Shown here one piece after another: positions 1-37,138 of a DNA stretch of 37,138 bases. The position numbers and the translations under genes are program-made. The notes under the pieces were generated by a model. The model did not search any database, was not told where the DNA came from, and saw only the letters and a program-made list of their open reading frames with translations. Origin of the DNA: a virus; the IMG/VR virus record IMGVR_UViG_3300050175_000026, positions 1-37,138 of that record; one strand, given 5' to 3'. Positions within the stretch are counted from its first letter, which is position 1. Every line of letters starts with the position of its first letter.

Positions 1-127
1 GCCGGGCTTGGGTTCGCCGAGGGTGGGCTTGCGGAGCGGGCGCCCGCTGCCGCGCTTGGCGCCGGGCTTGGCGGCCTCGGCGGTGCTGCCGGGCAGGGGC
101 TCGCCCAGGGTGTCGGATCGCTTGTTG
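1..127. repeat. Terminal direct repeat, left copy (circular closure)
   Basis: These 127 bases are identical to positions 37012-37138. An exact 127-base end overlap is what a de Bruijn assembler with k=127 leaves when it closes a circle. The reading frame of the large internal virion protein passes through the joint unbroken. The contig is therefore a complete, circular or circularly permuted genome and one copy is redundant. A true 127-bp terminal repeat of virion DNA is the less likely alternative. Confidence 0.93.
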
Positions 128-1494
128 CGCGCCTGCGCCAGGGCGTTAACAAAAGAACGGCCCAGGCCATGACGCGGGTACTCCAGGAAATGGAAGCCGG
201 CGACATCACCCCGCAGCAGGCCATTGCGCGGGTTGAGAAGCTTGGCCCGGAGGGCGTGCTGGCTGACGTGCCTGGACTGCGGCGGCTTGCACAACAGAGC
301 GCGGCCGGCTCGACAGGAGCCGAGAACATTGCCCGGGACATGCTGAGCCGTCGCGCCGCGGCAGCCTCCGGGCGCGTGGATCAGGCCCTGGATACTGCCT
401 TCGGCGCTGGGAACGTGCGGGAGGTTCGCAATGCGCTGCTCAGGGCGCGCAAGGACACGGCCCGGCCGCTATACCAGCAGGCGCTGTCCGGAGGGCCGCT
501 GAGGCGCACGGAGGCCCTGACAGAGCTTATCGGCACGCCAAGCGAAAGAGGCATCCAGGGCGGCTCCTCTGACGTTGTGAAGGCCATTCGGAATCTCAAA
601 GCGTCAAACCCGCGCTTTCGGGGCCTGGAGGACACGGACCCGCAGCTTTTGCACCAGGTCCGAACCACATTGTCGGAAAAGTCGCGCGGCCCTGGCAAGC
701 CTAAGGCAAACCTTAACGATATCGTTCAGCAGCTCACCGACGCCATGGATGACGCCGGGGCGCGGGGTTACCGGCAGGCGACAAACCAGTATCGATCGGA
801 CTCCCTCACGCTGGAGGCCTTCGACAAGGGCCGGAAGGCGCTTAACGAGTTGCCCGAGAATATCGAGGCCTTTCTGGCCGCGGCGCCGGATGGTGAGAAA
901 GAGGCTTTTGTGGCTGGCTTGGCGCGGCAGGTGGTACGTGAGGCAGAGCCCGGCCCCACCGGGAATGTGCCCGTCAACCTTAGGAAGATCTTCCGCGGAG
1001 AGCGCGCGCAGGTGCTGCGCAGTGCCCTTGGTGAGGATGGCTATGGCGCCTTCCGGAGCCGCCTGCTGAAAGAGCTGGAGTTTGCGAGGACCTCCGGCGC
1101 TGTTCTCGGCGGATCAGCTACGCAGCCCAGACAGGCGGCGGCCGGAGAGCAGTTCAAGAGGCTCGGCCGTGTCAAGAGGGGCTTGCAGGCCATGCGCGAC
1201 CGTGGGTCCGTGGTTTCCGGTGTCGGCGAGCTCATGACGGCAGCGCAGCCCTCGGGCACAAATCCGGAAATGAACCGCGCGCTTGCCCAGCTTCTCTTCC
1301 GCAGCCAGGGGCAGGGACTCGGGCCGCAGCGCTTCGCTGCCGGGCAGACGCCGCTAACCGAGCTCGCCCTGCGCCAGAGCCTCCTGCAAGGCACGGCCGG
1401 CGGGCTGGCGTCACTTATCCGGCCCGGCGTCACGGCCGGCGGTGTGGGCGCCGGGGCCGGGGCTGCTCAATTGCTTGGGGGAGTGGAGTTCTGA
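1..1494 (+). CDS. Large internal virion (ejection) protein, 3' part
   Basis: This is the C-terminal portion of a protein of about 652 residues that starts at 36547 and crosses the contig joint; the frame is open from base 1. The N-terminal third is Gly/Ala/Leu-rich and hydrophobic. The middle is a long helical region rich in Arg, Gln and Glu, and the last 30 residues are again Gly/Ala-rich and apolar. No catalytic motif is visible. Such helical proteins with apolar ends, lying between the portal/adaptor genes and the tail fibre in podoviruses, are typically virion-internal proteins released with the DNA. That role rests on position and composition, not on a recognised domain. An ATG at 169 is internal and is not needed as a start. 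Confidence 0.75.
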   Translation, partial: AGLGFAEGGLAERAPAAALGAGLGGLGGAAGQGLAQGVGSLVARLRQGVNKRTAQAMTRVLQEMEAGDITPQQAIARVEKLGPEGVLADVPGLRRLAQQSAAGSTGAENIARDMLSRRAAAASGRVDQALDTAFGAGNVREVRNALLRARKDTARPLYQQALSGGPLRRTEALTELIGTPSERGIQGGSSDVVKAIRNLKASNPRFRGLEDTDPQLLHQVRTTLSEKSRGPGKPKANLNDIVQQLTDAMDDAGARGYRQATNQYRSDSLTLEAFDKGRKALNELPENIEAFLAAAPDGEKEAFVAGLARQVVREAEPGPTGNVPVNLRKIFRGERAQVLRSALGEDGYGAFRSRLLKELEFARTSGAVLGGSATQPRQAAAGEQFKRLGRVKRGLQAMRDRGSVVSGVGELMTAAQPSGTNPEMNRALAQLLFRSQGQGLGPQRFAAGQTPLTELALRQSLLQGTAGGLASLIRPGVTAGGVGAGAGAAQLLGGVEF

Positions 1495-1607
1495 TCGTCG
1501 TCGTCTTCAGGCTTGCGGAATATCGGGCCGAGGACCATGGCGCCGAAGAGCACGCCAAGTATGGTAATCATGGCGTTAAAGCCAGGGCCGGAGAAGAAAT
1601 CTTCCAT
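1467..1607 (-). CDS. Small single-pass membrane protein (46 aa), antisense
   Basis: The frame reads ATG at 1607 to TGA at 1467. It encodes a short amphipathic start (MEDFFSGPGF), one apolar helix (about residues 11-30, NAMITILGVLFGAMVLGPIF), and then a charged tail with a DDDD run. Third positions of the helix codons favour G/C as in the neighbouring genes. A weak AGGG ribosome site precedes the ATG. It lies on the minus strand inside the otherwise plus-strand virion block and overlaps the 3' end of the internal virion gene by 28 bases. A holin- or antiholin-like membrane protein is possible but unproven. Confidence 0.45.
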   Translation of the reverse strand: MEDFFSGPGFNAMITILGVLFGAMVLGPIFRKPEDDDDQNSTPPSN

Positions 1608-1641
1608 GGACCCTATTTAGCCAAGGTAAGGGAAAAGTTCA

Positions 1642-3165
1642 ATGCCCTGGAATGGTAGCGGCAGTTTCATCAGGACGAACGGTGTCTTCAGCGGCGGCAC
1701 GGTGTGGGATCAGTCGGCCACGGCCGGGCGGCTGATCTTCTCCGACGACCACGACATCCATGACGAGGACATCGCCACCGGACTGGAAAACACGGTCACG
1801 CGCGACGGCCAGAACGTCCCGACTGCCGACCTTTCCATGGGCGGCTTCAAGCACACCAACGTCGGCAACGCCACGGCCCGCAACCAGTACGCGGTAACCG
1901 GCCAGGTCCAGGACAACGCCTACAACTATGCCACTTCAGTGGGCGGCACCGCAGACGCAATCACGATCACGGTAAGCCCGGCTATCTCCGCCTATGCAGA
2001 GGGGCAGTTCTTTTTCTTCAAGCCGTCCAGCAACAACACCGGCGCGACCACCCTATCGGTCTCCGGTCTCGCGGCAACGGCGATCAAGTATTATGGCAAC
2101 GACCTGCGCGCAAACGATCTCAAGTCGGGCGAGGCCGTGGGCGTCTTCTACGACGGCGGAAGCTTCCAGTTGCTGGACGTGGAAGTGATCACGACGCAGG
2201 GCGACCTGGTGCAGGGCGACGCAGACGGCTCACCCGAGGCCCTGGCGATCGGCAGCGACGGCCAGGCTCTGATCGCGCAGAGCGGCAAGGCGGCCTGGGG
2301 GGCGTCGCCCTCCCCGCCGAATTACATCTACGGCCTTGAGATCAGCAACAACAGCACGCTCCCGAACACGGATATCGACTTCACGGCTGGCGGCGCGCGC
2401 TCCGACGACAACACGGCCGACATTGTCGCAGCCGCGCTTACCAAGAAGCTCAACGCCAACTTTACCGCGGGCGACGAGGGCGGCATGCTGGATACCGGCA
2501 CGGTCGCCGCGAACAGCGTCTATAACCTCTACGCCATCGACGGAGCCGGGAAGAACGGCGACTATCTGGCAGTCAAGAAAGGCGGCACTCCCTCACTGCC
2601 GACCGGCTACACCGTCAAGCGCTTCATCGGCCGCATTCCGACCGATGGCTCCAGCAACATCACGGCTGACCAGATCACGCAGCAGCGCATCGACGGCCAG
2701 TATTACGACGCCTACATCGACACCGGCAGCGGCACCACAAAGACGGTGCGGGCCATGATGGACGGGCCGGACGAGATCACCCTAAACCTGAACGGGGTGT
2801 CTTGCGACGCGGTCTTCTCCATCCAGGTGCAGATCGGCGGGGATACCAGCATCGAGGTCACCGGCTACCGCAGCTTCGCCACCAACCTCGCCGGCAACGT
2901 GTCCTCGACCACGGCCTATCTACTCAACACCAGCACCGCGGCGACACTGCTGGACGGCGTGGTGCTGCTCAACCGCGAGAACGCCGCAGCAACCTCCTAC
3001 GTGCTCAGCACGTCCCTCGGCGGCAATGCCATCGCGATCGCGGGCGGCAGCAAGACGCTATCCGGTCAGGTTCTCACCGCCATGGATATCAGCCCCGACT
3101 CGGGCAACTTCGACGCCGGCAGTATCCGGGTCGCGGCCTTCCGGGCGGGGGCCTACGCGCCCTAG
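1642..3165 (+). CDS. Tail fibre / receptor-binding protein
   Basis: A 507-residue protein. About residues 35-85 carry the recurrent tail-fibre attachment pattern, with an acidic DHDIHDEDI stretch followed by a SMGGFKHTNVGNA segment like those in many phage fibre N-termini. The rest is Gly/Thr/Ser/Asn-rich with alternating beta-like residues, as expected of a trimeric fibre shaft and tip. No collagen repeats, chaperone domain or enzymatic motif are evident. It is the last large gene of the structural run. AGGG nine bases upstream supports the ATG. It probably forms the host-recognition appendage; the receptor cannot be inferred. Confidence 0.8.
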   Translation: MPWNGSGSFIRTNGVFSGGTVWDQSATAGRLIFSDDHDIHDEDIATGLENTVTRDGQNVPTADLSMGGFKHTNVGNATARNQYAVTGQVQDNAYNYATSVGGTADAITITVSPAISAYAEGQFFFFKPSSNNTGATTLSVSGLAATAIKYYGNDLRANDLKSGEAVGVFYDGGSFQLLDVEVITTQGDLVQGDADGSPEALAIGSDGQALIAQSGKAAWGASPSPPNYIYGLEISNNSTLPNTDIDFTAGGARSDDNTADIVAAALTKKLNANFTAGDEGGMLDTGTVAANSVYNLYAIDGAGKNGDYLAVKKGGTPSLPTGYTVKRFIGRIPTDGSSNITADQITQQRIDGQYYDAYIDTGSGTTKTVRAMMDGPDEITLNLNGVSCDAVFSIQVQIGGDTSIEVTGYRSFATNLAGNVSSTTAYLLNTSTAATLLDGVVLLNRENAAATSYVLSTSLGGNAIAIAGGSKTLSGQVLTAMDISPDSGNFDAGSIRVAAFRAGAYAP

Positions 3166-3168
3166 GCG

Positions 3169-3176
3169 TTAACGAT
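3169..3176 (+). promoter_or_regulatory. TTAACGAT box, CtrA-like (one mismatch)
   Basis: TTAACGAT lies in the short gap after the tail fibre gene and 50 bases before the next start. It differs by one base from TTAACCAT, which occurs exactly at 19822 and 20641. It shares the flanks GCGTTAAC and a following TAGCC with the 20641 copy. TTAACCAT is a motif linked to CtrA regulation in alphaproteobacteria. The functional claim is inference. Confidence 0.3.
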
Positions 3177-3225
3177 CCGTTAGCCCTCTCGTGGCAGGCT
3201 ACCTCTGCAATTGCGGAGGCCTGAC

Positions 3226-3426
3226 ATGAATGATCTTGCGGCGCGCGCAGGTACGAAAACGAGCGAGTTCTGGTTCGGCATGGGGGCCGTGGCCCTGATC
3301 TTTGCCAACGGGTTCGAGGCCGTGGCCATCGCCGACAGCCATATCATGATGATCGGCGCGCTTGCCGGTGCCTACGGAGCCGGGCGCACAGTGCTCAAGA
3401 ACAGCGCCACCAAGGTGAAGGCATGA
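3226..3426 (+). CDS. Small two-helix membrane protein, holin candidate
   Basis: A 66-residue protein with two apolar segments (about residues 16-34 and 38-54), a short polar N-terminus and a Lys-rich C-terminus (KNSATKVKA). This is the usual shape of small holin-like proteins. GGAGG at 3215-3219 with six-base spacing fixes the ATG at 3226; an in-frame TTG further upstream is less likely. It begins a cluster of small membrane-associated genes directly after the tail fibre, where lysis genes often lie. No holin family is clearly recognised. Confidence 0.7.
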   Translation: MNDLAARAGTKTSEFWFGMGAVALIFANGFEAVAIADSHIMMIGALAGAYGAGRTVLKNSATKVKA

Positions 3427-3743
3427 GATATGCCCTGCTTTGCGCGACGCTTGCCAGCCTTACAAACTGCACTCAGGTCGCGACAACGGCTCTCGAGGAC
3501 GCCAGACTGCTGCACGATAACGGCCGGCGTTTCGTCATGGAAAACCACGAGAAGCGCAGAGAGATCAGACGCCGCTGCTGGGAACTCACCGTCAAGGAAG
3601 CCGAGCAGCTCGCGGAGTCCGGAGACTTCGCCGGAGCCCGCGCCGTCCTGGAGGCCGCCTATCCCCAGATCGTGACGGCCACGGCAGTGAAGGAACTCAT
3701 GGACAATCCGGCAGAATTCAGCGCAGGATCGTCTGGCTGTTAG
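3423..3743 (+). CDS. Exported or lipoprotein-like small protein
   Basis: A 106-residue protein whose ATG overlaps the preceding TGA (ATGA), with AAGGTGAAGG upstream. The first 16 residues resemble a short signal peptide ending in LTNC. That is close to a lipobox, but Asn before Cys is unusual. The rest is charged and helical (MENHEKRREIRRRCWEL), like a periplasmic coiled region. The size and place in the candidate lysis cluster would fit an outer spanin or similar envelope protein. The motif is not canonical, so the role stays open. Confidence 0.65.
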   Translation: MRYALLCATLASLTNCTQVATTALEDARLLHDNGRRFVMENHEKRREIRRRCWELTVKEAEQLAESGDFAGARAVLEAAYPQIVTATAVKELMDNPAEFSAGSSGC

Positions 3744-3758
3744 CAGAAAGGGAAAGCA

Positions 3759-3953
3759 ATGAGCGGGAACAATGTCGGCGCGGCTGATGAGCCCTTCCAG
3801 TGCCTCACCGTGCATGTCATCTATCGGGGCGAGAAGCAGCGCAAGAAACGCTACGCTGAAACCAATGAGTGGGTGCAGGCTGGCATGATTCCAACTGACC
3901 TGCCAGACTGGGCCGAGGTCACGCTCAACCACGGCGGCGGGGGCGGGCCTTAG
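3759..3953 (+). CDS. Small hypothetical protein (64 aa)
   Basis: AGAAAGGGA precedes the ATG. The product is soluble, with a mixed beta-type core (FQCLTVHVIYRGEKQRKKRY) and a Gly-rich tail (HGGGGGP). No domain is recognised. It is the last gene before the terminator at 4003, so it probably ends the tail-fibre transcript. Confidence 0.6.
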   Translation: MSGNNVGAADEPFQCLTVHVIYRGEKQRKKRYAETNEWVQAGMIPTDLPDWAEVTLNHGGGGGP

Positions 3954-4002
3954 GTTTCAATGACTTAGCGCCCGCTCGTCCCCACGGCGGCGGCGCAGAG
4001 CG

Positions 4003-4040
4003 AAGAGGGCCGAGGCTAGCGCTTCCGGCCCTTTTCTGTT
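4003..4040 (+). terminator. Rho-independent terminator
   Basis: The arms AAGAGGGCCG (4003-4012) and CGGCCCTTTT (4026-4035) pair over ten positions with one G-U and a 13-base loop, followed by CTGTT. It lies in the gap after the 64-residue gene and fits termination of the late structural transcript. Confidence 0.75.
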
Positions 4041-4075
4041 AAGCTTCGCATGCAAACAAAGCCGTGGGGGCTCCA

Positions 4076-4630
4076 ATGAACAGCATCGCATTCTGGGCGC
4101 AGTGGATCACGCTGGCGCTTATCCTCGCCGTTCCCTTCATGGTCTGGGGGCAGCGGCCCTCGGCCTGGACTGTCATAGGCTGCACCGCCTATGTCGTTTC
4201 CTACTGCTTCGCCAACCTCTGGCATGTCGCCTTCTGGTATCTGGAGGCGCCGCACGCCATGGGCTTCGCACTCCGGCTCTACACCGCCGGCATGATGCTG
4301 GGCCTGCTTATGTACTGCGGGCTCGTTTTCGTTCTGTTAACCTTTGAGAAGTTGCCACGCCCAGACTTGCAAGCTAAGCTTGTGTGGCTGATATTACTTA
4401 TGGCTGAAGCGTTTCAGGTTCTGGAGTACGTGCAATGCAAGATGCTGGTCGACCCGTTCGGCGAAGGCGATCTTGTGCTGTCCCGGATCTGGGGCGTCGA
4501 AGTCTCACGCTACGCTTGCGGGCGCGCGGTAGGCCTACTATCCCCCTGGATCGCGCCGACGATCACGACCCTGTTTCTGTTGTGGGTGTTGATGGCGCGG
4601 AGGGGTAATGCCGGGGTCACCAGATCCTAG
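4076..4630 (+). CDS. Multi-pass membrane protein
   Basis: A 184-residue protein with about five apolar helices: roughly residues 5-24, 33-55, 65-90, 102-120 and 155-175. Trp, Tyr and Cys are frequent. A GTG at 4064 is in frame, but GGGGG five bases before the ATG favours 4076. It follows the terminator, so it starts a new unit. It is too large for a typical holin and no transporter or enzyme family is recognised. Its location between a holin-like gene and a TM/coiled-coil gene suggests envelope or lysis work. Confidence 0.7.
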   Translation: MNSIAFWAQWITLALILAVPFMVWGQRPSAWTVIGCTAYVVSYCFANLWHVAFWYLEAPHAMGFALRLYTAGMMLGLLMYCGLVFVLLTFEKLPRPDLQAKLVWLILLMAEAFQVLEYVQCKMLVDPFGEGDLVLSRIWGVEVSRYACGRAVGLLSPWIAPTITTLFLLWVLMARRGNAGVTRS

Positions 4631-4895
4631 CCTTTGGCAGGACTTCGTAAAAACCATAGCTACCGGCATCGCTGCGGCTGTCGGTATCGGCTGGGGCATC
4701 CACAAGGGCGTCATGGTGATGCTCCAGCGCATCAAGCCCGAGACCAGGGCAGACGCAGAGCTGAAGAGTAACCTGGAGGCCGGCGTGATCAAGCAGATCG
4801 CGCACGATCTCGCCAGCCTACGAAAGGGCCAGCAAGACCTGCGGGAGAGGGTAGTTCGAATCGAAACGATCCTAGAGAGAAAGAATGGAGCGTGA
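4608..4895 (+). CDS. Single-pass membrane protein with coiled coil
   Basis: A 95-residue protein with an N-terminal apolar helix (about residues 14-31, VKTIATGIAAAVGIGWGI) and a charged heptad-like helix from about residue 40 on (LASLRKGQQDLRERVVRIETILE). This layout is shared by inner spanins and some holin-like proteins. GGAGGGG sits immediately before the start, and the gene overlaps the upstream membrane-protein gene by 23 bases. Inner spanin is a reasonable guess from topology alone. Confidence 0.65.
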   Translation: MPGSPDPSLWQDFVKTIATGIAAAVGIGWGIHKGVMVMLQRIKPETRADAELKSNLEAGVIKQIAHDLASLRKGQQDLRERVVRIETILERKNGA

Positions 4896-4897
4896 CG

Positions 4898-5221
4898 ATG
4901 GCCAATTTCTTCCCCCTGCGAGATCTCTCCGGGCGCCAGATCCCCGGAATGCCCAGCGTGATAGAGCTCCCCAAGGGCGCCGCCCCGGCCGACTACGAAG
5001 AGGGCGTGTACGTGATCGGGGAGATCCTGATTCCGGCCGCCGATATGGACAAGCTCAGTCCCTTCGAGCGCCGGTCCCTGCTGAGACACCCTCACCTGCT
5101 GCTGTACGGCCACCGCGATCGCGAAATGCAGGTCATGGACAGCCACGTGCTGCGCCGGGTGGCTATCTGTCTGGGGTTCTTTCTGGTGGCGTCTCAGGCC
5201 GTGGCGGGGTGGTTGGCTTAG
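4898..5221 (+). CDS. Hypothetical protein with C-terminal membrane anchor
   Basis: A 107-residue protein. The soluble N-terminal part is Pro-rich and acidic (PLRDLSGRQIPGMPSVIELP). The last 20 residues form an apolar helix (VAICLGFFLVASQAVAGWLA), so it looks tail-anchored. GGAG at 4887-4890, seven bases before ATG 4898, decides the start over an in-frame GTG at 4892. It is the last plus-strand gene before the convergent minus operon and overlaps that operon's last gene by 59 bases. Confidence 0.65.
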   Translation: MANFFPLRDLSGRQIPGMPSVIELPKGAAPADYEEGVYVIGEILIPAADMDKLSPFERRSLLRHPHLLLYGHRDREMQVMDSHVLRRVAICLGFFLVASQAVAGWLA

Positions 5222-5402
5222 GGTCTCCAAAGTATCCGCCGCGGCGTCGGCCCTCATGGATCAGGTCCAGTATGCCTTGCTTTTGTGCCGGCCACTTCCG
5301 GTTAATGCTGGAGAATTGCAGGGTATGGTCGAGCGCGGAGCATAGCTGCAGAAGGATTTCGCGGTTGCTCTTGGTCGCCAAGATTTCTCTATGCGTCGCC
5401 AC
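5163..5402 (-). CDS. Hypothetical protein (79 aa), last gene of the minus operon
   Basis: The frame starts at GTG 5402 with GAGAGGG about eight bases upstream. The N-terminal 50 residues are helical (REILLQLCSALDHTLQF) and the tail is Pro/Thr/Arg-rich (PKPTTPPRPETPPERTPDR). The tail overlaps the 3' end of the convergent plus-strand membrane-protein gene. No domain is recognised. The overlap and GTG start lower confidence somewhat. Confidence 0.5.
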   Translation of the reverse strand: MATHREILATKSNREILLQLCSALDHTLQFSSINRKWPAQKQGILDLIHEGRRRGGYFGDPKPTTPPRPETPPERTPDR

Positions 5403-5457
5403 TACCGAACCCTCTCCCGCCGACGCATGGCCACCGTGAAGGGCTCGGGCCTCTTGC

Positions 5458-5640
5458 TCATGACGACTCCTTCTCAGCCATCGCCCTACGCAGAGCGGCC
5501 CCGAATTTCGCGAGGGTTTTGTCTGCGTCCAGGACTCCGGCGCAGGAAGGACAGTAGATCTTCTCGAATGGCTTGGTGCCGACAGGTGGCCAGTATTCCT
5601 CGCTGCACCCGTCGCAGTGGCTGCTAGCTGGTCGCCACAT
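5458..5640 (-). CDS. Small zinc-ribbon protein
   Basis: A 60-residue protein with two CxxC knuckles (CDGC near residue 9 and CPSC near residue 30) about 20 residues apart, followed by a helical tail. This is the typical spacing of a treble-clef or zinc-ribbon. It overlaps the end of the upstream ABA-sandwich gene by 17 bases, as usual in this tightly packed operon. Such small zinc proteins are common in phage early operons; the partner is unknown. Confidence 0.65.
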   Translation of the reverse strand: MWRPASSHCDGCSEEYWPPVGTKPFEKIYCPSCAGVLDADKTLAKFGAALRRAMAEKESS

Positions 5641-6019
5641 CTTCAGACTCCTTCTCAGCTATCCCTGCGCGCAGGGCGGCGATACGACGGGCCAATGCTT
5701 CGGAATGTCGGTTGGCGCCCATGACGAGCCGGCCATCTTCGCAGCGATGCCAAGCCTCCCAGATCGTGCCTAGTGGCTCGCCTTCGACAAGATCGTGAAG
5801 GGAGACGCGCTCGATGTTCTCACCGGGCAGGGCGGCGTCGATGGAGGCGGTGTAGAGGGGCGTATCGCCATTGAATGTGTCGCCATCTTCATTCCACCAT
5901 GTACAACCAGCTTCAGGTGGCGCAAGTTCCCAGCCCAATGTCTTATGAATATCTATGTCAAGCTCCCGATCAGGCCCCGTGGCATTCTGTAGGCGAGTGA
6001 GGAGGTCAGGGGTGGTCAT
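5624..6019 (-). CDS. Phage ABA sandwich domain protein
   Basis: A 131-residue protein. The N-terminal MTTPDLLTRLQNATGPDREL, followed by DIDIHKTLGW and then YTASIDAALP, is the signature of the phage ABA sandwich family, small alpha-beta proteins widespread in phage early regions and of unknown biochemical role. GGAGGTG six bases upstream fixes ATG 6019 over an in-frame TTG at 6034. The last gene codons overlap the following zinc-ribbon gene. Confidence 0.8.
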   Translation of the reverse strand: MTTPDLLTRLQNATGPDRELDIDIHKTLGWELAPPEAGCTWWNEDGDTFNGDTPLYTASIDAALPGENIERVSLHDLVEGEPLGTIWEAWHRCEDGRLVMGANRHSEALARRIAALRAGIAEKESEDVATS

Positions 6020-6183
6020 GCTTCGCACCTCCAATAGCTCGGGTCTTCTCTGGCAAGCTCGCGAAGCTCCGCAACCGTCTTAGTCGTGGTGCCGGCATCC
6101 TTGTAGCGGTCGCAGTAGAACTTGCCCTGCCAGCAGCTTGCCCGCAGGCAGTGATCGCAGACGGTGACGCTTGCTTTATCCAT
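6016..6183 (-). CDS. Small Cys-rich protein (55 aa)
   Basis: A cluster CDHC...C...C...DRY near residues 9-24 suggests one zinc site. The stop overlaps the next start as ATGA (6016-6019). Three in-frame starts exist (TTG 6201, ATG 6192, ATG 6183). ATG 6183 overlaps the upstream stop and is preferred, though the ribosome site is not decisive. Function unknown. Confidence 0.6.
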   Translation of the reverse strand: MDKASVTVCDHCLRASCWQGKFYCDRYKDAGTTTKTVAELRELAREDPSYWRCEA

Positions 6184-6499
6184 GGCCTTCATCCTCTCCA
6201 AGGGCGGTGCGGCACATCGCGCCGAAGATATTCCGTATCAGCAGCCGGAAATCATGGACTGCCAGCTTTTGCCGTGCCTGCTCTAGCTCCGGATTGATCT
6301 GAATGTTTTCCCAGGCCGCATCGTACATTTCTACGGTAGGCGTCTTCATGGCGCGGATAGCGGCACGGGCTAGCTCCATGTCGTGATCTATGCACCATTG
6401 AGTGGTGCCGTCCCGTAGGAGCGCTACAGTGCCAAAGTCTGGCTGACAGCGTCGCTCGGCTATGGCAGCGGCTGCCCTGCGTAGCATCTCAGTCGCCAT
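6176..6499 (-). CDS. Hypothetical protein (107 aa)
   Basis: GGAG seven bases before ATG 6499 fixes the start; the reading frame extends much further upstream but there overlaps a better gene in another frame. The protein is mostly helical (MLRRAAAAIAERR, ELARAAIRAM, ELEQARQKLAVHDFRLLIRN) with an acidic end. It overlaps the upstream gene by 11 bases. No family recognised. Confidence 0.65.
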   Translation of the reverse strand: MATEMLRRAAAAIAERRCQPDFGTVALLRDGTTQWCIDHDMELARAAIRAMKTPTVEMYDAAWENIQINPELEQARQKLAVHDFRLLIRNIFGAMCRTALGEDEGHG

Positions 6500-6776
6500 C
6501 GCTTTGCTCCGGGGTGTAGGTGGTGGGGGCCGCAAGCCACGCCCTGAGAAATGCGGTTTTGTAGTATGGCCCGAGCCTAAGCGCCGACTCCATGGCTTCA
6601 ACCTGATCATTTGTCGCGTTCTTGTGCAGCACTCTAAGCCCAGCCGCTTCGAGGGCGTCGCGCTGTGCCTTGCAGACCTCTTCGGCCAGCCTTTTGGCCA
6701 TGTCCTCGTGAACAACGGCCTTAAGCAATTCGAAAATGCTCCGCTCCATGACCTCCGCAATAGGGTTGTCTGTCAT
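6489..6776 (-). CDS. Hypothetical helical protein (95 aa)
   Basis: The start ATG 6776 overlaps the stop of the upstream 149-residue gene (ATGA). The product is helical and charged (AEVMERSIFELLKAVVHEDM, AKRLAEEVCKAQRDALEAAG) with a short Pro/Thr tail. No domain recognised. It is one of a run of small translationally coupled genes downstream of the ERF gene. Confidence 0.65.
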   Translation of the reverse strand: MTDNPIAEVMERSIFELLKAVVHEDMAKRLAEEVCKAQRDALEAAGLRVLHKNATNDQVEAMESALRLGPYYKTAFLRAWLAAPTTYTPEQSDGD

Positions 6777-7222
6777 GGCTTTGGACTCTCCGGCAGGTAT
6801 CGCGCATCGCAGGCCACACAGCCCTCTCCGCCACAATACCGGCATTCTCCGTCCGCCTCGGCTTCCTGTGGTTTGGTGGCCAGGGCTTGGCGGAATTTCA
6901 GGTGCAAAATTGATCCGCAGCCTATGTAATTCGCAGGATGCGGCGAGAGGTATTGATCAGCCTCCCTCAATATTTCCTCAAGCTCCGCAATGCGCTCCTC
7001 GGCCTTAGCTTGCTCGTCTCGGTAACCGCCAAGCGTCACCCAAAGGCTTTCGATCTCGTCGCGTGCCTCGTCTAAGCGCGTCTCGGCCTTGGTGAGGTTG
7101 GTGCGGAGATCTGAGAGCACGCCGGCGCTTTGTCTCAGGAGATCAGGGGCGTCTGTAAATGAAGGGTCTGTGGTCCCGTTGAAATAGTCCCGGATAATTT
7201 CCTCTAGAATTCTGTCGCTCAT
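6773..7222 (-). CDS. Coiled-coil protein with C-terminal zinc motif
   Basis: A 149-residue protein. About residues 30-90 form a charged coiled coil (LRTNLTKAETRLDEARDEIE and AKAEERIAELEEILREAD). Near the C-terminus lies CRYCGGEGCVACDAR, a compact zinc knuckle of the CxxCxGxGC type. It is four-base coupled (ATGA) to the DUF1367 gene upstream. This layout recurs in uncharacterised phage early proteins; no function is assigned. Confidence 0.7.
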   Translation of the reverse strand: MSDRILEEIIRDYFNGTTDPSFTDAPDLLRQSAGVLSDLRTNLTKAETRLDEARDEIESLWVTLGGYRDEQAKAEERIAELEEILREADQYLSPHPANYIGCGSILHLKFRQALATKPQEAEADGECRYCGGEGCVACDARYLPESPKP

Positions 7223-7683
7223 TTCAGCATTCCCTCTACCTCTCGGACCAAGTCTTCCCGGTCCATGTGGGGCACGAGCTGGTCGACAATGACATCAACC
7301 GCTCGGTTGTAGTAATCCTCAAAGGCCGTCTGGCCCATGTTCTCAAAGGCGGTGCTATCCAGCTTATGGAATTCTTTCCCATCAGGGAGTTTTATTGTGG
7401 TATAGTACCCCAGCGCGCCCTTGATTGCATCGTGCAAGTGCTGAGTAGTTGGGAATTGGTCCGAGATCGCCGTTGCCTCATGGACAAGCCCAAGCATGGC
7501 CCAGTATTTCCGGTGGTGTTTCGGGTGACGGGGGCGCTTGATCACGGCTGAGACGATATCGCCGTCTGACATTTTGGACAGCGCGCGCTCAGATTGCTGA
7601 TCAGAAGCCCTAAGGCAAACGGTCGGGCCTGTGAGCGCCACGTTCTCGCCAATCCGATCGACCCTGAAAAACAGCTTGGTCAT
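7219..7683 (-). CDS. DUF1367 family protein
   Basis: A 154-residue protein. The central signature PRHPKHHRKYWAMLGLVHEA and the following helical region with YYTTIKLPDGKEF and VIVDQLVPHMDREDL match DUF1367, a phage early family of the lambda ninB/ninG neighbourhood type linked by context to recombination. It overlaps the ERF gene by four bases (ATGA). Co-occurrence of the two is common in temperate phages and suggests a shared role in recombination or replication. Confidence 0.75.
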   Translation of the reverse strand: MTKLFFRVDRIGENVALTGPTVCLRASDQQSERALSKMSDGDIVSAVIKRPRHPKHHRKYWAMLGLVHEATAISDQFPTTQHLHDAIKGALGYYTTIKLPDGKEFHKLDSTAFENMGQTAFEDYYNRAVDVIVDQLVPHMDREDLVREVEGMLK

Positions 7684-8567
7684 GGGATCATCAGCCTTGC
7701 TGGATCAACCTCGTCCTCTTCCTCGATCTGGCTGCCGTACATACCCTCAAGCCGATCCACCATTGTGCGAAGGGTTTCCTCGTCCACCTTCAGATCCGGT
7801 TTCTTGTTAGCGAGATCACGTGCCAGGCCGCCGCTTCCCTTCCAGTAGAGCCCCGAATGTTGGCAGGCCGTCTCCAGTTGCCTCATGAACTCCCGCACGT
7901 CGCCGATCTTGGCATTCTTCCTCGACCACTCGATTTCGCCAGTCTCGGGGGACATGATCGACAAATGAAGCCCCACAGAGGCCTGCGGGGCCTCGTGACG
8001 CGCCGTTCCGCGTTCCACGGCACCGCGAAGCCCGGGGTCCCGTCCGGCCGCCTGTGAGGCTTCCTGAGCGCTCTGGGCGTCGTCGTCTTCCTCGCTGGAG
8101 ATCCCCAGCAGGGCAGAGACGGAATAGCGCCTGGCGTAGGTCATGGCCGAGCCGAAAGCCTGAGGCTGGTCCACCTTGGCCTTGACGGGATAGACGGAGC
8201 GGAACCACTGGCCTGAGCTGTGCGTGAGCATGGTCACCAGCTCAACCTGCCCGGCGAACTCCTGGCACAGGTGCGTGATCGCCAGGCCGTTGTCGGCCAG
8301 GGGCTTGCGGACGGCTTTGTAGACCGATTCCAGGTCGGCATATTTGTAGCTACGGCCGGAGAACTCAACCGGCACATTCTTGACGGGCGTCTTGAAGTCC
8401 GCCTGTGCCTTGGCCAGCGCGCCGGCGATCTCGTTGATCTCCGTGCTGCAGGTCGACATGCGAGACAGGCTCAGAATGTCGGCGAGCTGTTTGCGGAAAT
8501 AGCGCAGCGTGGCGTCGTCCGCAGCAGCGGCGAAGTCCCTGGCGCTCATGTTCGGATCGTCGCTCAT
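7680..8567 (-). CDS. erf: ERF family single-strand annealing protein
   Basis: A 295-residue protein. Residues 73-95 (YKYADLESVYKAVRKPL, then ADNGLAI) and 136-157 (QAFGSAMTYARRYSVSALLG), followed by an acidic EEDDDA, are diagnostic of the ERF superfamily. These are ring-forming recombinases that anneal complementary single-stranded DNA, as in P22, for genome circularisation and recombination. The C-terminal 130 residues are variable and end acidic, as in the family. The ATG overlaps the upstream stop (ATGA), and ATGAGGA precedes it. No partner exonuclease or SSB is recognised nearby. Confidence 0.9.
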   Translation of the reverse strand: MSDDPNMSARDFAAAADDATLRYFRKQLADILSLSRMSTCSTEINEIAGALAKAQADFKTPVKNVPVEFSGRSYKYADLESVYKAVRKPLADNGLAITHLCQEFAGQVELVTMLTHSSGQWFRSVYPVKAKVDQPQAFGSAMTYARRYSVSALLGISSEEDDDAQSAQEASQAAGRDPGLRGAVERGTARHEAPQASVGLHLSIMSPETGEIEWSRKNAKIGDVREFMRQLETACQHSGLYWKGSGGLARDLANKKPDLKVDEETLRTMVDRLEGMYGSQIEEEDEVDPARLMIP

Positions 8568-8923
8568 TCCTCATCCCTCTCCGCAGCGTCAATAGCTGCC
8601 TGTGCTGCATTCAGAGCTTCGTCGCTTGGTATGCAGACTTGGTTCCAAACGCGCGGGCTGCCTATCCTTCCGCTCGGCGGCAGGTTGCCTTCCATGAGGC
8701 CTTTCAGGGCGGCCAGGAGATCAGGAGCTGCTGCAATCAGACGCGCGTTGGCCAAAGTTTCTGGGAGCCCTGGGTGCCAATTCCAGTGCCTTTGATGAAA
8801 ACCTGCGCGATGGACGATGGTTGTGTCCAATTCTTCCGCCGCGTCGACAGAAGGCCATCCAGTGAATTCGCCGCCCGTGTCATCAATACTGAAGCGCCAA
8901 GGCCCTGGTGTGTGCTTACTCAT
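8564..8923 (-). CDS. HTPGPW-type phage protein, copy 1
   Basis: A 119-residue protein. It has the N-terminal HTPGPW motif (residues 4-9) and the central NARLIAAAPDLLAALKGL helix typical of a very widespread but uncharacterised phage family. GGGAGAGACGA precedes the ATG. The neighbour upstream (8916-9185) is a shorter relative, so this is a tandem paralogous pair. The C-terminal part ends in an Ala/Glu helix. Confidence 0.75.
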   Translation of the reverse strand: MSKHTPGPWRFSIDDTGGEFTGWPSVDAAEELDTTIVHRAGFHQRHWNWHPGLPETLANARLIAAAPDLLAALKGLMEGNLPPSGRIGSPRVWNQVCIPSDEALNAAQAAIDAAERDEE

Positions 8924-9185
8924 TCGTCTCTCCCTTGGCAGCAGCTATCGCGGCGCAGACAATCTTCCATGCGTGCTCGGGGATCTGGCCTGCGTCGTTC
9001 TCCAGGTTCTCCAGCGCCTCCAGTAAAGCAGGGGCCGCGGCTATTAGGCGGGCGTTGGCGCGAAATTCCTGATCAATTTCATCACGGTCCACATTCTCAT
9101 TCCACTGCGGACTCATCAGGAAGTTCTCGGTAATCTGGATTGTCGAGCCCTTGGCCGTCCAAGGCCCTGGCGTATGCTCAGCCAT
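8916..9185 (-). CDS. HTPGPW-type phage protein, copy 2
   Basis: An 89-residue paralogue of the downstream gene. It shares HTPGPW near the start and NARLIAAAPALLEALENL. GGAGGGG upstream supports ATG 9185 over a longer frame. The two copies differ in the segment between the motifs and in the C-terminus, so the duplication is old or they were acquired separately. Function unknown. Confidence 0.72.
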   Translation of the reverse strand: MAEHTPGPWTAKGSTIQITENFLMSPQWNENVDRDEIDQEFRANARLIAAAPALLEALENLENDAGQIPEHAWKIVCAAIAAAKGETNE

Positions 9186-9339
9186 CCCATCCCCTCCATA
9201 CCCACGGCCTGCGCGTGCCTGCGCTAGCCTGTTCAATGTGCAGCGCCAGCACGTCAGCTTGCCAGCCCTTGTCGAGAAAGTTGTCTTGCTCAGGCTTCGG
9301 GCGGGAGGGCCAGAGCCAGCGGGTGAGTAGGGTGATCAT
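9178..9339 (-). CDS. Small basic Trp-rich protein (53 aa)
   Basis: GGAGG six bases before ATG 9339 decides the start within a longer open frame. The start overlaps the stop of the upstream gene (ATGA). The sequence MITLLTRWLWPSRPKPEQDN could be a short membrane-surface helix followed by a soluble tail. No family recognised. Confidence 0.6.
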   Translation of the reverse strand: MITLLTRWLWPSRPKPEQDNFLDKGWQADVLALHIEQASAGTRRPWVWRGWDG

Positions 9340-9596
9340 TCGGGCCTCCACATTGTGCCAAGAACAAACTGAATGGCGTGAATTTTGCAAAGCTGGGCTC
9401 CGTCCCTGGTCTCGTATTTTGCCCTGCGACTGCAGATTTCGATCCTTTCTCGATACCATTTAGGCCGCAAAGGTGCTTGGCAGTTTGGGCTTAGGATTAA
9501 CTTCAGCCCAACAAGATCTTCGTTTCCGTTTTCGATAGCCTGTTCAACAGATAGCCTATCCATTGTCGGCTGGTGACTGTGCGCTAGCTTGCTCAT
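9336..9596 (-). CDS. Hypothetical protein (86 aa)
   Basis: GGAGG eight bases before ATG 9596 sets the start. The product has an N-terminal helix (MDRLSVEQAIENGNEDLVGL) and a basic, Cys-containing C-terminal half. No domain is recognised. It overlaps both neighbours by four bases, which indicates translational coupling. Confidence 0.65.
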   Translation of the reverse strand: MSKLAHSHQPTMDRLSVEQAIENGNEDLVGLKLILSPNCQAPLRPKWYRERIEICSRRAKYETRDGAQLCKIHAIQFVLGTMWRPE

Positions 9597-9826
9597 TTCG
9601 AGGCCTCCAAAGGTTCCGTAACTCTCAGATACTCCGCCCGATCCAGCCCCGAGTGCCGCTGGCCCATGTGGGGCGGATCGGGCGCCAGATTGTTGACTTC
9701 CTGCAGTGCCCGAGAGGAGCAGCCGGTGAGCAGCACAATGATCGCCAGCGCAATCAGCGGTGCTGCAGCAATGCACAGAACGGCCTGTGCGAGTATGAGA
9801 AGCCAGGAGCGTTGTGTAGCTTTCAT
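9593..9826 (-). CDS. Predicted lipoprotein (77 aa)
   Basis: A classic lipoprotein signal: basic start (MKATQRSW), apolar helix (LLILAQAVLCIAAAPLIALA) and lipobox LTGC at about residue 35, followed by a short polar tail of about 40 residues. This is the architecture of Rz1-like outer spanins and of lipoproteins that exclude other phages. It sits in the early recombination operon rather than in the lysis cluster. That placement favours an early envelope role such as superinfection exclusion, but this is inference. Confidence 0.72.
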   Translation of the reverse strand: MKATQRSWLLILAQAVLCIAAAPLIALAIIVLLTGCSSRALQEVNNLAPDPPHMGQRHSGLDRAEYLRVTEPLEASK

Positions 9827-10032
9827 GACAGCGTGAGCCCCAGCTCGGCCATTTCTTTGTAGAACCGGCATGCGGCGTTCTTGGCTGCGCTTAGCGTCGC
9901 TGTCCAGCCTGCCTTGCCGTTCGGCGCTTTCCAGCGGAACAGGTGGTCTTTGCTGTCATACCAGACGATGAACCCGGTATCGCCTAGGCAGATCACGCCA
10001 GCTTCGCCCGTCTGTTTCCATTCGTGTGTCAC
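9823..10032 (-). CDS. Hypothetical protein (69 aa)
   Basis: The start is GTG 10032, overlapping the stop of a small upstream gene as GTGA; both neighbours are four-base coupled. The central part is beta-rich (EAGVICLGDTGFIVWYDSKD) and the C-terminal half is helical (LSAAKNAACRFYKEMAELG). No domain recognised. A longer open frame upstream is occupied by the 40-residue gene and is rejected. Confidence 0.6.
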   Translation of the reverse strand: MTHEWKQTGEAGVICLGDTGFIVWYDSKDHLFRWKAPNGKAGWTATLSAAKNAACRFYKEMAELGLTLS

Positions 10033-10151
10033 GGCAGCATCCCCATGAGTTGCGCGGACTTCTCCGATAGTTCCCACCACTCGCAGGCCAGCGCTATGCC
10101 GAAGAGCAACCTGGCAAGCAGCCACCAGCCGTAGGGCGTGCGCCAAATCAT
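10029..10151 (-). CDS. Small single-helix membrane protein (40 aa)
   Basis: The frame runs from ATG 10151 (MIWRTPYGWWLLARLLFGIA) to TGA 10029. One apolar Trp-rich helix is followed by an amphipathic tail (LACEWWELSEKSAQLMGMLP). It overlaps the upstream gene as ATGA and the downstream gene as GTGA. This is exactly the coupling pattern of the whole operon and is the main evidence that it is real. It lies one gene away from the predicted lipoprotein, so the two could act together at the envelope. Confidence 0.62.
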   Translation of the reverse strand: MIWRTPYGWWLLARLLFGIALACEWWELSEKSAQLMGMLP

Positions 10152-10387
10152 TTGAGCTTGTCCAGCTTGGCGAGGGCGATTGCCGCGCGTCCGTGAAGGA
10201 CTAAAGCCTCTTTGGAAAAGGTATAACTCTGCTCATGGATCACGGCTTCTCGGTGGGCTTTCCAGCAAAACGCCTGAAGCCGCTCTAGCTCTCCAGAAAT
10301 TTCCCGCAACTCCGGGCATATCTCATAGGCTGCCTGTAGGCGGGTGCGGCGCTCGTCGTACATGCGTTCAAGCTTGGGAGAGGTCAT
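10148..10387 (-). CDS. Hypothetical helical protein (79 aa)
   Basis: A wholly helical, charged protein (ERMYDERRTRLQAAYEICPE, REISGELERLQAFCWKAHRE). AGGAAAG upstream fits the ATG. It overlaps the following membrane microprotein gene (ATGA) and the preceding zinc-ribbon gene. No family recognised. Confidence 0.65.
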   Translation of the reverse strand: MTSPKLERMYDERRTRLQAAYEICPELREISGELERLQAFCWKAHREAVIHEQSYTFSKEALVLHGRAAIALAKLDKLK

Positions 10388-10770
10388 GGTTGCACTTTCC
10401 TCTGCTCGACAAAGTCAGGGTGAACTTGCAAAATGAAGTTCCGCAACGTCAGAATTTCCTTGTCGTTAGCGTCTTTGACAAAATGGTGGGCCACAGCAGG
10501 CCAGCCGCAATTGCGACAACGACCATGGCCATGAACCAACCCCCATTCGAATCCGCCCTTTCCAAAAAGGGCGCCGGCTAAATCAGGGTTAAGCTCTTCT
10601 CCGCATTTGACGCATGGCTGTGCATCAACGACTAGCTTGCCGTCCTCAGTGACGCCCTGTAGCTGGATAAATTGTGAGAAGTAGGTGTCGATGGCTTTGA
10701 CTAAATCAGCCGGTGTATCGTCAGAGACTGACATTACCGTCCGAAAATCCATTCGCTCAGCCGTATCCAT
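10384..10770 (-). CDS. Zinc-ribbon hypothetical protein (128 aa)
   Basis: The central CVKCGEELNPDL and later CRNCGWP provide two CxxC pairs about 35 residues apart, a zinc-ribbon layout. AAGGAG nine bases upstream supports ATG 10770; a GTG at 10773 is equally open. A C-terminal helix contains LRNFILQVHPDF. The stop overlaps the next start. Function not assigned. Confidence 0.65.
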   Translation of the reverse strand: MDTAERMDFRTVMSVSDDTPADLVKAIDTYFSQFIQLQGVTEDGKLVVDAQPCVKCGEELNPDLAGALFGKGGFEWGLVHGHGRCRNCGWPAVAHHFVKDANDKEILTLRNFILQVHPDFVEQRKVQP

Positions 10771-10958
10771 CACTCTTGCTCCTTGGCTAGATCGCGGAAG
10801 GCGCGGGCTAGAGCGTCTTGCTCAGCAGCGGATTGCTGCAACTGAGATGCCCAGCCTAAACGGCCATTTTCCCTGGCTCTGTCAGACATGCGATCAAGCG
10901 TTTCCTCGGCTTGCGCATGCCCCGCTGCCATGATCTCGCAGAACTCTTTCTTGGTCAT
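10770..10958 (-). CDS. Small helical protein (62 aa)
   Basis: The frame from ATG 10958 encodes MTKKEFCEIMAAGHAQAEET and a Gln/Ala-rich helix. The start overlaps the stop of the upstream 81-residue gene (ATGA). The frame is open upstream of 10958, but that part lies inside the neighbour. No domain recognised. Confidence 0.6.
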   Translation of the reverse strand: MTKKEFCEIMAAGHAQAEETLDRMSDRARENGRLGWASQLQQSAAEQDALARAFRDLAKEQE

Positions 10959-11200
10959 GCTTCCAGCCTCTCCATGAACTGCTGCCACTCTTCCCCGAGG
11001 GTGTAGAGGGCGTTGTCCAGATCGTAACCGGCCAGGATCTCCTCCCGCAGCCGCCTGAAGGCATGGCGCCGCGCATAGCGTTTGTCTCGCGCACTCTTGC
11101 CCAGGTTGTTGCGCCAGCGGAAGACCACTTCGTAGTCCTCGACGGCATGCACGATAAGCTGGCGCTCGGCGTCTGTGAGGTTGCGAACCTGGAGTTTCAT
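10955..11200 (-). CDS. Basic hypothetical protein (81 aa)
   Basis: An Arg/Leu-rich, mostly helical protein (DAERQLIVHAVEDYEVVFRW; RYARRHAFRRLREEILAGYD). It is preceded by a segment (CTGTCGCTGGTAGGAG) that also precedes the next gene upstream, so the start regions of the two are copies of each other. No family recognised. Confidence 0.65.
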   Translation of the reverse strand: MKLQVRNLTDAERQLIVHAVEDYEVVFRWRNNLGKSARDKRYARRHAFRRLREEILAGYDLDNALYTLGEEWQQFMERLEA

Positions 11201-11206
11201 TCCTGT

Positions 11207-11413
11207 CTATCTCCTACCAGCGACAGGCTCGAAGCTGTCACAATCGACAAGCCAAGTCGGGTCAAAGTTCAGGGGCCAGAAAAACCAACCGTTCTGGATT
11301 CCAACCTTGTGCCCCTTGACCTTCGCGTCCGTCTTTGCGCACGAGATATGGCAGTCTCCCGGAATGGTTCTTTTGTGCGCACAATCAAAGCAGTTTGGCT
11401 TCTTGCTCGTCAT
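11207..11413 (-). CDS. Small Cys-rich protein, first gene of the minus operon
   Basis: A 68-residue protein with a four-cysteine cluster (CFDCAHKRTIPGDCHISC, about residues 8-25) that probably binds zinc, then an aromatic segment (NGWFFWPLNFDPTWLVDC). GGTAGGAG before ATG 11413 decides the start. It is promoter-proximal to the leftward promoter at 11506-11534, with a leader of about 85 bases. Confidence 0.65.
   Translation of the reverse strand: MTSKKPNCFDCAHKRTIPGDCHISCAKTDAKVKGHKVGIQNGWFFWPLNFDPTWLVDCDSFEPVAGRR
11211..11226. repeat. 16-bp direct repeat carrying a ribosome site (copy A)
   Basis: CTCCTACCAGCGACAG here is identical to 11422-11437. Read on the minus strand each copy contains GGTAGGAG directly upstream of a start codon (11200 and 11413). 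Copy A also encodes the last residues of the upstream protein. Confidence 0.8.
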
Positions 11414-11421
11414 TCTCTTCT

Positions 11422-11437
11422 CTCCTACCAGCGACAG
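11422..11437. repeat. 16-bp direct repeat carrying a ribosome site (copy B)
   Basis: Identical to 11211-11226. It supplies the ribosome site of the first gene in the minus operon, start 11413. Confidence 0.8.
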
Positions 11438-11493
11438 CGACCCAGAAGGGGAGGACTTCAAGATCGCTGCCGCTGGCTCCTGTGGTTTCGCTC

Positions 11494-11522
11494 TTGACAA
11501 TGATACATATAATGCCCATACT
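11494..11522 (+). promoter_or_regulatory. Rightward sigma-70 promoter
   Basis: Consensus -35 TTGACA (11494-11499), 17-base spacer, and -10 CATACT (11517-11522, four of six matches). Transcription would begin near 11529 and reach the ribbon-helix-helix gene after about 36 bases. It overlaps the leftward promoter. Confidence 0.6.
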
Positions 11523-11534
11523 CTGGAGTGTCAA
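11506..11534 (-). promoter_or_regulatory. Leftward sigma-70 promoter of the ERF operon
   Basis: On the minus strand TTGACA (11534-11529) is followed after exactly 17 bases by TATATG (11511-11506). The two -35 boxes form an inverted repeat (TTGACA, 29 bases, TGTCAA), so both promoters occupy the same 41 bases and can hardly fire at once. Start is expected near 11499, feeding the minus operon. Confidence 0.55.
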
Positions 11535-11564
11535 CAGGAAATATCCACTTTATGGAGCATGGCC

Positions 11565-11729
11565 GTGGCCGAGCGCAAAACCTTTCACATATACCTGGAC
11601 GCCGAGGCGCTGGCGCTTCTGGAGCGTATCCAGGAATTGGCGCAGCGCGAGCGGCGGTCGGTCTCCAAGATGCTGCTGGTGGCGGCGGAGGTCGGGCTTA
11701 ATGAGATGGAAGGCCGGGATTTGCCATGA
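11565..11729 (+). CDS. Ribbon-helix-helix (Arc/CopG-like) regulator
   Basis: A protein of about 54 residues. It has a short strand (KTFHIYLD) followed by two helices (AEALALLERIQELAQRERR and SVSKMLLVAAEVGL), the complete ribbon-helix-helix fold, which dimerises and places the strand in the DNA groove. GGAG at 11554-11557 is seven bases from GTG 11565 but only one base from ATG 11559, so GTG is preferred. It is the first gene after the divergent promoters at 11494-11534 and probably controls one or both of them. No other repressor-like gene lies at this switch. Confidence 0.72.
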   Translation: MAERKTFHIYLDAEALALLERIQELAQRERRSVSKMLLVAAEVGLNEMEGRDLP

Positions 11730-11981
11730 ATTCAGCTTGGGGCAGTCACACCAACAGGAACCTAAGAGGGTTCCCGACTGCGCCAGGATCGCGGCGGTGT
11801 TGAAAGCAGAAACACAGACGAAGGTTCGCCAGTCACCTGAAAAAGGCGAGAAATGACGGCGGTACGCAGCAGTGGGTCAACGGGGGTATCCGTCTCCCCG
11901 CCACACAGAGTAAGGCTTTGTCGGCCTATAGAGGATAGCCGGGGTAGCGTCCGGCCCGCGATTCACTAACAAGAGGAAGGC
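11730..11981 (+). other. Short gene-poor stretch with hairpins
   Basis: No convincing gene is seen in 252 bases. Very short frames occur (25 residues from 11726, 38 residues from 11853) without good codon character. GC-rich hairpins are present, for example GCCGG/CCGGC around 11938-11955 and CGGGG/CCCCG around 11881-11900. It may be an untranslated leader for the gene at 11982. Confidence 0.4.
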
Positions 11982-12119
11982 ATGGAACCGTGTATGTCCC
12001 TAGCCCGCGCCCTGGAGATCCTCGGCCCCTTCCGCGCCGGCTTCACCAGGAACGGCAAGCTTTACCTGGACGGCAACACGGACGCCACGGAAGCCGAGAG
12101 CAACACAAGCCAGATTTGA
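11982..12119 (+). CDS. Small hypothetical protein (45 aa)
   Basis: AGAGGAAGG sits just before the ATG, the best ribosome site in this stretch. The protein (MEPCMSLARALEILGPFRAG ... FTRNGKLYLDG) is short, with a helix then a beta-like turn and a polar tail. It follows the hairpin-rich leader and precedes the next gene by nine bases. No family recognised. Confidence 0.55.
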   Translation: MEPCMSLARALEILGPFRAGFTRNGKLYLDGNTDATEAESNTSQI

Positions 12120-12128
12120 GGGGCTGAA

Positions 12129-12323
12129 ATGATAGCACCCAAGCGCAGCAAAATAGAGACCCGGCGGCTCGAATATCTAGCTGAGAGTTGCATTCTGGAG
12201 CGCCTCGAAATGGACCACGAAAGCGAGTCCAGGACAATGAGATACCGCCGGGCAGCACAGGCCCGAGCCCGAGCCAAGGCCCTAGTCAGCCACTGCCTCG
12301 ACAAGCCGGTGCTGGCCGACTAA
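12129..12323 (+). CDS. Basic helical protein (64 aa)
   Basis: GAGGGG precedes the ATG. It is strongly charged and helical (RSKIETRRLEYLAESCILER; MRYRRAAQARARAKALVSHC), as in small nucleic-acid-binding proteins. The stop overlaps the HNH start as TAATG, so the two are coupled. Function unknown. Confidence 0.6.
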   Translation: MIAPKRSKIETRRLEYLAESCILERLEMDHESESRTMRYRRAAQARARAKALVSHCLDKPVLAD

Positions 12324-12988
12324 TGCCCCGTATCCCCCGCCGCCCACCAAAGCCCCCATTCTGGGACGCCGAGCCCGGGATCTGCCGCGGCTGTGGCCAG
12401 GAGTTCATTACAAAGGCCAACCAGAGGCACAGAGGGCGCCGCTGGTGCGCGGATTGTGCTGCGGGGTGGAAGGTAGCCGGGCACGTCCTGCGGGCGCGCG
12501 CAGCCGTCTTTCAGCGCGATCTGGGCGTGTGCCACGATTGCGGGCTGGACTGTACCTCATATGAGGTAGCAGGCACCGCCATTTCAGAAACGTATAGGGT
12601 ACAGATCAACCGCGAGCGCGCCCTAGAATGGTGCGAGCAAGTGTTAGCCAAGTCCGCCTATTCCCGTCTGTATGCTATCGACCTCGGCGACTGGCACGTT
12701 GACCACGCCATGCCTCTGCACCTGATCGATCGCGACAAGCCGGACGCCTGGCGCGAGTGGACGCTACCCAACCTGCGGACTCGCTGCCCAGCCTGTCATG
12801 GCGAGAAGACGACGAAAGAAGCCAAGGCGCGCGGCAAGGTGCGCCGGATTGGCAAGAAAGTACAATTCGGCGGCGCGAATGATACCAAACGGCCAAAAAG
12901 TAAGATCCCCCAGCGTGCCAATCCGTGGCCAGCCAGGGGCGCGCGCAAGATTCAAAGCAGAGGATTCCAAAAGAGGGGCGGCCGGTGA
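12323..12988 (+). CDS. HNH endonuclease
   Basis: A 221-residue protein. An N-terminal zinc knuckle (C21xxC24 and C42xxC45) precedes a complete HNH core: CHDC (70-73), then WHVDHAMPL (about 124-132) with the catalytic His pair, then Asn150 and CPACHGEKTTKEA (155-167). The C-terminal 50 residues are basic and probably bind DNA. HNH enzymes of this size cut or nick DNA and occur as free-standing homing-type or packaging-related enzymes. This one lies far from the terminase, among early genes, coupled on both sides. Confidence 0.85.
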   Translation: MPRIPRRPPKPPFWDAEPGICRGCGQEFITKANQRHRGRRWCADCAAGWKVAGHVLRARAAVFQRDLGVCHDCGLDCTSYEVAGTAISETYRVQINRERALEWCEQVLAKSAYSRLYAIDLGDWHVDHAMPLHLIDRDKPDAWREWTLPNLRTRCPACHGEKTTKEAKARGKVRRIGKKVQFGGANDTKRPKSKIPQRANPWPARGARKIQSRGFQKRGGR

Positions 12989-13575
12989 AGGTTAGGATTA
13001 AATGTTCCTTCTGCGGGCACACTCCGATGAAGGAGCGGCGCGACGTTAACCGTGCAGCGCGAGAAGGCAAAAAGATTTATTGCGATATAGCGTGTGCCGG
13101 ATGGGCCAGGCGCGTCGCGCGGACAGAGGATGAGCTAAGGGAGAGAAAGCGACTTTACGACATGGAATATCGAGAGAAAAACAAAGAGTCTCGCAAAGAA
13201 CAGAAAAGGCTATGGCACGCCAAGACATACAATTCAGAATTGGCGGCCAAGCAACGAGCAAAACTGAAAAGAGAAAAGCCCGAGCAAGAACAGAAACGCA
13301 GAGATTACATGCAGTCTTCTAAATACAAGTCTGAGAAAAAGGCATATGATCGAATGTATAGGGCTAAGAGAGACTACGGAGATGAATGGGCTGACTGTGC
13401 CGTTTTATCTCTGGAGATTAGAGAAGAGTGTCTAAGCCAAGCTTCTGATTATGAAATCCGAGTACAGGCTGGGACACTGAACAAACAACTCAAGAGGAGA
13501 AGAGAATATGAAAAGCTTAACAGCAACAAACCTGAAATTGGCTCTCTGGGAGACCTTGAACAACCTCAAGGATAG
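12985..13575 (+). CDS. Basic zinc-finger protein, AT-rich gene
   Basis: A 196-residue protein that starts at GTG 12985 overlapping the HNH stop (GTGA). An N-terminal CSFC...YCDIAC motif (residues 7-38) forms a probable treble clef. Then comes a very basic, Tyr-rich helical region (YDMEYREKNKESRKEQKRLW, YDRMYRAKRDYGDEWADCAV) and the motif IRVQAGTLNKQLKRRREYEK that recurs in phage proteins found beside HNH genes. The 13140-13510 stretch is clearly more AT-rich than its surroundings and uses A/T-ending codons, suggesting recent transfer together with the HNH gene. Confidence 0.7.
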   Translation: MKVRIKCSFCGHTPMKERRDVNRAAREGKKIYCDIACAGWARRVARTEDELRERKRLYDMEYREKNKESRKEQKRLWHAKTYNSELAAKQRAKLKREKPEQEQKRRDYMQSSKYKSEKKAYDRMYRAKRDYGDEWADCAVLSLEIREECLSQASDYEIRVQAGTLNKQLKRRREYEKLNSNKPEIGSLGDLEQPQG

Positions 13576-13714
13576 CAAGTTGCAGCCCGCTGAGGGGGAC
13601 GCGATTGCTTCTCAGGCCCGTGAAATCCTGCGCACGGTCAACGTACAGCTCCGGGTTGCCGCGCAAGCAAAGCGCAACGTCACGACAGAGGTCATTGATT
13701 TTGTGGAAAAATAG
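13508..13714 (+). CDS. Hypothetical helical protein (68 aa)
   Basis: GAGGAGAAGAG precedes the ATG, which lies 68 bases inside the preceding gene in another frame. A helical protein (LALWETLNNLKDSKLQPAEG, DAIASQAREILRTVNVQLRV) of a type common in phage early regions. Its GC content returns to the phage average. Function unknown. Confidence 0.65.
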   Translation: MKSLTATNLKLALWETLNNLKDSKLQPAEGDAIASQAREILRTVNVQLRVAAQAKRNVTTEVIDFVEK

Positions 13715-13719
13715 GCGCG

Positions 13720-13755
13720 GCCAAAAAGAAAGACGCCCGCTAAGAGACGGGCGCA
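13720..13755 (-). terminator. Minus-strand intrinsic terminator
   Basis: The arms CGCCCG (13734-13739) and CGGGCG (13748-13753) form a hairpin. Read on the minus strand it is followed by TCTTTCTTTTT, a good U-tract; on the plus strand no U-tract follows. Genes on both sides are plus, so it would block antisense transcription. Plus-strand activity is possible but weaker. Confidence 0.5.
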
Positions 13756-13783
13756 AGGTGGTTTAGTCAATTGAGGTGAAGAC

Positions 13784-14260
13784 ATGAGCGTAAGGAATAA
13801 ACGCCTAGCCTGCAAGGGCAGGCCGTCGCTGTACACGCCAACCCAGGACGCTTTCATTCGCATGCACTACCCTACTCACAAGGACCGGCGCTGGATCGCC
13901 AACCAGATCGGGGTGCGGGTGTCACAGCTTGAATGCAGGGCCGCGCGGCTCGGGGTGACCCGGCCCAAGAAGGTGGGTGCCAAGGACGTGACGGGCGAGA
14001 AGCTGGAGAAGTTCAAGGCGGCCTTTCTTGGCGGTGCCACGAGCGGTGAGCTTGCCGCGTGGCTCGGCTGTTCAAAGGATACGGTGTGCAAGATCGCGCG
14101 CCGGCACGGGCTCAAGCGCGACACTGAGTATTTCCGCAAGGCTGCCAAGGCCGCGGCGGAGCGCAGGGCACAGGAGGGCGACACGCCCAGGTGCGACGAT
14201 CGCGAGATCTCCCGCATGTATGCCGGGCAGCGCTACGAGGATATGAGGCTGCGGTCATGA
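13784..14260 (+). CDS. Double helix-turn-helix DNA-binding protein, GcrA-N-like
   Basis: A 158-residue protein. Residues 16-60 (YTPTQDAFIRMHYPTHKDRR, WIANQIGVRVSQLECRAARL, then GVTR) form a homeodomain-type helix-turn-helix like the N-terminal domain of GcrA and related phage proteins. Residues 72-112 form a second one (FLGGATSGELAAWLGCSKDT, then VCKIARRHGLKR). The remainder is a basic helix. GAGGTGA precedes the ATG. It overlaps by four bases a gene encoding a GcrA-C-like zinc domain, so the two look like a split GcrA. It probably regulates transcription. Confidence 0.7.
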   Translation: MSVRNKRLACKGRPSLYTPTQDAFIRMHYPTHKDRRWIANQIGVRVSQLECRAARLGVTRPKKVGAKDVTGEKLEKFKAAFLGGATSGELAAWLGCSKDTVCKIARRHGLKRDTEYFRKAAKAAAERRAQEGDTPRCDDREISRMYAGQRYEDMRLRS

Positions 14261-14442
14261 CCTCCTGCCAGTGGATCGCCAGCGGCATCGACCCCACGGC
14301 CGACGACTCCTGCAAATGCGGCGAGCCTGCCGAGGGCTCGCCCTACTGTGCAGAACACCGCGCCCTGGCATACTTGCCCAAGCAGGCGCTGGAGAAGAAA
14401 TACCCGGCGCCGCGGCGTGAGTTGAGGAGCGACTACCGATGA
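14257..14442 (+). CDS. GcrA C-terminal-like zinc protein
   Basis: A 61-residue protein. MTSCQWIASGIDPTADDSCK followed by CGEPAEGSPYCAEHRALAYL reproduces the C-terminal pattern of the alphaproteobacterial regulator GcrA (CxW...C.CG.P..G.PYC..H..LAY), here as a free-standing protein. GcrA binds the sigma-70 factor and acts at promoters with GANTC sites. The ATG overlaps the stop of the helix-turn-helix gene (ATGA), so the pair is coupled. It may engage host RNA polymerase; this is inference from motif and context. Confidence 0.65.
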   Translation: MTSCQWIASGIDPTADDSCKCGEPAEGSPYCAEHRALAYLPKQALEKKYPAPRRELRSDYR

Positions 14443-14585
14443 TCGGACACCATGGGGAATACAGCTTGCTGGCCTGCCGAAAATGGAGTGCCCCTGCTCG
14501 TGCAAACCGTACCCCTCCAAATGGCGTCCTGTGCCAACTGGATTCCTCCAAAGACAGCTTGCTGGCCTGCAGGGAGGCGGAGTGA
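14439..14585 (+). CDS. Small hypothetical protein (48 aa) with internal repeat
   Basis: The frame is coupled at both ends (ATGA at 14439, TGATG at 14583-14587). It contains the 17-bp repeat ACAGCTTGCTGGCCTGC twice (14461 and 14554), giving SLLACRKW and SLLACREAE. The codon character is unremarkable. It may be a degenerate spacer that merely carries the next ribosome site. Confidence 0.4.
   Translation: MIGHHGEYSLLACRKWSAPARANRTPPNGVLCQLDSSKDSLLACREAE
14461..14477. repeat. 17-bp direct repeat, copy 1 (period 93)
   Basis: ACAGCTTGCTGGCCTGC is identical to 14554-14570. The second copy abuts AGGGAGGCGGAGTGATG, the start region of the SLOG gene. Confidence 0.8.
14554..14570. repeat. 17-bp direct repeat, copy 2
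   Basis: Identical to 14461-14477. It is followed by AGGGAGGCGGAGTGATG, which is nearly repeated at 14996-15012 before the next gene. Confidence 0.8.
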
Positions 14586-15010
14586 TGTTCGAAGTTTTGC
14601 TGAAGACCGGCGCCACATGGATCGTTTGCGGCGGTCGTGATTTCTCAGACGCTGACATGTTCAAGGCAGCCATGCGGGACATGCTCAGCCTCCGCGGCAT
14701 TCCGGCGCGAGTCGTCCACGGCGGGGCCAACGGCGCGGATAAAATGGCCAGAGATTGGGCAATGGAGCAAATCGGCAGTGCGTCGTGCTGTCCGGCTAAC
14801 TGGGACGTACATGGGAAAGCAGCCGGCCCGATCAGAAACCAAGCGATGGTTGACGACTACGGGGCTTCTCTCGTGGTTGCGTTCCCCGGCGGCCGAGGAA
14901 CGGCTGATCTAGTGCGCCGCGCCAGAGCGGCTGGAATTGACGTTGCCGAGATCGTGCCAAACGACCCACAAGAAAAGCCCCCGGGCCGGGCTTGCAGGAA
15001 GGCGGAGTGA
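14585..15010 (+). CDS. SLOG-fold protein, YspA/DUF2493-like
   Basis: A 141-residue protein. WIVCGGRDFSDADMF (residues 11-25), VVHGGANGADKMARDWA (about 42-58), the RNQAMVDDYGASLVVAFPGG stretch, and GTADLVRRARAAGI define the SLOG Rossmann-like domain of the YspA/DUF2493 type. These domains bind nucleotide-derived ligands; the phage role is unknown. GGAGG seven bases before ATG 14585 fixes the start. The last 14 residues (PQEKPPGRACRKAE) derive from a 23-bp repeat and a start cassette shared with the next gene, so the tail may be acquired. Confidence 0.8.
   Translation: MFEVLLKTGATWIVCGGRDFSDADMFKAAMRDMLSLRGIPARVVHGGANGADKMARDWAMEQIGSASCCPANWDVHGKAAGPIRNQAMVDDYGASLVVAFPGGRGTADLVRRARAAGIDVAEIVPNDPQEKPPGRACRKAE
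14965..14987. repeat. 23-bp direct repeat, copy 1
   Basis: The 23 bases here are identical to 15179-15201 (core AAGAAAAGCCCCCGGGCC). Copy 1 lies in the 3' end of the SLOG gene and forms a short AAGCCC/GGGCTT hairpin with the following bases. Confidence 0.85.
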
Positions 15011-15225
15011 TGGATGACCGCCAGCGCCTGGAGCTCTATGGACACGAGTCTGACATTCACATGGATTCGTGCAGCCTCTGCGGCATGTCAGGGCTTGAGG
15101 AGGTTCAGTCCGGCGTGCGGCTCTGCCCGATCTGGCGGACATGGAAGTTCCAGCTCGCGCGCCTGTGGCGGTGCTTGGCCCACAAGAAAAGCCCCCGGGC
15201 CGAAACCCGAGGGCTTAACTCTTGA
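15010..15225 (+). CDS. Small Cys-containing protein (71 aa)
   Basis: TGATG coupling to the SLOG gene and GGAAGG upstream support ATG 15010. A CSLC knuckle (residues 18-21) and a later Cys suggest metal binding; an aromatic basic region follows. The C-terminal KKSPRAETRGLNS is encoded by the second copy of the 23-bp repeat and its hairpin. An overlapping frame from 15014 is rejected. Function unknown. Confidence 0.6.
   Translation: MDDRQRLELYGHESDIHMDSCSLCGMSGLEEVQSGVRLCPIWRTWKFQLARLWRCLAHKKSPRAETRGLNS
15179..15201. repeat. 23-bp direct repeat, copy 2
   Basis: Identical to 14965-14987, 214 bases apart. This copy supplies the left arm of a terminator-like hairpin ending the 71-residue gene. 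Confidence 0.85.
15188..15225 (+). terminator. Terminator-like hairpin at the gene end
   Basis: AAGCCC-C-CGGG pairs with CCCG-A-GGGCTT around a CCGAAA loop, leaving one mismatch. AACTCTT follows, so the U-tract is weak. It ends the small Cys protein gene and precedes a 400-base gene-free stretch. Confidence 0.5.
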
Positions 15226-15632
15226 CGCAGCTCCCTGGCGAGAGGTAACGTCGTGATCTACACATCCACAGATAGGGCGAATGTAGCCCCTCGGTCCCGG
15301 CCTAGCAAGGTAAAACACGGGGCTACCGAGACCGCCTCCGGATTTGATCACCGGCAGCAAAGAGGACGGGCACCGAAGCCCACGTGCCCCGCGGGTCGTC
15401 TGAGAGGCCCCGGGACGCCGCCGAGTGACATTGACACTCTCTCCAGCGATGACCCCCGCCAGGCAGCTCCAAAGCCTGGATTGGCACTCCCCCGGGTGGC
15501 CGCAAGGCCTGGTCGCTTCTCAGATGCCTAAGGACCCCTCAACGGCTCCGGCAGACAGAGGCCCCCGCAAGGGGCTTCTATGCCTGCGTTTCCTAACTCA
15601 CCAACAGACAGCTAGCCTAAGGAGTTAATCTC
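15226..15632 (+). ncRNA. Gene-free stretch, candidate structured RNA
   Basis: No convincing gene lies here; a 92-residue frame from GTG 15253 has a low-complexity Pro/Arg/Ser-rich product. Several complementary arms occur: GTAGCCCC (15283-15290) with GGGGCTAC (15319-15326); GGGCAC (15368-15373) with GTGCCC (15384-15389); AGCGA (15445-15449) with TCGCT (15513-15517) enclosing CCAGGC/GCCTGG (15459/15474) and GGCC-GCAA-GGCC (15498-15509); and AGGCCCC-CGCAA-GGGGCTT (15559-15577). The GCAA loop is a GNRA tetraloop. It could be a long 5' leader of the DUF5131 gene or a separate RNA. Confidence 0.45.
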
Positions 15633-16601
15633 ATGGCTGACAACAGCAAGATAGAATGGACCGACGCGACCTGGAACCCGATTACCGGTTGCAGCGTCAT
15701 TTCCCCCGGATGCACCAACTGCTACGCGATGCGCCTTGCTGGCACGCGGCTGAAGGACCACCCCTCGCGCGCCGGATTGACGGACCCGAGCAAGGCTGGG
15801 CCAGTGTGGAATGGCAATCTGAAGTTCAACGAGCAGTGGCTTGACCAGCCTTTGCGCTGGCGTCGACCGCGGATGATCTTCGTCTGTGCGCATGGTGATC
15901 TCTTCCATGAGAAGGTGCCAGACGATTGGATCGATCAGGTCTTTGCCGTGACCGCAATGGCACCGCAACACGTCTTCCAGATCCTCACGAAGCGCGTGGA
16001 TCGCATGAGTTCCTACATCTTGGAATTGGCCAAGGCGCCAGCGGATCGCCTTCACCACGCTACCTTAGAGGCTGGCTTTGAGGACGAAGCGGGCTGCGCC
16101 GTCGCCAATTGGATTAACGGGTTTTCACGATGGCGGCACATGTCTGACGATAAGAATCCCCTTGATGGTAGCAAGCCGCGGTGGCCCCTACCGAACGTCT
16201 GGCTCGGCTTCTCTGCCGAGGATCAGCAGCGCTTTGACGAGCGGTGGCCACACGTCGGCCCGCTCGCCGGCGAGGGATGGGTCACCTGGCTCTCTGCCGA
16301 ACCGCTCCTGGGGCCGCTCGACATCGGAAATGGTGTCGCCTACGACGGAGAAGGTGGCTTTGACCCGCTCTACCCGAAGCTCGATTGGGTGGTCGCCGGC
16401 GGCGAGAGCGGGGCCGGCGCGCGGCCGATGCACCCGGATTGGCCCAGATCTCTCCGGGACCAGTGCCAGGCAGGCGGCGTGGCCTACCACTTCAAGCAGT
16501 GGGGGTCTTGGGATTCGGCCGGCTCTCACGTTGGAAAAAAGGCCGCTGGACGTGTCCTCGACGGCCGAACCTGGGACGAAATGCCGGGAGCAACCCAATG
16601 A
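15633..16601 (+). CDS. Phage Gp37/Gp68 family protein (DUF5131)
   Basis: A 322-residue protein. The opening (MADNSKIEWTDATWNPITGC), then PGCTNCYAMRLA, gives a C20-x6-C27-x2-C30 cluster. Later blocks include MIFVCAHGDLFHEKVPDDWI, FQILTKRVDRM, LPNVWLGFSAEDQ, WLSAEPLLGPLD, WVVAGGESGAGARPMHPDW and AYHFKQWGSW. All are hallmarks of the Gp37/Gp68 family, which resembles radical-SAM proteins with a three-cysteine iron-sulfur site. The reaction is not established. TAAGGAG precedes the ATG. It is coupled (ATGA) to the next gene and then to a PAPS-reductase-like gene, so they may form a modification module. Confidence 0.88.
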   Translation: MADNSKIEWTDATWNPITGCSVISPGCTNCYAMRLAGTRLKDHPSRAGLTDPSKAGPVWNGNLKFNEQWLDQPLRWRRPRMIFVCAHGDLFHEKVPDDWIDQVFAVTAMAPQHVFQILTKRVDRMSSYILELAKAPADRLHHATLEAGFEDEAGCAVANWINGFSRWRHMSDDKNPLDGSKPRWPLPNVWLGFSAEDQQRFDERWPHVGPLAGEGWVTWLSAEPLLGPLDIGNGVAYDGEGGFDPLYPKLDWVVAGGESGAGARPMHPDWPRSLRDQCQAGGVAYHFKQWGSWDSAGSHVGKKAAGRVLDGRTWDEMPGATQ

Positions 16602-17005
16602 CCGACTCTTTCCAAATGCACGACACCTTCCCCATGGACCAGGCCTACATCGACAAGGCCCGCAAGCGCGGCTTCGATCGCGAGGCAGCCCTGAAGGAGT
16701 TCGACGGCTTCAAGGCTTACTGGATCGCTCAGGGCAAGAGCCGCACGCCGCGAGGCTGGCTGCAATGCTGGGACAACCGCCTAGCCGCGCAAGCCCAGCA
16801 CCGTGCCACCTGCAACGGCATGCCGCGGAACCGCTTCGAGCGCCGGCCGCAGAACGACACGATCATCCCAGGCCCGCGCATGGTGTGGGTTGGTGGCATG
16901 GGCTACGACTTCCTGAAGATCCTCCCCCTCAAGCACAAGCAGGCAAGCGGCCAACCTCTAGACCCTGACGAGCAAGCAGCACTGGAGGCATGGAATGCAG
17001 GTTAA
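16598..17005 (+). CDS. DnaT-like / replication-associated domain protein
   Basis: A 135-residue protein. Residues 14-60 (MDQAYIDKARKRGFDREAAL, KEFDGFKAYWIAQGKSRTPR, then GWLQCWDNRL) match the short helical module found at the C-terminus of phage replication proteins and in DnaT (a ...F..Y....G....DW...W..W pattern). The rest is basic and ends in DPDEQAALEAWNAG. It may bind single-stranded DNA or recruit the host primosome. The assignment rests on this pattern and is moderate. ATGA coupling to the DUF5131 gene. Confidence 0.55.
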   Translation: MTDSFQMHDTFPMDQAYIDKARKRGFDREAALKEFDGFKAYWIAQGKSRTPRGWLQCWDNRLAAQAQHRATCNGMPRNRFERRPQNDTIIPGPRMVWVGGMGYDFLKILPLKHKQASGQPLDPDEQAALEAWNAG

Positions 17006-17750
17006 GCGCGACGAAAACGGCATCGCCCATATCGTCTCATTGTCTGGTGGCAAAGACTCAACAGCCATGGCCCTTCGGTTGGCTGAGTTGTATCCGGATC
17101 GGCCCTTCACCTACATCTGTACGCCAACCGGCAATGAGCTGCCCGCCATGTTCGATCACTGGCGGAACCTCGGGAACATTCTCGGCAAGCCCTTGATTCC
17201 AATCATGGCTCACACAGGTTTGGAGGGGATCTGCGACGAGCAAGGCGCGCTGCCTAATTTCCGAATGCGGTTCTGTACGCGGCTATTGAAGCTTGCGCCA
17301 GCGGGCCGCTTTCTGGTGTCGCAAATGCCTTGCATTGCATACGTGGGGCTGAGAGCGGACGAAGAAATGCGCGAGGGCGCGCGGCGCGGCGGAGACTATC
17401 TGCCGGCGGACATTGAAGGCGTTCAGCAGGTCTACCCCATGCGGGAATGGGGCTGGGGGCTTGCGGAGGTTCTGGGGTTCCTTGACGAGCGGGGCATTGA
17501 TATCCCGGCGCGGACTGATTGTGCCTGGTGCTTCTATCAGACGCTCTACGAATGGTATCGACTTTGGGCCGATCACTTGGCGCTGTACCTTGCTGGCGAA
17601 GACATGGAGGCCCGCTTTGGCTACAGCTTCCGTTCGCCTCAGCGCGATACGCAGCCGACTTTTCTCAAGGATCTGCGCGCTAAGTTCGAAGCCGGGTATA
17701 TCCCAAAACAGCGCAAGCGACCTGACATGTGCGGCGTTTGCGCCCGGTAG
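16995..17750 (+). CDS. PAPS reductase / DndC-like ATP-pyrophosphatase family protein
   Basis: A 251-residue protein. The P-loop SGGKDST (residues 17-23), a following helix, YICTPTGNELP, and later RFCTRLLK, GLRADEEMREGARRGGDY, DCAWCFYQT and a C-terminal MCGVC identify the phosphoadenosine phosphosulfate reductase-like N-type ATP pyrophosphatase family. These adenylate a substrate for sulfur or other group transfer; phage members are common but of unknown substrate. The start overlaps the upstream gene by 11 bases. CACTGGAGG before it resembles the cassette before the next gene. Confidence 0.85.
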   Translation: MQVKRDENGIAHIVSLSGGKDSTAMALRLAELYPDRPFTYICTPTGNELPAMFDHWRNLGNILGKPLIPIMAHTGLEGICDEQGALPNFRMRFCTRLLKLAPAGRFLVSQMPCIAYVGLRADEEMREGARRGGDYLPADIEGVQQVYPMREWGWGLAEVLGFLDERGIDIPARTDCAWCFYQTLYEWYRLWADHLALYLAGEDMEARFGYSFRSPQRDTQPTFLKDLRAKFEAGYIPKQRKRPDMCGVCAR

Positions 17751-17765
17751 CACTGGAGCAATGGA

Positions 17766-18260
17766 ATGAAACGCCCTGACATCTGCGGCCAATTCAGATC
17801 CGGAGGCTTCGAATACGCAGGCGTGAAATACTGCACGGCATGCTTTCACCCGAAGGAGGCTCACATGAAACTCACCCCCACAGACGAAGCAGCCATGGGC
17901 ACGGTAACGGCTGAGACTGATCTAACCGTCCCGGATCTCCTGAAGGCCGACAAGGGCCTGGCTGAGAAGCTCACGAAGACGAATGCGCTGGTTGGTGAGC
18001 CAGACGAGAACGGCTGGATGCCGATTGACGACGCAAGTGGCGGCGAGATCATTGCAGGGTGGTGGTCTGCCGGCGTTTGGATGGTACGGCCCGCTTGGTA
18101 TGATCACGGTTTTCTATGGAAAGAACAGGGATTTGGGCATCGGATTGAGGCTGAGGGCTGGTGGTCATATGTCAATTCTGTCGGACAGGAGAAGATCTAC
18201 CCCACACATTTCCTGCCGCACACGAGCCTCCCCGCCCCTCCCAAAGACGAGCCCAGATAG
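17766..18260 (+). CDS. Zinc knuckle plus DUF551-like protein
   Basis: A 164-residue protein. Residues 1-33 form a small Cys/His unit (CGQF...YCTACFHPKEAH). The C-terminal part (WMPIDDASGGEIIAGWWSAG, GWWSYVNSVGQEKIYPTHFL) resembles DUF551. Two starts are possible: ATG 17766 with GGAG seven bases upstream, and ATG 17865 (MKLTPTDEA) with a perfect AAGGAGG. Both may be used, giving proteins with and without the knuckle. KRPDICG at the N-terminus echoes KRPDMCG at the end of the preceding protein, a local duplication. Confidence 0.6.
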   Translation: MKRPDICGQFRSGGFEYAGVKYCTACFHPKEAHMKLTPTDEAAMGTVTAETDLTVPDLLKADKGLAEKLTKTNALVGEPDENGWMPIDDASGGEIIAGWWSAGVWMVRPAWYDHGFLWKEQGFGHRIEAEGWWSYVNSVGQEKIYPTHFLPHTSLPAPPKDEPR

Positions 18261-18273
18261 GAATATGTGACTG

Positions 18274-18301
18274 TTGACGGGTGCCTGTAATCATGTATCA
18301 T
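18274..18301 (+). promoter_or_regulatory. Promoter for a probably leaderless gene
   Basis: TTGACG (18274-18279), a 16-base spacer and TATCAT (18296-18301). The expected start point is about seven bases downstream, at the ATG of the next gene (18308). No ribosome site precedes that ATG, so a leaderless transcript is likely. Confidence 0.5.
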
Positions 18302-18307
18302 GAAGTC

Positions 18308-18565
18308 ATGAAACCTGAGACACACATTCCTGTCCCCAGTGGTGACGGCCGCGGTGCTAGGCCAGTTTACATTCAGCATTTAAGGAAGCTTGATGTTGGG
18401 CAGTCCTTGTTTTTCGCAGACAAGGAATTTTCTGCCGACCTTGGGCAGATAGGCGTAGGTGTTCGTGTGGCAGCAAGGCGTGCGTGGGGAATCGGAACCT
18501 TTGTCACGCGCACTATGGAAGATCCCAAGCGCGGCCTCGGCGTCCGCGTCTGGCGCACCGGCTAG
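18308..18565 (+). CDS. Hypothetical phage protein (85 aa)
   Basis: A basic protein with a short beta-like core (LRKLDVGQSLFFADKEFSAD) and a C-terminal RGLGVRVWRTG ending that recurs in small phage early proteins. ATG 18308 coincides with the predicted transcript start of the promoter upstream; ATG 18293 and GTG 18281 are in frame but would lie in the promoter. No clear ribosome site. Function unknown. Confidence 0.65.
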   Translation: MKPETHIPVPSGDGRGARPVYIQHLRKLDVGQSLFFADKEFSADLGQIGVGVRVAARRAWGIGTFVTRTMEDPKRGLGVRVWRTG

Positions 18566-18579
18566 TGAGGCAGCATGAC
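18566..18579. repeat. 14-bp start-site cassette, copy 1
   Basis: TGAGGCAGCATGAC is identical to 18759-18772. Each copy carries a GAGG ribosome site, the ATG and the next two bases of adjacent genes. Confidence 0.75.
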
Positions 18580-18775
18580 ATTCAACCAGATCAGATTTCT
18601 GACGCGCGCCGCATGGGCCATCGGCTGCCTTTCAAGTATGTGGGTTGGCGCTGCGCATGCGAATGAAATGTGGTGGGTCGAGCTGGTTTGCATGCTGGTT
18701 TTGTTCGGTTCGGGTTACATGTTGTATCGAGCAAATATTGCTTTGATAGACAAGGATCTGAGGCAGCATGACTGA
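18575..18775 (+). CDS. Small two-helix membrane protein (66 aa)
   Basis: Two apolar helices (about residues 9-27, LTRAAWAIGCLSSMWVGAAH; and 33-52, WWVELVCMLVLFGSGYMLY) followed by a charged tail (IALIDKDLRQHD). Holin-like in shape but located among accessory genes, so an envelope or exclusion role is equally likely. The ribosome site is the shared 14-bp cassette. Confidence 0.62.
   Translation: MTFNQIRFLTRAAWAIGCLSSMWVGAAHANEMWWVELVCMLVLFGSGYMLYRANIALIDKDLRQHD
18759..18772. repeat. 14-bp start-site cassette, copy 2
   Basis: Identical to 18566-18579. It provides the start region of the J-domain gene. Confidence 0.75.
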
Positions 18776-19334
18776 GGCATATCCACTTCAGTGGCCAGTC
18801 GGCCGTCCGCGCACCAAGCGGCCGGAGCGCAGCAGGTTCAATGTGAGCTTTGCCGATGCGCGGGACTCCCTGTTCAATGAGCTTCGGCTTATGGGCGCGC
18901 GCCTCCCGGTCCTATCCACCAACATTTCCCTGCGCCGTGACGGCTTGCCCTATGCAAACCAGCCGGAGCCCGAAGACCGCGGCATCGCTGTATATTTCGA
19001 ATGGAAGGGCCGGCAAATGGCGTTCGGCTGCGATCGCTGGGACCGGACCCGTGACAACGTCCAGGCCGTACGCCATACAATTGCGGCTTTGCGCGGGTTG
19101 GATCGCTGGGGGACCGGCGACATGGTAGAATCAGCCTTCACCGGCTTCGAGGCGCTTCCGCCGCCCGAGCAGTGGTGGAATGTCCTGGAATGTGCCCCAG
19201 ACTCGCCTGCGGAAGCCGTACATAGCGCCTTCAAGGAAAAGGCGCTGTCCACCCATCCGGATCGCGGCGGCTCCACAGAGGCTTTCCAACGTGTTCAGCG
19301 GGCATATGCGCAATCGAAGGAAATGCACGCATGA
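18768..19334 (+). CDS. Phage J-domain protein
   Basis: A 188-residue protein. Residues 136-182 form a J-domain (WWNVLECAPDSPAEAVHSAF, KEKALSTHPDRGGSTEAFQR) with the essential HPD at 163-165. J-domains activate the ATPase of Hsp70 (DnaK). The N-terminal 125 residues are a phage-specific domain (VLSTNISLRRDGLPY, GIAVYFEWKGRQMAFGCDRW, DNVQAVRHTIAALRGLDRWG) seen fused to J-domains in many temperate phages. It probably recruits host DnaK to a replication complex, as lambda P is acted upon by DnaJ/DnaK; this is inference. Confidence 0.85.
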   Translation: MTEAYPLQWPVGRPRTKRPERSRFNVSFADARDSLFNELRLMGARLPVLSTNISLRRDGLPYANQPEPEDRGIAVYFEWKGRQMAFGCDRWDRTRDNVQAVRHTIAALRGLDRWGTGDMVESAFTGFEALPPPEQWWNVLECAPDSPAEAVHSAFKEKALSTHPDRGGSTEAFQRVQRAYAQSKEMHA

Positions 19335-19844
19335 GACATTCCCGGCAGGCGCTGATGGTGGCGGTATCCGAAAGGGCCGCGGGCTTGGACTCCTTGCCTT
19401 CAGCACCTTCTAGCGCCCATGTAGCCGCCCGCCCGGAGCGGTGCCGGAATTCCGGGCAACTCATTGCACGTGCCAAGCCGTCAGCCATGCTGATCGTGAA
19501 GGCACGAGAGTCGGTGGAAGTCCGGCAAGGTATGGAAAAGCACTTACCCCGAGTAGTGCTGGGGTGGCATCCTGGGACAGTAGGCGGACAGGACCGGGCA
19601 AACGTCAGCCAAGGCGCGACTGTCGTGAGAGAGCGGCAACTACCCCACCCTTGCGGTGTTCCCTGCTGGAGGAGCCGCTGACGGGCCTTGCCGGGCGGTA
19701 AATCGGAAACTGGCCAGTCAGCAGGGAACATCGGAAAGGTGGCGGCGTGGAAAGCAGAAGCGTCGGCTTACGGGAACCGTGTGGTGCAGTGGATGCTGGC
19801 CCACCTTTCCACTAAACTGGTTTAACCATTTGAGAGGGAACGCA
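19335..19844 (+). ncRNA. Gene-free stretch, candidate large structured RNA
   Basis: 510 bases without a credible gene. Between 19431 and 19810 lie many perfect complementary arms: GCCCGGA/TCCGGGC (19431/19451); CGTGCC/GGCACG (19469/19501) enclosing TCAGC-CAT-GCTGA; AGCACT/AGTGCT (19539/19555); GGGTGG/CCACCC (19562/19645) enclosing GACAGT/ACTGTC (19576/19619); a 12-bp helix TGTTCCCTGCTG/CAGCAGGGAACA (19657-19668/19719-19730); and a 10-bp helix GGAAAGGTGG/CCACCTTTCC (19733-19742/19801-19810) enclosing ACGG-GAA-CCGT. Together they form a nested, multi-domain fold of about 380 bases. No known RNA family is recognised with confidence. Confidence 0.6.
19822..19829 (+). promoter_or_regulatory. TTAACCAT box, CtrA-like
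   Basis: An exact TTAACCAT lies 16 bases before the ATG of the exported protein gene, directly after the structured stretch. Linked to CtrA in alphaproteobacteria by literature knowledge; use here is inference. Confidence 0.35.
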
Positions 19845-20333
19845 ATGCACAAGCTCATGACACTGGCGGCGCTGGCGACTCTGCCACTGCTTGCCCTCAA
19901 TGCACCGGCCGCCGCCGACGTGGACTGCAGCCGCCAGGACGTGAACATCGACGGCAACGACTTCGGCGGAAATCCCTTCAGCGTCCCGGCCCGTCTCGGC
20001 GGTCCTGCTCCCAACCCGAACATCGGCCTGAGCGAAGGCGACTGCGTCACCGACGGCGACAAGCTCAAGCGGGACGCGCGGCGCTCTGCCGGCGTTGCCG
20101 CTGCCATGGATGCCTTCGGCGAGCAAGAGGGCCTGAACCTCACGCTGAACTATGCCAACATCGGCCTGGAAGACGACGTGAACGCGGCCGGCGCCGTTGT
20201 GGGCTACCGGCACGACTTCGCCAACCCCACCTGGCTGTACAGCATCACGGGCAAGATCGGCTTCGCCGGCGACACCACGGGCGACGAGCTGGGCGCCAGC
20301 GCGGGTGTCACGCTGAGCTTCGGAACGTTCTAA
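19845..20333 (+). CDS. Exported protein with YadA-like C-terminal membrane anchor
   Basis: A 162-residue protein with a clear signal peptide (MHKLMTLAALATLPLLALNA, cleavage near APAAA-DV). Two Cys follow in the mature part. About residues 76-162 resemble the trimeric autotransporter membrane anchor: RRSAGVAAAMDAF, then four amphipathic strands (NLTLNYANIGL, AAGAVVGYRHDF, WLYSITGKIGF, GASAGVTLSFGTF) ending in Phe, as outer-membrane proteins do. There is almost no passenger. GAGAGGGAACG precedes the ATG. A moron gene that changes the surface of the infected host is plausible. Confidence 0.65.
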   Translation: MHKLMTLAALATLPLLALNAPAAADVDCSRQDVNIDGNDFGGNPFSVPARLGGPAPNPNIGLSEGDCVTDGDKLKRDARRSAGVAAAMDAFGEQEGLNLTLNYANIGLEDDVNAAGAVVGYRHDFANPTWLYSITGKIGFAGDTTGDELGASAGVTLSFGTF

Positions 20334-20405
20334 ATCCTAGGCCGTGGAAGGACCGTGGGCCAGCCGGGGAGCCCAACCCAATCCCCCGGCGCTAGATTGG
20401 AGTTG

Positions 20406-20414
20406 TGCTATCGT
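20406..20414 (+). promoter_or_regulatory. Extended -10 element
   Basis: TGC-TATCGT matches an extended -10. It ends five bases before ATG 20420, again predicting a leaderless or very short-leader transcript. No -35 is apparent at the right distance. Confidence 0.35.
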
Positions 20415-20419
20415 GCCGC

Positions 20420-20644
20420 ATGAAATGGGAGCCCGTGGACATCGTTATCTTGATCCTGGTCTCGGCCATATCCGGCGCCATGATCATGGTTCCTATCGGC
20501 CAGCTGGTCCTCGGCGAGTCCCTGTCCGACCAGAGGTCCAAGACCGTCTCGCACATCGTGGGTGCCGTGGTCGGCGTCATATCGGTTTACGTCGGCGCCA
20601 AGATCCAAAAGCACAGGGACGACAAGGACGACGCCCCGCGTTAA
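20420..20644 (+). CDS. Small two-helix membrane protein (74 aa)
   Basis: The protein (MKWEPVDIVILILVSAISGA, then an apolar stretch to about residue 26; a second helix about residues 44-60, SHIVGAVVGVISVYVGA) ends in a charged tail (KIQKHRDDKDDAPR). GTG 20405 is in frame but overlaps the promoter-like element, so ATG 20420 is chosen. No ribosome site is visible. Holin-like shape, unassigned. Confidence 0.62.
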   Translation: MKWEPVDIVILILVSAISGAMIMVPIGQLVLGESLSDQRSKTVSHIVGAVVGVISVYVGAKIQKHRDDKDDAPR

Positions 20645-20648
20645 CCAT
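20641..20648 (+). promoter_or_regulatory. TTAACCAT box, CtrA-like
   Basis: An exact TTAACCAT, 50 bases before ATG 20698, followed by GCTAGCC. The same flanks (GCGTTAAC...TAGCC) occur at 3167-3186 upstream of the holin-like gene. Confidence 0.35.
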
Positions 20649-20697
20649 GCTAGCCTTTCCCCAAAGACGCCCCGAGGGCGCAGGGAGAGAGGCAATC

Positions 20698-21306
20698 ATG
20701 GCAGACATAAGGGAATTGGTAACCATTGGCTGGCGTAATGCAGATCGCACCACGTGGGATACCGAGGCCAGGGAATGGCTAACCTCTCTGGCAGAGGTAT
20801 CGATTGATGCGCTCGATAATCCCAAGGTCGCGGCGGCTTATGGCGGGATGCGGTTCAGGACCACAGGGCCGGACAACCCGGTGCCTGGGACGGTCGGGAC
20901 CACCCCGGAGAAGATCACGCTCTATGACGAGGAAATGCCGCTCTTCGGCGATCCGGTCAATCTCAGTTTTGACGCCGCCACGGACGAGGTCGTTGTGGAC
21001 CAGGACCAAGGCGGGGTCTACGAGGTCTCGCTTTTCCTCAACTTCGTGGGCGAGCAAGGCGAGGTTTACACCGTTGCCATTTACCTGGACAGCGGCTCCG
21101 GGCCGACGCCGATCGGGAGTGAGATTTACGTCAGGGTTTCGAACCAGGACAACACGGCCGAGATCCAGCTTTCCACGATCGCCAGGATCAACGGAGACTC
21201 GCGCTGGTCGGTCTGGATCAATGCAGACAAGGCGAATACGACTTTCAATGTCTTCGGCACTTCGCTTTACTTTACCCGCGTAAGCCCTATACTAGAGGAC
21301 CAATGA
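20698..21306 (+). CDS. Jelly-roll-like structural protein
   Basis: A 202-residue protein. The C-terminal 110 residues alternate strands and turns (GGVYEVSLFLNFVGEQGEVY, TVAIYLDSGSGPTPIGSEIY, VRVSNQDNTAEIQLSTIARI, TTFNVFGTSLYFTRV) as in TNF/C1q-like jelly rolls used in phage decoration and fibre proteins. The N-terminal 45 residues may be an attachment region. GAGAGG precedes the ATG. Its distance from the main tail genes suggests an accessory virion or surface-binding protein. Confidence 0.65.
   Translation: MADIRELVTIGWRNADRTTWDTEAREWLTSLAEVSIDALDNPKVAAAYGGMRFRTTGPDNPVPGTVGTTPEKITLYDEEMPLFGDPVNLSFDAATDEVVVDQDQGGVYEVSLFLNFVGEQGEVYTVAIYLDSGSGPTPIGSEIYVRVSNQDNTAEIQLSTIARINGDSRWSVWINADKANTTFNVFGTSLYFTRVSPILEDQ
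21266..21293 (+). promoter_or_regulatory. Possible promoter at the gene end
   Basis: TTTACT (21266-21271), 16 bases, TATACT (21288-21293). It lies in the last codons of the jelly-roll gene and would serve the small genes starting at 21316. Confidence 0.3.
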
Positions 21307-21315
21307 GGATGGCGT

Positions 21316-21576
21316 ATGAAGATTTACACTGTGCCGGACCAGATCTATCAGCGGCTTCTGGAGTCGTACGATTGCCGCTGGCGGTTCAGCTCCACGGCGG
21401 TCAAATGCAGAAATCTGATCGTGACACGGTTCAATGATCCTGATCAGGCGGTTTTCGTGCCTGACAGCGCCAAGTTTCCCTGGGCGAAGCGCCCATCATT
21501 CTCGGCGATGCGGCTCGCCAGAGAGGTTGGGCGGGGGTCCATGGAGATAATGAGGACGATCAATGCAAAGGGTTGA
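21316..21576 (+). CDS. Hypothetical protein (86 aa)
   Basis: ATG follows GAGGATGGCGT. Beta-rich in the first half (RWRFSSTAVKCRNLIVTRFN) and helical at the end (MRLAREVGRGSMEIMRTINA). It overlaps the next gene by 14 bases. No family recognised. Confidence 0.6.
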   Translation: MKIYTVPDQIYQRLLESYDCRWRFSSTAVKCRNLIVTRFNDPDQAVFVPDSAKFPWAKRPSFSAMRLAREVGRGSMEIMRTINAKG

Positions 21577-21748
21577 GCTACAGCTCCCGGCAACGATCTA
21601 CAACCCGATGTTCGACGCTCTCCCGAGGTTTCGGCGGCTAGCCCTGATCGGCGACCCCCGGACTCATTTCGTTCTGCACCACACGGCCGAGCTCCTGCTC
21701 GTGGTCGTGTCGTCAGACAAGGTAGCCCTGGAGGAAATGACGCCATGA
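21563..21748 (+). CDS. Hypothetical protein (61 aa)
   Basis: A small, mainly beta protein (VELQLPATIYNPMFDALPRF; HHTAELLLVVVSSDKVALEE). The stop overlaps the next start as ATGA. No domain recognised. Confidence 0.58.
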   Translation: MQRVELQLPATIYNPMFDALPRFRRLALIGDPRTHFVLHHTAELLLVVVSSDKVALEEMTP

Positions 21749-22116
21749 GAATCCACATGAAAGCGCAGCCGCTTGCCAGGCGTGCTCAATTGGCCTTGGC
21801 CGTGATCAACAGTCATATTGATCAGCGGCGGCGGGCCAGCAATGAGTGGTCAATGGCATCGTGGCACCTGCAAAAAGATGATCGTGCGAGGGAGCCTCAG
21901 CATATTCCGCCTTGGTATTGGGAGGATAGGCGCTGCATTGAGAGCCTCGTTGACCTTGCCGGTGCGGCCGAGTTCGTGGACATGACGGAAAAGCAGGCGC
22001 GCGTGATATCCTTCTGGAGGCAGCATGCCTTCGCTCCGGTGCCGACAAACGCGGCAGTTCTCGAAATGGCGGATCTCCTCAAGGCGGACGAGCCCCGCCG
22101 GGCGCGGTGGTCATGA
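21745..22116 (+). CDS. Hypothetical helical protein (123 aa)
   Basis: A helical and basic protein (RAQLALAVINSHIDQRRRAS; WEDRRCIESLVDLAGAAEFV; MTEKQARVISFWRQHAFAPV). Coupled by ATGA on both sides. No family recognised. Confidence 0.6.
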   Translation: MRIHMKAQPLARRAQLALAVINSHIDQRRRASNEWSMASWHLQKDDRAREPQHIPPWYWEDRRCIESLVDLAGAAEFVDMTEKQARVISFWRQHAFAPVPTNAAVLEMADLLKADEPRRARWS

Positions 22117-22601
22117 GTGCCTGGAAACCAAGTTGGGCCTTGCTCACGATCCTAGCCGCTGCGGCGGCGCTCGTCCTGCTCTTCGCCATTCTCACCACGG
22201 CCAAGGCCCATGAAAGTCAAGTCTACGTAGGCCAAGCCCGGGTCATCGACGGCGACACCCTCCAGATCCAGGGCCAGAGCATCCGCCTTGAAGGCATCGA
22301 CGCCCCCGAACGCCGCTGGCGTGCCGGCGAGATTGCAACCAAGCTCCTGGAGGCCTTCATCAACTTCGACGAAGTCTCCTGCTTCACCGTGGACACCGAC
22401 AGGTACGGCCGGCGCATCGGCGAATGCTCCGTGAGGGGCAAGGACCTCGGTTTCTACATGCTCCGCAACGGCTGGGCCATCATCGTCAAGCGCTACGGCA
22501 CCCCGCCCAAGCGCGTGCTTGCCGAGCGCCTCGCCCGCCACCAATGTCTCGGCGTCTGGTCCGGTGACATGTGCAACAACAAGACGGCGGAGGGGTTCTA
22601 G
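22113..22601 (+). CDS. Membrane-anchored or secreted thermonuclease-like protein
   Basis: A 162-residue protein. The N-terminal apolar helix (about residues 9-30) is a signal anchor or signal peptide. The rest is a staphylococcal-nuclease domain: VIDGDTLQIQGQSIRLEGID (44-63), APE (64-66), DRYGRRIGEC (97-106) and GKDLGFYMLRNGWAI. The catalytic residues corresponding to Arg35, Glu43 and Arg87 of the Staphylococcus enzyme are present (R58, E66, R100). It should act outside the cytoplasm on DNA. The ATG overlaps the upstream stop; GTG 22107 is in frame but less likely. Confidence 0.85.
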   Translation: MSAWKPSWALLTILAAAAALVLLFAILTTAKAHESQVYVGQARVIDGDTLQIQGQSIRLEGIDAPERRWRAGEIATKLLEAFINFDEVSCFTVDTDRYGRRIGECSVRGKDLGFYMLRNGWAIIVKRYGTPPKRVLAERLARHQCLGVWSGDMCNNKTAEGF

Positions 22602-22604
22602 GCC

Positions 22605-22769
22605 ATGACTGCAAACTGGATTGACCACGCCAGAGCAAACCAGATCGCCGACCTGGAGTGGATCACCAAGGAGATCATCCCTCACCTGTATGACGACCAG
22701 CCACCCAAGCTCCAGACTGAGGAGGAACGGGCGCAGAGGGTCGCCGAGATCCTGGAGGCATGCGAGTGA
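22605..22769 (+). CDS. Small acidic helical protein (54 aa)
   Basis: The frame from ATG 22605 encodes MTANWIDHARANQIADLEWI, ITKEIIPHLYDD and a Glu-rich helix (LQTEEERAQRVAEILEACE). It is coupled to the next gene by GTGA and its codons fit the phage. No family recognised. Confidence 0.6.
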   Translation: MTANWIDHARANQIADLEWITKEIIPHLYDDQPPKLQTEEERAQRVAEILEACE

Positions 22770-23032
22770 CACCCAAGCAACCCATTGCAATGTACGGAAT
22801 GGACGCTTTCGAGGCTATCGAGGCTGGGGGCATTCTTCAGGAAATCCTGAGCATCATTGACGGTTGTGACTCGGGCGTTCGCGCCAGATTGCTTTGCTTG
22901 CTCGCGAAGAAAGACCTTCACCCCATGGCGCGCCAGCAGGCTTTGCTTGCCCAAGCCATGGAGCGGCACAACAGAATGGCACCTGCGCCCGACGCTCTGG
23001 GGAATGTGGTTGGGGGGATCTTCGGCAGATGA
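22766..23032 (+). CDS. Hypothetical protein (88 aa)
   Basis: GTG 22766 overlaps the preceding stop (GTGA) and lies seven bases after GGAGG; ATG 22760 is only one base from it and is rejected. The protein is helical (AFEAIEAGGILQEILSIIDG; RARLLCLLAKKDLHPMARQQ). ATGA coupling to the next gene. Unknown function. Confidence 0.62.
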   Translation: MTPKQPIAMYGMDAFEAIEAGGILQEILSIIDGCDSGVRARLLCLLAKKDLHPMARQQALLAQAMERHNRMAPAPDALGNVVGGIFGR

Positions 23033-23211
23033 CATCTGGCCAGGCAGTCTTCCGGGCCTACAACGGCAAGCCCATATCAGAGCTTGACCGCGAAACCTTG
23101 CTTGAGGCCCTGGAGAACGCTTGTGCAGAAAACCTCCGGCTCAAAAACGAACTGCTTGAGATGGAGCGCCAGCAGGCGAAATACTTCGACCCGAGATATC
23201 GGGGCTTTTGA
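23029..23211 (+). CDS. Small coiled-coil protein (60 aa)
   Basis: The frame from ATG 23029 encodes an acidic coiled helix (ETLLEALENACAENLRLKNE, LLEMERQQAKYFDPRYRGF). It is the last gene before the small terminase. It could assist packaging, but only position supports this. Confidence 0.6.
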   Translation: MTSGQAVFRAYNGKPISELDRETLLEALENACAENLRLKNELLEMERQQAKYFDPRYRGF

Positions 23212-23229
23212 GAGCAAAGGCACAGCAAA

Positions 23230-23694
23230 ATGACACCCAAACAGCGCCGCTTCATCGATGAGTACCTCATAGACGGCAACGCCACACAGGCCGCGATCAG
23301 GGCGGGGTACGCTGGAGGCAAGGCCGCTGAGGTAACTGGGCACCGCTTGCTGTGCAATGCTAAGATAGCCTCTGAAATTGCCAAGGGCGAGAAAGCACGC
23401 CAGAAACGCACGCTGATCGACCAGGATTGGGTCATCAAGAAGATCGTGCAGACAATTGAGGACTGCGAGAGCGGCGAGAACCGTAACCCGCACGCCGTCC
23501 TCAAGGGCACGGAGCTCCTGGGCCGGACGCTGGCCATGTTCACCGACGTGAGCAAGGCGACGGTCACGCACGAATTCGAGAAACTGCCAGAAACTGAGCT
23601 GGATGAGCAAATTAGACGACAAGAGGTTGTACTTGGCTCTGTTGCGCGAGAAGCACCGAAGGCTCGCAGCAACGGATCTGGTCAAGTTCACTGA
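23230..23694 (+). CDS. terS: Terminase small subunit
   Basis: A 154-residue protein. The N-terminal LTPKQ-type opening (MTPKQRRFIDEYLIDGNATQ, AAIRAGYAGGKAAEVTGHRL, LCNAKIASEIAK) is the terminase_2 family helix-turn-helix that recognises the packaging site and guides the large subunit. The C-terminus (FEKLPETELDEQIRRQEVVL) would form the oligomer contact. It overlaps the large subunit gene by 92 bases. AAAGG about ten bases upstream. Confidence 0.88.
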   Translation: MTPKQRRFIDEYLIDGNATQAAIRAGYAGGKAAEVTGHRLLCNAKIASEIAKGEKARQKRTLIDQDWVIKKIVQTIEDCESGENRNPHAVLKGTELLGRTLAMFTDVSKATVTHEFEKLPETELDEQIRRQEVVLGSVAREAPKARSNGSGQVH

Positions 23695-25078
23695 GTACAC
23701 CTCACGGCCTTACCAGACTGCGGAGCATCACCGGGAGATCGCTGCGCACCTGGAGGCCGTGGAGCGTGGCGAGATTGATCGGCTCATGGTGATTGAGCCC
23801 CCGCGGCACGGCAAATCCGAGCTCGTCTCCCGCCGTTTCCCGGCCTGGTATCTAGGCAAGAACCCCACCCACGGCGTGATCGGCGCCAGCTACAACAGCG
23901 ACCTGGCCATGGACTTCGGCCGTGAGGTGCGCGGAATCGTGCGGTCTCCGGAGTGCCAAGAGGTGTTCCATGGTCTCGAACTGGCCTCGGACAGCAAGGC
24001 AGCGGATCGCTGGCATACAGCGCAGGGCGGTGGCTACGTGGCTGCCGGCGTGGGTACGGCTGTAACTGGCCGTGACAGCGACCTTTTCCTGATCGATGAC
24101 CCTCTGAAGGACCGCGAGGAGGCCAACTCTCAGCGCATGCGCGACCGGTTGCACGGCTGGTACAGCGCCGTGGTCCAGTCACGCCTGCCCAGGGCAATCA
24201 TCCTGGTGCAAACAAGGTGGCACGAGGACGACCTGGCGGGGCGCCTGATAGCCGACATGGCCGAGGGTGGGGACAAGTGGGTGGTCCTGCATCACCCCGC
24301 CCTGAGGGACGGCAACGCCCTGTGGCCCGAGAAATACCCCGCCGAGCAACTGGAGCGCATCCGCAGGAACATGCTGCCGAGCGACTGGTCCGCGCTGTTT
24401 CAGGGCCAGCCTACCCCCGACGAGGGCGACTTCTTCCAGGACCACTGGTTCCGCTGGTACGACACCGCGCCCGAGCACCTGCACAAGTACGGCGCTTCGG
24501 ACTACGCGATCACCGCCAGGGACGGGGACTACACGGCGCACGGCGTGGCCGGCGTGGACCCTGACGACAACATCTACCTGCTCGACATCGCCCGCGGCCA
24601 GTGGGATTCCTACGAGGCCGTGGAAGCCGGGATCTCCCTCATGCAGCGCCACAGCCACCCCCGGCCGATCATGGCGTGGATCGAGGAGAAGGCCCAGATC
24701 GAGAAGGCGATTGGCCCGTTTATCACCAAGCGCTTGAAGGAATTGAGCTTCTACCCATACCGCGTGGCCATGCCGCTCATGGGCGACAAGCAGGCCAGGG
24801 CTCAGTCGTTTCGGGCCAGGGCAGCCCAGGGCAAGGTTTATCTTCCCAAGAATGCCCCGTGGGTGCATGATTTGCTTAGCGAATTGCTGGTCTTCCCGAA
24901 CGGGACGAACGACGACCAGGTTGACATGTGTGGTATGTTCGGGCGGGTGCTGGACGGGCTGGTATCTGCGAGGAGGCCCAAGCCCAAGCCTGCCGACGCC
25001 CCGCTGACGCTGGACCGGCTGATCGCCGAGGAAGAGGCGCACAGCTCCTCGAAAAGCCGCAGGATGAGAGGGATTTGA
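23603..25078 (+). CDS. terL: Terminase large subunit
   Basis: A 491-residue protein. Walker A EPPRHGKSE (65-73), Walker B LFLIDDP (161-167) and coupling LVQTRWHEDDLAGRL (about 193-207) form the packaging ATPase. The C-terminal nuclease domain includes DYAITARDGDYTAHGVAGVD, IEEKAQIEKAIG and NDDQVDMCGM with acidic metal ligands. It pumps DNA into the prohead at the portal and cuts it. The start lies inside the small-subunit gene in another frame, a common arrangement. The length is normal for the family. Confidence 0.93.
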   Translation: MSKLDDKRLYLALLREKHRRLAATDLVKFTEYTSRPYQTAEHHREIAAHLEAVERGEIDRLMVIEPPRHGKSELVSRRFPAWYLGKNPTHGVIGASYNSDLAMDFGREVRGIVRSPECQEVFHGLELASDSKAADRWHTAQGGGYVAAGVGTAVTGRDSDLFLIDDPLKDREEANSQRMRDRLHGWYSAVVQSRLPRAIILVQTRWHEDDLAGRLIADMAEGGDKWVVLHHPALRDGNALWPEKYPAEQLERIRRNMLPSDWSALFQGQPTPDEGDFFQDHWFRWYDTAPEHLHKYGASDYAITARDGDYTAHGVAGVDPDDNIYLLDIARGQWDSYEAVEAGISLMQRHSHPRPIMAWIEEKAQIEKAIGPFITKRLKELSFYPYRVAMPLMGDKQARAQSFRARAAQGKVYLPKNAPWVHDLLSELLVFPNGTNDDQVDMCGMFGRVLDGLVSARRPKPKPADAPLTLDRLIAEEEAHSSSKSRRMRGI

Positions 25079-25080
25079 CC

Positions 25081-25299
25081 ATGACTGTTGAGTATGAGCA
25101 AAAGGAACTGCCGGCCAAGGAAGCCCGCGCGCTGGCTGCAAAGGGCAAGGCTCGCGTTCTCAAGCACTTCCGTGACAAGGCCAACGCGCCCAGGTGCCTT
25201 GTCGAGGTGGCTGCTGCTCTCAAGGCAGAGCCGGCGCCGAAGTCCAAGCCGCCTGTGGACGACGACCAGGACCCGGGCGCGGAGAGCGACGCGGCATGA
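25081..25299 (+). CDS. Hypothetical protein (72 aa)
   Basis: Begins two bases after the terminase stop. The first 45 residues are basic and helical (EARALAAKGKARVLKHFRDK); the tail is Pro/Asp-rich and disordered (PKSKPPVDDDQDPGAESDAA). Possibly a head-associated or regulatory protein. No family. Confidence 0.6.
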   Translation: MTVEYEQKELPAKEARALAAKGKARVLKHFRDKANAPRCLVEVAAALKAEPAPKSKPPVDDDQDPGAESDAA

Positions 25300-25313
25300 C
25301 GGCTAGCCGCAAA

Positions 25314-25330
25314 GCGTAATACGTAATACG
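25314..25330. repeat. GTAATAC tandem repeat, block 1
   Basis: GCGTAATACGTAATACG holds two head-to-tail GTAATAC units. An identical 17-bp block follows at 25346-25362, giving four units in 49 bases just before an RHH gene. It fits an operator. Confidence 0.8.
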
Positions 25331-25345
25331 CTATGGGCCGCAGCA

Positions 25346-25362
25346 GCGTAATACGTAATACG
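25346..25362. repeat. GTAATAC tandem repeat, block 2
   Basis: Identical to 25314-25330, 32 bases downstream (three helical turns). It overlaps the ribosome-site region (CGGAGG) of the RHH gene at 25372, so protein bound here could also block translation initiation or transcript start. Confidence 0.8.
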
Positions 25363-25371
25363 GAGGATTGG

Positions 25372-25659
25372 ATGGCCAAGCGAACTATTTCGTTCAAGCC
25401 GACGCCGGAGTGCGAAGTGCAGATCGCGGATCTCATGGGCCGCTGGAAATGCGACCGGACGACGGCCATGATTCGGGCGATTGCCAAAGCGCATGCCGGC
25501 GGCAACTCTGAAATGGCGACGGCCAGCCCGCCGAGACTGTCTCCTGGCGGGTTGACGAGGGGTGCAACGGTCAAGCTGTCCAGCCGACATGTCGACCAAG
25601 ACAAGCTCGCTGCCTTCCAGCGCAAGGCCGGCATGGGCGGAGTGAAGCAGCGTGGCTGA
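25372..25659 (+). CDS. Ribbon-helix-helix protein in the packaging operon
   Basis: A 95-residue protein. MAKRTISFKPTPECEVQIAD followed by LMGRWKCDRTTAMIRAIAKA gives a strand and two helices of an Arc/CopG-like DNA-binding domain. The C-terminal half is Ser/Pro-rich then basic. CGGAGG nine bases upstream fixes ATG 25372. Two blocks of tandem GTAATAC repeats lie immediately upstream, the usual arrangement for an autoregulated RHH repressor. Its location between terminase and portal suggests it tunes head-gene expression. Confidence 0.68.
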   Translation: MAKRTISFKPTPECEVQIADLMGRWKCDRTTAMIRAIAKAHAGGNSEMATASPPRLSPGGLTRGATVKLSSRHVDQDKLAAFQRKAGMGGVKQRG

Positions 25660-27874
25660 GAAAAACCCCACTTCAGGGGCTGCGGCCTACTGGAACTCGC
25701 AGATCAAGAACCAGCGCAAGGAAACCCGCTACGTGCGCTGGCTCCAGGTTGGGCAGCAGTTCTACGACCGCTACCGGCTGGAGTCGGACGGGCTCTACAT
25801 GAGCAACAGCATGAACGCCGGCGGGGTGCAGTCCCGCATGGTCTACAATCTGTTGTGGTCGAACGTCCAGACGCTCAAGCCCATGCTTTACAGCCGCTTG
25901 CCCGAGCCCTTCGTGTCCCGGCGCAATGGGGCAGGTGATCCGGCGGCGCGGATGGCCTCGCAGATCGCCGAGCGTAGTGTCTCCATGGACCTGGAGCGGG
26001 ACGACTTTGACGACCAGGCCGAGGGCGTGGCGCTGGACTATGCGATCACCGGCCGGGGCACGATCAGGGCCACCTACAACAGCACCGTGGTGAACAGCCG
26101 CATACCGATCAACAAGGAGATTCGTGACGGCGAGGACTTCCCGCGGTTCTTCATGGACAACGGGGAGGAGATCCCCCAGGACGGCATTGAGCGCGACGAC
26201 CGTGGGTTCTTCACGCTGGACCCGCAGACCACGGACGAGCGCGCGCCGCTGCTGTACCACAACTGGAAGGATTTCCTGATCGGCCCGGGGCGGAAGTGGT
26301 CCGAGGTGCAGCGGAACGGCTGGATCGGCTATCGCACCTACATGACCAAGCCGGAGGCGGCCAAGCGCTTCGGCAAGAACGCGGCCAACTCGCTCAGCTA
26401 CAGCTTCACGCCTTATCGCCTGGATACCATGGGGAGCGACAATGCGAACGCCTCGATCCCCAGCAAGACGACGATCAAGCTGGCCGAGATCTGGGAAATC
26501 TGGGACGCGGCGACCCGCAAGGTCTTCTGGATCAGCGAGGGTTTTCCGGGTCTGCTGGACGAGGAAGACGACTTCCTGAACCTGGAGGGTTTCTTCAACA
26601 CGCCCCGGCCGCTCATGGGCACCTTCACCAACGACACTCTGACACCCATCCCGGACTATGCCGAGTACCACAGCCAGGCCACGGAACTCGACCAGATCAC
26701 GGCCAAGATCGAGCAGATCGTGGAGGATATCTATGTTGGTGGCGTCTATGACGGCAACGTGCCGGATCTAGGACGGGCTCTACGTGACAAGAATGGCGGC
26801 TGGTATCCCTCCGACAACTTCGCGGCGCTCATGTCATCCGGCGGCATTGCCGGGGCTGTTCAGGAGCTTGACGTTGCCAAGAAAGCGGCAGCGGTTCGCG
26901 ACCTGTACCAGCACCGTCAGGCCGTGAAGGCCGACGCCGACGAAATGTCCGGGATCATCGACCTGCACCGCGGCCAGCAGGCGCAGAGGGACGAGACGCT
27001 CGGCCAGTCGGAAATTCGGAGCAGTGTCGGCGGCCTGCGGATCAACGAGAAGCAGCGCGACTTCCAGCGCTACATGCGCGACGCCCTGCGGCTCAAGTCG
27101 CAGATCGTGGTCGACAAGTTCGACGCCGAGCGCCTGCTGGAAATGGCCGATCTCCAGGATCTGCTGAACCAGTCATCGAAGGTATCAGCCCTGCGCAACA
27201 TGGCGGAAAGCCAGCAAGGACAGAAGCAGTTGCAGAATCCCCAGGCGCTGCAGAAGTTCCAGATCGCCATGCAGACGGCCCAGGCCGAGCAAATGGCCTT
27301 GATCAACCAGGCCGTGGCGCTCTTGAAGAACGACAGAATGAGGTCCTTCAAGCTGGATATCGAGACCGACGCGACGGTGGCGCTGGACGAAGGGGCGGAC
27401 CAGGAGCGTTCGGTGCAGTTCGTGGACGGCCTGGCGAACTTCCTGGAGCGGATCATGAATTCCCCGGCCGTGCAGGGCAATCCGCCGCTGCAGGCGCTGT
27501 CGGGCGAGGTCCTCATGTTCCTGGTCCGCAAGGCGCACGTGGGCCGCTCGCTCGAGGAGAAGATCGAGCAGGCAATCCAGGACATGGTCACCGCCCCGCC
27601 GCAGCCGGCCAAGCCGGACCCGCTTGAGGTTGCCGCACAATCGCAGGCGCAGAAGAACCAAGCCGATGTCGTGCGCGATCAGCAGAAGAACCGGATCGAC
27701 GCTTTCGAGGCTGAGACGGATCGCATGGATACCCTGATCAAGGCCAGGCAGACGCAGATCGACGCGGTCGAGGCGGCCAGCGACGCGGAGCGCAAGGACC
27801 TGGAGACGGCCAACAAGATCCTGGACAGCGAGGACAACAACCTCAGGGGCAATGGAGTGCTGGGAAATGCGTAG
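25652..27874 (+). CDS. Portal protein
   Basis: A 740-residue protein of the podovirus portal type: WNSQIKNQRKETRYVRWLQV near the start, a central beta/alpha core (LYHNWKDFLIGPGRKWSEVQ, WIGYRTYMTKPEAAKRFG, IKLAEIWEIWDAATRKVFWI), and a Gln/Lys-rich helical C-terminus (AQSQAQKNQADVVRDQQKNR) typical of the barrel. Twelve copies would form the DNA channel at the capsid vertex. GTG start overlapping the RHH gene by eight bases, with GGAG nine bases upstream. Size and position after terminase are as expected. Confidence 0.9.
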   Translation: MAEKNPTSGAAAYWNSQIKNQRKETRYVRWLQVGQQFYDRYRLESDGLYMSNSMNAGGVQSRMVYNLLWSNVQTLKPMLYSRLPEPFVSRRNGAGDPAARMASQIAERSVSMDLERDDFDDQAEGVALDYAITGRGTIRATYNSTVVNSRIPINKEIRDGEDFPRFFMDNGEEIPQDGIERDDRGFFTLDPQTTDERAPLLYHNWKDFLIGPGRKWSEVQRNGWIGYRTYMTKPEAAKRFGKNAANSLSYSFTPYRLDTMGSDNANASIPSKTTIKLAEIWEIWDAATRKVFWISEGFPGLLDEEDDFLNLEGFFNTPRPLMGTFTNDTLTPIPDYAEYHSQATELDQITAKIEQIVEDIYVGGVYDGNVPDLGRALRDKNGGWYPSDNFAALMSSGGIAGAVQELDVAKKAAAVRDLYQHRQAVKADADEMSGIIDLHRGQQAQRDETLGQSEIRSSVGGLRINEKQRDFQRYMRDALRLKSQIVVDKFDAERLLEMADLQDLLNQSSKVSALRNMAESQQGQKQLQNPQALQKFQIAMQTAQAEQMALINQAVALLKNDRMRSFKLDIETDATVALDEGADQERSVQFVDGLANFLERIMNSPAVQGNPPLQALSGEVLMFLVRKAHVGRSLEEKIEQAIQDMVTAPPQPAKPDPLEVAAQSQAQKNQADVVRDQQKNRIDAFEAETDRMDTLIKARQTQIDAVEAASDAERKDLETANKILDSEDNNLRGNGVLGNA

Positions 27875-28100
27875 GATTCGCCATGACCTGCTCAATCTCG
27901 TGCCCTCCGTGCGCCAGGTGGTCGACACGGTAACCAAGAGCTTGGCGCAGGAATACGACTTTCCCGCAGATATCGTGGAGCTTTGCGAAGACGAGGTCAG
28001 CGCGCATGTCCCGCAGCATGTCTGGGGGCCGCCGCGAGACGACTTCATCGACTGCATAACGAACGTTCTGGAACAGCAGAAGATAAGAAAACATGCCTAG
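27867..28100 (+). CDS. Hypothetical protein (77 aa)
   Basis: Starts eight bases inside the portal gene with GGAG at a nine-base spacing; ATG 27852 is poorly spaced. Helical, acidic (VRQVVDTVTKSLAQEYDFPA; DIVELCEDEVSAHVPQHVWG). No domain recognised. Overlaps the next gene by eight bases. Confidence 0.6.
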   Translation: MRRIRHDLLNLVPSVRQVVDTVTKSLAQEYDFPADIVELCEDEVSAHVPQHVWGPPRDDFIDCITNVLEQQKIRKHA

Positions 28101-28410
28101 GCAAACCTTCGTTATGCGCGGCGGCAAGCTGGTTTCAAAGCACCTTGCCCCGCCTCTGGCGCATGATCGCCGGCCAAATGAAGGCATCATGCCGGACATC
28201 GGGGAGTTTCAGACCCTGGACGGCGTGCATATCACCGGGCGCGAGGCCTTGCGGGAATACCAGCGCAGGACGGGTCTTGAGCAGATCGGCAACGACAGCA
28301 TCGCGGGGCGCCATGACGGCGGGGACTTCGTTGGACGGGCGCATGAAGAACTGCCCCCGGCCAAAGAGGCGGTAATCGAGGTCTACAACCGGCTCAAGGA
28401 CAGCATGTAA
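28093..28410 (+). CDS. Hypothetical head-region protein (105 aa)
   Basis: A protein of a type found beside podovirus portals: basic start (MPRQTFVMRGGKLVSKHLAP), a TLDGVHITGREALREYQRRT motif and an acidic helix at the end. The conserved ITxRxALREYxR pattern occurs widely but has no known function. Its stop overlaps the next start (TAATG). Confidence 0.65.
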   Translation: MPRQTFVMRGGKLVSKHLAPPLAHDRRPNEGIMPDIGEFQTLDGVHITGREALREYQRRTGLEQIGNDSIAGRHDGGDFVGRAHEELPPAKEAVIEVYNRLKDSM

Positions 28411-28607
28411 TGCCGTTCAAGTCCCAGGCGCAAAGAGGTCTGGCCCATGCCGTGGCGAGCGGGAAGGCGAAAAACACAGGCATGTCAAAGGCCGCGGCAA
28501 GGGAACTGATAGCTGACGACCCGGGCGGAAAATTGCCAAAGAGAAAGAATTCCTCTATGAACAAAAGCCTAGGACGTTCCATTCGCCGCAACTCAGGAAA
28601 GGGGTAA
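28410..28607 (+). CDS. Small basic MPFKSQAQ-type protein
   Basis: A 65-residue protein with the N-terminal signature MPFKSQAQRGLAHAVASGKA, common to a small phage/bacterial family (DUF3008-like). The C-terminus is Lys/Arg/Ser-rich. Likely nucleic-acid-binding; role unknown. TAATG coupled to the previous gene. Confidence 0.65.
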   Translation: MPFKSQAQRGLAHAVASGKAKNTGMSKAAARELIADDPGGKLPKRKNSSMNKSLGRSIRRNSGKG

Positions 28608-28613
28608 TACCGC

Positions 28614-29762
28614 ATGGCGACTCACTTGGCACAGGGTGCTGGCATCGTTCCGGCGGCGGACAATCCGTTGCGCACGGACGGTGGGGTTGGGCCTTCCGTC
28701 CAGCAGACGGTCGAGGACACCATGCAGAAGGCCCTTGAGGACGGGGAGGTTCCGGCCAATGAAGAGCTGGATAAGGGCAAAGCTGAGCAGTCTGTGGAAG
28801 ACGTTGCAAAGCAAGCCCTCGCCGAAAGCGGAGACGACGACAAGCCCGACGGAGAAGCCCCCACCAAGACGGACGGGGAAGCGGGCGACGGTGCCCAGGA
28901 AGCCGAGCTAGGCCCGCTAGAGCCCCCGGCCAACTGGAGTGCCGATGACCAGGAGGTCTTTCGCGGCTGCAACGAGGAGGTTCAGAAGTGGGTCCAGGGC
29001 TTTGCTGAACGCCAGATCGAGCCGCTTCAGAAACAAGTCGAGGCGACACAGCCGGTTGCCAAGGTGCTTCAGACCTATGACTCCTACCTGAAACAGCTCG
29101 GGCAACCGGCCGACCGGGTGCTGGAGGGCCTGCTTCAGACGGAATACCTCCTGCGCACCGGCACGCCACAGCAGAAGGCCCAGGCGCTCAACCGGATCAT
29201 TCAGGACTACGGTGTGCAGACCGAGGCGCCAGCGGCGCCGGCCCTGCCGGAGGAGGTCGCCGGCGATCCGGTGGCCCAGGCTTTCCACCCTGTGCTCAAC
29301 CAGGTCATGGAGCGCCTCGACCATCTGAATAACAGATTCGAGAACAACCAACAGCAGGCCGCGACCTATCAGCAGCAGAGCGCGGCTGCCGCCCTGGAGA
29401 CCTTCCAGAACCAGAAGGACGACAAGGGCAACTTGCTGCACCCCTACTACGGCGAGGTGCTTGCCACCATGGAGGCCCTCGCGAACCAAGCCAATGCCAC
29501 AGGTCAACAGGTGACCTTGGAGCAAGTCTACGAAAATGCCTGCATGGCCAATCCGGGCGTGCGGGCGAAAATCGAGAGCGCCAAGCAAGCCGCTTCCATC
29601 CGTGAGCGGCAGTCAAAGGCGGCCGATAAATCGAAGGCTTCCAAGAGCGTCGCCAGTTCTCCGGGAACAGCGCGGACAGACAGCATCGAAGTAAAACCCG
29701 ATGAATCGGCATATGACACCGCGATGAGGGCCGCAGCGGCGCACGGCATTACCCTGTCGTAG
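28614..29762 (+). CDS. Putative scaffolding protein
   Basis: A 382-residue acidic protein lying between portal and capsid genes, where scaffolds occur. The first 100 residues are disordered and Glu/Asp-rich. The middle is coiled-coil-like and Gln-rich (NEEVQKWVQGFAERQIEPLQ; VMERLDHLNNRFENNQQQAA). The C-terminus is Lys-rich then helical (KAADKSKASKSVASSPG), which in scaffolds binds the capsid protein. No sequence family is certain. Confidence 0.75.
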   Translation: MATHLAQGAGIVPAADNPLRTDGGVGPSVQQTVEDTMQKALEDGEVPANEELDKGKAEQSVEDVAKQALAESGDDDKPDGEAPTKTDGEAGDGAQEAELGPLEPPANWSADDQEVFRGCNEEVQKWVQGFAERQIEPLQKQVEATQPVAKVLQTYDSYLKQLGQPADRVLEGLLQTEYLLRTGTPQQKAQALNRIIQDYGVQTEAPAAPALPEEVAGDPVAQAFHPVLNQVMERLDHLNNRFENNQQQAATYQQQSAAAALETFQNQKDDKGNLLHPYYGEVLATMEALANQANATGQQVTLEQVYENACMANPGVRAKIESAKQAASIRERQSKAADKSKASKSVASSPGTARTDSIEVKPDESAYDTAMRAAAAHGITLS

Positions 29763-29789
29763 CTCTGAGGTCCCGAGGAGAACTCAGAT

Positions 29790-30782
29790 ATGGGCGCAAA
29801 TCCCAATTATGACGACGTGTTCACCACGACCATCGAGTCTCGGGCTCGGGTCCTGCGGGACAACGTCACCAAGAACATTGCCCTGCTCATGCGCATGAAC
29901 GAGCGCGGCAACATCCGTCCGGTTTCCGGCGGTTCGAAGATCCTGGAAGAAATGGACTTCGACGAGAACAGCACCTATAAGCGCTACTCCGGGGGTGAGG
30001 CCCTCGACACCGGCGTCTCAGAGGTGCTCACGGCTTCCGAGTACGCCTGGAAGCAGATCGCCATCACGATCGAGATCACCGGCCTTGAGGGCGACGTTCA
30101 GAACGCCGGGCCGGAAGCCTTCATCAACCTGCTCTCCGGGCGCGTCACCAACGCCGAGCGCACCATGCGCAACGGTATCGGCGCGGATCTCTATTCGGAC
30201 GGCACCGCGGACAGTGGCAAGCAGATCGACGGCTTGCAGCTCCAGGTCGCCGACGATCCCACCACCGGCACGGTTGGCGGTATCGACCGCGCCACGATCA
30301 CCAAGTGGCGCAACTACACGAAGACGGAAGGGGCCGGCGGCGGCTCCACCCCGGCGATCACCACCAGCAACATTCAGGACCTCATGAACGAGGTGTACCT
30401 GAATGTCAGCCGGAACACCGATCACCCGGACCTGATCTTCTCCGATAACAACCTGTATAAGACCTACTGGTCTTCGCTCCAGGCCCAGCAGCGCTTCACC
30501 AACTCGCGGCTTGCGGAGCGGGGCTTCGAAAACCTGCGCTTCGTCAATGCTGACGTGATCTTCGACGGTGGCCTCGGCGGGTCCTGCCCGGCGAACCACA
30601 TGTACTTCCTCAACACGGACTTCCTGCACTACAGGCCGCACCGCTCGCGGAACATCGTCCCGTTGAGGGACCGTCACATCGAAACCGCCGACGTTATGCG
30701 GCGCTTCCTGGTGTGGGCCGGCAACCTGACGATGTCGAATGCCCAGCTCCAGGGCGTCCTGATCGACGGCCTGAGCGCCTAA
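29790..30782 (+). CDS. Major capsid protein
   Basis: A 330-residue protein of HK97 fold by pattern: an N-terminal helical arm (FTTTIESRARVLRDNVTKNI), E-loop (GGSKILEEMDFDENSTYKRY), spine helix near ERTMRNGIGADLYSDGTADS, A-domain (HPDLIFSDNNLYKTYWSSLQ, RFVNADVIFDGGLGGSCPAN) and a C-terminal beta end (FLVWAGNLTMSNAQLQGVLI). Length and location after the scaffold fit. GAGGAG nine bases upstream. A strong hairpin follows the gene, as usual after capsid genes. Confidence 0.9.
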   Translation: MGANPNYDDVFTTTIESRARVLRDNVTKNIALLMRMNERGNIRPVSGGSKILEEMDFDENSTYKRYSGGEALDTGVSEVLTASEYAWKQIAITIEITGLEGDVQNAGPEAFINLLSGRVTNAERTMRNGIGADLYSDGTADSGKQIDGLQLQVADDPTTGTVGGIDRATITKWRNYTKTEGAGGGSTPAITTSNIQDLMNEVYLNVSRNTDHPDLIFSDNNLYKTYWSSLQAQQRFTNSRLAERGFENLRFVNADVIFDGGLGGSCPANHMYFLNTDFLHYRPHRSRNIVPLRDRHIETADVMRRFLVWAGNLTMSNAQLQGVLIDGLSA

Positions 30783-30790
30783 GCCAATCG

Positions 30791-30816
30791 GGGAGGGGGC
30801 TTCGGCCCCCTTCTCA
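30791..30816 (+). terminator. UUCG hairpin after the capsid gene
   Basis: AGGGGGC-TTCG-GCCCCCT forms a very stable stem with a UUCG tetraloop, followed by TCTCAC. The U-tract is poor, so it probably acts as a partial terminator or as an mRNA-stabilising element that raises capsid mRNA over downstream genes. Confidence 0.65.
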
Positions 30817-30832
30817 CAACAGAGGACATGAA

Positions 30833-31600
30833 ATGCCAGAGCTAAACCGCGACAGCTATCATGGTGTTGATCCGGCCAACGTCACGCCGGGTGCCCATGA
30901 GGATGTCGGCGCAGTCGGCGTGGAGTTCTATTTCAACGAAGTCGCGCAGAAGGACTATTGCCGGATCGTATTCCCGGGCGACCGCCAGAAGGAATGGAAC
31001 CAGCCGGTCCGGGAGGTCGACCAGCGCCGTTTCCCGCAGCAGTGGAGCCTGTACCAGCAGGGCAAGAGCCAGCTCGGCGACCAGATGTCGCTGAAGTCCT
31101 GGGCCAAGATCGATCCAGGCTCCGCCAGCATGTACGAGTCCTATCTTTTCGTGAAGACGGTGGAGCAACTGGCGCACTTCCCGGACGGCAACATGATCAA
31201 CGTCCCCGCGGGCCAGAAGCAGCTCCTGCGGCGGCACCGCGACATGGCGCGGGAATACGTCCGGACCAAGCAGGAATCGGCCGGTTTCAACAAGGCAATC
31301 TCGGCGGCGGAACAGTCGCAGCAAGTGGCCGAGCGCGCCCTGGCCGAGAATTCCGAGCTCCGGCAGCAGATGGCGGACCTGCAAGCCAGGCTGGAGACGC
31401 AAAGCCGGCCACGCGCCCGGACGGCGCCGAAGACAGAGGCTCCGTTTCCGGCCTATGCAGGCGGCAAGGGCCGCGCCGCTCAGTACAGCCTGTCGAACGG
31501 CGATGTCGTGATCGGCAAGGCCAAGGCGGTGGAGGCGGAGAACGCCCTACAGGAGAAGTTGGCACATGAGCTTGCTCAAGGTGGCGCAGAGGGTAGCTGA
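30833..31600 (+). CDS. Structural protein with coiled coil
   Basis: A 255-residue protein. The first 135 residues form a compact alpha/beta domain (EFYFNEVAQKDYCRIVFPGD; MYESYLFVKTVEQLAHFPDG), then an RRHRDMAREYVRTKQ helix and a coiled coil (AEQSQQVAERALAENSELRQ). AGAGG seven bases before ATG 30833 decides the start over ATG 30828, which stops after five codons. Its position directly after the capsid gene suggests a capsid-associated or head-completion protein. Overlaps the next gene by 35 bases. Confidence 0.68.
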   Translation: MPELNRDSYHGVDPANVTPGAHEDVGAVGVEFYFNEVAQKDYCRIVFPGDRQKEWNQPVREVDQRRFPQQWSLYQQGKSQLGDQMSLKSWAKIDPGSASMYESYLFVKTVEQLAHFPDGNMINVPAGQKQLLRRHRDMAREYVRTKQESAGFNKAISAAEQSQQVAERALAENSELRQQMADLQARLETQSRPRARTAPKTEAPFPAYAGGKGRAAQYSLSNGDVVIGKAKAVEAENALQEKLAHELAQGGAEGS

Positions 31601-32333
31601 CGCGCAGACCCTGCCGGCAATTTCCCAGGTGCTGGGGAACGAAGACGACAACGTCCGGCAGATTCGTCAGTGGATACAAGAAGGCGGCAACGATCTCGCC
31701 CAGACCACCAATGCAGACGGCGGCTCATGGTCGATCCTCGAGCGCATTTACGAGTTCGCTTCCGTGGCGGATCAAGGCGAATACAGCCTGCCGGCGGATT
31801 TCGAGAAGTTCATAAGCAACACTGCCTGGCAGCGGGAGAAATACTGGCAACTGCGCGGCAGCCTGACGCCACAACAATGGGAGCGGCAGCGCAACCGCAG
31901 GAGCAATACGGCCTACAACGTCTTCCGGATCTTCCGCACGCAGAACGGCTCGGCGACCACGGTGCAGAAGAGTCTGGCCCAGAACACGATCCGGAAGTTC
32001 CACCTGGAGCCGCCCACGGACGGGGGCACCACGCTGGTGTACGAATACGTCAGCAACTACTGGTGGGTATCGGAGGACGGCTCGACCTTCCGCAGGGAAC
32101 CGGAGGACGACACCGACGAGCCGCTGTTCGGCGACGATCTTCTGGTGCTTTACGTGCTGTGGCGCTTCAAGGCGGCCAACGGCTTTGACTTCTCCTCGGA
32201 TCTGGCCCTCTTTGAGACCAAGCGCGACCGCATGCTGGTGCAGGACAGGGCGGCCGAGCCGATCTCCGTGGGCCGCTCCAGGCACGGCTACGCCAACCGG
32301 GACGAGTCCGACGTGGATTGGTATTGCTGGTGA
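31566..32333 (+). CDS. Head-tail adaptor (P22 gp4-like) protein
   Basis: A 255-residue protein. The pattern IRQWIQEGGNDLAQTTNADG, SILERIYEFASVADQGEYSL, FEKFISNTAWQREKYWQLRG and the later VYEYVSNYWWVSED with LFGDDLLVLYVLWRFKAANG is that of podovirus adaptor/neck proteins. In P22 such proteins bind the portal and close the head after packaging. AGGAGAAG precedes the ATG. GTGA coupling to the hub gene fits a neck module. Confidence 0.72.
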   Translation: MSLLKVAQRVADAQTLPAISQVLGNEDDNVRQIRQWIQEGGNDLAQTTNADGGSWSILERIYEFASVADQGEYSLPADFEKFISNTAWQREKYWQLRGSLTPQQWERQRNRRSNTAYNVFRIFRTQNGSATTVQKSLAQNTIRKFHLEPPTDGGTTLVYEYVSNYWWVSEDGSTFRREPEDDTDEPLFGDDLLVLYVLWRFKAANGFDFSSDLALFETKRDRMLVQDRAAEPISVGRSRHGYANRDESDVDWYCW

Positions 32334-33889
32334 GCTATCTGGCGCAAAAGATAGGGCAGGTCCGGAACCGGCGCCCTCCGCCGCCCGCGCTTGTCGAGCC
32401 GGTGCCGGCGCCGATCTTCGGCTGGAATGCGCGCGATCCGCTCAGCGACATGGACCCGCGCTTCGCCCTGGTGCTGGACAACTATTTCCCGGACGGCAAC
32501 GACGTGCGCCTGCGTTTCGGCAACGTGAAGCACCTCACGGGCTTCCCGGACCTGGTCGAGACGCTGCATACCGCGGCCTTCGGGAATACCCGCAAGCTTA
32601 TCGCCTTCTCAGGAGGGAATTCCTATGAGGCGACCTCGGGCGGCACGGTGGGCACGCCTCTGGGCACCGGGTTCACCAACAGCCGCTGGATCGGGGCAAA
32701 TGCCGGCGTCAATCCTGGCGAGCGCGCGATCTACACCAACGGCGTGGACGACGCGCAGGCCTGGGATGGCACCAGCGGGGGCGGCTGGGGCAGCGCCGGG
32801 CTGACAGGCCCCGCCAAGCCGGCCGGCGTCACGGTCTCGCAAAAGCGCCTCTGGGTGTATGACAACGGGACGGGCGATGCCTGGTATTCGCCTGTGGAGG
32901 CGGTGACCGGCGCCCTGTCCAAGTTCTCGATCGGCAGCGTGGTGCCGGACGGCGGTGACCTGATCGCGATCGGCAACCTGACGCTGGATGGCGGCAACGG
33001 CCCGGACGATTCCACGGTCTTCGTCATGCGGGACGGTTCCGTGGTGGTGTATACGGGCACGGACCCCTCCAGTGCGGCCACCTGGGCCCTGCGCGGCGTC
33101 TGGAAGACGGGCCGGCCGATCGGCGACCGCTGCCTGATCCCCTATGACAAAGACTTGATCCTGATCACCGAGCGCGGCTTCGAATCTCTGCTGTCCTACA
33201 CCACCGCGGGCGGCGTGTCCGGCGTGCCGATCTCCGATACGATCCGTCGGGCCGTTTCCGACGCCTCGGCACTGTACGAAAGCAATTTCGGCTGGAACGG
33301 GCTCTTTGTGCCGCACTCAAGGCAGTTGATCTTCAACGTTCCGCTGATCGAGGGCCAGAGCTCGGAACAATACGTTATGAATGCGGTGGATCCGCGCCGG
33401 CCGTGGTGCCGGTACCGCGATGTTGCGCTGATCTGTCAGGCTGTGGTGGAAAACATGCGCTACATCGGCGTCGGACAGGAAGTCTGGGAGGCGGATATCG
33501 GCGGAGTGGACATAGACCAGCCGATCTTCGGCTCCTGGCAGTCGCCCTGGATCTACTTCCAGCCCCGCGGCCGTGAAAAGCAGTTCGGCCAGTGGCGCCC
33601 GCATATCCGTTCGGACAGCAAGCTCAACCTGGCCACCGGCGTCGGCGTGGATTTCACCGATCCGCGCATTGCCCAGGTCAGCAGCAGCAGCGGCGGGGTC
33701 GGCGGGCAATGGAACGTGAGCCTCTGGAACCAGGATCCCTGGGCCGGCGCGCTGCTCAACCAGCGGCCCTGGCTCAATGCCGGGAACAAGGGCTATAACG
33801 CTTCTTTCGCGATCCAGACCAGGACTTCCAACCTATTGGTGCAGATCCTGGCCGCCGACGTATCCTATCAAGTCGGGGCCATCCAATGA
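32330..33889 (+). CDS. Tail hub / DNA stabilisation (gp10-like) protein
   Basis: A 519-residue protein made almost wholly of beta-strands in repeating blades (GWNARDPLSDMDPRFALVLD, NYFPDGNDVRLRFGNVKHLT, WDGTSGGGWGSAGLTGPAKP, MRDGSVVVYTGTDPSSAATW, YDKDLILITERGFESLLSYT). It resembles the P22 gp10-type tail nozzle/plug proteins found after the adaptor. GTG 32330 overlaps the adaptor stop. Probably forms the distal tail nozzle that retains DNA and holds fibres. Confidence 0.75.
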   Translation: MSYLAQKIGQVRNRRPPPPALVEPVPAPIFGWNARDPLSDMDPRFALVLDNYFPDGNDVRLRFGNVKHLTGFPDLVETLHTAAFGNTRKLIAFSGGNSYEATSGGTVGTPLGTGFTNSRWIGANAGVNPGERAIYTNGVDDAQAWDGTSGGGWGSAGLTGPAKPAGVTVSQKRLWVYDNGTGDAWYSPVEAVTGALSKFSIGSVVPDGGDLIAIGNLTLDGGNGPDDSTVFVMRDGSVVVYTGTDPSSAATWALRGVWKTGRPIGDRCLIPYDKDLILITERGFESLLSYTTAGGVSGVPISDTIRRAVSDASALYESNFGWNGLFVPHSRQLIFNVPLIEGQSSEQYVMNAVDPRRPWCRYRDVALICQAVVENMRYIGVGQEVWEADIGGVDIDQPIFGSWQSPWIYFQPRGREKQFGQWRPHIRSDSKLNLATGVGVDFTDPRIAQVSSSSGGVGGQWNVSLWNQDPWAGALLNQRPWLNAGNKGYNASFAIQTRTSNLLVQILAADVSYQVGAIQ

Positions 33890-34365
33890 GCGGCACCAGG
33901 ATCGTGCTCGGCGACGACAGGCACAGGCTTTGGGTCGGCATGCGCGCCGGCTTGGGCGCGGGCGCCTTCCAGGACTCCTGCGGGACGGTCGGGGTGGAAC
34001 AGGACGGCAACATTGTTGCGGCGACGGTCTACACACGGTTTCACAGGTTCGCGGAGACCGGGAATGCCTCCTGCGAGGTCTCGATTGCGGCGCTGCCCGG
34101 GGTGAATTGGGCGAGCCGGCGCGTGATCGCGGCTTTCCTGTCTTATCCCTTCGATTGTCTCGGCGTGGCCGTGCTCCAGGCGCGCTGTGCCAAGAAGAAC
34201 AAGCCCGCGCGCGACTTCGTGGAGCGGCTTGGCTTCAGACGGGGCGGTATCGCCCGGCGGGCCTATGACGGCAGGGAATGGATGGTGTTTTACGACATGC
34301 TCCCGCACGAGGCGGAAAAGTGGCTTGGCTATGAGCCGACCCTCTGGAAAGAAAAGGAAGCCTGA
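33886..34365 (+). CDS. GNAT-like acyltransferase-fold protein
   Basis: A 159-residue protein. The order of elements (GVEQDGNIVAATVYTRFHRF, CEVSIAALPGVNWASRRVIA, AAFLSYPFDCLGVAVLQARC, NKPARDFVERLGFRRGGIAR, REWMVFYDML) matches the GNAT fold. The NKPARDFVERLGF segment corresponds to the motif near the acetyl-CoA site, although a clean pyrophosphate-binding loop (QxxGxG/A) is not visible. Podovirus virion regions often carry such a gene. It may modify a virion or host protein, or be structural only. Confidence 0.72.
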   Translation: MSGTRIVLGDDRHRLWVGMRAGLGAGAFQDSCGTVGVEQDGNIVAATVYTRFHRFAETGNASCEVSIAALPGVNWASRRVIAAFLSYPFDCLGVAVLQARCAKKNKPARDFVERLGFRRGGIARRAYDGREWMVFYDMLPHEAEKWLGYEPTLWKEKEA

Positions 34366-34367
34366 AC

Positions 34368-35159
34368 ATGGACGGCGGCAAAGGCGGCGGCCAGAACAGG
34401 GACGAAATCCGCGGCTTAATCGATATTGAGCAGAACGCCTTGCGGCGCGCGGGTGAGACCTCGGCGGCCTTTAACTTCTTCGACGTGACGACGCCTTTCG
34501 GGTCGCAGCAGTTCTTCGGCAGGCCGGGGACCGACGAATTCCGGCAGCAGATCAGCCTCGATCCTGCCGAGCAGCAGTTGCTGGAGCAGCGCCGCGGCGC
34601 GCTGGGCCTCCTGGGCGGCTTCGGGCTGCAACAGGCCCAGCAAGCCGGCGATATCTTCGGCGCGCCGATCCTCGGTGGCCAGGACCTGGCGCAGTCGGCG
34701 CAAGGCCTTGAGCAGGCGACATTTCAGCGCGGCTCCAACCTGCTGCAGCCAAACTTCCGGGAGGACCGGCAGCGCCTTGAAAACCAGCTGCTCGCGCGGG
34801 GCATCCCGCGGGATTCTGAGGCCTTCCGCAGCGAGATCCGGCGGCTCGACCAGTCGCAGAACCAGGCGCTTGAAAACCTGGCCCTCAGCAGCGTGGGCGC
34901 GGGCCGTGAAGAGCAATCCAGGCTGCTCCAGTCGGATCTGGCACGCCGGGCCGGCACGATCGGAGAGATCCAGGCCCTGGCCGGCGGCCCGACGAGCACG
35001 CCGACATTCCAGCCCACGCCGAACATCATGACGGGGGCGCCGAATGTCGGGAACGCGATCGGCTTCGAACGGCAGCGGCAGGGCCAGCAGCAGCAGGCCG
35101 CGAATGCCGCGCTCGGCGGCCTGTTCGATATCGGCACCTCAGTCCTTCTCGGGTTCTAG
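34368..35159 (+). CDS. Internal virion protein (small)
   Basis: A 263-residue protein, Gln/Arg/Leu-rich and helical: EQQLLEQRRGALGLLGGFGL, then NFREDRQRLENQLLARGIPR, DSEAFRSEIRRLDQSQNQAL, a widespread podovirus motif (LxxRGIPxxSEAF), and an apolar Gly-rich C-terminus (ALGGLFDIGTSVLLGF). This resembles T7 gp14-type ejection proteins in size and in its membrane-like end. It leads a series of three virion-internal candidates. Confidence 0.7.
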   Translation: MDGGKGGGQNRDEIRGLIDIEQNALRRAGETSAAFNFFDVTTPFGSQQFFGRPGTDEFRQQISLDPAEQQLLEQRRGALGLLGGFGLQQAQQAGDIFGAPILGGQDLAQSAQGLEQATFQRGSNLLQPNFREDRQRLENQLLARGIPRDSEAFRSEIRRLDQSQNQALENLALSSVGAGREEQSRLLQSDLARRAGTIGEIQALAGGPTSTPTFQPTPNIMTGAPNVGNAIGFERQRQGQQQQAANAALGGLFDIGTSVLLGF

Positions 35160-35161
35160 CC

Positions 35162-36547
35162 ATGGTGGATTTCTTCTCTCGCCCTTCCGGCACGACGCTG
35201 GCAACGCCCCAGCGGATTGCCAGAAACCAGCAGCTATCGAGCGCCCTGGCACAGACCGCCCTGGCCGGCGGCCCGATCCAGAGCCCCCTGCAGGGTGTGG
35301 GGCGCCTGGCCCGCGCGCTCGCCTCGCGGACGCTATCCGGACGGGCCGAGGACCAGCAGAAGGCCCGCCAGGACGCGGCAAACCGCGCTCTCATGGAATT
35401 GCTGGGCGGTGGGGGCGTAGGCGGAGCCCCGGCGGGGGCAGGAGTGCCGATCGTCCCCGGAAGTGCCCCAGGAGGCGCTCCGACGGCCGGTGGTACGCCA
35501 GGCCTGACGCAGCTTATCCAGACGCAGCAGAAGTTCCCGGAGCTGAGCGGGACGTTGGCACCCTTGATCGCGGCGCGGATGAAGCCGACCGACCCGACCA
35601 AGGGGGTCGTCGTCGGCGCGGGCGGCCGGCTTGTCAATCCGGTGACCGGCGAGGTGATCGCCGAGGGCGGTCCAAGGGCAATGGCATTGCGTGAGATCGC
35701 GGACCCAAGCAGCCCGACCGGAACGCGGCTGGTGCCGGTCGCGGAGGCAGCCGGGAAGCCGGGGCCGCCGGGCTCCAGCGAGCGCTTCGAGACGATCACC
35801 ACCCCGGACGGCCGCACGATCACGCGCCTGGTGCGCGGACGCGGCGCCGGAGCCGGTGGCGAGGCGGCAGAGCTGACCAAGCCGACCACCACCAGCCTGG
35901 AAAAGAACATTGTCCAGGCCAACGAACGGCTGGCAAGAATCCGCAATATCCGGGAGAGCTTCGATCCGGCCTTCCTCAACCTGCCGAACCAGATGTTCAC
36001 CAAGGGCGCGGCGATGGCCGAGCGCTTCGGTGTCGAGCTCGGGCCGGAGACCAAGCAGCGGGTCGCGGAGTTCACGGAGTTCCGGACCAACACCTTGCAG
36101 AACCTGAACCGGACCCTGAACGAGCTTTCCGGCGCGGCTGTGAGCCCCGCGGAGGCCGAGCGCCTGAAGGCCGAGCTCCCCACGGAAACCGACTCGCCCA
36201 CGGAATTCGCGGCCAAGGTGCAGAATATCGAGCGCCAGCTGGAGGCTGCCATTGCCCGGAACCAGCAGCTCCTGGAAGGCGGTGTCAGAGAGCTCAAGTT
36301 CGGCAAGAACGGCGAAATCCTGAACGCGCCTTCCCTGGAAGAGTTCATGGTGCGCCAGGACGAACAGCAGAATGTTTCACGTGAAACAACGCAGCCGACT
36401 GCCGCGGACCTTGGAGGGGCGCCGGAAGGAACGGGGCGGTTCTCCGACATGGACGCAGCGCAGATCAAGGGGGTGCCCCCAGAAGATCTGACGCGCGACG
36501 AGGCAATCCAGCTTCTGCGCCGCATGGACGAGCTTGGGGTGGAGTAA
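35162..36547 (+). CDS. Internal virion protein with embedded parS
   Basis: A 461-residue protein. The N-terminal 110 residues are Arg/Ala/Gly-rich, followed by a Gly/Pro-rich linker, a beta segment with RFETITTPDGRTITRLVRG (about 210-228), and a helical region (NIVQANERLARIRNIRESFD; QNIERQLEAAIARNQQLLEG). The C-terminal region includes a QQNVSRETTQPTAADLGG linker whose codons contain a perfect 16-bp parS (36373-36388). It overlaps the next gene as TAATG. No enzyme motif. It is probably an ejection protein by position. Confidence 0.7.
   Translation: MVDFFSRPSGTTLATPQRIARNQQLSSALAQTALAGGPIQSPLQGVGRLARALASRTLSGRAEDQQKARQDAANRALMELLGGGGVGGAPAGAGVPIVPGSAPGGAPTAGGTPGLTQLIQTQQKFPELSGTLAPLIAARMKPTDPTKGVVVGAGGRLVNPVTGEVIAEGGPRAMALREIADPSSPTGTRLVPVAEAAGKPGPPGSSERFETITTPDGRTITRLVRGRGAGAGGEAAELTKPTTTSLEKNIVQANERLARIRNIRESFDPAFLNLPNQMFTKGAAMAERFGVELGPETKQRVAEFTEFRTNTLQNLNRTLNELSGAAVSPAEAERLKAELPTETDSPTEFAAKVQNIERQLEAAIARNQQLLEGGVRELKFGKNGEILNAPSLEEFMVRQDEQQNVSRETTQPTAADLGGAPEGTGRFSDMDAAQIKGVPPEDLTRDEAIQLLRRMDELGVE
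36373..36388. promoter_or_regulatory. parS: Perfect parS (ParB-binding) site
   Basis: TGTTTCACGTGAAACA is a perfect 16-bp palindrome equal to the consensus chromosomal parS bound by ParB/Spo0J proteins in bacteria, including alphaproteobacteria. It lies inside the coding sequence of an internal virion protein, in a linker. No ParA or ParB gene is present in this genome. Chance occurrence of a given 16-mer in 37 kb is of the order of one in 100,000. Confidence 0.8.
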
Positions 36548-37138
36548 TGGCGACCAGGGAAGAGCTTCTTGCCAAGATCAGGGGTGCCGCGCAGTCCTCG
36601 GCGGAGGCCGCGCCATCAATGCGCGAGATCCTTCAGCAGCGCATTGCCGAAGCCGCGGTGCCGCCGATCCCGCAGCCCAGGGGCGTGCCAGGTCCGGAGG
36701 GGGAGTTCGGCGTGGGGCGCACGGCGCGCGGTGCGCTGCAGCTCGGGCTTGCCGGGCTTGAAGGGGGGACCCTCGGGCTGGCCCCGGAGGTCGTCGCGGC
36801 TGGCAAGGCGGTTGCAGGCAACCTTGGCGTGGAAGGACAGCCCACCGGGTTCGGCGAGGCCCTGGCCGAGGTAGAGGAGACCATGAACCGCATCCCGGCC
36901 GGGACCAGGACATTCGGGAACCTTGTTGGCGGTGCCGGGCTTGGATCCGCGGGCGCCGTACCGCGCACCTTGGCCCAGGCCGCAGGGCTTGGGGCGGTTA
37001 CCGGCGGCGTGGCCGGGCTTGGGTTCGCCGAGGGTGGGCTTGCGGAGCGGGCGCCCGCTGCCGCGCTTGGCGCCGGGCTTGGCGGCCTCGGCGGTGCTGC
37101 CGGGCAGGGGCTCGCCCAGGGTGTCGGATCGCTTGTTG
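36547..37138 (+). CDS. Large internal virion (ejection) protein, 5' part
   Basis: The ATG overlaps the preceding stop as TAATG. The first 197 codons run to the contig end and continue at base 128, giving a total of about 652 residues. The N-terminus is helical (REELLAKIRGAAQSSAEAAP; MREILQQRIAEAAVPPIPQP), then a long Gly/Ala/Leu region (GRTARGALQLGLAGLEGGTL; GNLVGGAGLGSAGAVPRTLA), which could insert into a membrane. The repeated GGGCTT-type codons make this stretch low-complexity. The role as an ejection protein is inferred from position and composition. Confidence 0.75.
   Translation, partial: MATREELLAKIRGAAQSSAEAAPSMREILQQRIAEAAVPPIPQPRGVPGPEGEFGVGRTARGALQLGLAGLEGGTLGLAPEVVAAGKAVAGNLGVEGQPTGFGEALAEVEETMNRIPAGTRTFGNLVGGAGLGSAGAVPRTLAQAAGLGAVTGGVAGLGFAEGGLAERAPAAALGAGLGGLGGAAGQGLAQGVGSLV
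37012..37138. repeat. Terminal direct repeat, right copy (circular closure)
   Basis: This is the exact second copy of bases 1-127. It encodes a Gly/Ala/Leu-rich stretch of the internal virion protein whose start codon is at 36547. Base 37138 corresponds to base 127, and translation continues in frame at 128. Confidence 0.93.

Follow-up and report, generated by a model that had tools for sequence, protein, structure and literature searches.

An orphan chromosomal-type parS site in a podovirus genome and its host-matched counterparts in unrelated phages

Introduction

Why would a phage genome that encodes no segregation proteins carry, inside one of its genes, a perfect copy of the bacterial chromosomal parS site? 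The question arises from a 37,138-nucleotide stretch of viral DNA (IMG/VR record IMGVR_UViG_3300050175_000026, positions 1 to 37,138; hereafter the window), for which a sequence-only reading had proposed a new kind of maintenance element that may let the phage use host ParABS to segregate as an episome. ParB is a CTP-binding protein that loads at parS, closes into a clamp and spreads; ParA is engaged by the clamps that accumulate (PMC12704722). A plasmid can be stabilised by parAB together with one perfect parS (PMC4368675), and injected lambda DNA with an engineered parS is coated by ParB within minutes while the infection proceeds normally (PMC13190303). In the open-access literature searched, parS is described in phages only together with phage-encoded ParAB or as an engineered label, and the use of host ParB is described through phi29 and Spo0J. 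Here, we ask whether the site in the window is part of a wider pattern, which protein reads it, and what a phage might gain from it.

Results

A perfect parS site in a complete podovirus genome

In this virus record, positions 1-127 are repeated directly at 37012-37138 (127 bp), as in a circular or terminally redundant assembly, which indicates a circular and complete genome of 37,011 bp. The phage is a podovirus. On the plus strand it encodes the small (23230-23694; Pfam Terminase_2, E 8e-25) and large (23603-25078; Pfam Terminase_6N/6C, PHROG 38) terminase subunits, a portal protein (25652-27874; PHROG 12082, E 4e-129), a major capsid protein (29790-30782; PHROG 9953, E 2e-100) with at most 48% identity to that of Myxococcus phage Mx8, and a virion structural protein that is probably the tail spike (1642-3165; PHROG 13989), with the gene order of Podoviridae genome MW202691.

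At 36373-36388, assigned to neither strand, lies TGTTTCACGTGAAACA, an exact 16-bp match to the palindromic consensus parS of the chromosomal ParABS system (ParB/Spo0J and ParA/Soj) and of ParB biochemistry (PMC7383237; PMC7022226). The first-order expectation for this exact 16-mer in the window is 2.4e-6, and the whole window holds no second site within three mismatches. A second perfect 16-bp palindrome, TACCTCATATGAGGTA, is present at 12553-12568 inside an HNH-endonuclease-like open reading frame, and it has no match among the 403 loci that we compared.

Domain searches of the window genome recovered neither ParB_N nor the ParA-type AAA_31 domain, and neither a tyrosine integrase nor a serine recombinase, in agreement with the sequence-only reading that parA, parB and integrase genes are absent. 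The window thus does not encode a self-contained phage or plasmid ParABS. The lack of an integrase is what would be expected of a phage-plasmid, but a recognisable repressor and RepA are also missing among the open reading frames tested. In contrast to chromosomal ParABS, the window phage therefore encodes neither ParA nor ParB and has one site, located inside a phage gene.

The host of the window phage is plausibly an alphaproteobacterium. The hosts of the cultured relatives are Myxococcus, Stenotrophomonas, Bradyrhizobium, Rhizobium and Ruegeria, and a search of genomic contigs with the portal protein returned only Candidimonas (28% identity) and Endomicrobiia (24%), which indicates no host. 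A 158-aa protein (13784-14260) has a weak, sub-threshold match to GcrA (E 0.004), an alphaproteobacterial cell-cycle regulator family, and offers a slight host hint. A run of genes at 14483-17750 encodes YspA/SLOG, DUF5131, DnaT-like and PAPS-reductase domains.

The site lies in a linker of a probable ejection protein

The parS site falls within the C-terminal linker of a 461-aa protein (35162-36547, plus strand), where the codons AAT GTT TCA CGT GAA ACA encode NVSRET at residues 404-409. GTT, TCA, CGT and ACA are rare codons in the window genome, and the probability of the parS spelling given NVSRET and the genome's codon usage is 5e-6, so the DNA spelling is not dictated by the peptide; this figure bears on that point only and is not independent of the 2.4e-6 expectation. 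The linker is predicted to be disordered, as residues 407-427 have pLDDT below 50 in a single-sequence model of low overall confidence.

The sequence-only reading had called the gene around parS a virion gene. The site is indeed inside this open reading frame, but the protein matches no Pfam or PHROG family, and a virion role comes from gene order and weak P22-like homology. Two distant homologues, with about 31% identity over a third of the protein, are found in Podoviridae MW202691 and MW202785. Because both lie between the tail-fibre and tail-spike genes of P22-like podoviruses, the 461-aa protein is a probable P22-like internal or ejection protein. The next gene on the plus strand also encodes a probable ejection protein (652 aa); its start overlaps the preceding stop codon as TAATG, and it runs from 36547 as an open frame across the circular join, with its 5′ part at 36547-37138 and its 3′ part, which matches PHROG 5880, at 1-1494. 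A search of IMG/VR yielded no close relative of the 461-aa protein, and the two distant homologues, too few and too divergent for an alignment to reveal conservation at parS, both lack the linker.

parS is sporadic in the family of the window phage

Relatives of the window phage provide a second view of the site. Related capsids (37-56% identity) are encoded in 50 records, of which one carries a parS allele, TGTTCCACGTGAAACA, at a different place in the genome. Among 45 portal relatives, three contain a match to parS with at most two mismatches, and one of these matches is exact. No site within two mismatches is present in the cultured relatives Mx8, ppBjS10J-1 and BUCT555. P22-like and Mx8-like podoviruses share their gene order with the window, with capsid identities of at most 48% and portal identities of 24-29% among cultured phages, but the relatives checked lack parS, unlike the window. 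On the sequences compared, parS is therefore sporadic in this family rather than an essential trait, and the idea of a conserved maintenance element of the phage family does not hold among its capsid and portal relatives. The window site was probably gained recently, and it is likely to be of current use to the phage.

A site that occurs in 1 of 50 capsid relatives, whose conservation in the window cannot be shown and which was picked out by a reader scanning many windows, might also be a palindrome that arose by chance and has no role in this phage. We consider this improbable, given the expectation of about 2e-6 in the window and the counts and placement of parS in other phages presented below.

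parS is enriched in phages over control palindromes

A scan of IMG/VR found at least 120 loci with parS, whereas two control palindromes with dinucleotides identical to those of parS occurred in 11 and 5 loci. This comparison, which serves as the correction for the search over many windows, suggests that about one in ten or fewer of the IMG/VR parS matches are due to chance, and the chance share would be lower still at the G+C content of the window. The INPHARED collection (50,697 phage records, 2.3 Gb) is cleaner than IMG/VR and gave a sharper result. Exact TGTTTCACGTGAAACA is present in 286 records, which are not independent since 87 of them are Listeria phages, at 824 strand-wise places or about 412 sites, against a chance expectation of about 0.5. 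Four control palindromes, two with dinucleotides identical to parS and two derived from parS by symmetric changes, were found in 0 records each.

The carriers listed by name come from many lineages, among them the Listeria P100-like and Bacillus phi29-like phages, phages of Lactobacillus, Gordonia, Microbacterium, Arthrobacter, Clavibacter, Butyrivibrio, Roseobacter, Vibrio, Enterococcus and Glutamicibacter, microviruses and inoviruses. Most of the carriers checked have no ParB domain of their own. The ParB_N domain was found in 2 of 50 IMG/VR parS records, one of them above the cut-off, and in 4 of 47 records of a second set, in which nine of the ten complete public carriers lack it. The exception is Microbacterium phage Quhwah, whose ParB-like gene (gp88; L228:24536-25195) is distant from its parS; there, the phage's own protein rather than host ParB may be the reader.

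These data bear on whether parS in viral contigs could reflect host contamination or recently acquired chromosomal DNA. A chromosomal origin is possible for some of the short contigs in IMG/VR, and a few loci have MFHVKH-type starts. Against this, 286 public phage records have parS, ParB_N is rare in parS contigs (the 2 of 50 above), sites lie within recognisable phage genes, and the window itself is a complete circular phage. Contamination is ruled out for the window and likewise for many of the carriers, and as an explanation of the pattern we regard it as exceedingly improbable. Orphan parS in phages is real and widespread, and the window phage, an uncultured podovirus, is one instance of this group. 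The suggestion that the window holds a new kind of element is not supported in that form, as parS is not unique to the window and hundreds of phages have it, many of them in coding linkers.

Phage alleles resemble those of host ParB systems

Chromosomal parS has more than one allele. In P. aeruginosa and P. putida it reads TGTTCCACGTGGAACA; Bacillus (B. subtilis) and Vibrio chromosome I have TGTTNCACGTGAAACA (PMC7022226; PMC4368675). In INPHARED, TGTTCCACGTGGAACA occurs in 58 records, with Pseudomonas phages as the largest group (17 of 58), and Pseudomonas is outside the ten commonest names among TGTTTCACGTGAAACA carriers, each listed name accounting for at least 6 of the 286. One-mismatch sites are mainly of one kind, with TGTTCCACGTGAAACA making up 18 of 28 in the loci examined. 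By its sequence, this variant would keep a ParB site and fits the Bacillus parS consensus. One observation does not fit host matching. Klebsiella jumbo phage K64-1 (AB897757) carries a Pseudomonas-type parS at 62462-62477 in a baseplate wedge gene, and to our knowledge Klebsiella chromosomes have no ParABS.

Across phages, the occurrence and the alleles of parS thus track ParB specificity and not chance. Enrichment across the datasets, together with the agreement of phage and host alleles, makes a strong case that host ParB reads the site, as the sequence-only reading had expected, and we hold this to be very likely.

Placement of parS within other phages

Where IMG/VR parS sites lie inside long open reading frames, they are read in the VSRET frame in 41 cases and in the FHVK frame in 13. 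The proteins with VSRET linkers include an endolysin, a head-assembly protein, a similar 244-aa protein, a head-tail adaptor and a DarB-like giant protein (loci L094:4945, L112:244, L054:3089, L099:423 and L003:12708). The NVSRET linker of the window is therefore a typical placement and not a unique one, and a placement common to so many other phages is a further argument against a chance palindrome. The earlier description of a centromere in a coding linker without phage-encoded partners is accurate for the window with respect to the site, the missing Par genes and the NVSRET linker.

A gene family of Microbacterium phages shows how the DNA word behaves as the surrounding protein changes. Seven of ten homologues have a parS allele in a variable linker. 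The exact site, read as DVSRET, is present in Quhwah, NoodlelyBoi, Ariadne and Teamocil. Metamorphoo (exact), RobsFeet (TGTTCCACGTGAAACA) and Tyrumbra (TGTTCCACGTGGAACA) carry an allele at a non-aligned position of the same gene; Jayden, Merry and Margaery have none. Where the sites align, they use the same VSRET frame, and parS is kept though the linker diverges. Fixed-column conservation scoring of this gene was uninformative because parS shifts within the linker, and it is the recurrence at non-aligned positions that is informative.

In marine podoviruses with portals distantly related to that of the window, 412 kb of sequence holds 18 exact sites and a further 6 with one mismatch. These lie at several locations, in a count that includes some near-identical loci, and control palindromes are absent from the same 412 kb within one mismatch. 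Among these phages (L230-L309), parS can lie exactly between convergent stop codons (TAA-parS-TTA) at various places in a mosaic region, for example at L236:2715 and, in L230, directly after a 215-aa gene. Some of the genomes have two parS sites about 270-410 bp apart.

Sites between convergent stop codons, with changes in the central four bases, are what might be expected of an RNA hairpin or terminator, or of another regulator's operator sharing the palindrome, and a weak 6-bp hairpin (-3.9 kcal/mol) can form from the exact palindrome. However, control palindromes of equal hairpin energy (-4.0) are absent from the INPHARED phages, and the commonest variant, TGTTCCACGTGAAACA, destroys the hairpin on one strand. 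We rejected the terminator or hairpin reading on these two grounds. In addition, many sites lie within reading frames and the alleles follow host ParB preference, which leaves a shared hairpin or operator very unlikely.

In inoviruses, up to six exact copies of parS occur within 5.9 kb. In those from rodent faeces, for example L223 (PQ006149), sites are located at 635, 662, 1414, 2857, 4096 and 5628, several of them directly 3′ of stop codons. The double-stranded DNA carriers examined have mostly one to four sites and not arrays.

Discussion

Our analysis indicates that the parS of the window belongs to a set of host-type sites found across phages that mostly lack Par genes. We infer that the ParB of the window's host binds the window site, and that positioning or retention of the phage DNA, rather than sequestration of ParB, is the benefit. 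In such a mechanism, parS on the injected phage DNA would be recognised by host ParB dimers, which would close into CTP-dependent clamps and slide along the phage genome. Host ParA, with SMC where present, would then treat the ParB-coated genome like an origin region, so that it would be tethered to the nucleoid and positioned, and retained or inherited by daughter cells if the infection stalls. The phage would contribute only a DNA site, encoded in a protein linker that tolerates VSRET. That the window parS is functional in this way, with loading of host ParB positioning or retaining the phage DNA, is the reading we favour, as somewhat more likely than not. Given that ParB binds, retention or positioning is the somewhat more probable benefit when set against titration or protection.

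Hitch-hiking on host ParB thus remains the favoured part of the sequence-only reading, but its proposal of an episome does not extend to phages in general. Many carriers appear virulent, including P100 and the phi29-like B103, which are regarded as strictly virulent. This is a poor fit to segregation, so episome segregation is not the general purpose of these sites, and we rejected lysogenic partition in that role for the same reason.

Virulence at high copy number instead suits a decoy, in which replicating parS genomes titrate host ParB, disturb origin segregation or SMC loading and thereby free host resources. The evidence for a ParB reader and for enrichment is identical under a decoy and under hitch-hiking, and although each genome has few sites (1-6), the copies multiply during infection. 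Nevertheless, several hosts can do without parB (PMC7022226), and most double-stranded DNA carriers examined have one to four sites and not arrays. The densest arrays are instead those of the inoviruses, usually chronic and non-lytic phages for which harm to the host would be counter-productive. Inoviruses usually persist without lysis, and their carriage of multiple sites therefore favours a benefit over sabotage. We consider a decoy unlikely, if the least so of the alternatives to hitch-hiking.

A coat of ParB, with recruited SMC, could also shield or compact the DNA of an incoming or replicating phage and so guard it from nucleases or defence systems, or it could modulate transcription of the phage genes. 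ParB spreading generally reaches kilobases, and the sites of Vibrio phi 3, Clavibacter CMP1 and Gordonia Woes are near DNA ends or the terminal repeat, where such a coat might be of use. Positions vary widely, however, and are mid-genome in Lactobacillus, Microbacterium and other phages, and circular single-stranded phages are carriers as well, making a protective or regulatory coat a rather improbable purpose. We think it reasonably probable that host-matched orphan parS, intergenic or in VSRET linkers, is a general and independently evolved trait of tailed phages, microviruses and inoviruses that serves to load host ParB onto the viral genome and position it.

The parS site itself and one case of a phage using host ParB were already known. 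In that case, as described where Meijer et al. 2005 is cited in PMC9437464, the phi29 genome is carried into spores by host ParB, Spo0J. On that description, phi29 is a phage without its own ParAB that exploits host ParB, and it is the nearest precedent for the window, which likewise has no phage Par proteins and a host-type parS. The phi29 relative B103 has one exact parS and one TGTTTCACGTGGAACA site. As far as the citing text goes, phi29 differs in having a spore-forming Bacillus host and entrapment coupled to Spo0A, whereas the window implies no spore-former. The extrachromosomal prophages RedRock and Miko likewise partition phage DNA through parS, but with ParA and ParB of phage origin, and their parS loci are 8-bp direct repeats unlike the chromosomal palindrome (PMC7157519). 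In the open-access literature we found no description of orphan parS as a general feature of phages, nor of host-matched sites across unrelated phages and in coding linkers, and an earlier description elsewhere is possible.

Phages seem to borrow the chromosome-handling machinery of their hosts far more often than the searched literature describes. Loading of host ParB on hundreds of phage genomes would make segregation proteins a common interface of infection, and this can be tested in cultured carriers such as B. subtilis phage B103, Gordonia phage Woes and Microbacterium phage Quhwah. Loading of this kind would also provide a natural readout for imaging infection. The resemblance of phage to host alleles would make the parS allele of a phage a simple sequence clue to its host group. 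For phages without Par genes, such as the podovirus of the window, a single host-type site would be a route to being positioned or retained in the cell.
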